From a virus: a stretch of 60,854 nt of DNA. This document shows, piece by piece, positions 1 through 60,854 of this stretch (the first letter of the stretch is position 1; the number at the start of each line of letters is the position of its first letter). A model generated the notes under the pieces. It was not told the DNA's origin. It worked only from the letters and a program-made list of their open reading frames with translations, and did no database searches. The stretch lies in IMG/VR virus record IMGVR_UViG_3300047994_000219, positions 1 through 60,854 of that record. The stretch is one strand, 5' to 3'. The position numbers and the translations under genes were made by a program.

Positions 1-127
1 AAATTATTCACGACCGTAGCCCAAGGCCAGAGGAACTGGTTTTCGTTTGTATTGGAAGCCGAACCAACAGGCATCACCGAAACGGGCGAAGACCATAGAT
101 CCCTTACAGGAGAAGAATTACCAACAA
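1..127. repeat. Terminal direct repeat (circular assembly overlap), left copy
   Basis: These 127 bases are identical to the last 127 bases of the window. An exact 127-base overlap is what a de Bruijn assembler with k=127 leaves when a contig closes into a circle. The true molecule is therefore 60,727 bp, circular or circularly permuted. A biological terminal repeat of exactly this length is less likely, because the overlap lies inside one open reading frame. Confidence 0.95.
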
Positions 128-1046
128 GGTTTAAAATAGAAGTTACCCAAAGTGAATAGTTTGCATTTACACCAGGAGAATCGAGAATGTTTCTGAATCC
201 TGAAAAAACAACGTAATGCTTTCCTTTAAGATAGAATGTAGCAAGCGAATGAATTGTCCAATCGAAAGAGTTTGCCTGCTGTGTCCAAAGAATATCAGTT
301 GAAAAACCATTGACATCTCCGTATAAATAATAGATATCATAACCCGTGAATCCTGAAGAAAAAGTGCTGGCATTCGGCTTTATATAAAAAGCTCCCATTT
401 TCATTGTCCCTCCCGTAGTGAAAACAGGCTTCATCGTAGCCATTGAAAGATTGCCGATCGTATTGTTCGGCAAAGCGCTAGGTGTAAGATTTAGTTTCGT
501 CCAAGTAATTCCACCGTCATCAGAATACTGCAATTTTATCGTAAGGTTGCTGCCATCGTTGATAAAATTTCCAAAATAGGTAACCACAATCCTATAACCG
601 CCATTGTAGTAGTCTGATATATTGATCGAATAAACGTTCCTCGGATCAAGGAAATTATCGCCCGTAGTATTTAGAACCGTGGCTGCAGGCCAGTTTCCCG
701 CCGAAGCATCGAGGCTCGGCGCTCGGAAAACTTTTAGGTTATTAGCGCCATCAATTCCAACGGAAAAAGCTGTTCCATCAGGAGCTACCGCCATCGATCC
801 ATTGCCGAGAGGAACGCCCGCGCCTGAGTATGGCTGAGATTTCGGCTGGATAGTATCATCGATGACCTGGACCGTAAAATAAGGACGAACCGTTTGGCTT
901 TGCTGAGTATTAAAAAGCTTCTGCGTTAGCCATTTATAAGCAGAAGTAACCAGTTGCGCTGGCAAATCAGTAAAGGCAGGATTGGTAACCGTAAGCGTAA
1001 CTGATTCGCTCGTGGTTATGCTATCGAATACTGAAAATGTTACCAT
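1..1046 (-). CDS. Tail tip / receptor-binding protein, N-terminal part (gene split by the contig ends)
   Basis: This is the first part of a gene that runs off the left end and resumes at 60727, ending at 58252; joined, it encodes 1,173 residues. The ATG is at 1044-1046, two bases after the stop of the gene before it. The N-terminus (VFDSITTSE, residues 6-14) is one copy of the 20-residue repeat that fills the fibre protein at 15227-17170. Residues about 174-184 (YSDDGGITWTK) match an Asp-box, the sialidase/BNR propeller signature. Its place after the tape measure and small tail genes suits a tail tip or host-recognition protein. This is inferred from context and from the lectin-like and propeller-like segments, not from a full family match. 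Confidence 0.75.
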   Translation of the reverse strand, partial: MVTFSVFDSITTSESVTLTVTNPAFTDLPAQLVTSAYKWLTQKLFNTQQSQTVRPYFTVQVIDDTIQPKSQPYSGAGVPLGNGSMAVAPDGTAFSVGIDGANNLKVFRAPSLDASAGNWPAATVLNTTGDNFLDPRNVYSINISDYYNGGYRIVVTYFGNFINDGSNLTIKLQYSDDGGITWTKLNLTPSALPNNTIGNLSMATMKPVFTTGGTMKMGAFYIKPNASTFSSGFTGYDIYYLYGDVNGFSTDILWTQQANSFDWTIHSLATFYLKGKHYVVFSGFRNILDSPGVNANYSLWVTSILNLVGNSSPVRDLWSSPVSVMPVGSASNTNENQFLWPWATVVNN

Positions 1047-1048
1047 AG

Positions 1049-1468
1049 TTATTTTTTGAAGCCCGTCAATTTAAGCTGAATGGCATCAATGAAAATTTCC
1101 TCGACCACTACCCCGTCTTTTATTATACCTATAATTCTGCCTACAATCCTATCTTTTCTTCCATGTTCAGGGACAATAAGCGCCTCTCCGCGCAAAGCTT
1201 GATAGGCTTCACAGTCTTCAGGAACATCGATCGAGGCTTCGAGCCCTTCGTGAAAACAAGAGATTTTTTTCAGAGGGTATTTTGAAACACTCACCAGCTT
1301 TTTGATATCAAAATAATCAACCTCTTTTTTTTCACAAAAAGAAGACCAGTTTGCTTCTTTTTCAGTCAGCTCTGATCCATCAGTAAAAATAACCGCAAAA
1401 TAAGAATTTTGAGGCATCCCGCGTTCTTCAAGAGTTTGAGTTGTTCTTTCGATTTCGTTAGCAGTCAT
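1049..1468 (-). CDS. Hypothetical tail-module protein, 139 aa
   Basis: I do not recognise the family. The protein is soluble, mixed alpha/beta, with a Glu/Lys-rich first half and a beta-rich C-terminus (RIVGRIIGIIKDGVVVEEIF). It lies between the 180-aa virion protein and the tail-tip gene, with gaps of 2-3 bases, so it belongs to the tail operon. The start at 1468 has the AACT-ATG context common in this genome and no Shine-Dalgarno. It could be a tail-tip assembly factor or a minor structural protein. Confidence 0.7.
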   Translation of the reverse strand: MTANEIERTTQTLEERGMPQNSYFAVIFTDGSELTEKEANWSSFCEKKEVDYFDIKKLVSVSKYPLKKISCFHEGLEASIDVPEDCEAYQALRGEALIVPEHGRKDRIVGRIIGIIKDGVVVEEIFIDAIQLKLTGFKK

Positions 1469-1471
1469 AGT

Positions 1472-2014
1472 TTAGGAGTGCCAATCATAAAGAATTGAAA
1501 CGGCAAGAGCATAGGAGTAAAAACCGATCTGATCAGGTGTTTCAACGTAAGTCGCAAATTCAATAAAACCTACTCCATTAGTGTCAACGCCTGCGCGAAT
1601 CTGCGGGAGCGCGCTGCCATCTGAACCAAATTCAGGCTGGTAAACATCTCCGCCAGCCCTTCCGATTGCTGTGTCTTGTCCTACAAACTGCGTATAAAGG
1701 CCTGGTGCATTGGCATTTTCCCCGAAACCCGATTCATAGATTCTAACCCAGGATTGAGAAGCAGGAGATTGAATGCCCGTATGAGAATTAGCGCCAACAC
1801 CATCGTAAACCGTGATATGGACATTGTTCATCGTAGCAATGCCAGGACTTTGCGTGAAATTGTTGTAAACACGGAAGTAAACCAAATTGGAAACCTCTCC
1901 GCCAAGAACAGGCAGATTGTTTCCTCCAAGCGCGGACTGTGCATAGATCAATGAAGAAATGACAGGGTACGGCGCGCTTCGGCTTTGTAATGTTACGATT
2001 GGTTGACTGCTCAT
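1472..2014 (-). CDS. Putative virion (tail) protein, 180 aa
   Basis: Rich in Gly, Ser, Asn and aromatic beta-strands with no charged coils, typical of a phage structural beta-sandwich. It follows the 152-aa tail protein by 3 bases and precedes the 139-aa gene by 3 bases. I see no named domain. Position just before the tip gene suggests a distal tail or tip component. The function is inferred from context only. Confidence 0.7.
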   Translation of the reverse strand: MSSQPIVTLQSRSAPYPVISSLIYAQSALGGNNLPVLGGEVSNLVYFRVYNNFTQSPGIATMNNVHITVYDGVGANSHTGIQSPASQSWVRIYESGFGENANAPGLYTQFVGQDTAIGRAGGDVYQPEFGSDGSALPQIRAGVDTNGVGFIEFATYVETPDQIGFYSYALAVSILYDWHS

Positions 2015-2017
2015 TTG

Positions 2018-2476
2018 TTAGGCAACGACCTGCGTTGCTTCAGTTATTTCTACCTCGCAAAGCACATACGGTTTTTGAGGGGTAGCATATTTAGGGATAA
2101 TTTCGTTGAGGTTCGTAAAGAATACACCCCAATTTTGACTCGTATTCGCTCCAACAGGGGCAAGTACACGCCCGAAAGGGTCTTGAAAAGAAAGCACCTG
2201 CGCAATTTGTCCGTAACTCGCCTCAAGATTTTGAAGCTGTTGCCACCAAGGAATCGTAATACCATCCTTGTAAGGAATCGAGTTCGGATCCCAAGTTTCC
2301 AAAATCAAAGTCATATCGATTACCCGAATACCAGGTCCGCGATCGATGAAGTTCAAACGGATGATATTACCCGCCAACTGCGAAGAAAAAGAACGCGACC
2401 ATTTTTGGTTGTAGGTGTCGGCAGCAACCACATATTTGTTACCGTCCAAAACTATGTATGTATAAAATGGAAGCAT
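2018..2476 (-). CDS. Putative distal tail protein, 152 aa
   Basis: A compact beta-rich protein directly downstream of the tape measure gene (4-base gap), the slot normally held by the distal tail protein. It starts MLPFYTYIVLDGNKYVVAAD, a strand-turn-strand opening like other baseplate hub or distal tail proteins. No catalytic motif is visible. The distal-tail name rests on gene order and general composition. Confidence 0.6.
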   Translation of the reverse strand: MLPFYTYIVLDGNKYVVAADTYNQKWSRSFSSQLAGNIIRLNFIDRGPGIRVIDMTLILETWDPNSIPYKDGITIPWWQQLQNLEASYGQIAQVLSFQDPFGRVLAPVGANTSQNWGVFFTNLNEIIPKYATPQKPYVLCEVEITEATQVVA

Positions 2477-2480
2477 GGTT

Positions 2481-3977
2481 TTATTTTACTCCTTGGAAGG
2501 ATTTATATAGTAAAGCTGCCAAAGCCGAAGCAGAAACGTTCCCAGAACTTGGCAAGGAAAGATTGAAGGTTTTGTTGATATTCCCGTAAGAAGTATTTGA
2601 AGAACTGATACCGCTTTGAAGGGCAGTAGTAAGCGCGGTTATAAGCGACTGGTTACTTCCCGCTGCGCTGTCGATACTGGAAATCTGTTTTGCACTGAAA
2701 CCATTATTCGTCAATTGCGTTCCAAGGTTAGTTTGATCTTCTTGAAGAAGTGCTGCTGCCGATTGCGCGGGCGTGATTCCCGCCAGTTTGTTGATCGCTG
2801 CAATTCCTGTCGGACCGAAAATACTCTGAATAGCATTTCCGTTAATCAGAGAGGTTAAAGAATCAAGAGTGCTTCCGATCGTTTTCCCTATTTGCGTCAT
2901 GGCATTGCCAATCGTTCCGCTGGTTACAAGTGCAACCAATTTATTCCAGTCGGCGGTGAATTCACGGATCGCGCTGTCTGATTGAAGCCAAGCATCATGG
3001 ATCGATTGCGTGCTGGTTGCGGTATTTTTAATATCAGCATCAGTCGTAGGGAGCTTTTTAAAAGCAGCCTGTAAAAGATTCACTTGATCAGCAGAAAGTC
3101 CCATATTCGTAGCAACGATCTGTGCAGAACTTCCCATGCTAAACAATTTTTTCGAGAGGTTATCAATAAGCCCCGTGATATCTCCGCTGGTAATCGAAGT
3201 TTTTACTGTCGTCAAATTCTGCCCCAAGAGCTCCATCGGACCGACAGGACTGTTTGCAGAATCCGCCAAAGCCTTAAAAGCTGCGTCTGCGCCAGCCAAA
3301 CCAAGCGATTGAACCCTACCAGCAAAATCTGAAATCAAACCGTTAAAACTGCTGAAACTAGCTCCTGCTGCAACAAGCGCGGGTGAGAATTGAATGAACT
3401 GTCCCGCCAAAGCAGAAATACTCTCTTTCGAGGCTTCCGCCCCGTGCATCAGATCAGTAAGCATCGTGATAGCTTGATCTGAAGTGGTAACACCGAATTG
3501 CTGGAAAAGAGGAATCGTAGCTGCAACGATATCATTCAAAGAACCGAAACCACTATCCGCAAGTTGCGTCATGGCTTGAGTAACTTCATTTGTTGCATCG
3601 GTGTTCGTTCCAAAAATAGCCGAAACTTGCAACATCGCATTCGCAATGTTTTGAGCCGATTGTCCGACAGCGCTGGAGGCAGACAGCGCGGATGCGCCCG
3701 TTTGCGCGATCTGGCCTGAACTCTCGCCCGCTGCCGTCCCCGTAGTATTCATAGCTTCCTGAAAATTCAAAGATTGTCCTATTGCAAAAGCGAACATTGA
3801 AGCAATGCCCCCGATAAGTGCAGGTGATACGGCGCGGGTGAAAATCGAAGTCCAATCGACTTCCTCTTTATTCATCTGCCCGACCGTTCCCGTAACAATT
3901 TGAAGCGTCCTTTTAAGGGTACTTTCAATACCTTTAGAATCCGCATCGATTAAAATAGTGAGTTCGTCTAAAATCAT
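2481..3977 (-). CDS. Tail tape measure protein, 498 aa
   Basis: Ala/Ser/Thr/Gln-rich, low-charge, mostly helical protein with a hydrophobic segment at about residues 52-66 (SPALIGGIASMFAFA), which suits a tape measure. It follows the frameshifted tail chaperones, and its ATG overlaps the stop of the shifted frame (ATGA, 3974-3977), the classical order. At roughly 1.5 angstrom per residue it would span about 75 nm, so the tail would be short to medium. There is no obvious lytic domain. Confidence 0.85.
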   Translation of the reverse strand: MILDELTILIDADSKGIESTLKRTLQIVTGTVGQMNKEEVDWTSIFTRAVSPALIGGIASMFAFAIGQSLNFQEAMNTTGTAAGESSGQIAQTGASALSASSAVGQSAQNIANAMLQVSAIFGTNTDATNEVTQAMTQLADSGFGSLNDIVAATIPLFQQFGVTTSDQAITMLTDLMHGAEASKESISALAGQFIQFSPALVAAGASFSSFNGLISDFAGRVQSLGLAGADAAFKALADSANSPVGPMELLGQNLTTVKTSITSGDITGLIDNLSKKLFSMGSSAQIVATNMGLSADQVNLLQAAFKKLPTTDADIKNTATSTQSIHDAWLQSDSAIREFTADWNKLVALVTSGTIGNAMTQIGKTIGSTLDSLTSLINGNAIQSIFGPTGIAAINKLAGITPAQSAAALLQEDQTNLGTQLTNNGFSAKQISSIDSAAGSNQSLITALTTALQSGISSSNTSYGNINKTFNLSLPSSGNVSASALAALLYKSFQGVK

Positions 3978-4518
3978 TTCTTTGGTTTAACGACTTTTCT
4001 AATACCCGAAGTCATGTTGAAAAGATCTATATCGTTGAAGCGACCTTCTTCAGAATTTTCAGCCATTCCCTTTGACCAGTAATCAATATACACCCGTAGT
4101 TGCCCGAGTGTAAGTCCGCTTATCTGTTCTGGTGTCCAACCAGTTCTATCAGTTACAATGCCGAAGATTCTTCCCCACTCCGTAGGTTTTCCAGCGAGTT
4201 CCTTATTTTTGTCATCATCGCCACCTTCTGCTGGCTCATAAAACCCAACGTTGCGAAAACATCCATTACATCGATATCGCCTGGAGTATGTTCCAAGACT
4301 TCTTCTTCTGTAATGTTTTTATCAATCGCGTTGAGGGTGAGAAAGATAGCGTAGGCAGCCATCATAAGGTCGCCTGCGGGATCTTTTTGTTTGGTGATTT
4401 CATCAACCTTGCGCTGAAAAACCATCACCTGTTTGAGAGAAGCTTTTTTAACCTTGTAGACTTTCCCATTAAAGGTATAGTCGAACTCGGTATTTGTCAT
4501 CTTCTGTCCTTCTTCCAT
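3974..4518 (-). CDS. Tail assembly chaperone, long form by -1 frameshift
   Basis: The short chaperone frame (4153-4518) stops at 4153, but a second frame without its own start is open from beyond 4219 down to the TGA at 3974-3976. A -1 slip joins them. The A5 run at 4206-4210 (codons ACA AAA ATA) is the best slip site: the AAA codon can re-pair perfectly one base back, though the next codon cannot, so it is not a classical heptamer. The shifted part reads KELAGKPTEWGRIFG, then TGWTPEQISGLTLGQLRVYI, a typical G-T tail chaperone C-terminal domain. The product would be about 180 aa. Confidence 0.75.
4153..4518 (-). CDS. Tail assembly chaperone, short form, 121 aa
   Basis: A small acidic helical protein between the major tail protein and the tape measure gene, the place of lambda gpG-like chaperones. 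It contains YTFNGKVYKVKKASLKQVM near the N-terminus and ends SLENLRSGEESSAL. Most copies would be this form, with a minority extended by the -1 shift. It should bind the tape measure during tail assembly and be absent from the finished virion. Confidence 0.8.
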   Translation of the reverse strand: MEEGQKMTNTEFDYTFNGKVYKVKKASLKQVMVFQRKVDEITKQKDPAGDLMMAAYAIFLTLNAIDKNITEEEVLEHTPGDIDVMDVFATLGFMSQQKVAMMTKIRNSLENLRSGEESSAL

Positions 4519-4522
4519 AGGG

Positions 4523-4993
4523 TTACTGGCTGATTAGTTCAAGAACGTCTATTGATTCCAATTCGAAATCCCATTCGGCGTAATCTTCCATTCGAGCAGT
4601 CATTTTGTTGCTCTTGAAGATTGCGTTGATGAATTGGTACTGGTACTCTTTGTTGTTTCGATCGTAAAGCGTAACGACAGGGCTTTGGAATGCTGGTTGT
4701 CCATCAAGCGTATTGGCCTGATTCGGATTTCCTAGCGTTGAAGATCCTGCTACGATCATGTCCATTTCAGCGGGATATGATTTCAGCTTTCCCGTCAAAG
4801 TAGTTTTCTGTGTGTGCCTAACCAAATCTTGCGGTTTGATTGAACCGAGAATGAATAAAGGCGCAGTCGTCCATTCAAGAGCGAACGTGATATTATCGAT
4901 ATCTACGATTCTCGAATTTCCGAAATCGATAGTACCAGAGTTGAACGTAACTCGAGTGCTAACGGGGTTCCCTGGAGGTGTAAATCCTGACAT
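4523..4993 (-). CDS. Major tail (tube) protein, 156 aa
   Basis: Opens with MSGFTPPGNP and proceeds through a strand-rich core (FNSGTIDFGNSRIVDIDNIT) with a late segment MTARMEDYAEWDFELESIDV, a common pattern for tube proteins. Length and position, between the terminator-like gene and the chaperones, fit a siphovirus tail tube subunit. It starts in an AACT-ATG context with an A-rich 5' side. No other tail tube candidate exists in the genome. Confidence 0.75.
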   Translation of the reverse strand: MSGFTPPGNPVSTRVTFNSGTIDFGNSRIVDIDNITFALEWTTAPLFILGSIKPQDLVRHTQKTTLTGKLKSYPAEMDMIVAGSSTLGNPNQANTLDGQPAFQSPVVTLYDRNNKEYQYQFINAIFKSNKMTARMEDYAEWDFELESIDVLELISQ

Positions 4994-5038
4994 AGTTTTT
5001 TATTTTGTTTATTTTTTAATAATTCGACCTGTTTATTT

Positions 5039-5449
5039 CTAAGGTTTCGTTGACCAAACAGTAAAAGTGCAACTCCTGCGCCAAACTCTTCGATCGCTTT
5101 CAAAATTGTCTACTGCTCCACCTAATCTCTGCCAAAAAATGTGCGCGCTTCCTTGGTTAAGAATTTGGTAGTCAATCAGGATAAGAATTTGTTCATATAT
5201 TTTTTCAACTTCAAGCTGTGAATTTCGGGAAAGAATATCGAGCTGAACCTGGGTATCTCGCGTGTTTAATGGCACGCTTCTTACTGCTTCGCTTACCTGG
5301 GAAAGAATGATCGATGGTTCTAAAAGGTTCGCTGCTTTTTCTTGAATGATATCTGCATTTCCCGTAAGGATATTTTTTGCGGGGACAATCGCGGTAAGAG
5401 CGCTACTCCCCGTCAGTGTTGATATAAATTCTTGAAATATCTCTAACAT
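5039..5449 (-). CDS. Tail terminator-like protein, 136 aa
   Basis: Short alpha/beta protein in the slot just before the major tail protein and just after the gp10-like gene. It begins with helices (MLEIFQEFISTLTGSSALTA) followed by beta strands and ends FTVWSTKP, as in DUF3168/tail-terminator proteins. It overlaps the preceding stop by one base. Function is inferred from order and fold-like pattern. Confidence 0.6.
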   Translation of the reverse strand: MLEIFQEFISTLTGSSALTAIVPAKNILTGNADIIQEKAANLLEPSIILSQVSEAVRSVPLNTRDTQVQLDILSRNSQLEVEKIYEQILILIDYQILNQGSAHIFWQRLGGAVDNFESDRRVWRRSCTFTVWSTKP

Positions 5450-5907
5450 TATAGGTTGGAATCTATTTTTAGACCGAAAAGCCTTTTGATAGAATCTTTG
5501 GCTAAATTTACTGCGGGGCGCATGAATGGGCGCGCGTGCATGCGGGAGGTGCCGAATTCGATAAACCCTGCATAATCAACTCCTTTCGTCCATACTTTTC
5601 CGAGAAAACCGCCTGAAGCATTCTTTGTTACGCTCTGCTGAATGCTTGCCTGCAATGCTCCCGTTCTTACAGGTACGCCAAGCTGTGCGTTCGGATCTGA
5701 AACCCTTTTGGTCCTTCCTTCTGCTTTCGCTTGCGCGGTGCTGATCATAGGACGTTTTTGGTGTGCAATCCCCCAGACAATCGCGGTAGCCCTCCTCATC
5801 CTCTGCTCAATCGCCTTATCGTACTGGGCGCTTTTCTGTTGCATCTTTTTCGTAAGGCGGGGAATGAAGTCGAGGTCAGCCCTGATAGATTTTCCTGAAT
5901 TCTTCAT
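5449..5907 (-). CDS. HK97 gp10-like head-tail protein, 152 aa
   Basis: Contains the gp10-like signature VPVRTGALQASI (about residues 79-90) and YAGFIEFGTSRMHARPFMRPAV (near 112-133), typical of neck proteins of the HK97-gp10 family. The N-terminus is strongly basic. An AT-rich TATAAT (5918-5923) lies 10 bases before the ATG. An HNH gene sits directly upstream, which may be why this gene keeps its own promoter-like element. Confidence 0.85.
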   Translation of the reverse strand: MKNSGKSIRADLDFIPRLTKKMQQKSAQYDKAIEQRMRRATAIVWGIAHQKRPMISTAQAKAEGRTKRVSDPNAQLGVPVRTGALQASIQQSVTKNASGGFLGKVWTKGVDYAGFIEFGTSRMHARPFMRPAVNLAKDSIKRLFGLKIDSNL

Positions 5908-5926
5908 ATCTTTATTTATTATACTA

Positions 5927-6493
5927 CTAAATCAAGACTTTTATTCGCCTTCTCAGTTCTTTATTGCCATAATTATCAGTTTTCTTATGGCAAGGAAAAC
6001 ATAGAATTCTTCCATTTGAAACTCTATAACGAAGTTTTGGATAAAATCTAAAGGATTTTATATGATCAACATTGGTCGGGATAGCAATTTTGCCACAAAT
6101 AGAACAAAACTTACCAAATTTTTTAATAACCTTTTTTCTCCAATTTCTATATTTCCAAGATTTTCTTTCTCCCTCATTGATGACAGATATTCCGCCTAGC
6201 CAAAGTGGATTATTTTTCCCTTTCTTTGATATTGATAATTTTCTTATATGCTCCTCTGAAAATGGTTTCCTCTTTTTTCCTATCAACCAAGGAGAGCCAA
6301 TTCTTTTATGTGCTTCTGATATTTTCCTTTTATGCTCATCTGATTTTTTGCCAATAGCATTTTTATTACCTTTCATTATCAAAGACATCTTTTTCCTTGA
6401 ATCAAGAGAGCGTGGCTTCATTAACTGCAATGCCCGCTTCTCACGTATTTTTCTTTTTACTTCTTCAGCTTTTGGAGTATGTATCCAGTGCAT
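5927..6493 (-). CDS. NUMOD3-HNH homing endonuclease, 188 aa
   Basis: Two NUMOD3-like DNA-binding repeats (RKKMSLIMKGNKNAIGKKS and EEHIRKLSISKKG) precede an HNH core with CSICGK, VDHIKSF and CFPCHKK. The longer frame to 6511 starts at TTG; I prefer the ATG at 6493, which has GATAAT six bases upstream and AAGGG between. It sits between the MuF-like gene and the gp10-like gene, as a mobile intruder in the head-tail operon. Its AT content is higher than its neighbours. Such enzymes cut alleles that lack the insertion. Confidence 0.85.
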   Translation of the reverse strand: MHWIHTPKAEEVKRKIREKRALQLMKPRSLDSRKKMSLIMKGNKNAIGKKSDEHKRKISEAHKRIGSPWLIGKKRKPFSEEHIRKLSISKKGKNNPLWLGGISVINEGERKSWKYRNWRKKVIKKFGKFCSICGKIAIPTNVDHIKSFRFYPKLRYRVSNGRILCFPCHKKTDNYGNKELRRRIKVLI

Positions 6494-6503
6494 ACCCTTA
6501 TTA

Positions 6504-6944
6504 TCAATCAAAAGGAAAAATTATACAATAACAATTCGGATGGAAAGGTGGAACATGCCCGTAGCCTGATTTATTGAGATCTGCTGCCTTAAAAAGTTTG
6601 TTTCCGTTGCTTGTTTTCTTCACGCAGATAGGACAAGGGTTCGGTGAAAGAATAACTTTATACCTGGAAATACCAAGATCATCGCCTGCTTCTCCTATAA
6701 GATCAGTATCATCAACTTTCGTTTCCGTCCAATAGGCGCGCTCGGCTTTCCAGCGTTCCGAGAGTTTGCTGTTGAATTTCTGCAATGCAGTGATGATTTT
6801 AGAGGAGGGAAATCCTTTCTTTTGTAACTCTGCGATTTTATTCTGAACTTCAACGATTTCCGCTTTTGTTAAAGCAACCTTCTTTTCGAAGATATCATTT
6901 CCATTTTGTGCCTTCCAAAATTCGCGGAAAAGGTTTGTTGACAT
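6504..6944 (-). CDS. MuF-like minor head protein, 146 aa
   Basis: Helical N-terminal half followed by a zinc-site C-terminus: NPCPICVKKTSNGNKLF and later HPNCYCII, the classic Phage Mu F / SPP1 gp7 head-morphogenesis ending. It is much shorter than full MuF proteins, so only the C-terminal domain remains. The start (6944) is in AACT-ATG context and follows a variant copy of the 16-bp palindrome (6949-6964). It may stay at the portal or DNA ejection channel. Confidence 0.75.
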   Translation of the reverse strand: MSTNLFREFWKAQNGNDIFEKKVALTKAEIVEVQNKIAELQKKGFPSSKIITALQKFNSKLSERWKAERAYWTETKVDDTDLIGEAGDDLGISRYKVILSPNPCPICVKKTSNGNKLFKAADLNKSGYGHVPPFHPNCYCIIFPFD

Positions 6945-6948
6945 AGTT

Positions 6949-6964
6949 TTTGCCTCGGAGCAAA
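6949..6964. repeat. 16-bp palindromic repeat, variant copy 1
   Basis: TTTGCCTCGGAGCAAA, one base different from the consensus TTTGCCTCGGGGCAAA. It fills the 20-base gap between the head-closure gene and the MuF-like gene. Confidence 0.75.
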
Positions 6965-7321
6965 TTAAGGTAATTGTAAGATAGCTTCGTAGTGATCGAT
7001 GGTCAATCCCATTCTTCCCTCTACGACTGAAATAACCGTGTATTCAATCCCATCACTGGTAAGAACGCGGTCTTCTGGTTTCAGGATATAGTCGGTATTG
7101 TAGTACATCACGCCATTCGGGGTAATGCGTTCTCCCTCAGGAACGAATCGAATCATTTTTGAAGAAAAAGCCAGACGAACAGGAACTTGTTCGTAGATCG
7201 TACTCCAACCTAAACCATCGGTAGGGGCTCCATAGACAGGATTATTGAGAGAATCTCTACCAGTGGATTGCCTACGCCTAATGGTTACTGTTTGTGCTAG
7301 TAAAGCAATAGGTATTGACAT
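6965..7321 (-). CDS. Head closure / head-tail joining protein, 118 aa
   Basis: Starts with the pattern LLAQTVTIRRRQSTGRDSLN and has DGIEYTVISVVEGRMGLTID-like strands, typical of SPP1 gp16/HK97 gp7-type stoppers (phage head-tail joining protein). It sits between the connector gene and the MuF-like gene, as expected for the neck. It would close the connector after packaging. Confidence 0.8.
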   Translation of the reverse strand: MSIPIALLAQTVTIRRRQSTGRDSLNNPVYGAPTDGLGWSTIYEQVPVRLAFSSKMIRFVPEGERITPNGVMYYNTDYILKPEDRVLTSDGIEYTVISVVEGRMGLTIDHYEAILQLP

Positions 7322-7324
7322 ATT

Positions 7325-8308
7325 TTATAGTCCAAGTATAGCAGGCATCTTGTCTACATATCCTTCAAGAAGCTTCTTGAATCTCTCTTCAACCTTGCTG
7401 TCAGCTCCGAAGTTAATTGCGAAGGTTTGGATATTCATACTGGCAGCGCCGAGAGGATTTTGTAAGGCCTGTCCGATCAAGTGCGTAGCATAGAGGATAA
7501 CTGCTTTTTTGATATCGAATGGTACGCTTTCATTCGAGGTGTAATCAGCAGTAATAGCGCCATTGACAGTATAGGCGCTATTAAAAGTTACCATCGCATT
7601 AGGGTAATCAAGATCATAGTTTGAAGAATCAACCAGAACACCAGAATCGTAAATGTTGATTGTTTGATCGGGAGCCATGAGTCTGCGACCGAGCGCAGCC
7701 TGATATTGTAGAGTTTCTCCAACCCTATCCATTTCTTCGGTTGTAAGAACGGTTCCGTAGCCAAAAGTATAGTTCGTCCAAAGGATTCCAAGCGGAACAT
7801 GATCCAAAATAGCAGCAGGGATAGGCGAACCGACACCCGTTCCCGCCGTTGAAAGCAAAGGAACGATCTTGTAGAAACCTCCATCGTAAAAATCCTGCAA
7901 ATAAGAACCTGGACCCTGTACGATAATTTGGATGAACCATTGAAGCACCTGAATGTAGGCACTGTTGATTCTCGAGTAAGGACGGTTTTTCAGCACAACC
8001 GTAACGAGTTGCGGGTTGTATGGTTTGACGGTAAAACTGGTTTTCTGTTCATCGATCGTTTGCGTATCGAACCATCGATTACAATAGCGATTTACGGCAG
8101 CGCTGGCCTGCAAAAGAACCGAATCAAGTTGTCCGTTCTGGTATTGCGGAGAATTGGCAGTGATTCCCAAACCTACGGCTTCAAAAGACTGGATAAATTC
8201 ATCCTTAGAAATATAGGGATTATCAACCGCCACCTTCATCTTCGCGCCAGAAGGTGTATTATTTCCCGTATTTATTTGCCCGCTGATTATACGTTGGTCT
8301 AAGCTCAT
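7325..8308 (-). CDS. Head-tail connector (adaptor) protein, 327 aa
   Basis: An N-terminal helical part (YISKDEFIQSFEAVGLGI, ASAAVNRYCNRWF) resembles gp6/gp15-like adaptors, where short helices after an 'ISKDEF' start bind the portal. A C-terminal helical part (FDIKKAVILYATHLIGQAL) closes the fold. It is roughly three times longer than usual adaptors because of a beta-rich central insert. It starts four bases into the HNH gene's stop (ATGA-type overlap). Confidence 0.7.
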   Translation of the reverse strand: MSLDQRIISGQINTGNNTPSGAKMKVAVDNPYISKDEFIQSFEAVGLGITANSPQYQNGQLDSVLLQASAAVNRYCNRWFDTQTIDEQKTSFTVKPYNPQLVTVVLKNRPYSRINSAYIQVLQWFIQIIVQGPGSYLQDFYDGGFYKIVPLLSTAGTGVGSPIPAAILDHVPLGILWTNYTFGYGTVLTTEEMDRVGETLQYQAALGRRLMAPDQTINIYDSGVLVDSSNYDLDYPNAMVTFNSAYTVNGAITADYTSNESVPFDIKKAVILYATHLIGQALQNPLGAASMNIQTFAINFGADSKVEERFKKLLEGYVDKMPAILGL

Positions 8309-8733
8309 AGTTTTGCTTTCTTAAATCTCAATATTTCTTTGTATTCCCTAACTGTTTTCCTTGCATGACAATTAGGACAGAGTGTCATTAAATTATCCAA
8401 TTTACTAGCAAGTTCAGGGTAAATCGATTTTGGCTTAATATGGTCTACAACCATTATCTCTTCATCTTTCAAACCACACACTTGGCAAGTATTATCATCT
8501 CTTTCTAAGGCATACTTCTTCATCGTTACCATCGCACCTCCTTTCCAGTTGAAATGATTTTCACCTTTGAGATTAAGATGAGGGTGGTTATTCCTAATTT
8601 TATCTTTTGTTTGTTTAGTGTGCTTTTTACCAAAAAAAGTATTATTCTCACCTTCGTGATTCTGTTTCCCCCTCATCGGGTTACCTTTCATTATCCTTCC
8701 CTTTGAGTCTCTTTTTTGAATCATTGGATTCAT
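8305..8733 (-). CDS. HNH homing endonuclease, 142 aa
   Basis: Basic N-terminal stretch with a short NUMOD-like motif (FFGKKHTKQTKDKIRNNHP), then an HNH core: CQVCGLKDEE, VVDHIKPKS and LCPNCHARKTV. It overlaps both neighbours by four bases, so it is wedged cleanly between the glycosyltransferase and the connector gene. This fits a mobile element that arrived without harming either gene. Confidence 0.85.
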   Translation of the reverse strand: MNPMIQKRDSKGRIMKGNPMRGKQNHEGENNTFFGKKHTKQTKDKIRNNHPHLNLKGENHFNWKGGAMVTMKKYALERDDNTCQVCGLKDEEIMVVDHIKPKSIYPELASKLDNLMTLCPNCHARKTVREYKEILRFKKAKL

Positions 8734-9926
8734 AAATGTTTTTCTAACGCAGTATGGTATTCCTTTATTCTATCACGCCACAGCCAATTTTGATTAACGT
8801 ACTCCGCTGCCTGCGCTCCTTTTGCGCGAACTTCATCTTGATGCTCGTATGCGTAGCGCATCAGTTGTTTGAGATGCTCTTTTGAAGGCTCCGCCCAATC
8901 TCCGCAGTTTTCCTTGTAGACGTGCTTCGTAAAATCTATTGCAGGAACCATCGTGTGATCTATGAGCCAGCCGACCTCTGGTGTCATATATTCGAGCGGA
9001 CCCGACCATCCCGTAACAATCGCGGGAATCCCCGTAGCCATAGCCTCCAAAGGGGTCAAACCAAAACCTTCTCCGCGCGTTGGGAATGCGAAACAATCAA
9101 CACGCTTATAAAAGTTATCCATCAATTCTTTATTGGAAACCTGCATCATCTGAACCTCGATGCGCGAATCTTTAACAGCAAAAGGGTAGTTGTTGAAAGA
9201 GGTTTTGCAGATCAATTTAACGTCCTTTTCAGTCGGAAATGCTTCCCTAAAAGCTGATATCAGAACATCTGTACCCTTGCGAATCGACAAAGCGCCGAGC
9301 GTTCCGAAGGTGAAGGGACGATTCGGAACTCGCTCGATAGGATGAAACTTGTTAGGATCGATACCCCAGTGAATGAGCTCAATAGGGATTTTAACGCCTG
9401 AATTGCGGAAATCCACTATATTCTGCCTACAAGGTACGAAAACCGCGTCAAACTGGTTAATTTTGCCAATCCAAGAGGCTGGGAGGGTGGTTGTTTCCCA
9501 AGGAATGATTGCAATGTTCTTTTTGAAGGGCGAATAAAGCCATTGTTCACGAGGTTGATCGTGCCAAACCATCGCGCCGTCTTGCCTCAAGTCTCTTTTT
9601 TGTGCGGAGTAAATGAGCTGTTCTCTGACGTTAAAGGACTTCCCTGCGAGAGCGACTTCGAGTTTCGGGAAACTTTCTTTCACCAAGTAATAAGAACAAT
9701 TACCAAAACCACTACTCAAATCGATATCACCGAAAAAGTTGATGAATTTCTTTTCTTTCCAAAGCTCGGGGTTGTAAGGAACAGAATCATACTCTGTTTT
9801 TAGATTAGCCACGCGCGTGAGGCGGAAGGTATCAGAAAAAGATAGATCGAGCTCCTTCCCTGTGTCGTAGAATTTTCCTTCGTAGAGAATCGAGGAAACT
9901 TTTTCTTTTTTTATTTCTACTTTCAT
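8730..9926 (-). CDS. GT4-type glycosyltransferase (GT-B fold), 398 aa
   Basis: C-terminal half has the GT4 features: GTLGALSIRKGTDVLISAF (acceptor-donor hinge), VDCFAFPTRGEGFGLTPLEA with the E-x7-E donor loop, then MATGIPAIVTGWSGPLEY. It uses a nucleotide sugar to build a glycosidic bond; the acceptor is unknown. It follows the major capsid gene and is separated from it by a two-way terminator, so it needs its own promoter (TATAAT at 9933-9938, or TTGCAA at 9979-9984). Likely virion or host-surface glycosylation. Confidence 0.85.
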   Translation of the reverse strand: MKVEIKKEKVSSILYEGKFYDTGKELDLSFSDTFRLTRVANLKTEYDSVPYNPELWKEKKFINFFGDIDLSSGFGNCSYYLVKESFPKLEVALAGKSFNVREQLIYSAQKRDLRQDGAMVWHDQPREQWLYSPFKKNIAIIPWETTTLPASWIGKINQFDAVFVPCRQNIVDFRNSGVKIPIELIHWGIDPNKFHPIERVPNRPFTFGTLGALSIRKGTDVLISAFREAFPTEKDVKLICKTSFNNYPFAVKDSRIEVQMMQVSNKELMDNFYKRVDCFAFPTRGEGFGLTPLEAMATGIPAIVTGWSGPLEYMTPEVGWLIDHTMVPAIDFTKHVYKENCGDWAEPSKEHLKQLMRYAYEHQDEVRAKGAQAAEYVNQNWLWRDRIKEYHTALEKHL

Positions 9927-9955
9927 ACCTTTATTATAGTATAAAAAATGTTATT

Positions 9956-9984
9956 TTAATAACCCTATCCATTACATATTGCAA
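9956..9984 (-). promoter_or_regulatory. Promoter-like element for the GT4 gene, sharing its -35 with the plus-strand HNH promoter
   Basis: On the minus strand TTGCAA (9979-9984), 17 bases, then TATTAA (9956-9961). TTGCAA is its own reverse complement, so the same hexamer can serve as -35 for the divergent HNH gene. A second -10 (TATAAT, 9933-9938) lies six bases from the ATG and may be the main start. Confidence 0.45.
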
Positions 9985-10007
9985 CTTTACAATATATATA
10001 TTATAAT
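9979..10007 (+). promoter_or_regulatory. Promoter of the plus-strand HNH gene
   Basis: TTGCAA (9979-9984), exactly 17 bases, TATAAT (10002-10007). The ATG is at 10014, so a normal start site would fall at the start codon itself, giving a leaderless mRNA. No Shine-Dalgarno is present. Confidence 0.7.
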
Positions 10008-10013
10008 AGAACT

Positions 10014-10598
10014 ATGGAGAAGATATGTAAAAATTGCGAAAAAGAGTTTATTGTTAAACGTAATGCAAAGGGCTTATATTGTAGTCTTCTATGTTGGCTT
10101 ACTTCTAAAGAAAAAGCTGACGTAAATAGAAAATCCTTTAAAGGTAAAATTTTATCAAAAGAACATAGAAAGAAAATGGCTTTAGCAAAAATAGGAACCA
10201 AACGTTCATTAGAAGCAAGAATAAAAAGTTCTGAATTTATGAAAGGACATAAATGGAGTAAAGAAACCCTTGAAAAACGTGCTAATTCTTTAAAAGGAAA
10301 AACTCGAAGCGGGCAAGCGTATCAAAATATCCTCAATGGAATTGCTAAATCCTACGGCTACAAAAGTTATGCCGAAATGCCATTAATAGATAATAAAGAT
10401 TGGCGCGGCACCGAATGGCGAAAAATAAGACTTATAGTAATTAAGAGAGATAACTATAAGTGTCAACTATGCCCCAACACAGAAAGATTGCAGGTTCACC
10501 ACATTATTCCCTGGCGCGATACGCACGACAATTCTCCCGAAAATCTTATTACGCTTTGCATATATTGTCACCAGCGTATAAAAGGAAAACCACTATGA
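10014..10598 (+). CDS. Zinc-finger / NUMOD3 / HNH homing endonuclease, 194 aa (only plus-strand gene)
   Basis: N-terminal Cys4 finger (CKNCEKEF ... CSLLC), then NUMOD3-like repeats (SKEHRKKMALAKIG and SLEARIKSS), then an HNH core CQLCPNTERLQVHHIIPW and CIYCHQ. It is the single convincing gene on the plus strand and lies between the major capsid gene and the GT4 gene, with its own promoter and terminator, the layout of a self-contained homing unit. It is much more AT-rich than the capsid gene next to it. Confidence 0.9.
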   Translation: MEKICKNCEKEFIVKRNAKGLYCSLLCWLTSKEKADVNRKSFKGKILSKEHRKKMALAKIGTKRSLEARIKSSEFMKGHKWSKETLEKRANSLKGKTRSGQAYQNILNGIAKSYGYKSYAEMPLIDNKDWRGTEWRKIRLIVIKRDNYKCQLCPNTERLQVHHIIPWRDTHDNSPENLITLCIYCHQRIKGKPL

Positions 10599-10613
10599 GA
10601 GTAGTGGTTTTTT
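10586..10613. terminator. Bidirectional intrinsic terminator
   Basis: AAAACCACTA (10586-10595), loop of six, TAGTGGTTTT (10602-10611), followed by T's to the right and preceded by A's. It can stop transcripts in both directions: the HNH gene (its stop codon, 10596-10598, is in the loop) and the capsid operon arriving from the other side. Confidence 0.85.
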
Positions 10614-10635
10614 CCTTCTATTTTTCTAAGAATGA

Positions 10636-11679
10636 TTACATTGAGGGATCGCCAACGTTTGTGAGAGATCCTACCCAGGGTTCCGCCTTAAGAGCGAGAA
10701 CGATGTACTCGTTCAAATAAAACCTGACCGTGTCGGCAATTTTTGCCAATTCTGTCCGTCCCAATGGGACGAGGTCAACCATTTGAATTCCTTGGTCATC
10801 ATGACGCAAGAAGTAAACAGTTGACATTGCAGAACCTTGAGCGCCAGAAGAACCTGCTGCGTTTTCGGGATACGGCAACGCTGGGTTGCAGAAGAAATCT
10901 CCGATAACGGGAATAGGTCCCAAAGGCGACATATAGCTCACAACATGGTCGCCAGCTCCAAGGACGTTGTTTTTTGAATCAACGTTGATGAAGTACTTAG
11001 CTTGAGGAGAAACGATAGCGTTTACCTGAGTTTGAAGTCCAAAGCTCAAGTAGATACCGTCAATCTTGTTGCCACCCTGCAAACGGATCAATTTAATGAT
11101 CTTGTCGAATGCTGGGATAACGATACCAGAAGCGGTCAATTGCGCGCCAGAGTTTGATACCACGTTGGTAACAATCTGTACGTCTAATCCATCGTAAGAC
11201 AAGGTGTTTGTGCTTGAATTACCGTGGAAATCTGCCCACTCTTCAGCCTGAATAATCCGACGAAGAGCAGCTTCAGCAATTTCTGCTTCGATATCAGTAT
11301 AGGAACGACCAGAAGCAATCATAGGACCCGTGATAACGGCAGTAGTACCAAGGTACTTGTATGCCGCAGTTTTTTGGACGTAACTTGGATCTGTTTCAGG
11401 CGGTAACTGACCGTCTGCATAGAACAAGTTTACCAAGGCCATCGGACCGTCCGTCATGGTTCCCAAAGAAGTTCTCTGGTTCCACAAGTGGGCTAACCCT
11501 TCTCCCTTGATGCGGGTTACGCGATCTCGGAATGGAGTCATACGGTCTGAAAGAACTACGATTGCAGCTTCCAAATCCTGACGAGCCAAGAGAGAATTTG
11601 GGATAGGTCCAGCGAAGGACGTACCAACAGTTTTCTCAAAGCGCGCGAGGGCTTTGTCTAATGAATCTAATACTTTCAT
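10636..11679 (-). CDS. Major capsid protein, HK97 fold, 347 aa
   Basis: Follows the protease-scaffold gene and has a typical MCP pattern: helical N-terminus, long P-domain region, KAEPWVGSLTNVGDPS end, and many Gly/Asn turns. Its residues 24-37 (AGPIPNSLLARQDLE) contain an 11-residue stretch identical to one in the 238-aa protein at 13808-14524. It has a 138-bp structured leader and no other strong capsid candidate competes with it. Capsid subunits should be made in large amounts. Confidence 0.85.
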   Translation of the reverse strand: MKVLDSLDKALARFEKTVGTSFAGPIPNSLLARQDLEAAIVVLSDRMTPFRDRVTRIKGEGLAHLWNQRTSLGTMTDGPMALVNLFYADGQLPPETDPSYVQKTAAYKYLGTTAVITGPMIASGRSYTDIEAEIAEAALRRIIQAEEWADFHGNSSTNTLSYDGLDVQIVTNVVSNSGAQLTASGIVIPAFDKIIKLIRLQGGNKIDGIYLSFGLQTQVNAIVSPQAKYFINVDSKNNVLGAGDHVVSYMSPLGPIPVIGDFFCNPALPYPENAAGSSGAQGSAMSTVYFLRHDDQGIQMVDLVPLGRTELAKIADTVRFYLNEYIVLALKAEPWVGSLTNVGDPSM

Positions 11680-11817
11680 AGGTGTGTTTATACTCGATTT
11701 AATAATATACGATCCCTTCAGCTTATCCCGTAGTGTCAGGGCTTGCGCCTTATCTACTCACGCGGGGCGAGGGGGTTTGCGACCGCCGTTCTCTCAACGG
11801 CTGATTAACCCGTCGGG
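11680..11817 (-). ncRNA. Structured leader before the major capsid gene
   Basis: In RNA sense it holds TAACCC-GAC-GGGTTA and GCCGTT-GAGAG-AACGGC hairpins back to back, then a GTAG...CTAC stem that encloses AAGGCGCAAGCCCT. None is followed by a T-run, so these are not plain terminators. They may protect the capsid message or be an RNase III site. The AT-rich GTATATTATTAAA lies just before the ATG. Confidence 0.4.
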
Positions 11818-13494
11818 TTATTCATTCACTTCCTCTTCGGAAGTGCTCGAATACTTTTGTTTGTAAAGGGTCTTGAAGTCTTTCGGCTCGTCCTCTTGCG
11901 ACTTCTGAACCTTTTCGGGGGTGTTGATCAAAGCAATTCTCTTGCCATCTTTGGTAGCCATGTAGGGTACCCCCATTGATACTGACTTTTTGAATCCTGG
12001 AATCTTCATCAGTGATAAGATTTCAGCCTGCATTGCAGGGTCATTTTTGATAGTTTTCTCGATGAATTCTTTTTCGAATCCGAGAACGCGCTGTCCTTTC
12101 TTTTCCAGTTTTTCAACCACAGCCTCCATCGCTTTGGTTACGCTCACTACGAACGCATCCATAGGGTGAATAGCTTTCATTTTCTTCTCATCCATGTCCT
12201 CCGTATCTTCGGCAGCTTTGTCGGTTTCTTTTTCGTCCATGTCGTCAGATTTTTCCGTTTCGTCTTCTTCCTTCTTCTCATCAGCCTTTTTCAGCTTTTT
12301 GGTAACGGCATTCATCGACTTAATGGCGCGGTTAACCGTTTCGATATCGTAGGTATCTTCCTGATCAGCTTTTTTGCTGGTCTTTTCTCTCTCGCCATTC
12401 TCATCAGTACCGTCAGCTTCGGACTTTTCTTTTTCTTCTTCTGAATCGTCATCAGCTTTTTCGGTTTCCTCCTCGTCATCCTTCGTGGCTTTAGCAGTAC
12501 CACTTTCATCGGCAGGCTTTTTCTTGTCAGGACTATCCTGATCCATCGCATCACTGTCCATAGCCTTTTTCTTTTTGGTGGCTTTGGCAGTCGGCGATTC
12601 GTCTTCTGGTTTGTCCTTATCTGGCGAATTTTGATCGTGAGGTTTCACGTCCATAGCTTTTGCCATCGTTGCAAAACCATTAGCAACTGCTTTCACAAGG
12701 CTCTTAAGCCCCTTTGAAAGATCGTTGAATTCGGCTCGAGTAACTGCTTTCTCGGTTTCCGTTTCCATTCCCTCTTCTTCTTTTTTTTCTGTATCTTTTG
12801 ACATAATTTGTTTTATTTCTTTAATAACTTCTGGCGACTCGACTTTGTGCCAGGCCTTATCGGGAACCGACTTGGCAAACGCTTGTAAATAATCCAACTG
12901 CGAATTTTCGAACAAGAATTGCTGCCTCATGGCTTCGTTCTCACTGAAATTTTCTGCTTCTTTGGTATCTTTAGCTATGCTCTTGGCAACGAGCCATGAA
13001 TCATAGTTCGCAGGTCTTGGAGTTACTGAAACTTCTTGCAATGCGACATCGTAAAAAGTTTTTACTGTACTACCTACCGCTTCTGAAAATTCTCTAACTG
13101 CACGTTTCACAATACCTCCGACTGACAAACCCATTTTCAAACCTTGCTTCATCGAATTGTGCAAAATGCTTGAAACAGGGTGTGATTTATCAAGGCGCGC
13201 GCGCACATGCAGTTGATTTCGGTCATCGACCCAGGCCTTGTAAACTTTACCGATAATCGCTGTACCTTCTTTCTGGTGTTCGACCCTCAATGGAACTCCT
13301 TCCTTGTTAATGGTGGATTCCATAGCATACAAGGCTTCCTTTGACATTCTCTCTTTATCGTGATCGATATTCGTAGTGCTGGCGATCCCTTCAATATCCA
13401 AATTCTCAAGGTCATCAGCAACGCTCGCTTTCTCGATATAGAAAGTAAATGGGAATTCTCCTTCTGCTTCTAAAATGATAGGGTCTTTCTTCAT
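11818..13494 (-). CDS. Prohead protease fused to a long acidic/basic scaffold, 558 aa
   Basis: Residues about 30-170 look like an HK97-type (S78) prohead protease: IEGIASTTNIDHDKE, LRVEHQ with His73, GLSVGG with Ser124, then ALQEVSVTPRPANYDSW. Residues 240-460 are a highly charged Lys/Glu/Asp repeat region, and the C-terminus returns to a helical domain. This is a maturation protease plus internal scaffold. I use the ATG at 13494; the longer frame begins with TTG. Scaffold release by self-cleavage is likely. Confidence 0.85.
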   Translation of the reverse strand: MKKDPIILEAEGEFPFTFYIEKASVADDLENLDIEGIASTTNIDHDKERMSKEALYAMESTINKEGVPLRVEHQKEGTAIIGKVYKAWVDDRNQLHVRARLDKSHPVSSILHNSMKQGLKMGLSVGGIVKRAVREFSEAVGSTVKTFYDVALQEVSVTPRPANYDSWLVAKSIAKDTKEAENFSENEAMRQQFLFENSQLDYLQAFAKSVPDKAWHKVESPEVIKEIKQIMSKDTEKKEEEGMETETEKAVTRAEFNDLSKGLKSLVKAVANGFATMAKAMDVKPHDQNSPDKDKPEDESPTAKATKKKKAMDSDAMDQDSPDKKKPADESGTAKATKDDEEETEKADDDSEEEKEKSEADGTDENGEREKTSKKADQEDTYDIETVNRAIKSMNAVTKKLKKADEKKEEDETEKSDDMDEKETDKAAEDTEDMDEKKMKAIHPMDAFVVSVTKAMEAVVEKLEKKGQRVLGFEKEFIEKTIKNDPAMQAEILSLMKIPGFKKSVSMGVPYMATKDGKRIALINTPEKVQKSQEDEPKDFKTLYKQKYSSTSEEEVNE

Positions 13495-13499
13495 AATCT

Positions 13500-13772
13500 T
13501 TAGGCGTTTTTGGTTTGCTTCCAAGTAACATGTTGTACCTGGTTTGCATCGATAGAAAGGTTTTGAACCGTTGTATCTGCATTGCTCAGATTCAAAGTAA
13601 CGTCATTCGTAGTAACTACTGAAATCTGAATAACGGCTGAATAGATACCGCCTCCACTTTTCGTACCAGAAACCACATTGTTTACAGGGTACAAAACACC
13701 TTTATAGTTGATCTTGTCATTTGTCGAGATCAGATCAAGAGTTGGTGTGCTTGGTTGAAGTATTGCTGTCAT
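13500..13772 (-). CDS. Small virion-associated protein, 90 aa
   Basis: A beta-rich, neutral protein (IQISVVTTNDVTLNLSNADT) between the 238-aa protein and the protease. Size and position suit a capsid decoration or stabilising protein, but I know no matching family. TATAAT lies eight bases before the ATG (13781-13786). Confidence 0.6.
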   Translation of the reverse strand: MTAILQPSTPTLDLISTNDKINYKGVLYPVNNVVSGTKSGGGIYSAVIQISVVTTNDVTLNLSNADTTVQNLSIDANQVQHVTWKQTKNA

Positions 13773-13807
13773 ATTATTGTATTATACTAAATTTTTAATG
13801 ATTTTTA

Positions 13808-14524
13808 TTAGGAGCGACTAATTTCACCCCATTTTTCTCTGAACGACTTTTTGCTTTCGGCTCCCCGCGCATTGATTGTCGAGTTCTGCCGTTTCAATTG
13901 AATGCCCTTGATTCGGTTGATCAAAGAGTTCTTTTCCGTTTCATCAGCCTCCTTTGCATCGGCAGCAGCCTCGATAAGGTCTTTTTGAGTAGATTCTACT
14001 GTTCCCTTGTTAATGGAAACATCCTTGTAGCCCATCGTTTCAACGATCATAGCATAAGCGTTGGCATCAGTGTAATTGCCAAATACCGCGCACTTGCGCG
14101 CGCCAGAGGCATCGTAATACCATACGGCGAAGTTTTGGATATCTCCAACCTTCTTGAAAGATTTTTCAGAAACTTCTTGCCCGCCCGCAATATCACCCTG
14201 CCTCCACATCCAAAGGTCTTCAATTGCCTTAACTCCTTCGAGATCTTGGCGAGCCAACAATGAATTAGGTACTGGACCCGCGCCCTGCAATCCGAGTTTC
14301 TGCATGTAAAACTTCATCTTCTCTTCGAAAGTTTCATCATCCATCGACTTGAAAGCGTCATCACCCATCATAGCCGTGCATACGGCATAAGCATTCGCGC
14401 CTTCAGATTGAGCTTCAACTTGTGCAACGCAGCGATCGAATTTCGGGGTATGAATACTATTCCCTGGCTTTTCGACCAGAATCGATTTATTTAACTTCGT
14501 GTAGATTTCGTTGAATTTGCTCAT
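13808..14524 (-). CDS. Capsid-linked protein sharing a motif with the major capsid protein, 238 aa
   Basis: The first 60 residues have FDRCVAQVEAQSEGANAYAVCTA, a module often found on phage prohead-protease and capsid-assembly proteins. Then residues about 81-96 (GAGPVPNSLLARQDLE) repeat the N-terminal MCP segment. The two genes encode this segment with different codons, so it is conserved for protein function. The C-terminus is a charged helix. It may be a scaffold partner, a protease substrate or a minor capsid protein. Confidence 0.65.
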   Translation of the reverse strand: MSKFNEIYTKLNKSILVEKPGNSIHTPKFDRCVAQVEAQSEGANAYAVCTAMMGDDAFKSMDDETFEEKMKFYMQKLGLQGAGPVPNSLLARQDLEGVKAIEDLWMWRQGDIAGGQEVSEKSFKKVGDIQNFAVWYYDASGARKCAVFGNYTDANAYAMIVETMGYKDVSINKGTVESTQKDLIEAAADAKEADETEKNSLINRIKGIQLKRQNSTINARGAESKKSFREKWGEISRS

Positions 14525-14568
14525 ATACTGTATTATAACTCTTAATTTTGATTTTTATTTAGCAGACA

Positions 14569-14856
14569 CTATTTTTGTAAATTGCCTTTAATTTCACCGA
14601 GCAACTCGACCATCTTGATATTACCCGCATTGATCGCAGCGACAATTTCTTTGTTTCCATCACGGATAGCCGATTCAACGTGGCTCAAGTGATTGTCATT
14701 CATTTTAGTAAGTTGCTCCAAAATAGCTTCGCTGTTATACTCAGTCTTTTGTCCTTCTGGTTTTCGCGACTTCAAATAAGAAAAAAACTCTTTGATACAA
14801 ATATAAAGAATTACCGAGGGAAAACCTACCTGTGTAATTAAAGCTGTGTAATCCAT
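14569..14856 (-). CDS. Small membrane protein, holin-like, about 95 aa
   Basis: One N-terminal membrane helix (ALITQVGFPSVILYICIKEF), then a basic patch (KSRKPEGQK) and a helical tail. This layout resembles BhlA/UviB-type holin-like proteins, but a membrane-anchored virion protein is also possible since it lies next to fibre genes. I chose the ATG at 14856 (MDYTALITQ), four bases after the preceding stop, over the upstream start at 14889 that would overlap it. Confidence 0.6.
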   Translation of the reverse strand: MDYTALITQVGFPSVILYICIKEFFSYLKSRKPEGQKTEYNSEAILEQLTKMNDNHLSHVESAIRDGNKEIVAAINAGNIKMVELLGEIKGNLQK

Positions 14857-14860
14857 TGCT

Positions 14861-15193
14861 TTATTGAGGTTGCGGAAGACTAGGATCAACCATAATGTTT
14901 ATATCAGTAAAAGTGAAAACCTCGCCCGCGCCGTATCGTACTACAATTTGAGCGGTATAATTGCCCGCTACCAAGAAATCGTTAGCTTGAACCGTATATT
15001 GGCATGTACCAGCGCTCGGAACGAGAAGGGTCATAACTCCTGCAGATTTTACGGCAAAGTCGCTCACAGACTGTATTTCGAACGTCAGGGAAGCTCCTGT
15101 GAGGTCAACAACAGCTCCCTGAGAATCAGTTAGGGTAAAATTCCAATCGAACCCGAAGTTTCCTTGAACTGTTTGTATGTAAATGGGTTGCAT
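14861..15193 (-). CDS. BppU-like baseplate/fibre N-terminal domain protein, 110 aa
   Basis: The pattern DWNFTLTDSQGAVVDLTGASLTFEI followed by a second sheet ending FTDINIMVDP is typical of BppU-type N-terminal domains that attach receptor-binding modules to a baseplate. Only that domain is present. It lies directly after the repeat-rich fibre gene. TATAAT (15200-15205) sits six bases before the ATG. It may be the adaptor between the fibre and the tail. Confidence 0.65.
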   Translation of the reverse strand: MQPIYIQTVQGNFGFDWNFTLTDSQGAVVDLTGASLTFEIQSVSDFAVKSAGVMTLLVPSAGTCQYTVQANDFLVAGNYTAQIVVRYGAGEVFTFTDINIMVDPSLPQPQ

Positions 15194-15226
15194 ATCCTTA
15201 TTATAGCCGTTCCTATTGAATTTTAT

Positions 15227-17170
15227 TTAGTCCTCCTGATCGGGACCACCAAGGTTATAGTTTGCCTGATGCCAGCCAAGTCTGACATTGAATCCGCCTC
15301 CGTTGATATTGTATACAATGGAGATGCTAACGAATTCGCTAACCGTTACAGTTTCGAAGGTTGAAAATTCTTCGCCAGCGAATATGATATCTACAAATTC
15401 AGAAACCGTAACAGTGTCGAAAACCCCTTCGCTAACAAGTATTTGCATCTGAATGTTCTCAGAAACGCTTATGCTTTCTTGAACTGAAACGATATCGACT
15501 AGCTCAATTTGCGCGTTTTCTGAAACCGTAACGGTATCGAAAGCATTGAAAACCATTACAAGTTGCATCGCAACGAATTCAGAAACTGTAACAGTGTCGA
15601 AAACCGACTCAAAGCTAAGTATTTCTATCTGAATACCTTCGGAAACGGTGATTGTTTCAAAAACATTCAAGAAGCTGAAAAGCTCCATTTGGATATTCTC
15701 AGAAACTGTGATCGAATCACTTGCATTAAGCTGTTCAACAAAAAGCATTTGTATCGCTTCCGAAACCGTGATTGAATCGGAAACGCTGAATAGATTAACC
15801 AATTCCACATGGACATTTTCACTCGTTGTTACCGAATCGAATACCGAAGGAGAAACCAAGATATTGAATTGGACGAATTCAGAAACCATTATAGAATCTA
15901 CCACAATTCCCCCGCTTACCTCTGTAACCATGACTGCCTCGGAAGTCGTAATCGAATCGGAAACCGAAAGAGTAAGGATCGGCAAAAGAATCGTTACCGC
16001 TTCCGAAACGGTTATCGAATCAGAAACATTTAGAGAATCAACCAATTGCATCTGAATGTTCTCGGAGGTCGTGATTGAATTGGATACATTGACAAAGTTC
16101 AAAAGAAGCATCGTAATGTTTTCAGAGGTAGTAATTGAGTCAAAAACCGATAAGTTATTGACAAGTTGCATCTGAATGTTTTCCGTATGAGAAACCGAAT
16201 CGAAAACATTGATCACATTGACCAATTGCATTTGGATATTCTCAGTATGCGTAACAGAATCAAAAACAACGGGCTCGTTTAACAGCTTCATTTGGATATT
16301 TTCGGAAGTCGTAATCGAATCGGAAACTGAAGGGGTCAAAGGAGAAGGAGGAACCGTTGGAGTGAAAGTTCCATTTCCCGTAAACTTTACAATCGTATTT
16401 CCGCCCGTTGAAATATCAGTATAAGTTCCCGTAGCAGAATAACCTGTTACACCCGTGCTTCCGTTGGTTGGGAAGTTAATAATAACTACTCCCGTTCCAC
16501 CTGTACCCGAAGAAGTTCCTGAGGTATGTCCTCCACCACCGCCACCGCCCGTATTGGCAGTCCCACTTGTTGCTGCAATACTTCCTACTGATTGAGCCCC
16601 GCTACCCCCACCGCCTGTACCTCCTGAACCAAGAGTAGATGCTCCACCTCCGCCACCGCCACCGCCATAAGTTACAGAGGAACCCGTAATAGTGCTGGCC
16701 TTTCCATTTCCGCCATTTCCACCAACACCAGTTGAAGTTACTCCATTAACACCATTAGCAGGAGCTGCGCCACCGCCACCGCCACCAGCGCTATTAGTCG
16801 TTCCAGTTCCAGTTCCTCCGTTTCCTCCTTGCGAACCCGTCCCCCCCGATGTAGTTGTGCTTGTTCCGCCTCCGCCACCTCCACTCCCACCATTATTTCC
16901 ATTGTCAGAGTTCGTCCCATCGTTTGAACCTCCACCGCCACCGCCTGTTGCAGTAATAGTATCAAAAACCGAATCACCACCATTTCCTCCGTGGACATTA
17001 TTATTTATTCCTCCTCCTGTGCCTGCAGCACCGACAGTTACGTTGTAGGTTTGCGCTGTAACAGTATGAGTAGTATCTTCTTGATACCCTCCGCCACCGC
17101 CACCGCCACCGCCAGTACCTCCACCTCCACCGCCACCGCCGATTACTAATACCCAGACTGTTGCTGCCAT
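15227..17170 (-). CDS. Glycine-rich fibre with about 17 DSITTSE repeats, 647 aa
   Basis: Residues 1 to about 270 are a glycine-rich domain with long poly-Gly runs and an opening MAATVWVLVIGGGGGGG, as seen in phage tail-fibre and adhesin proteins. Residues about 275-620 hold 17 copies of a 20-residue repeat close to VFDSITTSENIQMQLVN. The end is short and aromatic (GWHQANYNLGG). A fibre shaft with a flexible Gly head or tip is likely. The same repeat also begins the tail-tip protein (residues 6-14), so the two may pack together. Confidence 0.8.
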   Translation of the reverse strand: MAATVWVLVIGGGGGGGGTGGGGGGGGGYQEDTTHTVTAQTYNVTVGAAGTGGGINNNVHGGNGGDSVFDTITATGGGGGGSNDGTNSDNGNNGGSGGGGGGTSTTTSGGTGSQGGNGGTGTGTTNSAGGGGGGAAPANGVNGVTSTGVGGNGGNGKASTITGSSVTYGGGGGGGGASTLGSGGTGGGGSGAQSVGSIAATSGTANTGGGGGGGHTSGTSSGTGGTGVVIINFPTNGSTGVTGYSATGTYTDISTGGNTIVKFTGNGTFTPTVPPSPLTPSVSDSITTSENIQMKLLNEPVVFDSVTHTENIQMQLVNVINVFDSVSHTENIQMQLVNNLSVFDSITTSENITMLLLNFVNVSNSITTSENIQMQLVDSLNVSDSITVSEAVTILLPILTLSVSDSITTSEAVMVTEVSGGIVVDSIMVSEFVQFNILVSPSVFDSVTTSENVHVELVNLFSVSDSITVSEAIQMLFVEQLNASDSITVSENIQMELFSFLNVFETITVSEGIQIEILSFESVFDTVTVSEFVAMQLVMVFNAFDTVTVSENAQIELVDIVSVQESISVSENIQMQILVSEGVFDTVTVSEFVDIIFAGEEFSTFETVTVSEFVSISIVYNINGGGFNVRLGWHQANYNLGGPDQED

Positions 17171-17175
17171 AGTAC

Positions 17176-17202
17176 AAAAAAAGCAAGCTAAGAGAAGCTT
17201 GC
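17176..17202 (-). terminator. Intrinsic terminator just before the fibre ATG
   Basis: In RNA sense GCAAGC, loop of eight, GCTTGC, then seven T's; the fibre ATG follows five bases later. It also overlaps the stop codon of the 17188 gene. The fibre gene therefore may depend on read-through or its transcription may be attenuated here. Confidence 0.75.
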
Positions 17203-17421
17203 CTTCAAGTTATTTTTATTTATATTGCAAAACGTAGGCGGAATCGCCGAAGTGTTCCTTCCGAGAAAAACGATATTCAAAACCTCAAGAACCTCTTTGA
17301 AAAGAGGGAAAGATTTTACAACAATGGGCTTTTTCTTCGCGCTTGAGAGCACACCCAACATTATATTTTCGCTCACAAAAATTTTGAGAGCTTCTGGTTT
17401 CGAATTACTATTTTTTTGCAT
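17188..17421 (-). CDS. Hypothetical protein, 77 aa
   Basis: Small basic protein (MQKNSNSKPEALKIFVSEN...) with no motif I recognise. I used the ATG at 17421; the frame extends one codon further to TTG. It overlaps the stop of the 68-aa gene by 14 bases and ends inside the terminator stem. It may be a small regulator or a minor virion protein. Confidence 0.5.
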   Translation of the reverse strand: MQKNSNSKPEALKIFVSENIMLGVLSSAKKKPIVVKSFPLFKEVLEVLNIVFLGRNTSAIPPTFCNINKNNLKASFS

Positions 17422-17614
17422 CAATTCTTTCTAATTCTATTTTTACATCGTTTAAACCGCGCTCCAATAATTGAGCGTATTCTTTAAGTTCCTGCTTGAT
17501 ATCAACCCTTAAGGTGAAGGAGAGATTACAAACTCCAATTTTGTAGTCAAAGGTTCTCTTGACGACACTTTCGTCTTGGATAACCAAATTTTTGATATTA
17601 TTTCTCGAACTCAT
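17408..17614 (-). CDS. Hypothetical protein, 68 aa
   Basis: Helical, with a long amphipathic C-terminus (IKQELKEYAQLLERGLNDVK) that could form a coiled coil. It follows the 143-aa gene by one base. No family recognised. Confidence 0.6.
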   Translation of the reverse strand: MSSRNNIKNLVIQDESVVKRTFDYKIGVCNLSFTLRVDIKQELKEYAQLLERGLNDVKIELERIDAKK

Positions 17615-17615
17615 A

Positions 17616-18032
17616 TTATTCAGCGTTACCTGGTCCTTTCTCGGTCATTGCTACATTCTCTTCAGCATTGATTTCAACCGTTCCTCCTTCAGGAGCAGCT
17701 TGTTCAACAGGAGCGAGAATTCTGACAACTTCATTCCAAGTAACTGCGCTGCCTTTCGCCTGCTTCTCCATGATAGGTTCTTCACCGATCACATTTCCAG
17801 CACTGTCTAAAATTGGCTTGGTTTTTCCCGTATCAACCCAGTGATCAGGGGCTTCGGCAAAATTCACTTTACCAACTAAAGGCAAAAGAGATCCTTCCTG
17901 TTCACTGTAATAGTCCGTAAGAGGAACCCAAACGCCGTTCAAAGGGCAGCGTACAAGAAGCGCGCCTTCGTTTTCTAATAACTCACTTGCTGGAAGTTCC
18001 AGCGTAACTGTTAATGGTGTAACTTCTGACAT
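17616..18032 (-). CDS. Hypothetical virion-module protein, 138 aa
   Basis: Begins MSEVTPLTVTLELPASELLE, continues with LVRCPLNGVWVPLTDYYSEQ and ends acidic. I chose the ATG at 18032 (AACT-ATG context) because the longer frame to 18077 runs through a strongly structured leader. No known family; beta-rich, possibly a virion accessory protein. Confidence 0.6.
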   Translation of the reverse strand: MSEVTPLTVTLELPASELLENEGALLVRCPLNGVWVPLTDYYSEQEGSLLPLVGKVNFAEAPDHWVDTGKTKPILDSAGNVIGEEPIMEKQAKGSAVTWNEVVRILAPVEQAAPEGGTVEINAEENVAMTEKGPGNAE

Positions 18033-18045
18033 AGTTTTTTTGAGA

Positions 18046-18141
18046 TTCGCTATCGGGGATGCCGTGTTTGAGGCCACACGGTAGGCACTCGCGTCTACGG
18101 AACTTCCTTTATGCTTTACCGTAATCAGCCCCAGTAGCGAA
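18046..18141 (-). ncRNA. Three-way-junction leader RNA element
   Basis: Outer stem TTCGCTATCGGGG (18046-18058) with CCCCAGTAGCGAA (18129-18141), 11 of 13 pairs; inner hairpins CCGTGT/ACACGG (18062-18067/18076-18081) and TACGG/CCGTA. It sits between a TATAAT element (near 18170) and the gene starting at 18032. Its GAGATTCGCT left end matches the element at 41994. Confidence 0.45.
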
Positions 18142-18188
18142 CCTATTATTTTTATTATTTATCTTATTATAGCCGAAGATTTGAATTT

Positions 18189-19082
18189 TTATTTGAAGGG
18201 TCCTGAAAATTCATCAATCATCTCTTTCATCCTCGCTTCGCCTGGGTCGAATTTCTTCGGAACATCTAAAGGCCATTGCACGCCGTTATTGTCGATATGG
18301 CGGACGAAAATACTCGTATCAACCAAGAATGGGTACTTCATCTTCTGCAAGTGAGGAAAACCTGCTTTCTCGAGATATTTTCCTTTAATGACACGAGTAA
18401 AGAAATTAAGATCAGAAGTACCTCCCGCCTGCATGAATGCTCCGCTGATCGGATCGCGCCAGCTATCTTGAGGACTTTCGAATACTCGGCGCGTTACCAC
18501 CCCATTAACGGTATATTCAGGAGAATCCTTCCAAATTTCGCGGATTAGATCTCCGCTGATGAGAGTGCATCCAAACGGCAAACCATCGCACATAACCTTG
18601 TCGCCCATTTTCCACTTATCGAAATATCCGTTCCCGCGCCCGCGATAGATCATAGGTTCAGCAGGGTTAGATTTCGTGAAATAGAGCCCGCCAACAACGG
18701 CGTACTTCTTTTCCATCATGTACTCATTAAGTTTTCGGAAAGTGTTCGGCGGGATGACGTTATCGCTTTCAATGAAAAGCAACCATTCGTAGTTTTGCTC
18801 GACTATGGTTTTCGCAATCAAGTTCTCGGCATCTGATAGTTGGTACGCCATAGGCATATAGCTCGACATAAACTGCCAAACTTCAGCGTATGACCAGTTT
18901 GTAGGGAGAACCTGCGAAAAGCGCGCCTGAACCCATTCTACGCGCAATAGACCAGTACAAGGAATGCCAACCATGATTCGGCGGGTCATTTTTCCTGCTT
19001 CTGGGTTCTTATCAACAAAGTTGACGATCCCCATATTGCTGTTCTCATTTTTTCCTACGATTTTGGAAGTTTTTGTTCCCAT
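18189..19082 (-). CDS. Glycosyltransferase, GT-A-like, 297 aa
   Basis: MVGIPCTG start of a Rossmann-like domain, AYQLSDAENLIAKTIVEQ, and then LLFIESDNVIPPNTF with a DxD-like ESDN metal site near residue 110. It lies in a run with a methyltransferase and a 63-aa gene. Sugar and acceptor are unknown. Strong GT-A pattern, precise family not identified. Confidence 0.75.
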   Translation of the reverse strand: MGTKTSKIVGKNENSNMGIVNFVDKNPEAGKMTRRIMVGIPCTGLLRVEWVQARFSQVLPTNWSYAEVWQFMSSYMPMAYQLSDAENLIAKTIVEQNYEWLLFIESDNVIPPNTFRKLNEYMMEKKYAVVGGLYFTKSNPAEPMIYRGRGNGYFDKWKMGDKVMCDGLPFGCTLISGDLIREIWKDSPEYTVNGVVTRRVFESPQDSWRDPISGAFMQAGGTSDLNFFTRVIKGKYLEKAGFPHLQKMKYPFLVDTSIFVRHIDNNGVQWPLDVPKKFDPGEARMKEMIDEFSGPFK

Positions 19083-19084
19083 AG

Positions 19085-19276
19085 TTATTTTTCATCAACG
19101 ATCTGAAAGGGAAACATCATTGAGTTCGGTGTTCCCTTCATATCATCAGTAATAGTTAAAATCAGCGCCTCGATTTTCTTGTCTTTCGAGGCTTTAATAA
19201 AAATCTCGCCGACCATTTTCAGATCCTTTCTTTTGAGCGCCTTCTTAGGATTTAGAGTGAGTTCTATATTTGGCAT
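19085..19276 (-). CDS. Hypothetical protein, 63 aa
   Basis: Short basic protein (MPNIELTLNPKKALKRKDLK) with a mixed alpha/beta pattern, between the methyltransferase and the glycosyltransferase, two bases from each. Function unknown. Confidence 0.6.
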   Translation of the reverse strand: MPNIELTLNPKKALKRKDLKMVGEIFIKASKDKKIEALILTITDDMKGTPNSMMFPFQIVDEK

Positions 19277-19278
19277 AT

Positions 19279-19950
19279 TTATGATTTCAAACCGTCTTTA
19301 GAAAGATCAACGTGTTCCGAGAATGACTTATCCTCCATGCGCTTCGTCATCAAAACTTCCATGATCGCCTCGGTGTCCCAGAATTGGTGTTCGATCTTCC
19401 AAGGTTTCGGACGGTAGATTTTGTAGAGATTCGAAGGGTGAAAAGGATCGAAATAGTACATTTTTGCCTCCGTAATCGGGTTGACATGAGTAGGATCTTG
19501 ATAGTACCCCGTTGTGCCTGCGTATGGAACGCGGAACATGAATTCTCCTCCTGGCTTCAGAATGCGCCAGATTTCGTCCATAAAACGAACAAAATTCGAT
19601 TCGAAATCCATTTCTCCCAAGTATTCGAAGATTTCCTTTTTGGTAGCCAATTTTTTCTTTTCAAGAAGATTAGCCAAACCAACAACGCGCGAATCAACTT
19701 TCGCGGGGTTGATATGTTCGAGAACATGCGAACAAACCACCAAAGAAGCGGAATCAGAAGGTAAAGGCCAGGGATATTTTTCGAGATCGAAAACAATATC
19801 AACCCCTGGAAGCGGACGGATATCAACGCCGATAAAGCCTTTCAGTTTATTAGCTCCGCAGCCGATATCATATTTTACGCCGAGGTTCTGATCTTTAAGA
19901 AGTTTTGCCACCTTCTTTTTGTTATCCTCGATTGAGTTATTTATTTTCAT
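19279..19950 (-). CDS. SAM-dependent methyltransferase (class I), 223 aa
   Basis: Motif I VKYDIGCGANKLKGFIGVD, motif III-IV SLVVCSHVLEHI, and DEIWRILKPGGEFMFRVPY, as in class I (Methyltransf_11/13-like) enzymes. Neighbouring glycosyltransferases suggest a sugar or lipid substrate rather than DNA. The ATG at 19950 replaces a TTG start; TATAAT lies six bases upstream. Confidence 0.85.
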   Translation of the reverse strand: MKINNSIEDNKKKVAKLLKDQNLGVKYDIGCGANKLKGFIGVDIRPLPGVDIVFDLEKYPWPLPSDSASLVVCSHVLEHINPAKVDSRVVGLANLLEKKKLATKKEIFEYLGEMDFESNFVRFMDEIWRILKPGGEFMFRVPYAGTTGYYQDPTHVNPITEAKMYYFDPFHPSNLYKIYRPKPWKIEHQFWDTEAIMEVLMTKRMEDKSFSEHVDLSKDGLKS

Positions 19951-19956
19951 TGATTC

Positions 19957-19984
19957 ATTATAGATCAATCAAAAAACAATGCAA
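19957..19984 (-). promoter_or_regulatory. Promoter for the methyltransferase run
   Basis: TTGCAT (19979-19984), 16 bases, TATAAT (19957-19962), then the ATG after six bases. A perfect DnaA box lies 11 bases upstream of the -35. Confidence 0.65.
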
Positions 19985-19995
19985 TACCCCTATCC

Positions 19996-20004
19996 TGTGG
20001 ATAA
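19996..20004 (-). promoter_or_regulatory. DnaA box next to a promoter (copy 1)
   Basis: TTATCCACA on the minus strand, the perfect DnaA 9-mer, 11 bases upstream of the TTGCAT -35 hexamer, and overlapping the T-tract of the adjacent terminator. Confidence 0.6.
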
Positions 20005-20026
20005 AAAAACGGGCTATCCATGCCCG
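20003..20026 (-). terminator. Intrinsic terminator after the 165-aa gene
   Basis: CGGGC (read from 20026), loop of seven, GCCCG, then seven T's (20009-20003). It separates the virion gene at 20052 from the methyltransferase run. Confidence 0.8.
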
Positions 20027-20051
20027 TAGTTTTATTGTAAGAGAGGTCAGA

Positions 20052-20549
20052 TTAGGAGAACCTGATCTGATATGTTCCATTAACGGCTTGGTTGGTTTGC
20101 AACTGTGAGGTCGCATAAGTCGTTGCAGAAAACATTGAGCCAGCAGAGGTCGTAGAGGTTGCGAACAATCCTACGTTCTGCAAGGTTCGGTTTGCGGTGA
20201 TTACGTTTGAGTTCAAAGTGAATGCACATTGCAAGGTCTTTGAAGCTACGACTGACGGCGTAATCGCGCATCGGCATCCCGCAGCATCCGTCAATTCTCC
20301 ATTAAGAGAAGTGTCGGTAACGGCTGGTCCCGTTCCAGTTCCGAGGGCAACGTAGGTCAACTGTGATGATCCTGCGATACCTCCAAGAAGCTGAACAAGG
20401 TAGTATTGGAAGCCAAGGTTAACAACGGTATTCTGCTGGAAGCCAGAATCGCCATCAACTTGAACAACCCTACCCTCGGCATTCGGTTTTCCAATTTTTA
20501 ATCGGATGAAACCCTTTGCCTGTAAACTATCAACTGATTTGGTTTTCAT
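20052..20549 (-). CDS. Virion structural protein, 165 aa
   Basis: Beta-rich, Thr/Ser/Gln/Gly-rich protein (LTYVALGTGTGPAVTDTSLNG, TLQNVGLFA) with the repeating pattern of phage tail-fibre or collar proteins seen after portal genes. It has no catalytic motif. It follows the portal by 70 bases and ends at a strong terminator, so it may be expressed with the portal operon. Confidence 0.65.
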   Translation of the reverse strand: MKTKSVDSLQAKGFIRLKIGKPNAEGRVVQVDGDSGFQQNTVVNLGFQYYLVQLLGGIAGSSQLTYVALGTGTGPAVTDTSLNGELTDAAGCRCAITPSVVASKTLQCAFTLNSNVITANRTLQNVGLFATSTTSAGSMFSATTYATSQLQTNQAVNGTYQIRFS

Positions 20550-20619
20550 ATTTGTATTTTTTACTATTTAAGGATTCCGACTAAAAATCCCGTTTTTATA
20601 GTTTTCTTTTGTACTTTTA

Positions 20620-22845
20620 TTATACACCCCCCTTGAACTTTTTATTAAGCGCCTGCAAAATTGATTTCATAGAAAAGAGTTTCGTTTCTTTCTGTGCCTC
20701 GAAAAGATCATGCAATTCAGGGATGATTTCGAGTGCTTCGCAAATAGCATCTTGGGTTTTATCCCATCGCTTCTGGTCGCCTTGGAACTGGTAATCGATC
20801 CCATAGGCGCGCTTATCTCTGCCAATAATGTACTGATCAGCTCGGCGATCTCCCAAAACCATTTCTTTTTCTACTTTCCAAAGGTTGGCAAGGTCGTTGA
20901 TCGCCAATTTGTAGCTTTCAGGATCACGTTTCATATCAGCGAGCATTAGCGGGTTGTTCAAAGAATAACCGTCAATGTATTCTGATACGAGATAATATGA
21001 AAACTTGCGCGATCCGCCGTATTTCACTTTCCATTTCTCGGAATCGTATTCAGGGCTCATCGAACAGTATTTTTCGAACTCTATCAGCAGTTCGGGGGTT
21101 TCGGCGAGCATCCTCGTAACCTCTACGAAGCTCATTTTGCGCATTGGCTTGACGTTCAAACCCATTCCCGCCAGTTGGTTAGTCAAAGTGATTTCGAGCT
21201 CCTGGGACTGCAAATTTACGGCAATAGGAGGCTTTATCACCGTACCCAAGCCAGTTTTAACGTCCATATAGATAAAAGGTTGCGCCGTTCCGCGATCGTC
21301 CGCCCAAACCTTGTAACCCATCGGAGTGAGAACCGACTTCTGAACTTTGGTAATTTCTTCGCCCTCAACGTCATCCTGATCCTTGTAGGGTTTCTTTCCA
21401 TCGACAACATCTGCCGTTCCTTCTTCGTCATCACCCTCAGCTAAAAGAGGAATAAAACCATCAGCCGTAAGCAACATCGGTTTGTCAGCCCAAGCACCGT
21501 AAGGGGTATCGCCCTGTTTCTGACGAACTTCATTCAAGGTTAAAGAGCCATTTTTGAGGCTTCGATCGTGGACCTGGGAGGCAATATCAGGCTCCAAGGA
21601 ATCATCAGCAACCCACTCGAATTCGAGATCATCGTAACCGAAATCTTTTTGAATGATCTCTTGGTTGAAAATCTGCTTGAAAAGGTCAAGGATTGAAGAA
21701 TATCCCTTCTGCTGTGAAATATCCTTCTGAACCTCGGAAACGCTCTTTGATCCAGTAGTATCAGTAAGCCCGATATCTTCCGCAGACATTCCATAAGCAG
21801 CACAAAGCATTTTCGCAAGGAAAAGCGTGTACTCCATGAACTGCATATCGCGGTTCGTAAATTCTTTGAGGTTGATAACTTCAGACTTGTTCTCGGAAGC
21901 AAGCAATGCAGGGCGGTGGAAGTTTCCGTTCAACTCCTGGTAGAAGTATTGTTTGAATGCTTCGATATCGCGCTGGTTGATTTTGCCGACAATGTTCAAA
22001 AGGACGGGCGGGAATGCACCTTCTTCAAAATAGGTGCTGTTGTAATTATCGCTGTTCAAAAGGTTCGATACTACCGAAAGCACCCCTTCCAACGGTGATA
22101 ATCCATAGCCGAAAGATTCCATTGAACCCTGCGGATTCATGTGGAAGTAAATAAAGTCTTTCTTAGGCCACGCAGCCTGAATATCTCCGCTTTCAGGACC
22201 GCCGTATTGTGAGTTATTGAGGATCTGCAAGTAAGAAACAGGCAAATTTTCCTCTCCGCTTTCGGTCATCAAAGGAACAACAACATCCTGATTTCCGTGT
22301 TCATCGAATACGGGACGGATCGTAGCGCTATCCACGAAGTGCAATTCTGCTAAAGTACCGTCAATATAGCGCGTTTTCTCCAAAGAAACGGCATCTAAAA
22401 CGAGTAAATCCTCGCACATTTTATCGAGTAGTGTTCGGAACGTGTCTTGTGATTGGTTAGGATGCTTGAAAAATTCTTCGAGTTCCTTGATTCTTTTATC
22501 AGTAGTTCCCGACTTTTTTCTTTTTGTTTGGTCGGTAGGCTGGATAACCCATTTCGTTTTGGTTACCTTTGCCTTTAACGAGTTGATGCAGATGCGCGCA
22601 ACATACACCGACATCGCAATTCGGCGAAGGGTATCGTAGCTGACTTGTCCTGGTTTGGTCAATCCTTTTCGGATCGCCATTGCATTACGTTGCTTTTCGT
22701 TCTCAAAAACCAAAGAGCGCTGCCGTTCAGGGTTCTTCAGATCACGTTGCACTTTTTGAAAAACCTCCTCAGGCCAGCCTGCGGGGAACATGATAGATTT
22801 TTCTGGCGCAGCCTCCTTTTGGGATTTTTCGAGTTCTTCTGACAT
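20620..22845 (-). CDS. Portal protein with a kinase-like C-terminal domain, 741 aa
   Basis: Residues 1 to about 470 have an HK97/SPP1-type portal pattern: YVARICINSLKAKVTKTKW, GYGLSPLEGVLSVV, FAKM/GMSAEDIGLTDT and DISQQKGYSSILDLF. After an acidic linker (470-500) the last 240 residues look like a kinase-type fold: YYLVSEYIDGYSL (hinge, near 618-628), VLGDRRADQYII (catalytic-loop-like, Asp666, Gln671 in place of Asn) and GIDYQ (Asp684, DFG-like). The fusion is long for a portal. Whether it has kinase activity is unknown. It ends with basic KKFKGGV. TATAAT lies eight bases upstream. Confidence 0.85.
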   Translation of the reverse strand: MSEELEKSQKEAAPEKSIMFPAGWPEEVFQKVQRDLKNPERQRSLVFENEKQRNAMAIRKGLTKPGQVSYDTLRRIAMSVYVARICINSLKAKVTKTKWVIQPTDQTKRKKSGTTDKRIKELEEFFKHPNQSQDTFRTLLDKMCEDLLVLDAVSLEKTRYIDGTLAELHFVDSATIRPVFDEHGNQDVVVPLMTESGEENLPVSYLQILNNSQYGGPESGDIQAAWPKKDFIYFHMNPQGSMESFGYGLSPLEGVLSVVSNLLNSDNYNSTYFEEGAFPPVLLNIVGKINQRDIEAFKQYFYQELNGNFHRPALLASENKSEVINLKEFTNRDMQFMEYTLFLAKMLCAAYGMSAEDIGLTDTTGSKSVSEVQKDISQQKGYSSILDLFKQIFNQEIIQKDFGYDDLEFEWVADDSLEPDIASQVHDRSLKNGSLTLNEVRQKQGDTPYGAWADKPMLLTADGFIPLLAEGDDEEGTADVVDGKKPYKDQDDVEGEEITKVQKSVLTPMGYKVWADDRGTAQPFIYMDVKTGLGTVIKPPIAVNLQSQELEITLTNQLAGMGLNVKPMRKMSFVEVTRMLAETPELLIEFEKYCSMSPEYDSEKWKVKYGGSRKFSYYLVSEYIDGYSLNNPLMLADMKRDPESYKLAINDLANLWKVEKEMVLGDRRADQYIIGRDKRAYGIDYQFQGDQKRWDKTQDAICEALEIIPELHDLFEAQKETKLFSMKSILQALNKKFKGGV

Positions 22846-22859
22846 ATATCTTTATTATA

Positions 22860-23165
22860 TTAGAAAATATCGATTTTTAGTTCGCGATACAATCTTTTGA
22901 GCTTCGCGTTCACATTGTAAAATCGGGCAATAGTATCGAATCCAAGTACCTTCATGATCTCCTTCGGCTTCAAACCGAGGTAGAGGCATACGAAAACTTC
23001 GAGCTGTTCCTGTGGCATCTGATGAAAAACCTTCTCCCAGGCCAGAGAATCTATCTTCTCATCTTCGGGCGCGGGCATCCTTTTAAAGTCTTCAAAGTTC
23101 TCACTGACATCAATGAGGCTGTAAAAAAGTATTTCGTTTAATTTTTTAACATCTTTTTTACTCAT
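22860..23165 (-). CDS. Sigma-70 region 4-like HTH protein, 101 aa
   Basis: The C-terminal half (VFVCLYLGLKPKEIMKVLGF ... ARFYNVNAKLKRLYRELK) has the spacing of a sigma region 4 or LuxR-type helix-turn-helix, preceded by an acidic helical N-terminus. It might redirect RNA polymerase to phage promoters. Its ATG overlaps the 192-aa gene's stop by four bases. It sits directly upstream of the portal, so structural roles cannot be excluded. Confidence 0.55.
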   Translation of the reverse strand: MSKKDVKKLNEILFYSLIDVSENFEDFKRMPAPEDEKIDSLAWEKVFHQMPQEQLEVFVCLYLGLKPKEIMKVLGFDTIARFYNVNAKLKRLYRELKIDIF

Positions 23166-23740
23166 ACTCTTTTCATTTTATCACGCTCATCGGGTTTAAC
23201 CCAGAGGACATACAGATCTTGCGTCCAGTCAAGAAACCAGTTTGCATATTCGGAAGTGGAATTGATATTTTTCAAAGCAACCGCTACCGCAAAGCTGTCT
23301 ATAAAAAAACGGCTGATAGCTCGTATACCTTCTTTCTTCCTCATTGGAGAAAATACGTCCTTCAAAACAGGAACGGTTTTCATATCAGCCCAAAGGCTCG
23401 GTGCTTTCTTAACTTCGCGCTGGTATTTCCTCTCTTTCGCGCGCAATTCCTGGATAACGAACTTGTAGAATTCAGTGATATTCTCCGCGCGCTTCTGATC
23501 GCCTTTAACTTCTGCCTTCCATACAACAAGAAGATCGCGCATGATTCGCTGCGAAGCCTGGATCGTCCACTGATGCGGAAGATAAGCGGGAATACCTGGA
23601 AGTTTCGGAGCGTCTTTCTCCTTGAGAATTTCGTCGATGATGCTATTTTTAGAAAGAATCCCTCTCTCGACAAGCATCTGTCGTGCAACCCTTCCTGCCT
23701 CCCGCAGTTGTTGAATTGGTAGTCTTTTTTTCTTTGACAT
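23162..23740 (-). CDS. Hypothetical protein, 192 aa
   Basis: Basic helical protein (MSKKKRLPIQQLREAGRVAR...) with a mid region that could bind nucleic acid or a membrane-associated complex. It shares a short overlap with the sigma-like gene, and both sit upstream of the portal. No family recognised. Confidence 0.65.
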   Translation of the reverse strand: MSKKKRLPIQQLREAGRVARQMLVERGILSKNSIIDEILKEKDAPKLPGIPAYLPHQWTIQASQRIMRDLLVVWKAEVKGDQKRAENITEFYKFVIQELRAKERKYQREVKKAPSLWADMKTVPVLKDVFSPMRKKEGIRAISRFFIDSFAVAVALKNINSTSEYANWFLDWTQDLYVLWVKPDERDKMKRV

Positions 23741-23743
23741 TTT

Positions 23744-24097
23744 TTAGGCTAAATCAGGTGGTTTTCTGAAGATATCAACCATATCGCGCGGGATTCCTTT
23801 CGGTATTGGACCTTTCGGCAATTTCGGCACGACTTTTCCCAGTTCAGGGATCGGCTGTTCTGCTCGGCGCGGAGCCATTGGAAGATCATCAGGGATATCA
23901 TCGATAGTCAAACCTTCATCGATAGTCTTGATTGGCACAGGCATTACAGGTTTTACTTTTTGCCTCGGGGCAAATTCCTTTAAAGGAGGCAAAGCTGCTC
24001 CCGTCAGGTCTTCAACCATCATCTTATAAATTCTACCTTCGTTTAGAACGTAGGCTACTTCGCCGATATCAGTTTCTCTAATCTCAATTATTTTCAT
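23744..24097 (-). CDS. Pro/Lys-rich hypothetical protein, 117 aa
   Basis: A short globular N-terminus (VAYVLNEGRIYKMMVEDLTG) is followed by a long low-complexity Pro/Lys/Arg segment (PVMPVPIKTIDEG, PKLPKGPIPKGIP). The 16-bp palindrome occurs within the gene and encodes FAPRQ. Probably an internal linker or virion accessory protein. Confidence 0.6.
   Translation of the reverse strand: MKIIEIRETDIGEVAYVLNEGRIYKMMVEDLTGAALPPLKEFAPRQKVKPVMPVPIKTIDEGLTIDDIPDDLPMAPRRAEQPIPELGKVVPKLPKGPIPKGIPRDMVDIFRKPPDLA
23959..23974. repeat. 16-bp palindromic repeat, exact copy 1 (inside a gene)
   Basis: TTTGCCTCGGGGCAAA, inside the 117-aa gene, where the minus strand encodes FAPRQ in frame. Confidence 0.85.
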
Positions 24098-24348
24098 AGG
24101 GTTACATCAAGCTCTAATAATTTTCGAACGATACGAATTTTCTCACCCTCAGGCATTCTACCGATTGGCGGATTGCTAACGAGCATCAAAAGTTCCTGCG
24201 TGGCAGCAGCATAAGTAGGCAAGCCGTTCAATTTATTCGCAATGATTCCAAGAAACGTGAGTGAACCAACCTCGCGCATAGTAGTAGTCCCGATCTTGAA
24301 ATCGAGGATTTCTTTGTCCGTAGATTCTCTTGTGATTTTATTGTCCAT
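24094..24348 (-). CDS. Hypothetical protein, 84 aa
   Basis: A helical protein (TTMREVGSLTFLGIIANKLNG) overlapping the next gene by four bases and the 317-aa gene by 11 bases, a tightly packed trio. No known motif. Confidence 0.6.
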   Translation of the reverse strand: MDNKITRESTDKEILDFKIGTTTMREVGSLTFLGIIANKLNGLPTYAAATQELLMLVSNPPIGRMPEGEKIRIVRKLLELDVTL

Positions 24349-25270
24349 TGTCTTTGTTCGCTTCGTTTTCTATTTCGCGTTCTTTTTTAATGATCTCGTC
24401 TAAACTTGGATCATTCACAGAAAAGGGGCGACCCATCTTATCGACATAGATTCCTCCGCCCTTCATTGCCATTCTGGCCTGCACAATCTGTTCAACTGCT
24501 TTCATCAAAGAGTTTGCTTCATCTTGGGCATAAATACCCATCTCAATAAGCGCCAATCGGGTAGTATTGAATTCAGCATCAGGAGTTCGGTCCTCGCAGA
24601 AATCTCGGTAAGTAAGCCCCTTAGCTTTTTGTTTACTCAACCAATCCATGAAATCAATCTTCTCTTTCTCCATATCAACGCCGAGTGTGATCCCCAAAAG
24701 GCGCGATTGATTCTGCAAATAGAGCGTAAAGCTATTAACGAAGCTCTCAAAGTCCATTCGCATGCGGGACTGGAATACCTGCCCTTCGCGTGAATGTTGC
24801 CCTTTGTAGCGCATGAGATCGACAATCAGGGACATACTCTCCTTTCCGCGCTCATAAAGGTACATGGAAAGAACGTGATCCTTGCGCTCGCGCGTCAAAT
24901 TCGGATCGGCAAGCGCCACGATTAGGCTCTTTTCCGTTGTGCCTGTCCGATCAAGGGTAACGATTTCGGTTTTACCCGTGAAAGGATCTTTAACTTTAAC
25001 CTGTTCAACTGGCTCCAACTTCAATTTAGCGAGCTGTTTTTTTACAGCTTCTTCTTGTTGTTCAGGCGTCTGCTCGGCAGGGCGCTCAACCTGTACCGTT
25101 TGGATTTCTCCTGTGATAGGATTGCGCGCTTTTACCTCGTAGAAATTAGCGAGCGCCTGTTTTGTCCCTTCGAGTTTCTCCAGCGGGGTCTGTGTAGATG
25201 AGCCCTGGGTCGAAGTTCCATTTTTGGGTGAAGTGGTCTTTATCATTTTCAAATTGTTCTTTAGATTCAT
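24338..25270 (-). CDS. Hypothetical protein with two DPFTGK-type repeats, about 310 aa
   Basis: Two similar motifs near residues 45 and 95 (ARNPITGEIQTVQVER; VKDPFTGKTEIVTLDR) are followed by an alpha-rich domain (SFVNSFTLYLQNQSRLLG). The N-terminus overlaps the 280-aa gene by about 125 bases in another frame. I set the ATG at 25270 (GGAAGG three bases upstream); 25246 would also work. The long overlap is unusual for this compact genome. Confidence 0.6.
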   Translation of the reverse strand: MNLKNNLKMIKTTSPKNGTSTQGSSTQTPLEKLEGTKQALANFYEVKARNPITGEIQTVQVERPAEQTPEQQEEAVKKQLAKLKLEPVEQVKVKDPFTGKTEIVTLDRTGTTEKSLIVALADPNLTRERKDHVLSMYLYERGKESMSLIVDLMRYKGQHSREGQVFQSRMRMDFESFVNSFTLYLQNQSRLLGITLGVDMEKEKIDFMDWLSKQKAKGLTYRDFCEDRTPDAEFNTTRLALIEMGIYAQDEANSLMKAVEQIVQARMAMKGGGIYVDKMGRPFSVNDPSLDEIIKKEREIENEANKDNGQ

Positions 25271-25988
25271 AATCCTTCCAAGGAAAATCAAACGGGAATA
25301 TCGGCAGTTTTTCAGTTGAAATAACCGCGAATCCCATTTGCGCTACCTGCTGCCAGATATCCCTCTGCAAGAAAACGTGCGTCTGGTAGGCAGGATCAAT
25401 CTGAATCATCTCTGCCATAAATCGAGGCATAGCCACGAAGTTGAAAGAGAAATCGTATTCTTCCGTTGGCATATTGTTTCGGTAGGTATCAAAATTCTCT
25501 GGCTCGATTATCGACCGAATATCGTAGCCCGAAATTACTCGCGCATCTCCTCCTCGGTTGGCGCGATCAATGACGATATCAACCGCATTTTCTTGGATCA
25601 TTACCCAAGGGTTGAATACCATAATGAAGCGTGCGTTGGTTTCATTGATAGCGAAATCCATACCTTCTTTAATGTATTCAGGGTAGGTAGCCGTTCTTGC
25701 AATAGGTAAATTTTGTACGTTCCCCATTTTGCTTTTTCCGATAAGAATGTTGGCAACTGAATCGGGGTTGCCTGGTTCATTCGGAATCGATTGAGGGTTG
25801 GCAACGAATATCAGATAGAGCGGATTGATATTCGAATACAAACGATCCAGGGCGACTTTGAGAATCTCGCCATTCACTTGGTTATCCTCGATATCACTCC
25901 AAAAACCGAACAAAGGAATGATAACAGCAACGTTGCTCTTTCCTGTTGCGGACATGAAATCCTTGATTGTTTTATCTAGTTCTTCCAT
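25146..25988 (-). CDS. GT-A-like glycosyltransferase, 280 aa
   Basis: The order NVAVIIPLFGFWSD, a long helix, MVFNPWVMIQENAVD and a mid domain DYDFSFNFVAMP resembles glycosyltransferase family 2-like folds, but the expected DxD is replaced by FNPW. This may be a divergent or inactive relative. It lies at the end of the sugar island. I am unsure of activity. Confidence 0.5.
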   Translation of the reverse strand: MEELDKTIKDFMSATGKSNVAVIIPLFGFWSDIEDNQVNGEILKVALDRLYSNINPLYLIFVANPQSIPNEPGNPDSVANILIGKSKMGNVQNLPIARTATYPEYIKEGMDFAINETNARFIMVFNPWVMIQENAVDIVIDRANRGGDARVISGYDIRSIIEPENFDTYRNNMPTEEYDFSFNFVAMPRFMAEMIQIDPAYQTHVFLQRDIWQQVAQMGFAVISTEKLPIFPFDFPWKDYESKEQFENDKDHFTQKWNFDPGLIYTDPAGETRRDKTGAR

Positions 25989-26427
25989 AGTGGTTCTCTA
26001 TATTTTTTATTAAAGCATCGACTATTTTCTTTTGTGCGGGAAGCTCGGCGAAATTGTCGCGGGCATACTTCAATGAGGCAATGTAGCTTTCGATATTGCG
26101 TTCGATTTTGGTGGCCTGTTCTTTCTTTTCTTCAGCCTCCTGCTTGGCGATATCCTTCGTTGGCATTGTATGAAAATGAACGATTGGGCTGTACTTCATC
26201 GATCCAAAAACTTCCATCGGATCAATCTCAATAGGATCGATAACCTCCAAAGCGTTTTTCAGTTTCTCATCCAACTGCGTGAAGATTTTGACAAAACCGC
26301 CTATCGAATCATTGCCCTGCTTTGCAAGTTTAATCGTAAGCTTTTTCCTATTGTGTTCGTTGATAGCGGTAATCAGAAAATTAACCAACAACAAACCGAT
26401 AATGACGTAGTCTAAATTTATAGCCAT
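25972..26427 (-). CDS. Membrane-anchored coiled protein, 151 aa
   Basis: One N-terminal membrane helix (YVIIGLLLVNFLITAI) and a long charged helix with KQEAEEKKEQATKIE. It may hold a sugar enzyme complex or a phage factor at the membrane. I used the ATG at 26427, overlapping the epimerase stop by 10 bases, not the TTG at 26451. Confidence 0.65.
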   Translation of the reverse strand: MAINLDYVIIGLLLVNFLITAINEHNRKKLTIKLAKQGNDSIGGFVKIFTQLDEKLKNALEVIDPIEIDPMEVFGSMKYSPIVHFHTMPTKDIAKQEAEEKKEQATKIERNIESYIASLKYARDNFAELPAQKKIVDALIKNIENHYGRTR

Positions 26428-27506
26428 TGTTCTTTGTTTTCTAATGTCCAAAAGATCATTTTGCGCAGTGAATCCTCAAAGGCAACAGGGTAGGAAAATC
26501 CCGCCTCTTTCAAGTGCGTACCATCCAAAGCGTAGCGGAGATCATGTCCAGGTCGGCTTGAGTGGAAATCTACAAGTTCATAATTGAACGGCAGTTCCTT
26601 CAAACCTTTCGATAAAAGCCATTCATTCGTAATCGCAGCGACTTTTTGCGCCAGTGCAAGGTTGTCCAATTCAATTTCTCCTACTACGTTGTATCGACCT
26701 TTCTTTGCCGATCCGTCTAAATTTTCGCCGTTCTGAAGCACCCACAAAGTGGCAGCGCAGATATTGCGCGCATGCAGGTAGTGTCGTTTGCCCGCCTGAG
26801 TTCTTTCTTTGTTAGAGTGGATAAATAGTTTCTCTCCGAGCAAAACCTTTTTAATGATAAGCGGGATGAACTTTTCAGGATGCTGTCTTTCCCCGAAAAT
26901 GTTCATCGTGTTGGTGATGACGCAGGGGATCTGGTAGGTATTCGCATAGGCGATTACTGCCATCTCGGCTGCTGCTTTGGCTGCTGCGTAAGGATTATTT
27001 GGGTTCAAGCGATCCCATTCTTTGAATCCATCAGCAAATTCTTCTCCCTCTGCCAAAGGCGCGGGTCCGAAGACTTCGTCGGTTGAGAAATAAAGGAATT
27101 TACTATCATCGTACTTTTTAGCAGTTAGACTTTTCAATCCATGATCTCGGGCATAATTGAGAAGGTTGACCGTACCGATACAGTTGTCCATGAAGAACAA
27201 GAGAGGATTTTCGATAGAGCGATCAACATGCGATCCTGCTGCCAAGTGCGCAATGTAATCGAAAGGTCCGTTGAGTTGTTTAATAATCTGATCGTTCAGT
27301 TCCGATCGCAAGTCCCAAAAAAGGAATTTGACGCGATCCGCGCTCACGGCCTTAGTAGTCGCAAGCATGTCAGAAAGACGATTCGGATTTCCTGAAGTAT
27401 CAAGCCGATCGAGAACCGTAATCTCCCAATCGGTATTTTTCAAAATGTGTTCTACTAAATGTGTGCCTACGAATCCGCAAGCGCCTGTAACAAGTATTTT
27501 CTTCAT
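26418..27506 (-). CDS. NAD-dependent epimerase/dehydratase (RmlB-like), 362 aa
   Basis: Short-chain dehydrogenase of the extended type: GACGFVG at residues 8-14 (NAD-binding GxxGxxG), STDEV at 141-145 and Y173-x3-K177 in NPYAAAKAAA. These features match dTDP-glucose 4,6-dehydratase/UDP-sugar epimerase families. It would make or modify a nucleotide sugar for the neighbouring transferases. The exact substrate cannot be read from sequence. Confidence 0.85.
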   Translation of the reverse strand: MKKILVTGACGFVGTHLVEHILKNTDWEITVLDRLDTSGNPNRLSDMLATTKAVSADRVKFLFWDLRSELNDQIIKQLNGPFDYIAHLAAGSHVDRSIENPLLFFMDNCIGTVNLLNYARDHGLKSLTAKKYDDSKFLYFSTDEVFGPAPLAEGEEFADGFKEWDRLNPNNPYAAAKAAAEMAVIAYANTYQIPCVITNTMNIFGERQHPEKFIPLIIKKVLLGEKLFIHSNKERTQAGKRHYLHARNICAATLWVLQNGENLDGSAKKGRYNVVGEIELDNLALAQKVAAITNEWLLSKGLKELPFNYELVDFHSSRPGHDLRYALDGTHLKEAGFSYPVAFEDSLRKMIFWTLENKEQWL

Positions 27507-27511
27507 GGATT

Positions 27512-28183
27512 TTATTTTAAGTCGGCGAAGATATCGCCATGAGTTGTATATTTTCGATCAAAATAAACGTTGTGCGTATCTTTCAGAGCATCCTCAATAA
27601 GCGGGATATCAGCATCACCGTGCCATTCGCCTCTAAAATGCTTTACAAGGTGCATGTAGGGCTTGAATCCCTGCAAGATATCGCCCTCCAATCCTTCGCA
27701 GTCGATCTTCAAAAGGTCAATGCGGGGGAATTTGTATTCATCAATCAGGTCTTTCAGGGAGATCGCTGGGACTGTGATTTCGGAAACTTTTCGCGAACCC
27801 ATTGGTTCGAATAGATCCCATCGGAAGTTACCGTCAACGTGTCCGTTTCCACCCCACGCGCATTGATTGAATGTAACCTCTTTAACGCCTTCGTATTTTT
27901 TCCCAACGATTGCTTTTTCAATATAAGTAAGCCGATCGCCCGTATTGATTTTTGCGTACTTCATCAGGGTAGGTTCTGGTTCGCAAACCAATATCCTAGC
28001 TTTCGGATAAAACACCTCGAACTTAAAACTCGCACAACCTAAATTCGCACCCACGTCAACGATATACTCAACATCTTTATCAACCGCGAAAAGATCCTTG
28101 ATCTTGTATTCGTCATTAGTGATCACCGCTTCTTCATGAGCTCGCGCACACTCTTGCAATTCGCCTTCTGTTGGTTGAATCAT
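27512..28183 (-). CDS. FkbM-type methyltransferase, 223 aa
   Basis: Class I SAM motif VDVGANLGCASFKFEVFYP, acidic motif II VCEPEP, and IDLLKIDCEGLEGDILQG, which is typical of FkbM family enzymes. FkbM enzymes often O-methylate sugars; the neighbouring sugar genes support that. Its start overlaps the next gene by four bases. Confidence 0.85.
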   Translation of the reverse strand: MIQPTEGELQECARAHEEAVITNDEYKIKDLFAVDKDVEYIVDVGANLGCASFKFEVFYPKARILVCEPEPTLMKYAKINTGDRLTYIEKAIVGKKYEGVKEVTFNQCAWGGNGHVDGNFRWDLFEPMGSRKVSEITVPAISLKDLIDEYKFPRIDLLKIDCEGLEGDILQGFKPYMHLVKHFRGEWHGDADIPLIEDALKDTHNVYFDRKYTTHGDIFADLK

Positions 28184-29058
28184 AATTTTTCTGATAATTG
28201 TTTATAGAATTCTAAATGTTTATGTCCTTCGCTCTCAAGATGCTCAATTTGCGTGTGATAAGAATAATGCACAAACAAAGCATCACCGACGAAGAAAATC
28301 GGTCTTTCGAGTTTCGCTGGCATTTCCCAGGACAACTGGGCTTCTTCAAGTTCGCCTATCTCTATTTTATCCCTTCCCCACCAAGCTAAAACGCAAATCG
28401 AAAACCTCTGGTAATTGTCGAAGCTTCTATTCGGCAGGTAGTATGCGGGCAGCGTCTTTTGTTCATATCTCTTTTGAAAGGTATCGTGGATCAAATCAAT
28501 CAGCTTAGAATCGGTGTAGCAAAATTCATCGAGGTAAATCCAATTCGGGTCCTCTGGTTTCTCTGATTGCTTATGAACCGCGCCTGCCTCCAAACCAAGG
28601 GCTCCGATCTCTTGGTGCCAACTGGTTAAAACAGTGCTGTTGATGACATTCGGATAAATTGCAAAAGCATTAGGACAAGCGATTCGGGCGAAAATAATCC
28701 TCTCCAAAGCACCAGGTTCGTACCAAACAATGTCATCGTCAAGGCGAATATAGATAGTGTTCGCATCATGAGTATGCTTCATGAACTTATACGACAACAG
28801 AGCGTTGGTGTTTCTCCAAGCAGGGATAATCTCCTCTTCCAGTTTATGAACAACAACCTTCGGATTTTCGGCAGCCATACTGGCGAGGTAATCGATATCA
28901 CTCGGCTTGATCGTATTCTGCCAAAGTTGCCACTCATCAACTAAACCCTTCTCCATTTCCTTGTAAATGTATTTTTTGAAAATACTCAGGTATTCTTCTC
29001 TACCTGCTGGCGTAACTATTGAGATTCGCCAATCATGTCCTGATTTATCTTTATACAT
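28180..29058 (-). CDS. Glycosyltransferase, DDD motif, 292 aa
   Basis: A GT-A fold pattern: ISIVTPAGREEYLSI start and TIYIRLDDDIVWYEPG with a DDD metal site. An aromatic pocket (WQNTIKPSDIDY) precedes it. Acceptor unknown. A DnaA-box promoter lies upstream. Confidence 0.7.
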   Translation of the reverse strand: MYKDKSGHDWRISIVTPAGREEYLSIFKKYIYKEMEKGLVDEWQLWQNTIKPSDIDYLASMAAENPKVVVHKLEEEIIPAWRNTNALLSYKFMKHTHDANTIYIRLDDDIVWYEPGALERIIFARIACPNAFAIYPNVINSTVLTSWHQEIGALGLEAGAVHKQSEKPEDPNWIYLDEFCYTDSKLIDLIHDTFQKRYEQKTLPAYYLPNRSFDNYQRFSICVLAWWGRDKIEIGELEEAQLSWEMPAKLERPIFFVGDALFVHYSYHTQIEHLESEGHKHLEFYKQLSEKL

Positions 29059-29079
29059 TATTTTTCCGTTAATTAGTTG

Positions 29080-29110
29080 ATAATAGCACAGATAGGGTAA
29101 TAAAGTACAA
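29080..29110 (-). promoter_or_regulatory. Weak promoter-like element
   Basis: TTGTAC (29105-29110) and TATTAT (29080-29085), 19 bases apart; GCTATT gives 17. The spacer contains ACCCTAT like other members of the family. A perfect DnaA box lies eight bases upstream. Confidence 0.4.
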
Positions 29111-29114
29111 GCCC

Positions 29115-29939
29115 CTATTTATCCACACCTATCTGCTTAGTTGCTTTTAATGTCCATTCAGGATTATTATAGGGTCGCGTAAAATTCTCTTGCCCTGGCA
29201 ATCCGCCCCACTTTTTAACATAAAAAGCACGATTGTTTTCGAACAACATACTGACTACAATCGGCTGTCCGTTTTCATTCGCTTCGTTTTGTGTTCGCGA
29301 TCCATAGTGATAGAACATCGCGGTAGGCAAAACAATCGCAGGAACTTCCATCAAATTCATGCGGTAGTGATAATCATTGTCCTCAAAATAGGCGGGGAAG
29401 AAAACTTCATCGAACTCTCCGACCGTCTCCCAACATTCTTTCGATACCATAAAAGCCGAGAAGTGCGGATGCGGGGCTTCATCGACTACTTCTTTATCAT
29501 TCGCGTTGAGCGCGCCGATCATTTGAGGCGTTATATTTTTTTCCTTCAATTCGCCCGCTACATCCATACAACTGACCATTCCTACGGGATTCTTATTAAA
29601 ACGCTCTACAAGTCGCCACAGTGCCTCTGGGTGCAGGATAATATCGTTGTTACAGACCATGATAAAGTCCGCACCATGCTCGATCCCGTATTTGACCCCG
29701 AAGTTAACTGATTTTTGAAAACCCCAACGCTCCTCGTTCCTATGATATAAAAAAAGCTCACTATTCATTTTGGGAGCTTCGATCTTCGTTTCGTCCGTTG
29801 AGGCGTTGTCAATTAAGATAAGGTGAGCATCGATATCGTGGGCTTTGGCGCGCATCATCGCATCCATAGCAGAATTGACGCATTGCTTGGTATATTTATT
29901 CCAAAGGTTGATGCAAGGGATTACAATTTCTACTTTCAT
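29115..29939 (-). CDS. GT2-type glycosyltransferase, 274 aa
   Basis: Classical family 2 signature: VEIVIPCINLW, LILIDNASTDET, a helical spacer, and FIMVCNNDIILHPEAL with the NND/DxD-like site. ECWETVGEFDEVFFPAYFED is the common acceptor-loop motif. It is one of three similar GT2 genes in the island. Confidence 0.85.
   Translation of the reverse strand: MKVEIVIPCINLWNKYTKQCVNSAMDAMMRAKAHDIDAHLILIDNASTDETKIEAPKMNSELFLYHRNEERWGFQKSVNFGVKYGIEHGADFIMVCNNDIILHPEALWRLVERFNKNPVGMVSCMDVAGELKEKNITPQMIGALNANDKEVVDEAPHPHFSAFMVSKECWETVGEFDEVFFPAYFEDNDYHYRMNLMEVPAIVLPTAMFYHYGSRTQNEANENGQPIVVSMLFENNRAFYVKKWGGLPGQENFTRPYNNPEWTLKATKQIGVDK
29119..29127. promoter_or_regulatory. DnaA box next to a promoter (copy 2)
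   Basis: TTATCCACA on the plus strand, inside the end of the GT2 gene, eight bases from the -35-like TTGTAC. Confidence 0.55.
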
Positions 29940-30115
29940 GCTTTTGATTTTTTAGCTGCCCGCGCTGCGTTCTGTAATTGGATTCTCCTAATGATTCCGA
30001 ACTTCCGAACACGCCATCTAAAAGAATCGAATACTGGTACGCCTGCTTTTATTTCATCAGGCGACATCATTCGGCGCGCCATCTTTATTTTTCTCTTGTG
30101 GGATGCTTTGTTCAT
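29936..30115 (-). CDS. Small basic protein, 59 aa
   Basis: Strongly basic ([20 protein letters not shown] ... [17 protein letters not shown]), so likely to bind nucleic acid or ribosomes. ATGA overlaps with both neighbours, IF-1 upstream and a GT2 downstream, point to translational coupling. No family identified. Confidence 0.7.
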
Positions 30116-30330
30116 AATCTTCGTATAATTCTATTAGTGGCTTTACCTTTATATGGATCGAGCTCAACCGTTACTTTATCGCCGAGCATGACCTTTATTT
30201 TATTCACCCGCATTCTACCAGAAAGAAAAGCAATGACGGTTTCACCATTCTCAAGTTGTAATCGGAACATTGTATTCGGCAGGGATTCGATTACCAAACC
30301 CTGCACCGCATTACCATTCGTCTTGCTCAT
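30112..30330 (-). CDS. infA: Translation initiation factor IF-1, 72 aa
   Basis: An S1/OB-fold of the standard IF-1 length with its hallmark patterns: [46 protein letters not shown] and a basic end. IF-1 binds the 30S A-site and tunes start selection. I use the ATG at 30330, which gives exactly the usual 72 residues; upstream ATGs in the frame would overlap the acidic gene. Phage-encoded IF-1 is rare to my knowledge. The ending [12 protein letters not shown] resembles IF-1 of candidate-phyla bacteria (from memory), a host clue. Confidence 0.9.
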
Positions 30331-30481
30331 CTTCGTCATCTTCCTCTGAATCGCTGCTTTCTTCTTCCTCCTCGTCATCCTCCCAGATATTCTCATCCTC
30401 CTCTTCCTCGGAATCTAAGCCAGCATCGTCATCATCGGCAGTTAATAATATCTCAAGCATTTTTTCTTCTTCTTCAAACAT
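30311..30481 (-). CDS. Very acidic small protein, 56 aa
   Basis: More than half of the residues are Asp or Glu (for example [20 protein letters not shown]). It begins four bases after a GT2 stop with AACT-ATG and ends overlapping the start of IF-1. It could mimic nucleic acid or bind a basic partner such as IF-1 or the 59-aa protein. Not a known family. Confidence 0.65.
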
Positions 30482-30485
30482 AGTT

Positions 30486-31103
30486 TTAGTAGCCGTCAAT
30501 ATGACGTGCTAAATCATTTTTCGGAACTCCGACCAGAAATCCCGCCTGTTTCATCAGGTTGACGTATTGTGTATCTTCACCATTCCCACCCTTGGTAAGA
30601 CAAGGACCGTGTTCAGGGAGCATACCGATTGCTTTCATGGCATACTTCGGCATCATCCAACCAATCGCTGGTACGTTATCCATTTCTCGGAAGTTTTCGT
30701 TCTGCACTCCATTGGCAACGAATCCGTGGCTAATGTGTCGCCATACTCCTAATATACCGATATTTGCCTGCAAATTGAATACCTCGAACATCCTCTCATG
30801 GAAATCTCTTTCAAACTCTACGTCATTGTTGCAAACGAATAAGTATTCAGCGCGGGACATCCCGATCGCTTCATTGACTGATTTTCCCCAGCCTTCATTG
30901 TGCGGGAGGATAACCAGGAACGTACCGTATTCTTTTCGGAGCTCATACAAGAATTCATGCAGGCCTTCTTCGGTAGATCCGTTATCAACGATAATAACGC
31001 GCTCGGCTGCGCGGTATGCACCCGATTGAATAAGCGAACCGATCGTCCTTTTAAGGTATTCGAGCCGATTCCAACTTGTGAGAATGATATCAAAGGTTTT
31101 CAT
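30486..31103 (-). CDS. GT2-type glycosyltransferase, 205 aa
   Basis: FDIILTSWNRLEYLKRTIGS, RVIIVDNGSTEEG, ILPHNEGWGKSVNEAIGMS and YLFVCNNDVEFE: the standard order of a family 2 transferase. It is shorter than its neighbours, ending after the catalytic domain. Confidence 0.85.
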   Translation of the reverse strand: MKTFDIILTSWNRLEYLKRTIGSLIQSGAYRAAERVIIVDNGSTEEGLHEFLYELRKEYGTFLVILPHNEGWGKSVNEAIGMSRAEYLFVCNNDVEFERDFHERMFEVFNLQANIGILGVWRHISHGFVANGVQNENFREMDNVPAIGWMMPKYAMKAIGMLPEHGPCLTKGGNGEDTQYVNLMKQAGFLVGVPKNDLARHIDGY

Positions 31104-31104
31104 A

Positions 31105-32148
31105 TTATACTCTATCTTCTACCGTATATTTTTTTATTACTTTCGCCCACCATTCAAACGCAGGATTTAGGTCGAAGAAAGTTTTTCCCTGGTCTATGTA
31201 TTTTTTCCATTCTTCAATAAATTGAATCATTAGTATATTGATATCAACAGGGAGTCTTTCGTCATCAATAGCGGTAAAATGAGTCAAAGAATCAACAACC
31301 GCCATAAACTCATCTTCGTATTTGTACATCGCTTCTTCTTCGGCTGCGTCCTCTGCTGCGATCACAACCGTATCGTGCCAAACAACAGGCATGCCGTAGG
31401 TTACACCGAGCCTTAGCTTATTCAAAAGCTTCTGAAAGATGTAACCGCCCCAAATATCATCGATGCGTCTGAACTGCCATCTGTAGTTAACCTCTTTACC
31501 GTCTACCATTGCTGGTCGCTCCACATATTCAAAATTCGGCAAGAATAAGAATCCAAACAATGCCTCCTTCGTAATAGCGAAGTTCATTCCCGAGAAAGGA
31601 ATCGGCGCGGGTGCGTTGAATTTTGCAGTCGCTATTCTTTTAGGCTCATGCGGGTTTCGGTCTTTCCCGTTCAAATCTAAAACATTCTCCCACATTCCCA
31701 TATTTGCCACCGTTTTCCAGTTGCGCATCGAATAAGGAAAACCGCGCGGATAAAGGCCAGAACCACTCAATGGGTTAATCCAGCCTCCGTTCATTTTGGT
31801 ATTCAAAGATTTCAAGTGATCTTCTACGAAGTTGAAAGGCACAATGCAATCACTATCAAGCCCAATAACCACATCGTAACCCGCTGCATAAGCGTAAATA
31901 TGCCCCAGGACGCGACATGCCGAAGACTTGTGGAAAATGTTAGCAAATTCTTCGTAAAGCTCCTCCAAGAACTCGCGCTGGTCAGCGTACATAAAAACTC
32001 TCCATTCAGGTGGGAGATCACCCAACTTTCCGTTGCTGTCGTCTACAATAAAAACATCAGCGTTGCCAACTTTGGCTTCACGCTGTAATGATGAAATCCA
32101 ATCCTTGGAAGGCGGGATATGGCATGGTGCTACGATTGCTATTTTCAT
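31105..32148 (-). CDS. Reversibly glycosylated polypeptide / UDP-arabinopyranose mutase-like (GT75), 347 aa
   Basis: GLDSDCIVPFNF holds a DSD metal site (98-100), and GLYPRGFPYSMRNW contains the conserved Arg (135) that is glycosylated in plant RGP/UAM proteins. Later RIDDIWGGYIFQKLLNKLRLGVTYGMPVVWHD also fits. In plants RGPs interconvert UDP-arabinopyranose and -furanose. Here it may generate an unusual sugar donor. This is strong by motif order, and rare in phages as far as I know. Confidence 0.8.
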   Translation of the reverse strand: MKIAIVAPCHIPPSKDWISSLQREAKVGNADVFIVDDSNGKLGDLPPEWRVFMYADQREFLEELYEEFANIFHKSSACRVLGHIYAYAAGYDVVIGLDSDCIVPFNFVEDHLKSLNTKMNGGWINPLSGSGLYPRGFPYSMRNWKTVANMGMWENVLDLNGKDRNPHEPKRIATAKFNAPAPIPFSGMNFAITKEALFGFLFLPNFEYVERPAMVDGKEVNYRWQFRRIDDIWGGYIFQKLLNKLRLGVTYGMPVVWHDTVVIAAEDAAEEEAMYKYEDEFMAVVDSLTHFTAIDDERLPVDINILMIQFIEEWKKYIDQGKTFFDLNPAFEWWAKVIKKYTVEDRV

Positions 32149-32720
32149 ACGATTGAGGTTGTAACGGTTAAAGGTTTGTAATTACTCTTCCACTTTTTAA
32201 TATAGCGATTTTCGATTACCATTCTCTTTTTGCCGAATTTCATTTCATATCTCTCCGTGTCTTGCAGGGGCTCATCGCATAGAAGCATCTTCTTCTCGGT
32301 AGTCATATAAAGAATGTTCCAAAAGTATTCGTAGGCGATCGCTGCTTCTCTCGTCTTTGGAATCGGCAGTCCTATTTCATCGATAACACTTCTTCGGTAT
32401 TTTGCCAAGAAACACATCATTCCTGGCGATAGAGAAAAGCTGCCCTTGAATCGCGCTGCGATATCGAATATACTTTGGTCTTTTATTAAAGTCGTTTCGT
32501 GCAATAAAAAGAAATCCGTTTCTTCAGGATTGTAGAGCATCAGCATTTTGAGCGCGCCGAGCTCATAACCACCTTCAAAATTGTAAACTGTATCTCTATC
32601 ATCAGTATCCAGTAAATCCTGCCTAACGATACGAACAGGGTACTTCACGCCTTCTAAAGATTTCAAAAGCGCGGGCAAGTATTTCTTCGTTGACTTGTGG
32701 TGGATAATTCCGATTATCAT
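32145..32720 (-). CDS. Glycosyltransferase-like protein, 191 aa
   Basis: Begins MIIGII with a HHK patch, then DFFLLHETTLIKDQSIFDIA, reminiscent of a GT-A fold where HETT replaces DxD, and ends in a basic helix. ATGA overlap with the RGP-like gene. Activity is uncertain. Confidence 0.5.
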   Translation of the reverse strand: MIIGIIHHKSTKKYLPALLKSLEGVKYPVRIVRQDLLDTDDRDTVYNFEGGYELGALKMLMLYNPEETDFFLLHETTLIKDQSIFDIAARFKGSFSLSPGMMCFLAKYRRSVIDEIGLPIPKTREAAIAYEYFWNILYMTTEKKMLLCDEPLQDTERYEMKFGKKRMVIENRYIKKWKSNYKPLTVTTSIV

Positions 32721-32914
32721 AGTCTTAACCCAGGCACACTTCCGCCAGCACCGTTTTTGTGAATCTTTATTTTTCGGTCCGTTCTTTCTTCTTCAAGTAA
32801 ATCGCGGATATCCAATAAAACCTCGAGCTGAACGTCCTGCACCGTGGCATCCATACTTTGCATTTGCGGATTTCGACCCGACAATTGTGTTTCAATTTGT
32901 TCTCTGCTTCTCAT
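32717..32914 (-). CDS. Hypothetical protein, 65 aa
   Basis: Acidic helical N-terminus (QLEVLLDIRDLLEEERTDRK) and a Gly-rich end (GAGGSVPGLRL). Similar short coil proteins occur between phage sugar genes. No function assigned. Confidence 0.6.
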   Translation of the reverse strand: MRSREQIETQLSGRNPQMQSMDATVQDVQLEVLLDIRDLLEEERTDRKIKIHKNGAGGSVPGLRL

Positions 32915-32916
32915 AA

Positions 32917-33045
32917 TTATTTTGTTAGTTTATCCCAAAAATCTTGACCGTCTTCGTTCTTGAATCTCAAGGCCTCTCGTATATCGTTGAAAACCCAAGA
33001 GATAACGAAACCTACGAGAATACCTGCGATGAAATCTTGGATCAT
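32917..33045 (-). CDS. Small membrane protein, 42 aa
   Basis: Short frame MIQDFIAGILVGFVISWVFN... with one membrane helix and a charged C-terminus. ATGA overlap with the GT2 gene before it. It might anchor glycosyltransferases to the membrane. Confidence 0.7.
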   Translation of the reverse strand: MIQDFIAGILVGFVISWVFNDIREALRFKNEDGQDFWDKLTK

Positions 33046-33902
33046 ACTTTTACAGGGACTAAATGTTTTTGATCGCGGTACTCGGTGAGCCATTGCTTTT
33101 CAGCTTCGCGATAAAGCACCGAATCCCAGTTATGCACACCCTCCATCGTCAATCCATGCTTCTCCGACCATTCTTGCGCCATCGTGCTATATGCTGGTTC
33201 TTGGTTGACGGTTTGTCCACTGATATGATCGCAGCCGATTCCAAGCACACCCATTTCGTAACCTTCTTCGCGAACCTCTGATGAAAGCAAACGATCATAG
33301 AAGTGATGCGGGGGGAAATTCTCGCGCTGCTTTATTTTCTCAAGCACTTCTCTCCTGAATATCATAGTGCAACCATCGACCACGGCTGCCTTGGTGTAAC
33401 CTGGGTTCTTTTGTCCGTGCGCGTTTGCGGGGCTGCCCTGCCACTGGAACTTGTTTCCCATCCCATCAGCATGCTCATAAGAACCACCTAGGAAGTTCGA
33501 GGTTGTTCCTCGCCCGCGCCCGCCCGATGAATCGATCTCATCCGATCCAATAAAACCAAGCAAGCCGAGTTTTTCATTTCTCTCGAAGAGTTCTACTAAA
33601 TCCATATCCCACCCCTTCTCCGAAACGATCAGGTCCGAATGGAAATAGGCAATTACATCGCCATCAGTAAGTTTCAAAGCTTCCCAGAAAATAGGATAAA
33701 CTCCGATATTATTTTTGAGATGGTGAACACGAATCTTTGCCTTCTCACTGTATCCAACGTATTGAAACGCACTGCTTGAACCGTTATCGATGATGATTAT
33801 TTCGACATCGTTTTCACCTGAAAGATTCTTGATAGCAAAATCAATCGCGGTTTGCGCCAAAGGAAACTGATTCATTACGGGGAATACGACAGCGAGTTTC
33901 AT
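33042..33902 (-). CDS. GT2-type glycosyltransferase, 286 aa
   Basis: LAVVFPVMNQFPLAQTAI, EIIIIDNGSSSAF and VIAYFHSDLIVSEKGWD (HSD in place of DxD) mark a family 2 enzyme; GCTMIFRREVLEKI is the acceptor loop. It is the first gene of the sugar island, with its own promoter and DnaA box upstream. Confidence 0.8.
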   Translation of the reverse strand: MKLAVVFPVMNQFPLAQTAIDFAIKNLSGENDVEIIIIDNGSSSAFQYVGYSEKAKIRVHHLKNNIGVYPIFWEALKLTDGDVIAYFHSDLIVSEKGWDMDLVELFERNEKLGLLGFIGSDEIDSSGGRGRGTTSNFLGGSYEHADGMGNKFQWQGSPANAHGQKNPGYTKAAVVDGCTMIFRREVLEKIKQRENFPPHHFYDRLLSSEVREEGYEMGVLGIGCDHISGQTVNQEPAYSTMAQEWSEKHGLTMEGVHNWDSVLYREAEKQWLTEYRDQKHLVPVKV

Positions 33903-33914
33903 AGTGTTTTAACT

Positions 33915-33943
33915 ATTATCTAATATATAGGGCAATACTGCAA
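33915..33943 (-). promoter_or_regulatory. Promoter of the sugar island
   Basis: TTGCAG (33938-33943), 17 bases, GATAAT (33915-33920). The spacer includes CCCTATATAT, as in the 44148 promoter. A perfect DnaA box lies 11 bases upstream. Confidence 0.65.
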
Positions 33944-33954
33944 TGCCGTCAACC

Positions 33955-33963
33955 TGTGGATAA
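33955..33963 (-). promoter_or_regulatory. DnaA box next to a promoter (copy 3)
   Basis: TTATCCACA on the minus strand; the TTGCAG -35 begins 11 bases downstream, the same spacing as at 19996. Confidence 0.6.
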
Positions 33964-35796
33964 CTATTTGTTCTTGTCGCCGAATACTCCCATCATGCGG
34001 TTGAATCCGCTTCGCTCGCGCTGTTGCATGGTAATAGCTTCGATATCAGCTTGCTTCTCTAATTCTACCCGTTGTTCTTTCGTTTTCGTAGGTGGTGAAT
34101 CTTTTATGATACTCAATGAACCCTGCGGGAATACAACGCGCGATCCCATCAATTCACGTATCTCGGAGAATGCAAACCAAGTAGCCATCAAACCATCGCC
34201 TGTGTGTCCGTCTGGGAATGAACGCATCTCGTTCGCAAGCTGGCTCGCAAGCATGATTGTGCGCGGGTCGGTTGGATCGCTTGGAATAACAACCTTGCCG
34301 AGTTCCATCGATACTGCAAAACTGTTGATACCGATTTCTGGGTCAAACTTCTCTCCGCCTGTCGTGTATGAACGAACTGGTACGCCTTCATTGCCGAGGT
34401 CGATTGAAAGTGATTTCTGGTAACTGTTCGATTCAACACGAACTGATTGCATACCATCACGCGCCCAAGCTGTTTTAGCAATCGTGCGCTGTTCGTTCGG
34501 CGTGTACTTGCCTCGATGAATCTGCCGAATAATGTAATCGCCATCTTCAACGCCATCGTAACCCTGGCGAACGAGGTCCATGTAAATCAAAGCTGTGTCG
34601 TCCGCAGCTTCTTCAAGAGAGATAGCCAAGTCCATACCTGCTGCCGAAACTTCCAAGAAGTTCTTTTCATGCGGTGCGTCTTGGAATCGAAGCAACCTTC
34701 CCTTGTGCATTGCCTTCTCAATCCATTCATCGCGGATAACCTGGTTCGGTCGGTTGCTCGGGTCGCATTGATACATACGGGCGAAAACATAGGGGTTCAA
34801 AAGGCGCTCCAAATAAAGACGAGAATAGGGATAGCGTTCAGGCCATAGGACTTTCGATCCTTTATCCATTTCTTCCTTGTTCTGCTCATAGAAAGCATTA
34901 GCCTCGATGAATCGGAACTTCGGCGGTACGGTGATATTCAACATGATTGATCCCCATTTCTGCCATAGATCCTGGCGCTCGGCCTCGGCGATGATCGCTC
35001 CCTGTCGCTTCTGAACAATGAAGCGCGGGTCCGTCATAAACTTCGATACCACGTCATCTTGGTGCCACGTGTTGCCTAAATAAATAAGCGTACCGCCAGG
35101 CACGAGTACGGGCAGTACGGTTGTTTCGATCCAATCAATAACCTTCTTGCGCTGCAATTCCGTAGCGCTGTTCTGCTGGTCTACAACGTCATCTAAAATA
35201 ATGATATCGGCACGGCGCGAAAGAATCTGTCCGAACAAACCCGTAGCGCAAATAGTAGGGTCTTTCATGCCAACATCTTCACGCTCGATCGTGATAGACT
35301 TACCGCTCCAATCTTCCGTTTGCTTACGCAACTGCTTCATGCGCGGAACGATACCTTTTCCTGTAGGATCGATGAAGCGAGCGAAGTTAATGTATTTATG
35401 GTTTCGCTCAATGTTTGATACGATTTCTGATAGGAAACTTTCGGCTACGTTCGCCGTCCTTGAAATGGAAAGGATGCGGATATTGTGGTTCTTAGCAATA
35501 CGCCAAAGCGGGTACGCAATCGAAAGGTGCTTGCTTTTGCCGTGGTCGCGGGGATAGGTGAATACCGCGAAGAAGCGCTTGATCATTTTATAGCCAGGCG
35601 ATTCATCAGAAAAGTCCTGCGAGATATCATCATCAAGTTCATCGTGGAAGGGCTCGTTATTCAAACCTAAAATATCACTCACGAAGAGTTTAAAGACATC
35701 TCGGCAGCCGATCATCATATTCGTGAAGGTGATCTTCTCTTCTTCACTTGGCTGGTTCTCCGTTGGGTTCGGGTGGGTTGCTCCGACTGTTGTCAT
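33964..35796 (-). CDS. terL: Terminase large subunit, 610 aa
   Basis: ATPase: FTYPRDHGKSKHLS (Walker A, Lys87), ADIIILDDVVD (Walker B, Asp202-203), then LIYLGNTWHQDD. Nuclease: GMDLAISLEEAADDTALIYM with metal-binding acidic residues. It packages DNA into the prohead and cuts it. It overlaps the upstream gene by 53 bases. The portal gene is 11 kb away, separated by the sugar island, which is unusual. Confidence 0.95.
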   Translation of the reverse strand: MTTVGATHPNPTENQPSEEEKITFTNMMIGCRDVFKLFVSDILGLNNEPFHDELDDDISQDFSDESPGYKMIKRFFAVFTYPRDHGKSKHLSIAYPLWRIAKNHNIRILSISRTANVAESFLSEIVSNIERNHKYINFARFIDPTGKGIVPRMKQLRKQTEDWSGKSITIEREDVGMKDPTICATGLFGQILSRRADIIILDDVVDQQNSATELQRKKVIDWIETTVLPVLVPGGTLIYLGNTWHQDDVVSKFMTDPRFIVQKRQGAIIAEAERQDLWQKWGSIMLNITVPPKFRFIEANAFYEQNKEEMDKGSKVLWPERYPYSRLYLERLLNPYVFARMYQCDPSNRPNQVIRDEWIEKAMHKGRLLRFQDAPHEKNFLEVSAAGMDLAISLEEAADDTALIYMDLVRQGYDGVEDGDYIIRQIHRGKYTPNEQRTIAKTAWARDGMQSVRVESNSYQKSLSIDLGNEGVPVRSYTTGGEKFDPEIGINSFAVSMELGKVVIPSDPTDPRTIMLASQLANEMRSFPDGHTGDGLMATWFAFSEIRELMGSRVVFPQGSLSIIKDSPPTKTKEQRVELEKQADIEAITMQQRERSGFNRMMGVFGDKNK

Positions 35797-36391
35797 GGTT
35801 TTTTATATGTTCAGCCATCTTTCGACTCATAATGAGATTACCTTCTTCATCACGGAACGACTGGTCGATTAACGTGGTTACTGATCCGCCTGGAGAAATA
35901 GGAATCGGAGTATTCTCTTGGGCGAAATCGGGATCATCTTCAGGTACGGCAAAGATACGATACGCACCAAGCGCGATCTTCGCATTTCCAGGTACGGCTT
36001 TCTTTACAACTTCACCCTTCGCGTTCAATTCTTCTGGCGTTCCAAGAGCTGCGCGGAGAATGACGTTCTTCAACCTATTAGGGATGGTATGACGATAACT
36101 CCTGATTAGCGTGGGTAACCATTGGTGGAGAAATCGAAAACCTTTGTATTGTTCATACGTGATCGCGGTAGTTTCGCAGGCTTCTTTAACCAACTCTCCT
36201 CTCCTGAAAGCTGTTAAAAGCAAGTGCAGTTTTACCCCGCCGTCCATCCACCATGCGCGGTTCAATCCCTCATAGACGGGGTATTCTTCTTTGGTCCTTT
36301 CGTCCTTATAAAAATAGGCTATGGCGCGCTCGGCTGGAACGTACTCACCTACTGGTACGATTGGCTGGTCTGATGGTTTATTTTCTTCCAT
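35744..36391 (-). CDS. Probable terminase small subunit, 215 aa
   Basis: An HTH-like stretch (ELVKEACETTAITYEQYKGF) in a helical protein directly before the large terminase. The position and DNA-binding look fit a small terminase, though this is not a clear family match. The ATG is at 36391 (the frame begins at TTG 36406). It overlaps the HAD gene by 14 bases. Confidence 0.55.
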   Translation of the reverse strand: MEENKPSDQPIVPVGEYVPAERAIAYFYKDERTKEEYPVYEGLNRAWWMDGGVKLHLLLTAFRRGELVKEACETTAITYEQYKGFRFLHQWLPTLIRSYRHTIPNRLKNVILRAALGTPEELNAKGEVVKKAVPGNAKIALGAYRIFAVPEDDPDFAQENTPIPISPGGSVTTLIDQSFRDEEGNLIMSRKMAEHIKNHDNSRSNPPEPNGEPAK

Positions 36392-36815
36392 TAAAGTAAT
36401 TGACAATTTTTTCTATTACCTCTTTCGTTACCCCCGTTTTCCAACTCGTCTGAAATAGGTGGGAAAGCTGCTCGGGAAGCATGTCAGAATCATCATCAAT
36501 AATAGCATAATCTTCCACATTTGGATGCTTGTCGAGCCACGCCTTGATCTCAGTACCGCGATGCGTATGTGGTTCAGCAGGATCGGGCATTGAAGGAGTG
36601 AGATCCATAATCGGACAAACCTGCTTCTTCACTTCTTCTATCCCTTCGGGTGAATGCCTCCATGAAGAAGAAAGCACGACAATCAATTTCAGATCATCAA
36701 CCATATTGCCTACGAGAAAAGCAAGGTACGGATCAATACCGATAAAACCACGGTGCCGTTGCATCGTTTCTTGGCAGTTAACCACACCGTCAATGTCTAA
36801 GAAAAGTACCTTCAT
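36378..36815 (-). CDS. HAD-superfamily hydrolase, 145 aa
   Basis: VLFLDIDGVVN (DxDGx(V/T), residues 6-8 as nucleophile site), LSSSWRHS (motif II) and YAIIDDDSDM (motif IV), as in HAD phosphatases of the 'Swiss Army knife' RNA-repair set. It could act on nucleotide, sugar or RNA phosphates. Leading TATAAT (36822-36827) lies six bases before the ATG, just after a tandem terminator. Confidence 0.8.
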   Translation of the reverse strand: MKVLFLDIDGVVNCQETMQRHRGFIGIDPYLAFLVGNMVDDLKLIVVLSSSWRHSPEGIEEVKKQVCPIMDLTPSMPDPAEPHTHRGTEIKAWLDKHPNVEDYAIIDDDSDMLPEQLSHLFQTSWKTGVTKEVIEKIVNYFNGRK

Positions 36816-36846
36816 ATTTTTATTATACCCCTAATGTGAAGATATT

Positions 36847-36872
36847 AAAAGGAGGGGTTCAATTTGAACCCC
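36847..36872 (-). terminator. Second terminator of a tandem pair
   Basis: GGGGTTCAA/TTGAACCCC (36854-36862 with 36864-36872), then TCCTTTTAA in RNA sense. Moderate T-tract. Lies between the lysis region and the HAD gene. Confidence 0.6.
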
Positions 36873-36879
36873 CCCTTCA

Positions 36880-36895
36880 TTTGCCCCGAGGCAAA
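36880..36895. repeat. 16-bp palindromic repeat, exact copy 2 (opposite orientation)
   Basis: TTTGCCCCGAGGCAAA on the plus strand (TTTGCCTCGGGGCAAA on the minus strand), between two terminators. Confidence 0.85.
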
Positions 36896-36930
36896 AAAAG
36901 ACCACCGCTCCAAAATGGTATACGCGGTGG
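36893..36930 (-). terminator. Strong intrinsic terminator
   Basis: CCACCGC, 15-base loop, GCGGTGG, TC and then seven T's. It lies only about 30 bases after the promoter-operator at 36954-36988, so together they would make an RNA of about 60 nt. Confidence 0.8.
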
Positions 36931-36953
36931 CTCTGCAGAATTTCTCTTGATAC

Positions 36954-36965
36954 TACTGTACAGTA
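36954..36965. promoter_or_regulatory. 12-bp perfect palindrome (operator candidate)
   Basis: TACTGTACAGTA reads the same on both strands and overlaps the possible -10 (TACTGT). The CTGT-ACAG arms recall a LexA box but with no spacer, so another repressor is likely. Confidence 0.5.
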
Positions 36966-36988
36966 TTATATATATGACGGAATGTCAA
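36960..36988 (-). promoter_or_regulatory. Promoter with consensus -35 (TTGACA)
   Basis: TTGACA (36983-36988), 17 bases, TACTGT (36960-36965). The -10 is poor but overlaps the palindrome, as expected for a regulated promoter. No gene start lies within 100 bases downstream, only terminators. Confidence 0.45.
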
Positions 36989-37016
36989 GCGTTTTGTTAC
37001 ATATTATCCCCTATGT

Positions 37017-37483
37017 TTAGGATTGAGGGATTTTAGCAGAGCAAGTAACCCAGTTCTTTTTGACGATATCCATTCCTCCTTCGCCGATCATACGTTCCGC
37101 ACAAAGGATATCATCATTAACAGAATAGTTCCATTGAAGATCAGGGCAGTAACGATGGAATGTAGCCTTTTGGAATTGGAAAATTCCACACGAGAGTTTT
37201 CCATTCGTATCGATAATACACAAACCTCGGAAGGTTGTTTCACAGCTTGCTATCGCGGTCAGTATTTTCGTTTGAAACCCGTATTGATTACCATAGAAAC
37301 TAATAGCCCCTTTGATCGCACTTGCCGTTGGACTTCCTGTATAGACGAGATCCTGGATTATCGGAGTTGGCGGTGCTTTGCCTCCATCGTAATGTATTGT
37401 TGAGGATAGTATCGTACTCGTCCAGGCCAGCGTGCCAATCGCCACCAGAAACACGATTATCCCAACTATTTTTTTATGTTCAT
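37017..37483 (-). CDS. SLT-like lysozyme with membrane anchor; start needs a -1 frameshift at A7
   Basis: The catalytic part (TAIASCETTF with Glu, LSCGIFQFQKATFHRYC) is a lytic transglycosylase/lysozyme-like domain, anchored by a hydrophobic segment. In frame there is no ATG; GTG at 37454 is possible. Upstream, ATG AAC ATA AAA AAA TAG (37483-37466) contains A-AAA-AAA, a perfect -1 slippery heptamer, right before a stop. Slipping gives MNIKKIVGIIVFLVAIGTL, an ideal signal-anchor. So either a programmed shift, polymerase slippage or one missing A in the assembly. Confidence 0.75.
37469..37483 (-). promoter_or_regulatory. -1 slippery site at the start of the lysozyme gene
   Basis: In RNA sense ATG AAC ATA AAA AAA TAG; the A7 tract is at 37469-37475. 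A-AAA-AAA allows both tRNAs to slip back one base and avoid the stop. Confidence 0.6.
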
Positions 37484-37487
37484 AGGC

Positions 37488-38486
37488 TTATTGTCCGTAA
37501 AGTTCATTAAGCTTTGCTATCGTGAGAGGACCGACATTGTGTCCTTTTAAGGCTTGCAATTGAGCAGCTGATTCCAGGTTGTATTTTAGCTGGAATTTGA
37601 GAACGGCAGCAGCCGTTACGTTCCCGTACAAACCTGTGCTGGTTGTATTCTGTGGGAACAAGCCCTCGTATTTGAGTATATTTTGAAGTTGAACGATATC
37701 ACTATTCGTTTGTCCGTAGCCCAGCGCCTTCGTAAACTTAAAAACTGGTTTAGTAATGGGATTCGGAGTTGCAGGAGGGAGATGATACATCGCCCCCGTT
37801 CCGCGCGCCGTCAGATAACTTTCAGTGAAGATCCTTTGGGTAATGTTATTCGGACCCCAGCTTTCCTCGATAAGAATACACTTCTCACCGTTCTCATCAG
37901 TAAAATAATAGGTAGCACAAAGACAGTGGAAAGCTTCAGGCGCATTGCCATCGTAAAAAGGTTTCACCGCATTGTCGTATTCGGTATAAGTGAGCCCGAT
38001 CGTAACTTTACAATGCTTTTGAAGTTCAATAGCTTGCGCGATTTCATCAATGTTCTTGTAGTTTGGGAAAATGTAAAGATAGCCAACCAAAGGCGTGGGA
38101 ACGGTTACGTCAGCATTCATTTCAGATTCAGTCATATTCTGGGAAGGATCAAGGAGCTCGGTAGTCGTTCCCTGCTTTTTCTCAATATCACCTGAATCCT
38201 GCAAATACATACCAACTCCATTGAAATTAGCTCTCCTCCGATAAATAGGGTGTGCTGATTCTACGATCCCTGTTAGTATCTCCAAAGCCTTCGCAGTCGC
38301 TTGAGCAACGCAAGAACCAGAACCATTCTGGTTTCTAATGGAATACTTGGGCGCGCCACTCATATCTCGATTCCAATTGAGAGCAACCGCGCCCGCAATT
38401 TCACTATGCTGATAATCAAGTGCTTTCTGCGCTTCTTTCCTCGGATCAGGTATTAAACCTGGTATTGTTCTTATTGTGTCTGTCAT
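37488..38486 (-). CDS. Papain-like cysteine protease with peptidoglycan-binding domain (endolysin), 332 aa
   Basis: Residues 50-220 are C1-type: RNQNGSGSCVAQATAK with catalytic Cys59, FHCLCATYYFTDENGE with His187, and ESWG where papain has NSWG (Glu for Asn). Residues 245-332 are a PG_binding_1-like repeat: NSDIVQLQNILKYEGLF, GLYGNVTAAAVLKFQ and VGPLTIAKLNELYG, of the type common in Parcubacteria. It would cut peptide bonds of the wall, partnering the lysozyme. TATAAT lies six bases before the ATG. Confidence 0.8.
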   Translation of the reverse strand: MTDTIRTIPGLIPDPRKEAQKALDYQHSEIAGAVALNWNRDMSGAPKYSIRNQNGSGSCVAQATAKALEILTGIVESAHPIYRRRANFNGVGMYLQDSGDIEKKQGTTTELLDPSQNMTESEMNADVTVPTPLVGYLYIFPNYKNIDEIAQAIELQKHCKVTIGLTYTEYDNAVKPFYDGNAPEAFHCLCATYYFTDENGEKCILIEESWGPNNITQRIFTESYLTARGTGAMYHLPPATPNPITKPVFKFTKALGYGQTNSDIVQLQNILKYEGLFPQNTTSTGLYGNVTAAAVLKFQLKYNLESAAQLQALKGHNVGPLTIAKLNELYGQ

Positions 38487-38493
38487 AATCTTA

Positions 38494-38826
38494 TTATAGC
38501 AGGTTTCCTGCTTTATTTAATAGTAAAACCCGTTCGTACTTCTCCTCAATTACATCAACATATTTCTTGAGAAGCGGGATCGTTTTCGGATGAAAAACAT
38601 CAACCCGAGCTCCTTTGATGCGATTGCATCCTTTGCAGAGCATCTCGAAGTTATCTTCATCATCCTCAATAGCCTCAACCAAGCCAATCGTTTCTAAAAA
38701 GAAAACAGGGATAATATGATCTACAGTTAGAGCAGGATATTTATTCAGACACTTCGGACATTGACCCCCTAAAAAGGCGCGCTTCTGCCATTCTGCCAAT
38801 TTCGAACCTTTCTTTGTCTTTGCCAT
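38494..38826 (-). CDS. HNH endonuclease, 110 aa
   Basis: CPKCLNKYPALTVDHIIPVF and EMLCKGCNRIKG form a standard HNH zinc core, with no extra DNA-binding repeats. It could be a packaging nuclease (HNH near terminase) or a small homing enzyme. The lysis genes follow directly. Confidence 0.85.
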   Translation of the reverse strand: MAKTKKGSKLAEWQKRAFLGGQCPKCLNKYPALTVDHIIPVFFLETIGLVEAIEDDEDNFEMLCKGCNRIKGARVDVFHPKTIPLLKKYVDVIEEKYERVLLLNKAGNLL

Positions 38827-38828
38827 AA

Positions 38829-39173
38829 CTATTTAGGATTAAAATATCTGCCGAAAATAGAATAAAGGAGGTCATGGAATTTGCTCGGCTGCCTCAATCC
38901 ACCTTCCTCGACTTTTTTCCAAAAAACAAAATTGATAAACCGCTGCCAGTAATCGAGATAGAGGCTAAGTTCAAAGCCACGCCATTCAATCGTCTTGCGC
39001 AACCAAAAACCTTTATAGTCAGTTTTTACGAAGATAGCACCCTCGCTCGGAAATTTAAGAAGTTTGAAAATCCCAAAGTGGAACATGTAGCCGTGGTTCG
39101 CAAAAGAAACTGGAATGATACCCAACTTGAAATGCCATTTGCCTATCGTGAGGAGTCCTCTGGTGCTTTTCAT
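38829..39173 (-). CDS. Hypothetical protein, 114 aa
   Basis: Aromatic, basic protein (GKWHFKLGIIPVSFANHGYMF) with WLRKTIEWRGFELSLYLDYW. ATGA-type overlap with the next gene. No family recognised. Confidence 0.6.
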   Translation of the reverse strand: MKSTRGLLTIGKWHFKLGIIPVSFANHGYMFHFGIFKLLKFPSEGAIFVKTDYKGFWLRKTIEWRGFELSLYLDYWQRFINFVFWKKVEEGGLRQPSKFHDLLYSIFGRYFNPK

Positions 39174-39376
39174 AATTTTTCTTTAGTTTTTATTTCAACC
39201 TCATCAGGGTCAAAGGCGTATTCTTTGAAGGGAGCATTGTAAGGATCGCGTTGTTTATCTCTATCTGAGGGAAAACAAACGCCGTAGCGATGCTTTCCGA
39301 AAAGATCATCGATCCATAATGCGCGCTCCCATTTTCCCGTTACAGGGTGCTTGGAAGGTTTTGAAAAACTGCTCAT
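39170..39376 (-). CDS. Hypothetical protein, 68 aa
   Basis: Small basic protein with GKHRYGVCFPSDRDK, overlapping the 114-aa gene by four bases. Function unknown; conserved in layout with the cluster of small genes at 38-42 kb. Confidence 0.6.
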   Translation of the reverse strand: MSSFSKPSKHPVTGKWERALWIDDLFGKHRYGVCFPSDRDKQRDPYNAPFKEYAFDPDEVEIKTKEKL

Positions 39377-39380
39377 AAAG

Positions 39381-39536
39381 TTAAGATCGATTGAATAAAC
39401 AAGTTACCTCAATGACAGCTACGAAGAAAAGCATAAACCAATACTGCCAAGTGGTTACTCCATAACCGATCGCCGACCACATACCGCATAAAGCTGCCCC
39501 CGAAACTGCAATAAAGAATGATCCTGATGGTTTCAT
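39381..39536 (-). CDS. Small membrane protein, 51 aa
   Basis: Reads MKPSGSFFIAVSGAALCGMW and then two hydrophobic stretches separated by a short aromatic loop (GYGVTTWQYWFMLF). Four bases from its neighbour. Two membrane helices are likely. Confidence 0.7.
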   Translation of the reverse strand: MKPSGSFFIAVSGAALCGMWSAIGYGVTTWQYWFMLFFVAVIEVTCLFNRS

Positions 39537-39554
39537 ATTTTTTATTTAGTAAAT

Positions 39555-39707
39555 TTAATCACTAATTTGCATTTTTTCCAAGATTTCTTTCAGCTCCCTA
39601 AGCTCTTTAGGAGTGAAAACTGAAATCGTATCATTGTTGGTTCGGACTATATAAAAGCAATCCGTTCTTTTTCCATCTGTAAAGTCTTCTTTTTTTTCTA
39701 TTTTCAT
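39555..39707 (-). CDS. Hypothetical protein, 50 aa
   Basis: Charged, soluble peptide MKIEKKEDFTDGKRTDCFY... ending in a short helix. ATGA overlap with the next gene supports translation. Confidence 0.65.
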   Translation of the reverse strand: MKIEKKEDFTDGKRTDCFYIVRTNNDTISVFTPKELRELKEILEKMQISD

Positions 39708-39970
39708 TGTAGTTTTTCAAAAAATGAATCAATAGTACCTCCATCGCAAAGCTCGGCAATCAAGTTTATCCACTCAAATTCCCATTCAAAGATCTCCCGC
39801 GCTGGTTTGCTGTCTGTTTTAGCCTTGAAAAGTCCTGTGCTTTTCCAACCCATCGATTTACCAAGAGCCACCCAAAATTCTCGATGAAGCAGCGCACCTC
39901 GCTCCATCTCCGTCGAAGTAGGATTCCAACCGCCCTCTTTTGCTTTTTTGATTACTTCTGGGATTGTCAT
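39704..39970 (-). CDS. Hypothetical protein, 88 aa
   Basis: Helical protein with GGWNPTSTEMERGALLHREFW, similar in flavour to small phage proteins of unknown role. Trp-rich acidic middle (IFEWEFEWINLIAEL). Confidence 0.6.
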   Translation of the reverse strand: MTIPEVIKKAKEGGWNPTSTEMERGALLHREFWVALGKSMGWKSTGLFKAKTDSKPAREIFEWEFEWINLIAELCDGGTIDSFFEKLQ

Positions 39971-39971
39971 T

Positions 39972-40178
39972 TTAATTTCTTATAAGATTGACTACAAACC
40001 AATTATTATCGAAAGCTTCAGAATAGGGTTCATACCACCATTTTGGCTTCAACAAAAAAATATAAGGCCAAATAGTACCAAGAACTAAAACTCCGCAAAA
40101 AAAAGAACATTCTTCCTCAGAAACCCAGAGGAAAAGCCAAAAAAGGTAGTTCAGAAGGATGATAAACTCTAAAATCAT
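39972..40178 (-). CDS. Small membrane protein, 68 aa
   Basis: Two strong membrane helices (FIILLNYLFWLFLW and CGVLVLGTIWPYIFLL) and a basic aromatic end. Overlaps the nucleotidyltransferase by four bases. Confidence 0.7.
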   Translation of the reverse strand: MILEFIILLNYLFWLFLWVSEEECSFFCGVLVLGTIWPYIFLLKPKWWYEPYSEAFDNNWFVVNLIRN

Positions 40179-40660
40179 TTTTTGAATTTCACCTTTAATT
40201 GAACAAATCTTTTACTCTCGACTTTTTCCAAAAGCTCCGAAGAACTCTGAATCTTGCTCCCCAATCCGTCCACAATTTTGACCCCGAGCTTTTTGCAGAT
40301 CTTCGCCTCAGGAATGTTCTTGCTATTCCGATCTCCGCCTTTTGCAAAAACAAACTCCACATTTTTCCCTTCAAGAAATTGGTAAGCATTTACGATAGAT
40401 TCGATTGTCCTGCAAACGGTATCATCGTAATCGATCGAAGGGATAACCCTTCCAATCCCTGATAAAGAGCCGACAATTTTCATGCGCTCCGCGAAATCCT
40501 GGAAAGGAACTGATTTTTTGATCCGAACCTGCTCATCGTTGTTAACGATCACCACCAAGCCATCGTACAACCAGGTCAGCTTTTTTGCTTTCTCAAGGTA
40601 TTCGATATGCCCTTTGTGGAGGGGGTTAAAATAACCACTCGCGATTACAATTGTTTTCAT
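40175..40660 (-). CDS. Cytidylyltransferase-like nucleotidyltransferase, 161 aa
   Basis: VIASGYFNPLHKGHIEYLEKAK holds the HxGH motif, with FAKGGDRNSKNIPE near the end, as in HldE-C/TagD-like cytidylyltransferases. It would activate a sugar or polyol phosphate as an NDP donor for the transferases. It sits among small membrane genes, not with the main sugar island. Confidence 0.85.
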   Translation of the reverse strand: MKTIVIASGYFNPLHKGHIEYLEKAKKLTWLYDGLVVIVNNDEQVRIKKSVPFQDFAERMKIVGSLSGIGRVIPSIDYDDTVCRTIESIVNAYQFLEGKNVEFVFAKGGDRNSKNIPEAKICKKLGVKIVDGLGSKIQSSSELLEKVESKRFVQLKVKFKK

Positions 40661-40668
40661 ATTATATT

Positions 40669-40854
40669 TTAGTCATCATAATTCCAAGTAGAATAGGTAC
40701 TTTCAGCAATGTATTTTATACAGCCGATAAAGGCGCAGATCCCGCTAAAAACGTAAAACATAGGCAGAATGATGGAAGGATAATCCCAAACCAGAATCAG
40801 CAAACTTATCAGGCCTGGAACGAAGAAAAGAAGTGTCTTTATTTGCTTTTTCAT
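40669..40854 (-). CDS. Small membrane protein, 61 aa
   Basis: Two hydrophobic segments (LLFFVPGLISLLILV and IILPMFYVFSGICAFIGCI). Ends TYSTWNYDD. No named family. Confidence 0.7.
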   Translation of the reverse strand: MKKQIKTLLFFVPGLISLLILVWDYPSIILPMFYVFSGICAFIGCIKYIAESTYSTWNYDD

Positions 40855-40857
40855 ACA

Positions 40858-41328
40858 CTAAAATCCACTTCCGCAAGGGTACGCTGGACCTCCTGCGATA
40901 TGACACATGACAGGCACGGGCGTAGTGCAAACCTGACTGGTTGCGGGTTCGCCGTTGCTATTTCCGCACTGATCGACATCAGTACAGGTTCTCGTTTGAA
41001 CTCCATTGACGCATGATCCGAAACTGTTGCATTGCCAATTATCGTAACAAACGGGCGTAGAACCAGCCATCGGGAACGGAATCGAGGAAATGGGCGTACT
41101 TGGAACAGAAACCGCAGGAGAGGGCTGAATTTGGCTAACTGGTGCAGAATTTTGAGCCTGTTGCGCCAGTAATTGCTGAAGCTGGGCTTCTATTTGAACC
41201 AGAAGGGCTTCGATAACTTGAATGAGTTGCTGTTTTACCGCATCCTGGTTGACCGTTTGCGCCGAGGCAAAAACGGGCGCGCAAGACAATGAGAGAAAAA
41301 GCAACGATGCGATGATGATCTTTTTCAT
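40858..41328 (-). CDS. Secreted Cys-rich protein with Q-rich coil, 156 aa
   Basis: Clear signal peptide (MKKIIIASLLFLSLSCAPVF), then a Gln-rich coil (QLIQVIEALLVQIEAQLQQL), a Pro/Ser linker and a thrombospondin-like module: WQCNSFGSCVNGVQTRTCTD, then CGNSNGEPATSQVC. This architecture is familiar from secreted proteins of Parcubacteria; in a phage it hints at a borrowed host-surface module. A variant 16-bp palindrome lies in the signal-peptide region. Confidence 0.75.
   Translation of the reverse strand: MKKIIIASLLFLSLSCAPVFASAQTVNQDAVKQQLIQVIEALLVQIEAQLQQLLAQQAQNSAPVSQIQPSPAVSVPSTPISSIPFPMAGSTPVCYDNWQCNSFGSCVNGVQTRTCTDVDQCGNSNGEPATSQVCTTPVPVMCHIAGGPAYPCGSGF
41256..41271. repeat. 16-bp palindromic repeat, variant copy 2 (inside a gene)
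   Basis: TTTGCGCCGAGGCAAA, one base from consensus, in the signal-peptide region of the secreted protein. Confidence 0.6.
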
Positions 41329-41332
41329 AAGT

Positions 41333-41518
41333 TTAGTAATCGTTTAAGTTTCTAAAAATCTTCTTTCTAAATAGGATATTGAGCCATTGCCACGCGATGA
41401 ACGTCCAAACAAGAACTTGAGAAACCTCCCACCAGTTTCCTTTCAAGAAGAAACCAGTAATTGAGGCTATCAGTCCCAAAGCGCAAGGCAAAAAATAATA
41501 GATTGTTCTGATGCTCAT
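41333..41518 (-). CDS. Small membrane protein, 61 aa
   Basis: Two membrane helices (YYFLPCALGLIASITGFFL and VSQVLVWTFIAWQWLNILF). AACT-ATG start. Likely part of the small membrane-gene cluster. Confidence 0.7.
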   Translation of the reverse strand: MSIRTIYYFLPCALGLIASITGFFLKGNWWEVSQVLVWTFIAWQWLNILFRKKIFRNLNDY

Positions 41519-41522
41519 AGTT

Positions 41523-41966
41523 TTACCAAGATGAGTGATAATAATATGCTCCGCCCTCCTTCAAAGCCTTCTCAACGATTTCTTTGGTTTCGGTAAGATC
41601 AGCGACATAGTTCTCATCATAATCGATACCGCCAAAGAAGAAACCTTCAGTCGTAGGCAACAATTCACGCGCCAAATCAGGATTCTTTACATACTTGCCT
41701 TCAACCATTATCGGAATCTTCTTCTCTCCTTCAAAGCGATAGCCATTGTTGACCTGACCTTCTACCATTTCACAAGAAGCCAAAACCTTATTTACTACCC
41801 CTAAAAGCTTTTCAAGCTGTGCAATGGTAACAGGATAATGCCCGCAATCATCGACACCCCCCTGAACGTTTTCCACGAACCAATTATGGATCTGGTTTGC
41901 TTTGCGCCAATATCCAACATCCAAATTATTTTCTTTATCTCTTGAGAGATACATATCAAGTCCCAT
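41523..41966 (-). CDS. Conserved phage protein of unknown function, 147 aa
   Basis: Begins MGLDMYLSRDK, a start I have seen in conserved phage proteins, with GYWRKANQIHNWFVENVQGG. The longer frame to 42035 runs through a strong hairpin, so I use the ATG at 41966. Role unknown. Confidence 0.75.
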   Translation of the reverse strand: MGLDMYLSRDKENNLDVGYWRKANQIHNWFVENVQGGVDDCGHYPVTIAQLEKLLGVVNKVLASCEMVEGQVNNGYRFEGEKKIPIMVEGKYVKNPDLARELLPTTEGFFFGGIDYDENYVADLTETKEIVEKALKEGGAYYYHSSW

Positions 41967-41993
41967 TTTTTTATATTTTAGGTTTATATTTTG

Positions 41994-42074
41994 AGAGATT
42001 CGCTGATGGTGAGAGAAGGAAGGTGGTGGACGCACGTAATTCCGAACACCCTCTCACACCATCAGCGAATCTCT
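41994..42074 (-). ncRNA. Stem-loop RNA element with an 18-bp perfect stem
   Basis: AGAGATTCGCTGATGGTG (41994-42011) pairs perfectly with CACCATCAGCGAATCTCT (42057-42074), and AGAG/CTCT adds four more pairs. It lies between the zinc-ribbon gene and the MGLDMYL gene. Left end GAGATTCGCT is shared with the 18046 element. Confidence 0.55.
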
Positions 42075-42076
42075 TT

Positions 42077-42189
42077 ATTTCTGCCCCGAAGCCCATCCAC
42101 TCCGATCGTTCAAACTATCCGTTTCACCAAACTCGTTCGCTTGATTTAAGATTACTGAACTGGTGGCGGACAGAGTTCGAGGCAGAAAT
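42077..42189 (-). ncRNA. Second stem-loop RNA element, adjacent
   Basis: ATTTCTGCCCCGAA (42077-42090) with TTCGAGGCAGAAAT (42176-42189), 13 of 14 paired, enclosing about 85 bases. It starts two bases after the previous element and ends just before the zinc-ribbon stop. Confidence 0.5.
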
Positions 42190-42191
42190 TT

Positions 42192-42302
42192 TTAATCTTC
42201 GTCGTACCCACAATTTGCACACTGAATCTGATCGCTTGAATTCCTTCTCGGATTCTTTGAGCCACATTCAGGGCAAATCGTTTCTGATAGATCGTGATTC
42301 AT
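42192..42302 (-). CDS. Zinc-ribbon small protein, 36 aa
   Basis: Reads MNHDLSETICPECGSKNPRR and then CANCGY, a CxxC...CxxC zinc ribbon. It starts four bases after the DUF932 stop. It may bind nucleic acid or a partner enzyme. Confidence 0.75.
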   Translation of the reverse strand: MNHDLSETICPECGSKNPRRNSSDQIQCANCGYDED

Positions 42303-42306
42303 AAGA

Positions 42307-43086
42307 TTATTGAACATCTTGAGCTACTAACCAGGCGCGCCGTCCATACTCGATCATTGCTGCAGGATTCTCCTTTCGCATTGAATGAGTAATAGCATTC
42401 GTGAGGGCGTTATAAAAGCCCCAGCGCGTAAAATCTTCATCGTACATATAATTGTTCTCCGCTTCTTTCAAAAGGTATTCGGGAAGGTTGATTGCCTCAG
42501 GCGTGAACATTTCAGGATCAACCCCTAAACTATATTCGCTCATCTCCTGCAAAACTGGAAGGGTCTTTGAAAACTGAGCCGTCAAGAATTCGATTTTTTC
42601 CCTGATCATTTCAATTTTAATTTCTCCTCCTGTTCCAATATGCCTCTGCGAGAAAGAAAAGAATTTCTTTCCGATAATCATTCCATTCGTGCATACCAAG
42701 CGGAAAGCGCCGAGCATGATCTGAAGCGAACTACTTCCGTTGTAAGAATTTCGAACAATGAACTGAAGTTTTACGAAATCTCCATCACGAATCTCAATCA
42801 TTTCGTCATTCAGACTATAGGTCAGGTAAAGGCTCGATCCATCTTTGGCAATCTTTATCTTTTCTTCATAGTTGGTCTTGGCGAGAGCTTTCCTGAAAGA
42901 GTTAACAACATCTTCGTGCTTTAGCACTTGATACTTTTTAGAAACAATACCGAGGACATCCCCGCTATCCGCCCGAACGACTGCCAGTTTATTTTGCACC
43001 GTCAGTTGCTCTTTGGATTTTGGGTTCAAGCCATTTGTATATATTTCTTGAAGCCTTATTGGAAAATTGTAGTTTGTTTTTTCCAT
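42307..43086 (-). CDS. DUF932-family protein, 259 aa
   Basis: Matches the DUF932 / phage-plasmid-like pattern: VVRADSGDVLGIVSKKYQVL, FVKLQFIVRNSYNGSSSLQI, GAFRLVCTNGMIIG and FYNALTNAITH. Function is unproven; the family is common in phage early regions. Confidence 0.85.
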   Translation of the reverse strand: MEKTNYNFPIRLQEIYTNGLNPKSKEQLTVQNKLAVVRADSGDVLGIVSKKYQVLKHEDVVNSFRKALAKTNYEEKIKIAKDGSSLYLTYSLNDEMIEIRDGDFVKLQFIVRNSYNGSSSLQIMLGAFRLVCTNGMIIGKKFFSFSQRHIGTGGEIKIEMIREKIEFLTAQFSKTLPVLQEMSEYSLGVDPEMFTPEAINLPEYLLKEAENNYMYDEDFTRWGFYNALTNAITHSMRKENPAAMIEYGRRAWLVAQDVQ

Positions 43087-43087
43087 G

Positions 43088-43357
43088 TTATTTGACTTCG
43101 TTTAATCTCTTGAGCTCTTCGCCTGTGATCATCCATCCGCAACCTTTTGAACATTCTCGGAAGATGATATCGAAAGTTTTAGGATCACGCACGTCCACCG
43201 TTTCAGGAAATCCACAACGCAAGCAATCTTCATCATGCACCGTTCGGATTGCTCCAACCACTATCTTTGTATCGCGGATCGCTTCTTTTCCTTTATGAAC
43301 CAACTTTTTGACATTGAACATTTTTCTCCTTTGCTCGAGGTTTAATTTTTGTGCCAT
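43088..43357 (-). CDS. Zinc-binding hypothetical protein, 89 aa
   Basis: MAQKLNLEQRRKMF start, and DEDCLRCGFPE ... ECSKGCGWM supplies four Cys for a zinc site. The frame extends to 43483 but overlaps a better small gene, so I use the ATG at 43357. Confidence 0.65.
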   Translation of the reverse strand: MAQKLNLEQRRKMFNVKKLVHKGKEAIRDTKIVVGAIRTVHDEDCLRCGFPETVDVRDPKTFDIIFRECSKGCGWMITGEELKRLNEVK

Positions 43358-43383
43358 CTTTTTTTTGTTAGGTTTATTTTGCA

Positions 43384-43518
43384 TTAGCTTGGAAGCGCAA
43401 TCTGAAAGAACATCCACCACATTCCGAAAATGAGAATCGAGGCGAAGATTACCGCGATTACAAATTTGATCGGTAATCTCCAAGGATGATTTATTTCTTC
43501 GAGTTTTTGTTTATCCAT
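43384..43518 (-). CDS. Small membrane protein, 44 aa
   Basis: Reads MDKQKLEEINHPWRLPIKFV and one hydrophobic helix (AVIFASILIFGMWWMFF). An upstream ATG with AACT context (43526) would give only MQKWINKNSKK, a possible leader peptide. Confidence 0.65.
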   Translation of the reverse strand: MDKQKLEEINHPWRLPIKFVIAVIFASILIFGMWWMFFQIALPS

Positions 43519-43555
43519 TTTTGCATAGTTTAGGTTTATATATTTGAGGGAGATT

Positions 43556-43654
43556 GGAAGGGTCGCTGGTGGCGAGTGGTAGGAGTAAATAGGCTTAGTT
43601 AAACCTTACGGGAACTTACCACTCATTCTATCTCCCGCCATCAACGACCCCTCC
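43556..43654 (-). ncRNA. Stem-loop RNA element
   Basis: GGAAGGGTCGCTGGTGGCG (43556-43574) pairs with CGCCATCAACGACCCCTCC (43636-43654), 16 of 19, and GAGTGGTA with TACCACTC inside (43575-43582/43617-43624). It shares GGGAGATAGA with the 51035 element. Confidence 0.5.
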
Positions 43655-43708
43655 ATTTTCAAAGAACTTTCCCATACGAATCACTCTCCTACCTTCATCT
43701 TAAATCAA

Positions 43709-43912
43709 TCAAGAATCCTTGTCAATACCTTGTCCCATTTTTACACCATTATTCTCCCGAAACTCCCGAACTGCCCTCGAAACAGAAGTCCTGCTCATAC
43801 CTATTTTCTTCTCAATTTCACGCGTTGTAAAACCAGCGAAATAAAGATCAATCGCCTTTTGTTTAAGAGATTCTATTTTATCGGTTTTTGTTTTTTTCCT
43901 TATGTAAACCAT
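43709..43912 (-). CDS. Helix-turn-helix regulator, 67 aa
   Basis: MVYIRKKTK start, then AIDLYFAGFTTREIEKKIG and MSRTSVSRAVREFRE, a resolvase/HTH_23-like helix-turn-helix. The ATG at 43912 avoids overlapping the HNH-like gene. Probably a transcriptional regulator. Confidence 0.75.
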   Translation of the reverse strand: MVYIRKKTKTDKIESLKQKAIDLYFAGFTTREIEKKIGMSRTSVSRAVREFRENNGVKMGQGIDKDS

Positions 43913-43913
43913 A

Positions 43914-44141
43914 CTAAAATCTTTTATCATATTTTCCGTGGCACTTATAGCAAAGCCGAATCCAGTCATTTGTATCATTGAGATACTTGCCACTTTTATT
44001 TGCCCAGTGCATACATCTAGTTTTGGTTTCGGTAGTACCGCAATGCTCACATTTCATTGGTCTTCCTAAAGCCTTATAAACAACAATGTGCAATCCGTCC
44101 CTTCCTATCCTAGCAAACCTTTCATCTGACATTAACTTCAT
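43914..44141 (-). CDS. HNH-like zinc protein, 75 aa
   Basis: CEHCGTTETKTRCMHWANKS ... WIRLCYKCHGKYDKR: an HNH core in which the first His lies in CMHWANK, common in small phage endonucleases. Leaderless arrangement: AATAAT six bases before the ATG. Confidence 0.8.
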   Translation of the reverse strand: MKLMSDERFARIGRDGLHIVVYKALGRPMKCEHCGTTETKTRCMHWANKSGKYLNDTNDWIRLCYKCHGKYDKRF

Positions 44142-44147
44142 ATTCTT

Positions 44148-44176
44148 ATTATTGCATATATAGGGACATTATGCAA
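44148..44176 (-). promoter_or_regulatory. Promoter of the 44-41 kb operon
   Basis: TTGCAT (44171-44176), 17 bases, AATAAT (44148-44153), ATG six bases later. Spacer has CCCTATATAT as at 33915. No DnaA box seen here. Confidence 0.6.
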
Positions 44177-44187
44177 TAGGTTAACTG

Positions 44188-45030
44188 CTATCTGTTCCTC
44201 ATCCAAAATCGCCATTTTTCAACCTGTTCTTGACTGGTAAATCTAATCGCAAGCTCTGATCTTGGATGATGATTTTTTTTGATTTTGTAACGAAATAAAC
44301 CTGGAAACCTTTTCATCAAAAAATCACAATCCTTCAACTTCTGCGGAAGCCTCTTTTCGTATGTTCCTGCCCCTCCCTTTGTATAATGTTTCTTAATTGC
44401 GACTGCGTAATTATTTATGAGAACTCTTCCGAATTTTTCAAGGTTTTGCGCCGTCCAAAGATAATCATCAGCCGACATAGTAGTGCCGTTTCTCAAATCG
44501 TATTTCAGATCCGTTTTCTTAATAAGCTGTGTCTTTCCTATAACGTAACCAACCTCCCGCCATTTCTTGTTCCTAAAAAAGAAGTTCACATTCGAAGCAA
44601 AACCGCAGAGATTCGCTTTCCTCTTTTCTGCTTCCGTAATCGTTTCATCAACAATATCCATAAAACGATTAACCGAAACCCGATTTTCAAAAATATCTTT
44701 GTATTTTTCTGGGTTTTCCTTTACGGGAAGATTTTCAGATTTATAGAAACCTTCTTTTACTGCTTCGAAATACTGGATATTGTCATCAAGCGTCATGTAC
44801 CATTCTCCTTTCTCTACCAGATTTTCCAACAAAAAATTCCGCACCCCGAGCATCCCGAAAGGCAGATTAGAAACGATGATATTTTCTTCTTTTATAGTAG
44901 GGTTTTTAAGATAGAGAGCTTTTTGCTCTTCGTTATGAAGAATGATTTTATAAGGGATATTTTGAGCGTCTAAAAGAGTATGGGTTGAGATAGAATCACT
45001 CCTATTATAGCTGTTGATAAATATCTTCAT
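44188..45030 (-). CDS. TET-associated glycosyltransferase (TAGT-like), 280 aa
   Basis: FINSYNRSDSISTHTLLDAQ start, LGVRNFLLENLVEKGEWYM and the DD metal site of LDDNIQYF (Asp82-83) match TAGT-type GT-A enzymes that occur next to TET/JBP oxygenases. It likely moves a sugar onto the hydroxymethyl base made by the neighbouring TET enzyme. It overlaps that gene by four bases. Confidence 0.75.
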   Translation of the reverse strand: MKIFINSYNRSDSISTHTLLDAQNIPYKIILHNEEQKALYLKNPTIKEENIIVSNLPFGMLGVRNFLLENLVEKGEWYMTLDDNIQYFEAVKEGFYKSENLPVKENPEKYKDIFENRVSVNRFMDIVDETITEAEKRKANLCGFASNVNFFFRNKKWREVGYVIGKTQLIKKTDLKYDLRNGTTMSADDYLWTAQNLEKFGRVLINNYAVAIKKHYTKGGAGTYEKRLPQKLKDCDFLMKRFPGLFRYKIKKNHHPRSELAIRFTSQEQVEKWRFWMRNR

Positions 45031-45920
45031 TGTTTCCCGCGCCTCGGAAGCATGGAATTTATGTTGTGTTCTTTTCGCTTCTTATCCTCTTCGGTCATAG
45101 GTTCATTCATGCGGGCGCGCTCGCGCTCCGTCCTGCGTTTTTTGATCCGCGCCAATTCATCATCAATCTCCAAACACTGCCACATCCTTTTGAGTGAGTA
45201 ATAGACAATCGAGAAACGATATGATTTTTCACTAGCAAAACGGATTGGCGTAACTCCATGCGCGATCCCTTGTCCGTCAAAAAGGAATATCGAATCGTTT
45301 GGAAGCTTGAATCCAACACCATATTCAGGAACCGAAAGGTATCCACCCTCAACGCCCCCCCCCTTGAAAACAATCATACAAGAATAAACATCATTGAAAT
45401 TTCCCGAATCAAAGTGGTACTTCAAAGGATTGTTTTTGTTAATGATCCCGCTAGTGAAAACACTTTCCCCATCCATTCGATAGAATTTTTTGATCTTCTC
45501 GTCAGTAAGCGATCTATGCTTTTCGTAAGTTTTTGGATCGTACTGCCGATAGTGTTCTTCGAGTTTTTTGGCGAGCCCCGCAACCAGCGCATGCTTGCTT
45601 GGTGCTTCGAAGGCCAGTGAAGAAGTGGAGCAGAAATCAGCCCTCATTTCATTGCGCGGACGGTAGCCGAATATGCGGGATCGGGAAATCAAACCGCGCG
45701 AGCGCGATCCTTCGTGGTACTTTATTTCCTTGAGCGCTTCGACAACCTCATCTGAATTAAAATTCTCAAGTTGATCGTAGATAATTTTCACAACCCCTTC
45801 GTCCTCGTCAATAAGGATCGTTGGTTCATCGATAAGTATATCGTAATCCGTTTCAAGCGCCGTCCGCTTGATATACTCATTCATATCTATTTTTCGCCTT
45901 TTGAGAACTAAGGTCTTCAT
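45027..45920 (-). CDS. TET/JBP-family Fe(II)/2OG dioxygenase, 297 aa
   Basis: N-terminal SRSRIFGYRPRNEMRADFCS (near 79-98) is the TET/JBP DNA-binding signature. The core has the HxD iron site YHFDSGN (His169, Asp171), distal GQGIAHG (His221) and SYRFSIVYY (Arg235, 2OG-binding). It oxidises 5-methylcytosine or thymine in DNA. No DNA methyltransferase is recognisable in the genome, so the methyl group may come from the host or from thymine itself. ATGA-type overlaps with both neighbours. Confidence 0.85.
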   Translation of the reverse strand: MKTLVLKRRKIDMNEYIKRTALETDYDILIDEPTILIDEDEGVVKIIYDQLENFNSDEVVEALKEIKYHEGSRSRGLISRSRIFGYRPRNEMRADFCSTSSLAFEAPSKHALVAGLAKKLEEHYRQYDPKTYEKHRSLTDEKIKKFYRMDGESVFTSGIINKNNPLKYHFDSGNFNDVYSCMIVFKGGGVEGGYLSVPEYGVGFKLPNDSIFLFDGQGIAHGVTPIRFASEKSYRFSIVYYSLKRMWQCLEIDDELARIKKRRTERERARMNEPMTEEDKKRKEHNINSMLPRRGKQ

Positions 45921-46588
45921 TTGTTTTTCTCGTAAAATTCAACAGCTCTCATTACCGCCTCTGTATGATTATCAACCCCGAAATCTACCATCAAAGCATC
46001 AAAGCGCTTCACCGTTTCATCGAATTGGTCCGCCTTGAAAAAGAGAACAATTTGCTTGATATTGCCTTCTAAATAAGAGTCCATCGATTTCGAAAGCATT
46101 TCATCATCCATTTTAACCTCGGGTGCTTTCGGCAACATATCCAGGTCTTGTTTGGTGAAACCATAGTCCAACAAGTTATCAATATCGAACTGGTTCGCCA
46201 GAATATCATAATCCCACATACCCGTTACTTTGTTGGCTTGGATATTAGCACGCTCCGCCTTTTCTTCATCCCAGTCAACAATACGAAGCGAGAAAACCTG
46301 CTCCGTTTCCTGCCCTGCGTCCTTGATAATAGAACCAAGTGCCACTGTACCGTCTTTTTGAGGCTCTGGGAAGGTTGTAATAACCTTAATCGTATAACGA
46401 TCCTGCTCCTGTAAGAAGGATTTCATACGCTGGTTTCCTCCAATAATCTCGTTTGTGCGCCGATTGACGACAACCCCTCCAAGATCTCCCAAGGAAGCAA
46501 GCGAATCACCGAGCCGATCGAACCTATCGGAACTGATCTGGCGCGGGTTTTTATGATACTCCTTGAAATCTGATAGTTTGATATCCAT
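45917..46588 (-). CDS. ParB-like nuclease-domain protein, 223 aa
   Basis: LSDFKEYHKNPRQISSDRF and VVVNRRTNEIIGGNQRMK form the ParB/Srx-like domain; the C-terminus contains DILANQFDIDNLLDYGF, as in phage ParB proteins near DNA-modification genes. It is paired with TET in published phage cassettes. Substrate unknown. Confidence 0.85.
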   Translation of the reverse strand: MDIKLSDFKEYHKNPRQISSDRFDRLGDSLASLGDLGGVVVNRRTNEIIGGNQRMKSFLQEQDRYTIKVITTFPEPQKDGTVALGSIIKDAGQETEQVFSLRIVDWDEEKAERANIQANKVTGMWDYDILANQFDIDNLLDYGFTKQDLDMLPKAPEVKMDDEMLSKSMDSYLEGNIKQIVLFFKADQFDETVKRFDALMVDFGVDNHTEAVMRAVEFYEKNK

Positions 46589-46594
46589 AGTTTT

Positions 46595-46831
46595 TTAACA
46601 AATCGCTTCTTTCAAAGCTTTTGTCGGTCTAAATTTAATTTTCCAATAAGAAGGGATCATCACAATTTCCCCGTTCTTCGGGTTGCGCCCGCGCCGAGAA
46701 GGAATTTCCCTAGTTTCGAATATGCCAAGGCCAACGATCTTTACCTTACCGTACTGCATCAATCCCTTTCGAACCTCCAAGCGAACTTCGCGGGGAAGCT
46801 TTACAATTTTCTTCTGTTTTTTATTTGCCAT
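46595..46831 (-). CDS. HU/IHF-like DNA-binding protein, short, 78 aa
   Basis: Shows the HU beta-arm and second half: GLGIFETREIPSRRGRNPKN ... PSYWKIKFRPTKALKEAI. It lacks part of the N-terminal helix compared with the normal 90 residues. It could bend DNA for replication or packaging. Confidence 0.8.
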   Translation of the reverse strand: MANKKQKKIVKLPREVRLEVRKGLMQYGKVKIVGLGIFETREIPSRRGRNPKNGEIVMIPSYWKIKFRPTKALKEAIC

Positions 46832-47164
46832 CTAAATTTCTATTATTTTCTCTCCGTACTGGGCTTCAAAGTGTTTCTTCTTCCATTTGTAAAGCGGGGT
46901 CAATACCCCTTTCACATCCTGAATTTCGCTATGCCCGTCTGCGAATACAACCACAAAATCGGCAATATAGACACCGATTTTCTTTCCCTTAACCGTGAGA
47001 TCAAAACGAACCTGCGGTTGAACCCCCCGAACCCGAAGTTTTTCATCCGTTGCTAGACGCATCATATCAAGCGTGGCAGCGTGCGCAGCTTCCTTTTTGG
47101 AATCATAGGTGCGCCCGTTGTATTCCGTTTTGATAGCGTGGTATTTGCTGAACTCTTTGTACAT
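46832..47164 (-). CDS. DUF1064 (PD-(D/E)XK-type) protein, 110 aa
   Basis: YDSKKEAAHAATLDMM, then VYIADFVVVFADGHSEIQDV and KG: a DUF1064 nuclease pattern with D-x-(E/Q)xK elements. Possibly a structure-specific endonuclease in DNA processing. TATAAT is five bases before the ATG. Confidence 0.8.
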   Translation of the reverse strand: MYKEFSKYHAIKTEYNGRTYDSKKEAAHAATLDMMRLATDEKLRVRGVQPQVRFDLTVKGKKIGVYIADFVVVFADGHSEIQDVKGVLTPLYKWKKKHFEAQYGEKIIEI

Positions 47165-47192
47165 ACCTTATTATACCCCTATTCGCTCAATT

Positions 47193-47546
47193 TTAATAGT
47201 GGATATCTTTTTTTTGGTAGAGGCGCTTATAGTATTCAGTTTCAATAAGAAAAGGGTATTTTTCTATAATTTCAAAATCGTTCTCCTTTGGTTTGTATCT
47301 TTGCTCCAAAAGGAACTCTTGGTTCTTAAAAAAGAAGCGGGCGCGCTCCTCTGGGCTGTTTGTTACACTATGGTGGCAAAACCTGCAAATCGGAAAGGCA
47401 TTGAAGGCAGCGGGAGAAATCCTCCCGAAGATATGATGAAGCTCAATTCCCCTATCTGAACGCGAGCAGTTAAAGCAAGCGAACACATAAAGGTAGAGCA
47501 ACCGCACATCTTCGGGAAAAGGATTTTTCAGTCCCGTGTTCTTCAT
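47193..47546 (-). CDS. HNH-like endonuclease, 117 aa
   Basis: CFNCSRSDRGIELHHIFGRI and CRFCHHSV give the zinc core; the C-terminus is charged and helical. It overlaps the 98-aa gene by four bases. Origin likely mobile, but might serve recombination. Confidence 0.75.
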   Translation of the reverse strand: MKNTGLKNPFPEDVRLLYLYVFACFNCSRSDRGIELHHIFGRISPAAFNAFPICRFCHHSVTNSPEERARFFFKNQEFLLEQRYKPKENDFEIIEKYPFLIETEYYKRLYQKKDIHY

Positions 47547-47839
47547 TTCTTCCCCTTTTTTGTTTTATCAATAAAGGTCGCAGGAGTTTTTTCCTCCTTC
47601 GTAACGGCCTCGTTGAATCGGCGAATCGCATCAGGGGTAGGAAGCGCAGCGATCGTTGCCTTGGTCAAATCAGAAAGCTGCGTACCGTCAAAAACATTCT
47701 TTGTATCGACAACTGCTACCTTTCCATCCAAGAAACCTTCGATAGCGCGGTCGAATTCACCCTTAGAAAACCTTTCCTTTAAACTTTCACACATCCGATA
47801 AAGGAAGATATCTCTGAACCTTAGAAATTCTTTTTTCAT
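47543..47839 (-). CDS. Hypothetical protein, 98 aa
   Basis: Basic, helical (FLYRMCESLKERFSKGEFDR) with a central beta turn (VAVVDTKNVFDGTQLSDLTK). Start in AACT-ATG context. No family recognised. Confidence 0.6.
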   Translation of the reverse strand: MKKEFLRFRDIFLYRMCESLKERFSKGEFDRAIEGFLDGKVAVVDTKNVFDGTQLSDLTKATIAALPTPDAIRRFNEAVTKEEKTPATFIDKTKKGKK

Positions 47840-47842
47840 AGT

Positions 47843-48022
47843 TTACTTGTTACCTATTAGATCGTGCGTTAGATGCCAGAAATTGCAGAACGGACACTGA
47901 TAAATTCTCAGCTCGGTTTGCTTCTCGCGCCATAACCTATTTTTTACCGTTTGTGCCAATTTCTTTTTATAACAGACTTTACCGCGACACCTACGCAACG
48001 GTGCTGGTAAAAATTTTGGCAT
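47843..48022 (-). CDS. Small zinc-finger protein, 59 aa
   Basis: MPKFLPAPLRRCRGKVCYKK start, with CPFCNFWHLTH near the end; RCRGKVC plus CPFC may bind one zinc. It follows the 75-aa gene directly. Confidence 0.65.
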   Translation of the reverse strand: MPKFLPAPLRRCRGKVCYKKKLAQTVKNRLWREKQTELRIYQCPFCNFWHLTHDLIGNK

Positions 48023-48023
48023 A

Positions 48024-48251
48024 TCATTTCCCTATAAAAAATCCAAAATCTTTTTTCAGTTTTTTATAGCGATATTTGAGTGAATGCGGGGTATAAGTTC
48101 TCCCCGTTTTTCCAAGTTCTTTTTTGAGTTCCTGCATAGCCAAAATAAAATCTTCCTCCGAAACCTTTTTGTCTTTATTTTGCTTAATCCATTCCAGCTT
48201 TTCAGGAGTCTGCCCCATCTTTCTAGCTTCATCAAAGTCAAATACTTTCAT
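48024..48251 (-). CDS. Hypothetical protein, 75 aa
   Basis: Charged helical protein (EEDFILAMQELKKELG) with a basic tail (SLKYRYKKLKKDFG). May bind nucleic acid. No domain name. Confidence 0.6.
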   Translation of the reverse strand: MKVFDFDEARKMGQTPEKLEWIKQNKDKKVSEEDFILAMQELKKELGKTGRTYTPHSLKYRYKKLKKDFGFFIGK

Positions 48252-48281
48252 AGTGTTTTTTTTATTATTTTTATCGACCTT

Positions 48282-48710
48282 TTAGTTTCCATCTCCCAAT
48301 AGCAGAGTGTCGTCCTCTTCGAACTTCTCAGCTAAAGTTAGTCCATTGTTTGTAACGACATAGGGCAGAAAAACCTCCTGAATTTTGACCATTTTCGTAT
48401 CAATAATCGCCATCTGTGCCTCCACCCAAACCTTGATGATGCGCCAAGCCACCCGTACTGCCTGATCGCGCGTCTGTAATTTTTTAGGCACTCTCTGTTC
48501 CTCCAAAATAGCAAGCACAGGTTTCCAATCAGTCGGTAGTCGAACCCCGATCCTTTTTCCATTGACCACAATCAAAAAACTCAAAGACTTTACATATCCT
48601 TCATCGTAATCCGTCATGATGCTTTGTGCGCCGTGCATCGAAAGAAGTTTTGATATTTCTCCCACCGTTCTTTCTACATCGATTTCCGTTGTGTAATTGA
48701 GTAATGGCAT
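48282..48710 (-). CDS. Conserved phage hypothetical protein, 142 aa
   Basis: TVGEISKLLSMHGAQSIMTD and DQAVRVAWRIIKVWVEAQMA are shared with common phage early-gene proteins I cannot name. Likely soluble alpha/beta. Confidence 0.7.
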   Translation of the reverse strand: MPLLNYTTEIDVERTVGEISKLLSMHGAQSIMTDYDEGYVKSLSFLIVVNGKRIGVRLPTDWKPVLAILEEQRVPKKLQTRDQAVRVAWRIIKVWVEAQMAIIDTKMVKIQEVFLPYVVTNNGLTLAEKFEEDDTLLLGDGN

Positions 48711-48713
48711 ATT

Positions 48714-48905
48714 TTAAGATTTCGTTTTAGTAAAGACCTTTGAATCTCCAGAAACGTAGATTGTATTTTCTCCACTATAACCACTAGGGCAAATCTTTTT
48801 AAGTGTAATGAAATAGGTTTTTCCTTTAATCTTTTTAACCGATAAGATCCTTCGGTGGTTCACCCTATCCCCAGCTTTTAATTTGTAGAATGCTTTAGAC
48901 TTCAT
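48714..48905 (-). CDS. Hypothetical protein, 63 aa
   Basis: Basic beta-rich peptide (AFYKLKAGDRVNHRRILSV) reminiscent of small nucleic-acid-binding barrels. It overlaps the 165-aa gene by 11 bases. Confidence 0.6.
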   Translation of the reverse strand: MKSKAFYKLKAGDRVNHRRILSVKKIKGKTYFITLKKICPSGYSGENTIYVSGDSKVFTKTKS

Positions 48906-49392
48906 TCAATTTCCAACGCTCTCCGCAAACACGGCAGATTTTAATGGTATAGGTGTCATCATGGAGGCAATCGTCAACTGGAACCCCTATTTTTCGCTCA
49001 TTTATGGCCTTCTGCGCGTCTGAACGGGTCAAGTCAGCCATTTCTCCCAGCCAGACTTTAACATCGTCCTTAGCTGTCTTTTCGTTGATTTCAGGCAAGA
49101 GCTGCGCAACCACCGTCCACCCACCCGCTTCTGCAATTTGCCTCGGGGCAAAATCATAGCGCAAAACGAAAATCTCGTAAATGCGAATCAGGCGTGAGAT
49201 GGTAGATTGTGAGATCTTTAATTCCATACAATACTCCTCCCAAGAAGTCCAGCCCGCCTCGTAATACCGATTATCTTTGATCTCGTGGAGCATCCTGCCG
49301 AGCTCAACGAAATTCGATTCGATCTCTTTCTTCAATTCGATCGTCTGCTTGCAGAAATCGTGGCGCTTTTGCTCTGATAATGATTGTTCCAT
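48895..49392 (-). CDS. HTH protein of DUF3102-like type with FAPRQ insertion, 165 aa
   Basis: An acidic helical start, then GWTSWEEYCMELKISQSTIS, a HTH used by small phage regulators, and a C-terminal zinc-like CRVCGERW. FAPRQ in the middle is encoded by an exact copy of the 16-bp palindrome. The ATG at 49392 is used instead of TTG at 49401. Confidence 0.7.
   Translation of the reverse strand: MEQSLSEQKRHDFCKQTIELKKEIESNFVELGRMLHEIKDNRYYEAGWTSWEEYCMELKISQSTISRLIRIYEIFVLRYDFAPRQIAEAGGWTVVAQLLPEINEKTAKDDVKVWLGEMADLTRSDAQKAINERKIGVPVDDCLHDDTYTIKICRVCGERWKLNEV
49137..49152. repeat. 16-bp palindromic repeat, exact copy 3 (inside a gene)
   Basis: TTTGCCTCGGGGCAAA on the plus strand; in the 165-aa HTH gene it encodes FAPRQ in frame, the same peptide as in the unrelated gene at 23744. 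Confidence 0.85.
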
Positions 49393-49435
49393 ATTAAACA
49401 AAGTATTTTTTAATAACTCCTCCTTTCTCTCTTAG

Positions 49436-49699
49436 TTACTTAGTGGGTAAGGGGGCTAATAGTTTCCTGAGAGCATGAATCTCATCAATCCATTCTTCAA
49501 ATCCGTCTATATTCTCATTAAAAGAGATATATCCTCCCTTTTTCCCTTCCATTTTTAGTTTTAAAAATTGCCAAACCGAAAACCCTTCATAGTAGTGTTC
49601 TGGGTATGATTCCATTATTGCATCGTACTCTTTAAGCCATTCTTCCAATTCAACTGAATGAATCGCCACCCTTTTTGTTGTTACTATTTCATTTTCCAT
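49436..49699 (-). CDS. Hypothetical protein, 87 aa
   Basis: Acidic helical protein (EEWLKEYDAIMESYPEHYYE) with an aromatic segment. No domain recognised. Confidence 0.6.
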   Translation of the reverse strand: MENEIVTTKRVAIHSVELEEWLKEYDAIMESYPEHYYEGFSVWQFLKLKMEGKKGGYISFNENIDGFEEWIDEIHALRKLLAPLPTK

Positions 49700-49726
49700 A
49701 CTCTTATTTCTCTTTAATGATATCTT

Positions 49727-50179
49727 TCATCCCTTCACCTCCAGCCCTGAGGCGTTAGCTTTGGAAGTTTTTACACACGTTCGGGTATCACTGATACCAT
49801 CGTCTTGAAACATACCACACCTACATTCTCTCACACCATCGGAATCTGACCAGTAACACTTTTCTTCAAGTAACCCCATTTCCTTCGCTCGCTGGCGGAT
49901 TTCATCTTTGGCTTGGTTGTAACCTCTACTTGAATCGTATTGGGCTGTCGTTCCAATCATTTCGTACTTACTTGGTTTATTTTTTCCGATTATCTCTCCC
50001 ACCAGCAGGGAGAATTGGGTGGCGTAGAAGGATTTGATAGATTCTACTAGGTCTTTCTTTGTTGTTTCACTCCATTCGGAAGTATAACTGTCCTGCGTTA
50101 GAAAATTGAGCTCTTGTCGTACAATCCTTTCTATTTCCTCATTTATTTCCTGTATGGTTAATGGTTTTTGGGTGGGCAT
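49727..50179 (-). CDS. Hypothetical protein, 150 aa
   Basis: Helical N-terminus (NEEIERIVRQELNFLTQDS) and a Cys-containing C-terminus (GVRECRCGMFQDDG). Zinc-binding is possible. Unknown function. Confidence 0.65.
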   Translation of the reverse strand: MPTQKPLTIQEINEEIERIVRQELNFLTQDSYTSEWSETTKKDLVESIKSFYATQFSLLVGEIIGKNKPSKYEMIGTTAQYDSSRGYNQAKDEIRQRAKEMGLLEEKCYWSDSDGVRECRCGMFQDDGISDTRTCVKTSKANASGLEVKG

Positions 50180-50184
50180 AGTGA

Positions 50185-50340
50185 TTACATTAAAGATAGT
50201 TTAGTTTCACACATTAACTTGAACGATTCCCATTCTACAATCTCTGATTCTGCCCACGCTATCAAGGTTTTTATTTCTGCCTTTTTTGCTTTTCCACTTA
50301 AGACTCTATCAACTGCTTTTTTTAATGTTTCATTTTTCAT
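50185..50340 (-). CDS. Hypothetical protein, 51 aa
   Basis: Short charged helix (MKNETLKKAVDRVLSGKAKK) with an acidic second half. Fits the small gene series; no family. Confidence 0.6.
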   Translation of the reverse strand: MKNETLKKAVDRVLSGKAKKAEIKTLIAWAESEIVEWESFKLMCETKLSLM

Positions 50341-50353
50341 ATTCCTTAGTAGG

Positions 50354-50506
50354 TTAGTGAGTTACAACTTGGCACGAACTAGCAGGTGAAGTAGCTATGC
50401 TATGGATATCACCTCCAATATCTATTAAGAGAATTGTGATGAAAAACAACATCAAAACTATCGCCCAAATTCCGCTGTCTACTATTTGTACTTTTTGTTC
50501 AGTCAT
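50354..50506 (-). CDS. Small membrane protein, 50 aa
   Basis: One membrane helix (IWAIVLMLFFITILLIDIGG) after a short soluble start MTEQKVQIVD. Its C-terminus carries one Cys. Confidence 0.65.
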   Translation of the reverse strand: MTEQKVQIVDSGIWAIVLMLFFITILLIDIGGDIHSIATSPASSCQVVTH

Positions 50507-50532
50507 ATGCTTTTTATTTATTTAAGATTCCC

Positions 50533-50696
50533 AAACATTGAGGGGCAAGGATTTGACAGCGGTTACACCCTCTGTGATAGTCACCTTGCAATAATAATGA
50601 CAAATATCTGCAATCACTATGTAACATCGTGGCAGAGTCTCAGTCTTCTTTTGAAGTTACCTTCCGCCTTTATCTTTTCAGCCACCCTCAATGTTT
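50533..50696 (-). ncRNA. Stem-loop element A
   Basis: AAACATTGAGGG (50533-50544) pairs perfectly with CCCTCAATGTTT (50685-50696), enclosing 140 bases. Within it lie several short open frames that may be by-products. Confidence 0.45.
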
Positions 50697-50709
50697 AAGA
50701 ACCTTCTAA

Positions 50710-50789
50710 GATTAACTGACGGGGAAGCAATAATAGTTTCAATATTATTGCCAGTGATTTTACTCACGTGAAACTGTCCCCCGTCAATC
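50710..50789 (-). ncRNA. Stem-loop element B, three-way junction
   Basis: GATTAACTGACGGGG (50710-50724) with CCCCGTCAATC (50779-50789; 12 pairs, 3-nt bulge); perfect inner hairpin GCAATAATA/TATTATTGC (50727-50735/50743-50751) and GTGA/TCAC. The direct repeat AACCTTCTAAG flanks it (50700 and 50790). Confidence 0.5.
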
Positions 50790-50796
50790 AACCTTC

Positions 50797-50937
50797 TAAG
50801 GTTCGCTAAGTTCAAGAGGCACGTTCGGGAAGTGTTTACTTGAGGGGAGTCGAACCCCTCACCGCCGCCGTTGCCGAGGGAAGCTACCGTTACACTAAAG
50901 AACCCTTCCCCATACCTCTTGATTTTAACGAACCTTA
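50797..50937 (-). ncRNA. Stem-loop element C with tRNA-like arms
   Basis: TAAGGTTCGCTAAGTTCAAGAGG (50797-50819, 20 of 23 paired) with the segment at 50915-50937; inner GGGAAG/CTTCCC; and a T-arm-like hairpin TGAGGGG-loop-CCCCTCA (50841-50861) with TTCGACT loop, plus a D-arm-like TTTAGTGTAACGGTAGC. No full tRNA folds from it. Confidence 0.45.
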
Positions 50938-50948
50938 CCACCCGAGCT

Positions 50949-51012
50949 AAAAGAATTGTGGGAGTTAAAGTAACAGCAATCTTTCGATTAAATGCTCTCC
51001 CGCAATTCTCTT
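50949..51012 (-). ncRNA. Stem-loop element D with GAAA tetraloop
   Basis: AAAAGAATTGTGGGAG with CTCCCGCAATTCTCTT (14 of 16). Inner AGCA..AATC-GAAA-GATT..GCT hairpin (RNA sense) with a GNRA tetraloop. Confidence 0.5.
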
Positions 51013-51030
51013 AACCAAGGTAGATGAGCT

Positions 51031-51110
51031 GGGTAAGTTGAAGGGATAGAAGCCGTTATGCAGTAGTCTATCTCCCATTAACGGACGCCTTCAACTTGCT
51101 CAACCCACCA
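51031..51110 (-). ncRNA. Stem-loop element E with a possible pseudoknot
   Basis: AAGTTGAAGG/CCTTCAACTT (51035-51044/51088-51097), perfect. Inside, GGGATAGA can pair with TCTATCTCCC, while CCGTTA pairs with TAACGG (51053-51058/51079-51084). The last two cross, so they form a pseudoknot or exclude each other like a switch. Confidence 0.5.
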
Positions 51111-51127
51111 CCTCACGGGTTAGGGTT

Positions 51128-51724
51128 CTAGTCCCGCTTCACTCCACTTCGTTCCGCTACGCAGGACACCTTACGGAAGGAAACTGCGGAACGAGCCCGC
51201 GTGCCGGCATAGCGATAGTCGGACCAGCACCAGCCCACGCCGAACTCGCCGTCGCGCCAATAGGCCTCTGGAACGTAGCCATCCCGATCGCGAGAACCCG
51301 CGCAGAGCGTCCAATTCTTTTCATCGAGATGCTTACCGTACTTTTTAAAGTAAGTAATTTCCAGTAGCAACCGTTCCTCTAAGGTAATCGTTTTCATTCC
51401 CTTGGCCTTGATATCATCAGCCGAAAGATTGGCGTTCTCTTCGTCGGCTTCCTGAACGTCCTTAAAGTAAACGGTGTAGTTACCCTTGCGTTGTGAGGTG
51501 ATGTTGTTCAGATCAAGGTAATCCGACTTCCAGCAGGGGAATAACGTTTGGCATTCGGCAAAGAGGGATGAGGCGGTCATCGTGTCTTTCATGTCGAGGC
51601 GGATGAGGTTTTCGGATTGGTAAACTGGTTTTACGGTTGACAGCTTCAAATTCTCCTCTAACAGACGGATTATCTCGTCAAGCTTTTTTTCTACGGGTGA
51701 TATGGTTTTCTTTTTTGGTTTCAT
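51128..51724 (-). CDS. Variable-protein-like (C-type lectin/DGR-target style) protein, 198 aa
   Basis: MKPKKKTISPVEKKLDE start and helical N-terminus; the C-terminus (CAGSRDRDGYVPEAYWRDGE, then FGVGWCWSDYRYAGTRARSA) resembles the variable region of C-type lectin-fold targets of diversity-generating retroelements that I recall from candidate-phyla genomes. The last 150 bases are far richer in G+C than the rest of the gene. No reverse transcriptase is found in this genome. It could be diversified in trans, be a relic, or be just a lectin-like protein. I used the ATG at 51724. Confidence 0.55.
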   Translation of the reverse strand: MKPKKKTISPVEKKLDEIIRLLEENLKLSTVKPVYQSENLIRLDMKDTMTASSLFAECQTLFPCWKSDYLDLNNITSQRKGNYTVYFKDVQEADEENANLSADDIKAKGMKTITLEERLLLEITYFKKYGKHLDEKNWTLCAGSRDRDGYVPEAYWRDGEFGVGWCWSDYRYAGTRARSAVSFRKVSCVAERSGVKRD

Positions 51725-52086
51725 AGTTGTGGAGGGGTTAGTAATTCGTGGGGACACTTTCTTCCCCAACTTGTTGCTTGGTTGCAATTATGACACAGTA
51801 TTCTCAAGTTTTTAGGATAACCATTTTTACGAACCCAGAAGTAAAATCTCATCCCAGAAAAACCTAGTTCTTTCCTATGGTTATGACCACCGCCCTCAAT
51901 ATGGTCTATGGCTAAAAAGACTATTTCGCTTTCTCCGCAACATTGACATTTTCCTCCGTAATGTCTTACTACTTCTTCCCTAACTTTTAGGTTATACTGT
52001 TTTGTCCACCTCAGTCGTCTTTCTTTGTTTTTATAATAAGACTTCCTGTTTGATTCTCTTTGCTTTTCTTTTTGTTTGTTATTCAT
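51721..52086 (-). CDS. HNH-type endonuclease, 121 aa
   Basis: REEVVRHYGGKCQCCGESEI and FLAIDHIEGGGHNHRKEL, then RILCHNCNQATSWGRKCPHE: this is the well-known 'CCGE...IDHIxGGG...LCHNCN' HNH. Its own promoter has TTGAAA-17-TATAAT. Probably mobile. TATAAT lies eight bases before the ATG. Confidence 0.85.
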   Translation of the reverse strand: MNNKQKEKQRESNRKSYYKNKERRLRWTKQYNLKVREEVVRHYGGKCQCCGESEIVFLAIDHIEGGGHNHRKELGFSGMRFYFWVRKNGYPKNLRILCHNCNQATSWGRKCPHELLTPPQL

Positions 52087-52094
52087 ATACGAGT

Positions 52095-52123
52095 ATTATA
52101 ACATATCGTATATTACTTTTCAA
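52095..52123 (-). promoter_or_regulatory. Promoter of the HNH gene (TTGAAA-17-TATAAT)
   Basis: TTGAAA (52118-52123) and TATAAT (52095-52100), 17 bases apart, and an extended TGT before the -10. Confidence 0.65.
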
Positions 52124-52508
52124 GCAAGTGTTTGTGTTCGTAAATGTTGCCGATGACTTCAAAAGGATGAATGGCGTGTCCATCGTGAACCCTACTCCAT
52201 CCTTCTCCGATACTGGTTTTACTATAAAATGCCCACGCTCCCCAACCTTCTTTCCAAACTATCTCGCAGTTCATTTCTTTCGGCTTTCCTGATTTCGTAA
52301 ACTCGTAAACCCTTTTTACAATATCCCCCTCATAAATCTCCTTGCCGTTTTTGTCTTTGAGGCCAGTGAATTGTTGTAAGTCGAATTTGCCATCATTATC
52401 AGATACCCCAAAATTATAATAATAACCGCCAATTTCTTCCATTTCTTCTTGTGTATAATATCTTTTTTTTATTTTATCGTATGCTCTAAATTTTATTTCT
52501 CGATTCAT
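52113..52508 (-). CDS. YopX-family protein, 131 aa
   Basis: REIKFRAYDKIKKRYYTQEE, then LQQFTGLKDKNGKEIYEGDI and DGHAIHPFEVIGNIYEH match the YopX family found in many phages, role unknown. Confidence 0.85.
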   Translation of the reverse strand: MNREIKFRAYDKIKKRYYTQEEMEEIGGYYYNFGVSDNDGKFDLQQFTGLKDKNGKEIYEGDIVKRVYEFTKSGKPKEMNCEIVWKEGWGAWAFYSKTSIGEGWSRVHDGHAIHPFEVIGNIYEHKHLLEK

Positions 52509-52509
52509 A

Positions 52510-53004
52510 TTATTTAGGAAATTCGTTAATAATTTCAGAAGCCTCTATCTCTGCCATTTGTTCGTATTCTTCGGTTTCTTTCTTTTTGGCATACTGGCGC
52601 TTTGAATTACGATCTTGAAGCGCTACTCTTTTATGCCTGAAAAGCTCAAATTTGCTCGGCGTGATATGCGTAAGAAGCAAACTATCCACAGGTGGAGGAT
52701 CAATGATCACCCCGTAATGCGGTTTACCCATATACTGCGTTTTCTTAAGCGCACCGAATTCAGCCATCGCTTCTTCAAGATTGATAATATCGATCATTTC
52801 CGTTTCGTTGTATCGAACCCACTCAATCTTTATTTCATCATTCGGCAATTTAGTACGAACCTCACGTTTCTTGAAAACCTTCACTTCTTTCGGCTCTTTG
52901 AATTTTTCCAAGAATTGCTCAAATTCATCAAGCTCTTTATTGGTATATTCAGGCCACAGCGTTGGCAATTTATCTTTACCAACCGCTTTACTTTTCATTC
53001 CCAT
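52510..53004 (-). CDS. Hypothetical protein, 164 aa
   Basis: Charged helical protein (ELDEFEQFLEKFKEPKEVKV) with a short core YGVIIDPPPVDSLLL. DPPP recalls a methyltransferase motif, but no SAM-binding motif is present and the protein is too short, so I do not name it an enzyme. Confidence 0.65.
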   Translation of the reverse strand: MGMKSKAVGKDKLPTLWPEYTNKELDEFEQFLEKFKEPKEVKVFKKREVRTKLPNDEIKIEWVRYNETEMIDIINLEEAMAEFGALKKTQYMGKPHYGVIIDPPPVDSLLLTHITPSKFELFRHKRVALQDRNSKRQYAKKKETEEYEQMAEIEASEIINEFPK

Positions 53005-53010
53005 ATAATG

Positions 53011-53727
53011 TTAGAGATATTTTGCCAAAGTTTCCAACGTCCACTTTGTCATATATCCTCCGTTTTCTTTTAAGTCTTTTTGAAGCTTCGACATAGCTTC
53101 ACGTAATTTTCTATCGTTAAAAGGAACCAATTCGCGAGCAGCTCTCATATTTCTCAAACCAAATTTACGCCACTCTCCACGGTTCTCCTTTGGAATCCCC
53201 GAATCTTCATCCTCGGCATACTCCCCAATAATGCGAATATGTCTATATGCAGATCCACGACACATCAAAACAAATTCCTGTAATGACATAGGTAATGTTT
53301 CATCTTTTTGATCTTTTCGGAAAAAACTATCAGATTTAAGGGGGGCGAAGCTTGCCTTCGCTTCTTGTTCTTTATTAGTAACTATATCAGTGTTACTTAA
53401 GGGAGCTGTTTCAGCATTTTGCTGTTTTGCCTCTTTGCTGTTTTGGCATTCAGGGTCGTGGGTAATATAGTATTCAACCCGACCATCCGCCTTCTTATTT
53501 CTTTTTAGAAAACCAAATTTCTCAAGCTCCTTCATTCCTTTATTGATAGAGCGAATACCATCAGAACATTCAAGCGCGATCCTTTTTACCGCGAAATCCC
53601 AGTCATTCGGTTTGCTATAAATATATCCAAACAATCCCTTTGCTTTCAAGGAAAGACGTTTGTCTTTAAAAATCACATTAGCAATAATTGTGAATGGAAC
53701 TTCGCCTTTTTTTAATTTTTCCTTCAT
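53011..53727 (-). CDS. Winged-helix replication protein, 238 aa
   Basis: Starts with a HTH_36-like winged helix: VIFKDKRLSLKAKGLFGYIY, DWDFAVKRIALECSDGIRSI, then LEKFGFLKRNKK. The C-terminus is a helical domain. This architecture is typical of phage replication initiators that load a helicase. It follows the SSB-like gene across a promoter-DnaA-box region, consistent with a replication role. Confidence 0.75.
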   Translation of the reverse strand: MKEKLKKGEVPFTIIANVIFKDKRLSLKAKGLFGYIYSKPNDWDFAVKRIALECSDGIRSINKGMKELEKFGFLKRNKKADGRVEYYITHDPECQNSKEAKQQNAETAPLSNTDIVTNKEQEAKASFAPLKSDSFFRKDQKDETLPMSLQEFVLMCRGSAYRHIRIIGEYAEDEDSGIPKENRGEWRKFGLRNMRAARELVPFNDRKLREAMSKLQKDLKENGGYMTKWTLETLAKYL

Positions 53728-53795
53728 AACTTTTTAATGGATTTTTAATGTTTGATTTTCTTTTTTTAGAGGTTCAATGCCTCCTCAACAAACAT

Positions 53796-53824
53796 ATTAT
53801 CGCCCTATCAAGGGGATATTGCAA
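53796..53824 (-). promoter_or_regulatory. Promoter of the replication gene
   Basis: TTGCAA (53819-53824), 17 bases, GATAAT (53796-53801). The block CCTATCAAGGGGATATTGCAATGG (part of it) repeats at 57022-57045. Confidence 0.65.
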
Positions 53825-53850
53825 TGGGCGGGTTATCCCCTATCCGCCCA
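53825..53850. other. Hairpin upstream of the replication promoter
   Basis: TGGGCGG (53825-53831) and CCGCCCA (53844-53850), just upstream of the -35. It carries TTATCCCCT, a DnaA-box relative, in its loop (53833-53841). Confidence 0.5.
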
Positions 53851-53854
53851 CTGC

Positions 53855-53863
53855 TTATCCACA
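53855..53863. promoter_or_regulatory. DnaA box near the replication gene (copy 4)
   Basis: TTATCCACA on the plus strand, between the SSB-like stop and the replication promoter. Could mark an origin. Confidence 0.6.
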
Positions 53864-53865
53864 AC

Positions 53866-54729
53866 CTAGAACGGGATATCCTTCACGTCAATCTCCTCGC
53901 TTTTCGGAAACTTTGCTCCTCCTTCTTCATCATCCTCATCTTCCTCATCGCCTTCGTCAGAAGTTCCTTTGGTATCATCAATTACAGGAATATCATTGAT
54001 ATCAACTGTTGGCAAGTTAGAAGAAGATTTTTTCGACACCTTCGAACCTACATCCATACGCGCATCGATAGCCAAGATTCGCTCGTGCAAATCGTTGATC
54101 ATATCTTTCACCTTTACCAATTCCTCCTCATCAAGTTTCGCACCTTTAACGAAAGAGATAGAGAAATAGTCGCCCTGCGGTCCTTCTTCTTTGACGGGTG
54201 TTATTTTGGTAACAAACTCATGCGAATGCTCATTCGTTCCGAAAGATTGAAGGTAATCGTAGAATTTGAGAACTTTCTCTTTGTGTTTGAAATCTGAACC
54301 AAGCGAAGAACCTTTGATAGTAACCCGTACCACCTTATCTTCTTTAGGAATCCAGCAATAAACAATCTGCTGGGTTTTCAGCGTTGGGTTATTGTCGCGG
54401 ATCTCCGTTGCCAAGCCGTATTCTTTTTTCCCGTCAGGCTTGTAAAGCGTAACTAAATCCGCTTTATGATTATGTTCATTCGTCCGCATTGTGGCCTTCT
54501 TTGAATAGGCAGAAAGCACTCGGCGGATCTTTAAGAAAACCACTTCAAGCGGTTCGCCCGCCTGCGTAATGGTTTTCTTTGGGTATTTTCCCGTTTGCTC
54601 ATCGCGCTTAGCATCTTTCTCTTGCTCGGAGAAAAAGCCTTCGTTGCCGTTAAAAGTTACCTTATCGAGAGAAAGGGCTGCTCGGCGGTAGATTCCTTCC
54701 CCAGTCTTTGCTGAAAAATCTTCTTGCAT
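53866..54729 (-). CDS. SSB-like / recombination accessory protein, 287 aa
   Basis: The C-terminus is an acidic tail ending EEIDVKDIPF, which mimics the DDDIPF tip of bacterial SSB used to recruit replication partners. DINDIPV appears earlier in the tail too. The N-terminal region (GIYRRAALSLDKVTFNGNEG) does not match a standard OB-fold by eye. Its place beside the exonuclease and replication genes supports a ssDNA-binding role. Confidence 0.65.
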   Translation of the reverse strand: MQEDFSAKTGEGIYRRAALSLDKVTFNGNEGFFSEQEKDAKRDEQTGKYPKKTITQAGEPLEVVFLKIRRVLSAYSKKATMRTNEHNHKADLVTLYKPDGKKEYGLATEIRDNNPTLKTQQIVYCWIPKEDKVVRVTIKGSSLGSDFKHKEKVLKFYDYLQSFGTNEHSHEFVTKITPVKEEGPQGDYFSISFVKGAKLDEEELVKVKDMINDLHERILAIDARMDVGSKVSKKSSSNLPTVDINDIPVIDDTKGTSDEGDEEDEDDEEGGAKFPKSEEIDVKDIPF

Positions 54730-54733
54730 AGGT

Positions 54734-54937
54734 TTATTCTTTAGGTTTTTTTTGTTCTATTTGGTTTTTGAGATCCTTTATCAAGACCTCGACATCAGAA
54801 ACGTGCCAGACGCTCAAAATGGTCTTGGCAACGTCCTCGGTGCTTAGGTAGCCCACTTCTTGCCTTGCGTTGTGCAAAGCGATTCCTAGCCCCATTTTGG
54901 TGGCCTCACGAGCTTCTTTATATGCTTTCTTGCTCAT
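54734..54937 (-). CDS. Hypothetical protein, 67 aa
   Basis: Helical, starts MSKKAYKEAREATKMG, ends basic. The longer frame (to 54955) overlaps the 61-aa gene more. Role unknown. Confidence 0.6.
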   Translation of the reverse strand: MSKKAYKEAREATKMGLGIALHNARQEVGYLSTEDVAKTILSVWHVSDVEVLIKDLKNQIEQKKPKE

Positions 54938-55103
54938 CTTTTTGGGACATCTCATCGTACTGTTTCCAGTATTCGGGAAATGCCTCTTTTAATTTTATTA
55001 CATTGAAGACATCGGCGCGGTAGAAACATTCGGATAACGCTCGCACGAAACTGCCTCCGTACTTGTACATCGCGTCAACTACTCTGAATTCATCTTCTGT
55101 CAT
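54918..55103 (-). CDS. Hypothetical protein, 61 aa
   Basis: Small protein with MTEDEFRVVDAMYKYGGSFV and an aromatic acidic end. One base from the exonuclease stop. Confidence 0.65.
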   Translation of the reverse strand: MTEDEFRVVDAMYKYGGSFVRALSECFYRADVFNVIKLKEAFPEYWKQYDEMSQKDEQESI

Positions 55104-55104
55104 A

Positions 55105-56403
55105 TTAAGTTACAACTGCTTCCTCTTCCTCGGCGGTGCCAGCGTATTGCGGGGCAAGCGCCATCGGATCGAAACCAGATTGTTGCATTTCTTTAATAAC
55201 ATCGACATTTTTTGCAGTCATTTCGTAGCCCTTCGAAATATCATCAGGGAGATAAACCTGGTCGCCTTCTGTGCTGATAATATACTGCCTTTTGACAGCC
55301 TTTGATTCGGCAGTTTTTGGCGTTTTTTCAATCACCACATCTATCTCACTTTTCTGATAAGATTTCAACCATTCAACGCGTGAATAAGCCGTTTTCATTC
55401 TTCCTAGCACTCGATTCCATCGACTGACAATCGGCATGACTTCTTCCTCGAATTGCAACTGTGTTTCATAGCCGTATAGCATCGTTAGGTAAGCAGAATA
55501 CTCGACTCCCCAATTACGGGCGAACTTCTTCAAATCTTCATCCCAAACAAGGTTCTTTTCCAAAGGTGGCAATCCTTCCAAAGGAATCCAGGTCCACTTG
55601 AGCTCGTCATCGTTGGCTGGCTTGATAAGGAATTTCTCGATCGGCGTATCTTTATGCGCCTGATAGAATGCAGAAATTTCTTCAACTGCTTTGCGATATT
55701 CCTTTTCCGTTTCAGCATTGTTTTCAACGGGGATTTCCAGCATGCGTAAATCATCACGACAGATATAGACCACATTGCCACGAGGGAAATTTTCGGCCTT
55801 CAAGTAATGGAACAACTGCAAACGGTGATTCTTTGAGGCGTTTCCTGTCCTCTCCATTGCGTCCATCATAAAAGATGAGCAGGATTTAATTTCGAGGAAA
55901 AGATCTGCCAAACCTTCAGGATATTTTTCAGCGAAGTTTTCAACAATAGCCTGCGAAGCTGCCATAAAGAATTCAGGTAGCTCCAAAGCTGCCAGATGCT
56001 CTTTATAGTGCTCATAATCAGGAATCCCGCCCGCAATGTAGTCGATTTTTCCCGTTACCTGCACCAATCCTGGATAATTGTAACCTACCCATTTTTGGTT
56101 TTCCTTTAAGATTCCCGCGCGCTTAAGAACCAATCCGACAACCCATTCAAACATATTACCCGCTTCAAACTTTCTTTTCGATCGTGCATTCGGCGGATTC
56201 GTTGGTTCAACTCCACGCATCTTCAAAAAGATTTCAATGTTCGCTTTTCCCAACTCCGAAGCCCAAACCCGATCACGTTCTTTCATCGGACGTTCAGCCT
56301 TGCTTACTAAAGCCAAGTTCCAAGCATCTCCCATTTTCCAACTGTTGGAACGAGGAAAGAAACTCGGCTGCTTGTTAGTCCTCCCCTTATTATTTTCCGC
56401 CAT
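55105..56403 (-). CDS. PD-(D/E)XK exonuclease (RecB/Cas4/YqaJ-like), 432 aa
   Basis: The order VTGKIDYIAGG (Asp), DLFLEIKSCSSF (ExK) and HRLQLFHYLKAEN (Gln motif) matches RecB-like exonucleases. The N-terminus (KAERPMKERDRVWASELG ... RKFEAGNMFEW) suits entry residues of this family. It would resect double-strand ends with the SSB-like partner for recombination. Confidence 0.85.
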   Translation of the reverse strand: MAENNKGRTNKQPSFFPRSNSWKMGDAWNLALVSKAERPMKERDRVWASELGKANIEIFLKMRGVEPTNPPNARSKRKFEAGNMFEWVVGLVLKRAGILKENQKWVGYNYPGLVQVTGKIDYIAGGIPDYEHYKEHLAALELPEFFMAASQAIVENFAEKYPEGLADLFLEIKSCSSFMMDAMERTGNASKNHRLQLFHYLKAENFPRGNVVYICRDDLRMLEIPVENNAETEKEYRKAVEEISAFYQAHKDTPIEKFLIKPANDDELKWTWIPLEGLPPLEKNLVWDEDLKKFARNWGVEYSAYLTMLYGYETQLQFEEEVMPIVSRWNRVLGRMKTAYSRVEWLKSYQKSEIDVVIEKTPKTAESKAVKRQYIISTEGDQVYLPDDISKGYEMTAKNVDVIKEMQQSGFDPMALAPQYAGTAEEEEAVVT

Positions 56404-56533
56404 CTTCTAAAAGCTTTAATTCTTTTTCCAAAAGCTCGAGCGTTAATTTGTCGTCCTCCATTTGCTTTTGTCGCCAGTCGCACATAGCTTTCAATTCTTT
56501 GATTTTCTCTCTGATTATTTCTATTTTTTCCAT
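56390..56533 (-). CDS. Small coiled-coil protein, 47 aa
   Basis: MEKIEIIREKIKELKAMCDW followed by a heptad-rich tail (LTLELLEKELKLLEDGGK). Overlaps the exonuclease start by 14 bases. Confidence 0.65.
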   Translation of the reverse strand: MEKIEIIREKIKELKAMCDWRQKQMEDDKLTLELLEKELKLLEDGGK

Positions 56534-56542
56534 AAACTTTGA

Positions 56543-56869
56543 TTAGTTAATTTTACTTCCCATCGCCAAAAACCAAATCGCTTCATTGATTCCGCGCTGC
56601 CTCGCAACCTCTTTCGAAGTCGGAAGGTAACGCATTTCTGCGGTACGCGATTCATCATTCTGAATGTATCGGCGAATTCTCCCGATCGCACTTTCACGCG
56701 GTAGGTCATACAGATTTCCGAGGTAGACCGAACTGAAATTTTCCTCTCCGAAAGAAATCTGATTCGGATAAAATTTCTTCCAAAGTTCTATCATCAAACG
56801 AATATCACTATTGCGCGCTTCTGGGAAATCCCGAAGGATTTCTTCAACTTGATTTTTTAGTTTCTGCAT
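56543..56869 (-). CDS. Conserved phage hypothetical protein, 108 aa
   Basis: LYDLPRESAIGRIRRYIQND and MRYLPTSKEVARQRGINEAI resemble conserved phage proteins with 'RRKIQN...LPT' motifs, role unknown, perhaps DNA binding. Confidence 0.7.
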   Translation of the reverse strand: MQKLKNQVEEILRDFPEARNSDIRLMIELWKKFYPNQISFGEENFSSVYLGNLYDLPRESAIGRIRRYIQNDESRTAEMRYLPTSKEVARQRGINEAIWFLAMGSKIN

Positions 56870-56946
56870 AATTTTGCTTTTTCAATATAAAAAAAACCTT
56901 GCACGTTGTCGTGGAAAGTTAGAAGTATACCGAATAGTTTTTGCAT
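56857..56946 (-). CDS. Possible small peptide, 29 aa
   Basis: MQKLFGILLTFHDNVQGFFY... with an AACT-ATG start, overlapping the start of the 108-aa gene. May be a leader peptide or a real small protein. Confidence 0.4.
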   Translation of the reverse strand: MQKLFGILLTFHDNVQGFFYIEKAKLCRN

Positions 56947-57014
56947 AGTTTAGTTTGTAATTTCCTTTTATATATAGGTAGAAGTATCGACCAATCTCAA
57001 CCTCTCCTAATCCT

Positions 57015-57043
57015 ATTATGCTCCTATCAAGGGGATATTGCAA
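57015..57043 (-). promoter_or_regulatory. Promoter of the replication/recombination operon
   Basis: TTGCAA (57038-57043), 17 bases, CATAAT (57015-57020). The sequence from -10 to -35 is nearly identical to the 53796 promoter. A TTATCCCCA (57052-57060) lies eight bases upstream. Confidence 0.65.
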
Positions 57044-57051
57044 TGGTAAAG

Positions 57052-57060
57052 TTATCCCCA
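57052..57060. promoter_or_regulatory. DnaA-box-like 9-mer (TTATCCCCA)
   Basis: One base from the DnaA box, eight bases upstream of the TTGCAA -35. Confidence 0.4.
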
Positions 57061-57073
57061 ACCTGTGCAAAAC

Positions 57074-57101
57074 AAAAAGCGCCCATTAAGAGCGACTTTT
57101 T
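57074..57101 (-). terminator. Terminator after the 51-aa membrane gene
   Basis: In RNA sense AAAAAG-T-CGCTC, small loop, GGGCG-CTTTTT-GTTTT, directly following an exact copy of the 16-bp palindrome. Confidence 0.65.
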
Positions 57102-57114
57102 GCCTCGGGGCAAA
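57099..57114. repeat. 16-bp palindromic repeat, exact copy 4
   Basis: TTTGCCTCGGGGCAAA in the spacer between the membrane gene and a terminator. Confidence 0.85.
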
Positions 57115-57117
57115 ATC

Positions 57118-57273
57118 CTAAGGAAGCAATTCGTAGGTTACGAAGCATCCGATCCCTACTAAGGCGGAAACTACTGCGTACCAAAAGTGAGCTGCAAAAA
57201 GAGTAGGAACGACACCGATAAAGAATGCTCCAAGCGTCAGAAGTCCTGCGTTGATTGTGTTATTAGCTGTCAT
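57118..57273 (-). CDS. Small membrane protein, 51 aa
   Basis: MTANNTINAGLLTLGAFFIG opens the frame; two hydrophobic segments are separated by AAHFWYA. TATAAT (57296-57301) lies 22 bases upstream. Confidence 0.7.
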   Translation of the reverse strand: MTANNTINAGLLTLGAFFIGVVPTLFAAHFWYAVVSALVGIGCFVTYELLP

Positions 57274-57327
57274 CTTTTTTTGTTTTTATTTTTTTATTAT
57301 ACGACCTTTTTTCCATTGGTAAAAGAG

Positions 57328-57366
57328 AGGGAGGGGCATCGCCAGGGCAATATGTTGCCCCTCCCT
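57328..57366 (-). terminator. Terminator-like hairpin
   Basis: AGGGAGGGGCA/TGCCCCTCCCT (57328-57338/57356-57366), perfect 11-bp stem, then CTCTTTTACC; the T-tract is short. Confidence 0.55.
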
Positions 57367-57404
57367 ATGAAGTGAGTTTCCCCTAAAGGAAACCGTTTGG
57401 AAGG

Positions 57405-57614
57405 CTATTCATCGAAACGACCGACTTCGCAGGCTGCTTCCGCTGGTACGAATGGAAGTCGGGTTTGCGGGTCTTGTACTTGATCCTTGGGAAGGACGAG
57501 TTCTGCGATTTCAACGAGAAGCGGGATACGCAATAAGATTGAATCCTCGATAACCCGTTGAATTGCCGAAAGCGCATCTTCCTTCTCCTCTTTGCTGACG
57601 AGTTCGAGTTTCAT
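57405..57614 (-). CDS. Hypothetical protein, 69 aa
   Basis: Helical, MKLELVSKEEKEDALSAIQR..., ends in an acidic tail. ATGA-type overlap with its upstream neighbour. Confidence 0.6.
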   Translation of the reverse strand: MKLELVSKEEKEDALSAIQRVIEDSILLRIPLLVEIAELVLPKDQVQDPQTRLPFVPAEAACEVGRFDE

Positions 57615-57799
57615 GTTTTCTTTTCCTTTACCGATTGGATCGGTTCTACGAGAATCAGCATGCGAACGCGGTGCGGAGAATGGTAGTAATTCGTTTTCCT
57701 AAAAGCGAGGAACATTGCCAGTTCGAGCTTTTCGATTGCCAACCCTTTGTCGATATCGTCATCAACATAGATTTCATCTTCCGTTGGTTCTTGTTCCAT
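57611..57799 (-). CDS. Hypothetical protein, 62 aa
   Basis: Acidic start (MEQEPTEDEIYVDDDIDKGL), then a basic end with YHSPHRVRMLILVEPI. I use the ATG at 57799, overlapping the preceding stop. Confidence 0.65.
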   Translation of the reverse strand: MEQEPTEDEIYVDDDIDKGLAIEKLELAMFLAFRKTNYYHSPHRVRMLILVEPIQSVKEKKT

Positions 57800-57909
57800 C
57801 AGTACCTCCAAGGTTTGCAAAGCCATTGCAAGTCTTGATAGATATGCAATACCAAAACATAAAGGACGAAAACGACAAGGCGCGGAAATTGAACGAAGAA
57901 TCGTTTCAT
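57799..57909 (-). CDS. Small membrane protein with a strong Shine-Dalgarno, 36 aa
   Basis: MKRFFVQFPRLVVFVLYVLV plus a Trp-rich end. AAAGGAGG five bases before the ATG is one of the few strong Shine-Dalgarno sites in the genome, which makes this a likely real protein, perhaps a holin or lysis factor. Confidence 0.75.
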   Translation of the reverse strand: MKRFFVQFPRLVVFVLYVLVLHIYQDLQWLCKPWRY

Positions 57910-57988
57910 GGAGCCTCCTTTGAAAAGAGCTATAATTTCAATCGACTGAGGGAGGAGTTTGCAATGCAAACCCCTACCTCAAACGGTT

Positions 57989-58255
57989 TCAATAAACGTA
58001 GGCCAGAACGCAGTCATTCGGATTCGTTTCATCGAACATATCGATACGACAACGCTGCCCGACAATGACGCTGGCAATGCTCACCGACTTTGCAATCGGA
58101 ATGTTTTTGATAATCGTCTGTGGATTTTCAGCAAAAGAAACGTCCACCGTATTAGAACCTGAATGAATAGCGTTCACAAAACCTTTCTTGAAAGTAGACT
58201 TTACAAGACGTTTTTGTTGCTGTTTAAAAGTTTGATTTACGGGAGTCTGACTCAT
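57989..58255 (-). CDS. Small tail-operon protein, 88 aa
   Basis: Basic start (KQQQKRLVKSTFKKGFVNAI) and a beta-barrel-like second half (TVDVSFAENPQTIIKNIPIA). It overlaps the tail-tip stop (ATGA). It may cap or attach the tip. Confidence 0.65.
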   Translation of the reverse strand: MSQTPVNQTFKQQQKRLVKSTFKKGFVNAIHSGSNTVDVSFAENPQTIIKNIPIAKSVSIASVIVGQRCRIDMFDETNPNDCVLAYVY

Positions 58256-60854
58256 AGGTTTCCTGTGTCGAGTTCGATTGAATAATCGCTATTATTGTTT
58301 CCACCTCCTTGCGTGAAATTTTGCGAGTAGACGCGGGTTATCGCATTCACTCCCGAAGTATTATTGCCAGTATTTACAATCGTTACAGCATCGAAGAGCT
58401 CTGCGCCTACGTTGATAACCTGCTTCGGTGTGTACTGATTTTGGTATTGGTTGGCGTTAATCAGTTCATTGTTTGCACGGGTTTGTGCATCTTGTTCCGT
58501 CAAAATAGTGTAATCGACAATGACTTCTTCTCGAACGATCACGCCCGTCATCAAACCTGTGTTGCGCGCGGTGGCGCTCACTCCGCTGCCATAAACCGTA
58601 ACCTGTGAAATGTATTCCTTGTCGGATTGATCCACATTTTGCTGATAGAGTTGCGTATTGTAGGTGTAAGTTGAAGGATCACTCGGGTTCAAGAAAATGG
58701 CTTTGAATCGACTCAAAAGATCTGAAAAGAAGAAAGCGAGCAAGCTTGTCGCCAGCGAAGTTATATCACTCATCATATCATCGCCAGAATTTACACCAAA
58801 GGTTTGAATCGGTTTCCAAAGATCAGGTGCTAAAATCTGCTTGACTTGCAGGACGGTATTCGGATCTGCCAAAAAGCCCCATTGTCCTGTCGTAAGATAG
58901 GGAACGGTTGTATTATTTTCGTTCCAAGAAGCAACCATGATTCCGTTAATGAATGCGTGGAACCAACCATCAATCATAACAACTTTGTAGCTGTTCCATT
59001 GCGTCATGTCGATATTCATCGATCCAAGCGTTCCAGGATTATTGCTGACATCGTAGGGCGTATTGTAGAACTGGTAAATGACACCGTTGTAAAGCCTTTC
59101 GAAACGGCAAAATGTAGGTGGATTCGCTCCTCCAGTGCTTGCCTGAATGACGTGAAAATAATAACTCGCTGCGCCTGCGCTGTCCGTTCCTTTCCTGAAA
59201 GAAAATCGAAAACCCATCGGACTACCGTTATTATTCGGATTAGCTTTTGCCATCCAAGAAATCTCACCATTCGCCATTGAGTTTATGTTAGAGATCGCTT
59301 GGTTTGAGGCAGTGATATTTAGAATCCTATTTTTAAGAGTAAAAGTGCCTGTGAAATTGTTAGTGAAAAGAAGTTCACGCCAGGTGTATTTTATGTAGAA
59401 GGAAAAAATACCCGCGATGCGCGCAAGTTTTCTCATCACGATTCCCAGATTGTTTTGAACGCTCAAAGAGCCGAGTGCAAAGAATCTGAAGTTAATCGGA
59501 CCCGCGCCGGCCGAGCTTGAACCGAAACCCGTAGTGAAGAATTTTTGCAGAGAATCATTGCCTTGGAACTGCGCCGATATATCAAACTCACCATTTTTTC
59601 CTCCCGATCCACTATTGAAAAGATAAGAAGTTGTCGAAGGGTTAAAGCTCGAAAGCCCGTTACCGATAGAATCTCCCGAATCATCGATCATAAAGTTGAA
59701 TTTGAAGTAATCATATCGGCGAACATAAACTCCGTACCAGTGAATTCCTGAAAGAGCAAGCGTGAAAGGCATCGTTCCACTATCAAGCGTTGTAGGAGTT
59801 CCAGCAATCATCAAAACAACCTGCCATGATTGCCCGTCAAGGTTATTTATCTCCAAGCGCAAGTAGTTATTGGAATCAATATAGAAACCGTAAAAATAAG
59901 AATATCCCGCGCCCGCAGCTTCCCAAAATACCTTCATCAGATGACCGTAGGAATTGGCGTTGTTGCTTGCGAGCATGATATCTGCCTCGCCTGTCGAAGA
60001 TTGCAAAACCAACAAAGGAGGAGTCCCAGGCGTGAAAACCCAAACACCGTTGACTTGGTTCCAACTGCTGATAAAACTACCATCGAAAATGTCAGCGAAG
60101 AAATTCGGACCCGTATATTGGTAGCTGAATTTCGAAACTGTAGTGTTTAACTTTTTGTAGAAATCGCGCCCTATGAGGTTGACATCGTTTTGTGTTGCTG
60201 TTACGGTCTGGTTGATATCATCGATATAAAAAGTGCTGTGCGGGACGGCTTCGGTACTACCATCAGAATCATAGTAGCCTTGCCAGATTGCAACCTTCCT
60301 ATTTTTAGCGATAGCTGCTGCGCCAGGACTCGTTGGCGCAGAACCAACCCATTTATTATTAGCATTTGCGATCTGAACGTTCATCGAACAGGGTTGCCCC
60401 GCCACATCGTTAATCGTGAATGCAATTACATCTGCTGAAACATCAGCTACGATATTGTTCTGAGTGAACTCCCAAAGCCACCCCAAAGCCCCTCCAAGCC
60501 ACCAGAAACCGTTTTGGAGGATAAAAGATGCAATACCACCACTATTGAACTCCGTGCCGTCTGTACCCACTAAAACGGTCGGATATGAAAAACCTTCTCC
60601 ATCATCAGAATTGAGCAGGATATAGTTTGTATGGGTAGTAACGATATTCGCTGTATTTTGCGAGCTTTGATAAGTCGAAGTTTGGGAAATCGAATCGACA
60701 AGGATCGCTTGCGCGGTAAGATAAACCAAATTATTCACGACCGTAGCCCAAGGCCAGAGGAACTGGTTTTCGTTTGTATTGGAAGCCGAACCAACAGGCA
60801 TCACCGAAACGGGCGAAGACCATAGATCCCTTACAGGAGAAGAATTACCAACAA
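58252..60854 (-). CDS. Tail tip / receptor-binding protein, C-terminal part (gene continues at 1-1046)
   Basis: The second part of the 1,173-residue tail-tip gene; the reading frame continues across 60727/1 with no break. The middle contains a concanavalin-like segment (MTQWNSYKVVMIDGWFHAFI, then TTGQWGFLADPNTVLQV), a typical carbohydrate-binding sandwich. The end is beta-rich and ends NNSDYSIELDTGNL. Cell-surface glycan binding is likely. Confidence 0.8.
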   Translation of the reverse strand, partial: VGNSSPVRDLWSSPVSVMPVGSASNTNENQFLWPWATVVNNLVYLTAQAILVDSISQTSTYQSSQNTANIVTTHTNYILLNSDDGEGFSYPTVLVGTDGTEFNSGGIASFILQNGFWWLGGALGWLWEFTQNNIVADVSADVIAFTINDVAGQPCSMNVQIANANNKWVGSAPTSPGAAAIAKNRKVAIWQGYYDSDGSTEAVPHSTFYIDDINQTVTATQNDVNLIGRDFYKKLNTTVSKFSYQYTGPNFFADIFDGSFISSWNQVNGVWVFTPGTPPLLVLQSSTGEADIMLASNNANSYGHLMKVFWEAAGAGYSYFYGFYIDSNNYLRLEINNLDGQSWQVVLMIAGTPTTLDSGTMPFTLALSGIHWYGVYVRRYDYFKFNFMIDDSGDSIGNGLSSFNPSTTSYLFNSGSGGKNGEFDISAQFQGNDSLQKFFTTGFGSSSAGAGPINFRFFALGSLSVQNNLGIVMRKLARIAGIFSFYIKYTWRELLFTNNFTGTFTLKNRILNITASNQAISNINSMANGEISWMAKANPNNNGSPMGFRFSFRKGTDSAGAASYYFHVIQASTGGANPPTFCRFERLYNGVIYQFYNTPYDVSNNPGTLGSMNIDMTQWNSYKVVMIDGWFHAFINGIMVASWNENNTTVPYLTTGQWGFLADPNTVLQVKQILAPDLWKPIQTFGVNSGDDMMSDITSLATSLLAFFFSDLLSRFKAIFLNPSDPSTYTYNTQLYQQNVDQSDKEYISQVTVYGSGVSATARNTGLMTGVIVREEVIVDYTILTEQDAQTRANNELINANQYQNQYTPKQVINVGAELFDAVTIVNTGNNTSGVNAITRVYSQNFTQGGGNNNSDYSIELDTGNL
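60728..60854. repeat. Terminal direct repeat (circular assembly overlap), right copy
   Basis: Exact copy of bases 1-127; see the left copy. Count the sequence once when placing the genome on a circle. Confidence 0.95.

Follow-up and report, generated by a model that had tools for sequence, protein, structure and literature searches.

The locus studied here encodes a TET/JBP-type oxygenase, a glycosyltransferase and a ParB-like protein in a phage genome in which no cytosine-C5 methyltransferase (C5-MTase) could be identified. This raises the question which pyrimidine in the phage DNA is oxidized and glycosylated, and where its methyl group comes from.

A three-gene cassette in a closed phage genome

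The window, i.e., the whole stretch of DNA that was analyzed, consists of the 60,854 bases of IMG/VR record IMGVR_UViG_3300047994_000219. An exact direct terminal repeat of 127 bases was found at its ends, and therefore this environmental phage genome is considered closed, as had been stated in an earlier reading made from the sequence only. As 127 is a common maximum k-mer of assemblers, the repeat possibly reflects a circular contig and not a biological end. The genes for a ParB-like protein, a TET/JBP oxygenase and a TAGT-like (TET-associated) glycosyltransferase, which the same sequence-only reading had proposed as a DNA hypermodification cassette, could all be confirmed. They are located in this order on the minus strand (Table 1) and are coupled by 4-base overlaps between the ParB stop and the TET start (45917-45920) and between the TET stop and the TAGT start (45027-45030). 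The HU/IHF-type gene is a neighbor and at most a putative member of the cassette, and phmmer synteny showed that its position is conserved in two related loci, L011 and L012. With respect to the host, terminase matches were weak and scattered, and a related TET was present in only three actinobacterial genome contigs.

Table 1. Genes of the cassette and its upstream neighbor, with positions in the window.
Feature	Coordinates	Strand	Basis of assignment
ParB-like protein, 223 aa	45917..46588	-	PHROG ParB, E 1.9e-20; family profile vs Noc/ParB/Spo0J
TET/JBP-family 2OG-Fe(II) DNA oxygenase (predicted), 297 aa	45027..45920	-	PF12851, E 6.6e-11; AlphaFold2 model
TAGT-like glycosyltransferase, GT-A fold (model), 280 aa	44188..45030	-	PF20691 below cut-off; PHROG_842, E 5e-9
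HU/IHF-type DNA-binding protein	46595..46831	-	PF00216, E 8.6e-17; directly upstream of ParB

The oxygenase scored 42.1 bits against Tet_JBP (PF12851), above the curated cut-off of 34.9. The HxD...H...R and SRSRIFGYRPR signatures on which its earlier assignment was based were confirmed: the Fe(II)/2OG residues H169xD171, H221, and R235 align with those of TET2 and NgTET1 and were invariant in all 56 aligned TETs, and the SRSRIFGYRPR stretch comprises residues 79-89. When a profile was built from the oxygenase and 55 relatives, it matched the solved structures of TET2, NgTET1 and CMD1, and more weakly that of CcTet. The AlphaFold2 model (mean pLDDT 93) resulted in VIA Z scores of 21.1 for TET2, 19.8 for CMD1, 19.2 for NgTET1 and 17.4 for CcTet, compared with at most 15.4 for AlkB/FTO, the best non-TET family. 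Both the profile search and the model place the protein within the TET/JBP family, and its predicted activity is the oxidation of a DNA pyrimidine at the 5-methyl group. An identity as NreA was rejected, as the E-value was 0.005 at best, far under NreA's own cut-off.

The ParB-like protein alone had no Pfam match. Besides the PHROG match, a profile of its relatives matched the N-terminal domains of the Noc, ParB and Spo0J structures (E 1e-11), which confirmed the similarity to the ParB N-domain. The protein contains an N-terminal ParB/Srx-type domain with NPR and GGNQR motifs and a C-terminal IKQIVLFF segment. In 85 of 90 related loci a ParB-like gene was located within 5-6 kb of TET on the same strand, and therefore ParB is regarded as part of the system.

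The glycosyltransferase is TAGT-like, but not a clean member of PF20691, against which it scored 22 bits (E 1.7e-4; cut-off 27.5) over residues 1-92 only. PHROG_842 (glucosyltransferase) covered the whole protein, and the DD motif was found at TLDDN. Its structural model, built from seven sequences (pLDDT 68), shows a GT-A fold, with Z scores of 11-13 for mannosylglycerate synthase and GT2 processive synthases. Homologs (phmmer E 9e-43 to 7e-39) were identified directly or shortly downstream of TET in L064, L040, L031, L082, and L045. The earlier assignment as a TAGT thus stands on PHROG_842, on the TET-linked homologs and on the model fold. No match to the window TAGT was obtained in the phage collection, and its profile gave only chance hits among PDB sequences.

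Other carbohydrate genes are present in the genome at about 26.4-30 kb, and the TAGT could act on virion or host glycans instead of DNA, with its placement behind TET being due to chance. This is very improbable, since its gene overlaps TET by 4 bases, TAGT-type glycosyltransferases (homologous and others) are found near TET in 30 of the 90 loci, and the Pfam TAGT family was named after its association with TET.

The sugar genes at 26418-29939 encode a GDP-mannose-dehydratase/epimerase-type enzyme (47-49% identical to cyanophage nucleotide-sugar epimerases), an FkbM methyltransferase and a GT2 glycosyltransferase, and an RGP-type match is also present in the 20.6-39.4 kb set of the window. It is possible that these genes supply the sugar donor or serve virion or host glycan work.

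C5-methyltransferase search and exchange of tailoring enzymes

PF00145 was searched in all six frames of the window, reading across stop codons, and gave no C5-MTase candidate. A compact phage C5-MTase query derived from L014/L017 did not give one either, and a six-frame search for the PPC motif yielded no catalytic motif of the PPCQ type in any coding frame. Among the Pfam matches of all window ORFs of at least 60 aa, no DNA methyltransferase family was identified, the methyltransferases being of small-molecule types only (Methyltransf_11/23, FkbM), and the N6/N4 family PF01555 was absent from the window. The reported lack of a C5-MTase in this closed genome was therefore confirmed, but the accompanying expectation that such gene sets usually carry one proved wrong for this branch. 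Only eight of the 89 records with related TETs, many of which are fragments while the named actinophage genomes are complete, have a C5-MTase: seven exceed the PF00145 cut-off and L014 has a compact one. Besides Melnitz-2, this corresponds to only 7 of 88 records. The expectation fits the cytosine branch, with the Methylophilales phage Melnitz-2, in which an HhaI-type MTase adjoins TET. For the TET branch of the window, genomes without a C5-MTase are the rule, and its absence here is not anomalous.

Compact C5-MTases (L095:819-1499 and L094:1004-1846) contain FCGAGG or similar, SPPCQ, ENV, and RHRLFE motifs and score just 17.5 and 22.7 bits with PF00145, so that searches with a cut-off can overlook them. 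In L064 (L096:1014-3453), a C5-MTase, a double ParB, a ParB, TET, and TAGT are arranged in a row, which offers a natural comparison for a cytosine version of the system.

The loci compared comprised 80 further viral loci from an alignment scan and ten from named phages. Retrieval of the 80 loci relied on one conserved motif, and the set thus represents this branch rather than phage TETs in general. When viral contigs were scanned with the window TET or TAGT as single sequences, no relatives were obtained; the alignment query alone succeeded. Near ParB-TET, a glycosyltransferase without a kinase or an amino-acid:DNA transferase (ADDT) was observed in 26 of the 90 loci, and the P-loop kinase (PF18751) and/or ADDT (PF18724) without a glycosyltransferase in 33. 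Both types were present in four loci and neither in 27, in some cases owing to contig ends. Neither the 5hmU kinase PF18751 nor ADDT PF18724 was found in the window, although close relatives have them.

When 56 TETs were placed in a maximum-likelihood tree, at least nine switches between the states glycosyltransferase and kinase/ADDT were counted. The window TET groups with that of the syntenic phage L011 (68% identity; support 100/97), which has a different TAGT that scores above the PF20691 cut-off. This glycosyltransferase-bearing pair is sister to L012 (TET 56% identical), where TET is followed by ADDT, and sits inside a set of ten members, six of which have kinase/ADDT. These patterns indicate that a constant ParB-TET pair is combined with exchangeable tailoring enzymes.

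Substrate of the oxygenase

The genes, their coupling, their families, the conserved residues, the lack of a C5-MTase and the swapping of tailoring enzymes behind ParB-TET were computed; what follows on the substrate of TET, the sugar that is transferred, the function of ParB and the purpose of the cassette is our inference. The cassette would be a post-replicative DNA hypermodification operon, in which the TET/JBP oxygenase would hydroxylate a pyrimidine 5-methyl group already present in the phage DNA, most likely that of thymine, to 5-hydroxymethyluracil (5hmU). The TAGT would then move a sugar from a nucleotide-sugar donor onto the hydroxymethyl group, so that a glycosyl-5hmU similar to base J would result. 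For the ParB-like protein, binding to DNA is probable; it would direct or confine the oxygenase to particular sites, and the modified DNA would be masked from nucleases or marked for packaging. Hydroxylation of thymine in DNA, addition of a sugar by TAGT and guidance by ParB are together considered reasonably probable.

The sequence-only reading had left host-made 5-methylcytosine (5mC) and thymine side by side as possible substrates. Their equal standing is not kept, as the comparative evidence favors thymine, without proving it. A thymidylate-synthase-type dUMP hydroxymethylase (PF00303) was absent from all 26 records tested, the window among them, and therefore the hydroxymethyl base must come from an enzyme acting on DNA. 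The alternation of glycosyltransferase and kinase/ADDT behind ParB-TET requires a single TET product that both pathways can use. As thymidine hypermodification via 5hmdU is known to employ kinase and ADDT (Lee et al., cited in PMC11955845), 5hmU formed from thymine is the simplest shared product of TET. The homologous operon of Tonitrus was also interpreted as a thymidine system (PMC11955845), although for the actinophage operons thymine is itself a guess that was published on the basis of sequence.

Some loci argue against thymine. In L064, which has a TAGT homolog (31% identical), a C5-MTase is located just upstream of a ParB-ParB-TET-TAGT run, which makes it probable that cytosine can serve as a substrate of this enzyme set. 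L014 has its compact C5-MTase ~3 kb upstream of TET, and in Melnitz-2 a weak kinase-like gene is found near the C5-MTase-linked TET, so that a kinase alone is no proof of thymine. These three cases indicate that the enzyme set is not tied to thymine in every phage.

Active-site residues were also considered. The position aligned with TET2 H1904 and NgTET1 H297 is Leu243 in the window TET. Residue 174 is Asn in 53 of the 56 TETs, as at the equivalent position of TET2, and Asp in three outliers, among them a C5-MTase-linked TET. TET2 N1387/H1904 and NgTET1 D234/H297 are taken by us to have contact roles. The two positions were demoted as a specificity test, since the C5-MTase-linked L064 also has Asn174 and lacks the His; Leu243 in place of the TET2/NgTET1 His, together with Asn174, is suggestive only as an argument for thymine.

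Alternatively, a host C5-MTase could methylate the phage DNA after replication, after which the phage TET would form 5hmC and TAGT would glycosylate it. To our knowledge, all phage TETs with published activity, that is in the 2021 work of Burke et al., act on 5mC, and C5-MTase-linked TET homologs exist. Phage cytosine TET activity is summarized in PMC12730594. CCGG is strongly avoided in the window (2 seen, 124 expected), as are GGCC (41/113) and CTAG (26/86), and the host lineage probably restricts at CCGG, where the partner methylase of such a restriction-modification system is usually a 5mC enzyme. However, the same avoidance leaves almost no CCGG for methylation, and its persistence means that modification gives no relief at CCGG, which argues weakly against dense cytosine modification. 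Moreover, the module recurs in many divergent phages without a C5-MTase, each of which would depend on its host. KayaCho has no C5-MTase, and for its host species cytosine methylation is not known: recent methods revealed none, although the source paper urges re-examination. A host origin of the methyl group is therefore considered unlikely.

L011 shows no loss of CCGG (48 seen, 59 expected). Strong avoidance of CCGG and of one or more other GC palindromes was observed in L012, L025, L032, and L041.

It was also considered that TET oxidizes both T and 5mC, or produces only low-level 5-hydroxymethyl bases, so that the product would be a sparse or mixed site-specific mark, e.g., at ParB-defined packaging or origin sites, and not a genome-wide protection. 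The ParB-like partners suggest site selection, the cassette is located near the terminase gene in several relatives, and restriction pressure persists at CCGG, GGCC, and CTAG, which the window still avoids. Yet a dedicated glycosyltransferase that is kept in many relatives implies a defined end product, and such a mark is regarded as quite improbable.

Relation to known DNA modification systems

Associations of TET, TAGT, and ParB in phages were reportedly predicted by Iyer et al. in 2013, and cytosine hypermodification by a phage C5-MTase, TET and glycosyltransferase was reportedly shown by Burke et al. in PNAS in 2021. Already known are therefore the predicted TET-TAGT-ParB sets, the cytosine TET systems and the published thymidine reading of a ParB-TET-ADDT-kinase operon. 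New are the evidence that phages of this branch normally lack a C5-MTase and the swap between sugar and kinase/ADDT tailoring behind one TET. The window shares with the system of Burke et al. a phage TET and a glycosyltransferase in one cluster and a predicted pathway in which a DNA pyrimidine is oxidized and glycosylated. It differs by the lack of a C5-MTase, by the ParB-like partner and by a TET branch (Asn174, Leu243) apart from Melnitz-2.

The isolated actinophages Lilmac1015, KayaCho, and Tonitrus share the ParB-TET core. Like the window, Tonitrus (Rhodococcus), CaiB (Gordonia) and KayaCho (Mycobacterium) combine this core with the absence of a C5-MTase, and the window TET is 33-36% identical to those of CaiB and Tonitrus. 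Their operons, however, tailor by a P-loop kinase (plus ADDT in Tonitrus and CaiB), whereas the window does so by a glycosyltransferase. The Arthrobacter phage Lilmac1015, with ParB-TET-TAGT-PIG-L, has the same three-enzyme logic, TAGT directly after TET and no C5-MTase; compared with the window it has an extra GlcNAc-type deacetylase, a TAGT of another subfamily and a TET that is 31% identical.

In the kinetoplastid base J pathway (JBP1/JBP2 and JGT), a sugar transferase likewise acts after a TET/JBP oxygenase, and thymine is also the substrate proposed for the window. The window has no J-binding domain, and its targeting partner ParB is unrelated. We tentatively propose that the phage may make base J or a close analog by ParB-guided thymine hydroxylation in DNA and TAGT glycosylation. 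In that case, and with the same reserve, a thymine hydroxylase acting on DNA might take the place of the C5-MTase in cytosine systems and of the dUMP hydroxymethylase in classical thymine ones. Such a base-J-like nucleoside would, if confirmed, be a notable finding for a phage. As far as we know, DNA thymine hydroxylase activity has so far been established chiefly in the eukaryotic JBP branch. Phages would hold many such enzymes if thymine is the substrate of the TETs in this branch, and base J chemistry would then have a visible phage counterpart.

From a ParB-TET pair with swappable partners (glycosyltransferase, kinase with ADDT, deacetylase or FkbM-type methyltransferase), a range of DNA bases would be expected. 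An FkbM-type methyltransferase adjoins TET instead of a glycosyltransferase at L013:3884-4588, L010:6401-7099, and L007:5009-5710, and might O-methylate the hydroxymethyl base to a 5-methoxymethyl-pyrimidine, of which we know of no description as a DNA product. PIG-L genes, which are of the GlcNAc deacetylase type, follow TET or TET-TAGT in several loci (L005:7400-7990, L019:11763-12362, L038, L069, and L072) and suggest that an amino sugar is placed on DNA and then deacetylated.

Several annotations in these loci deviate from the families found here. L003:1802-2377 (NC_022061 gene 3), annotated as 'terminase small subunit', matches the P-loop kinase PF18751 with 367 bits, as do records of the related cluster, and TET genes next to such kinases are widely mis-named 'queuine tRNA-ribosyltransferase' or 'DpdA-like'.
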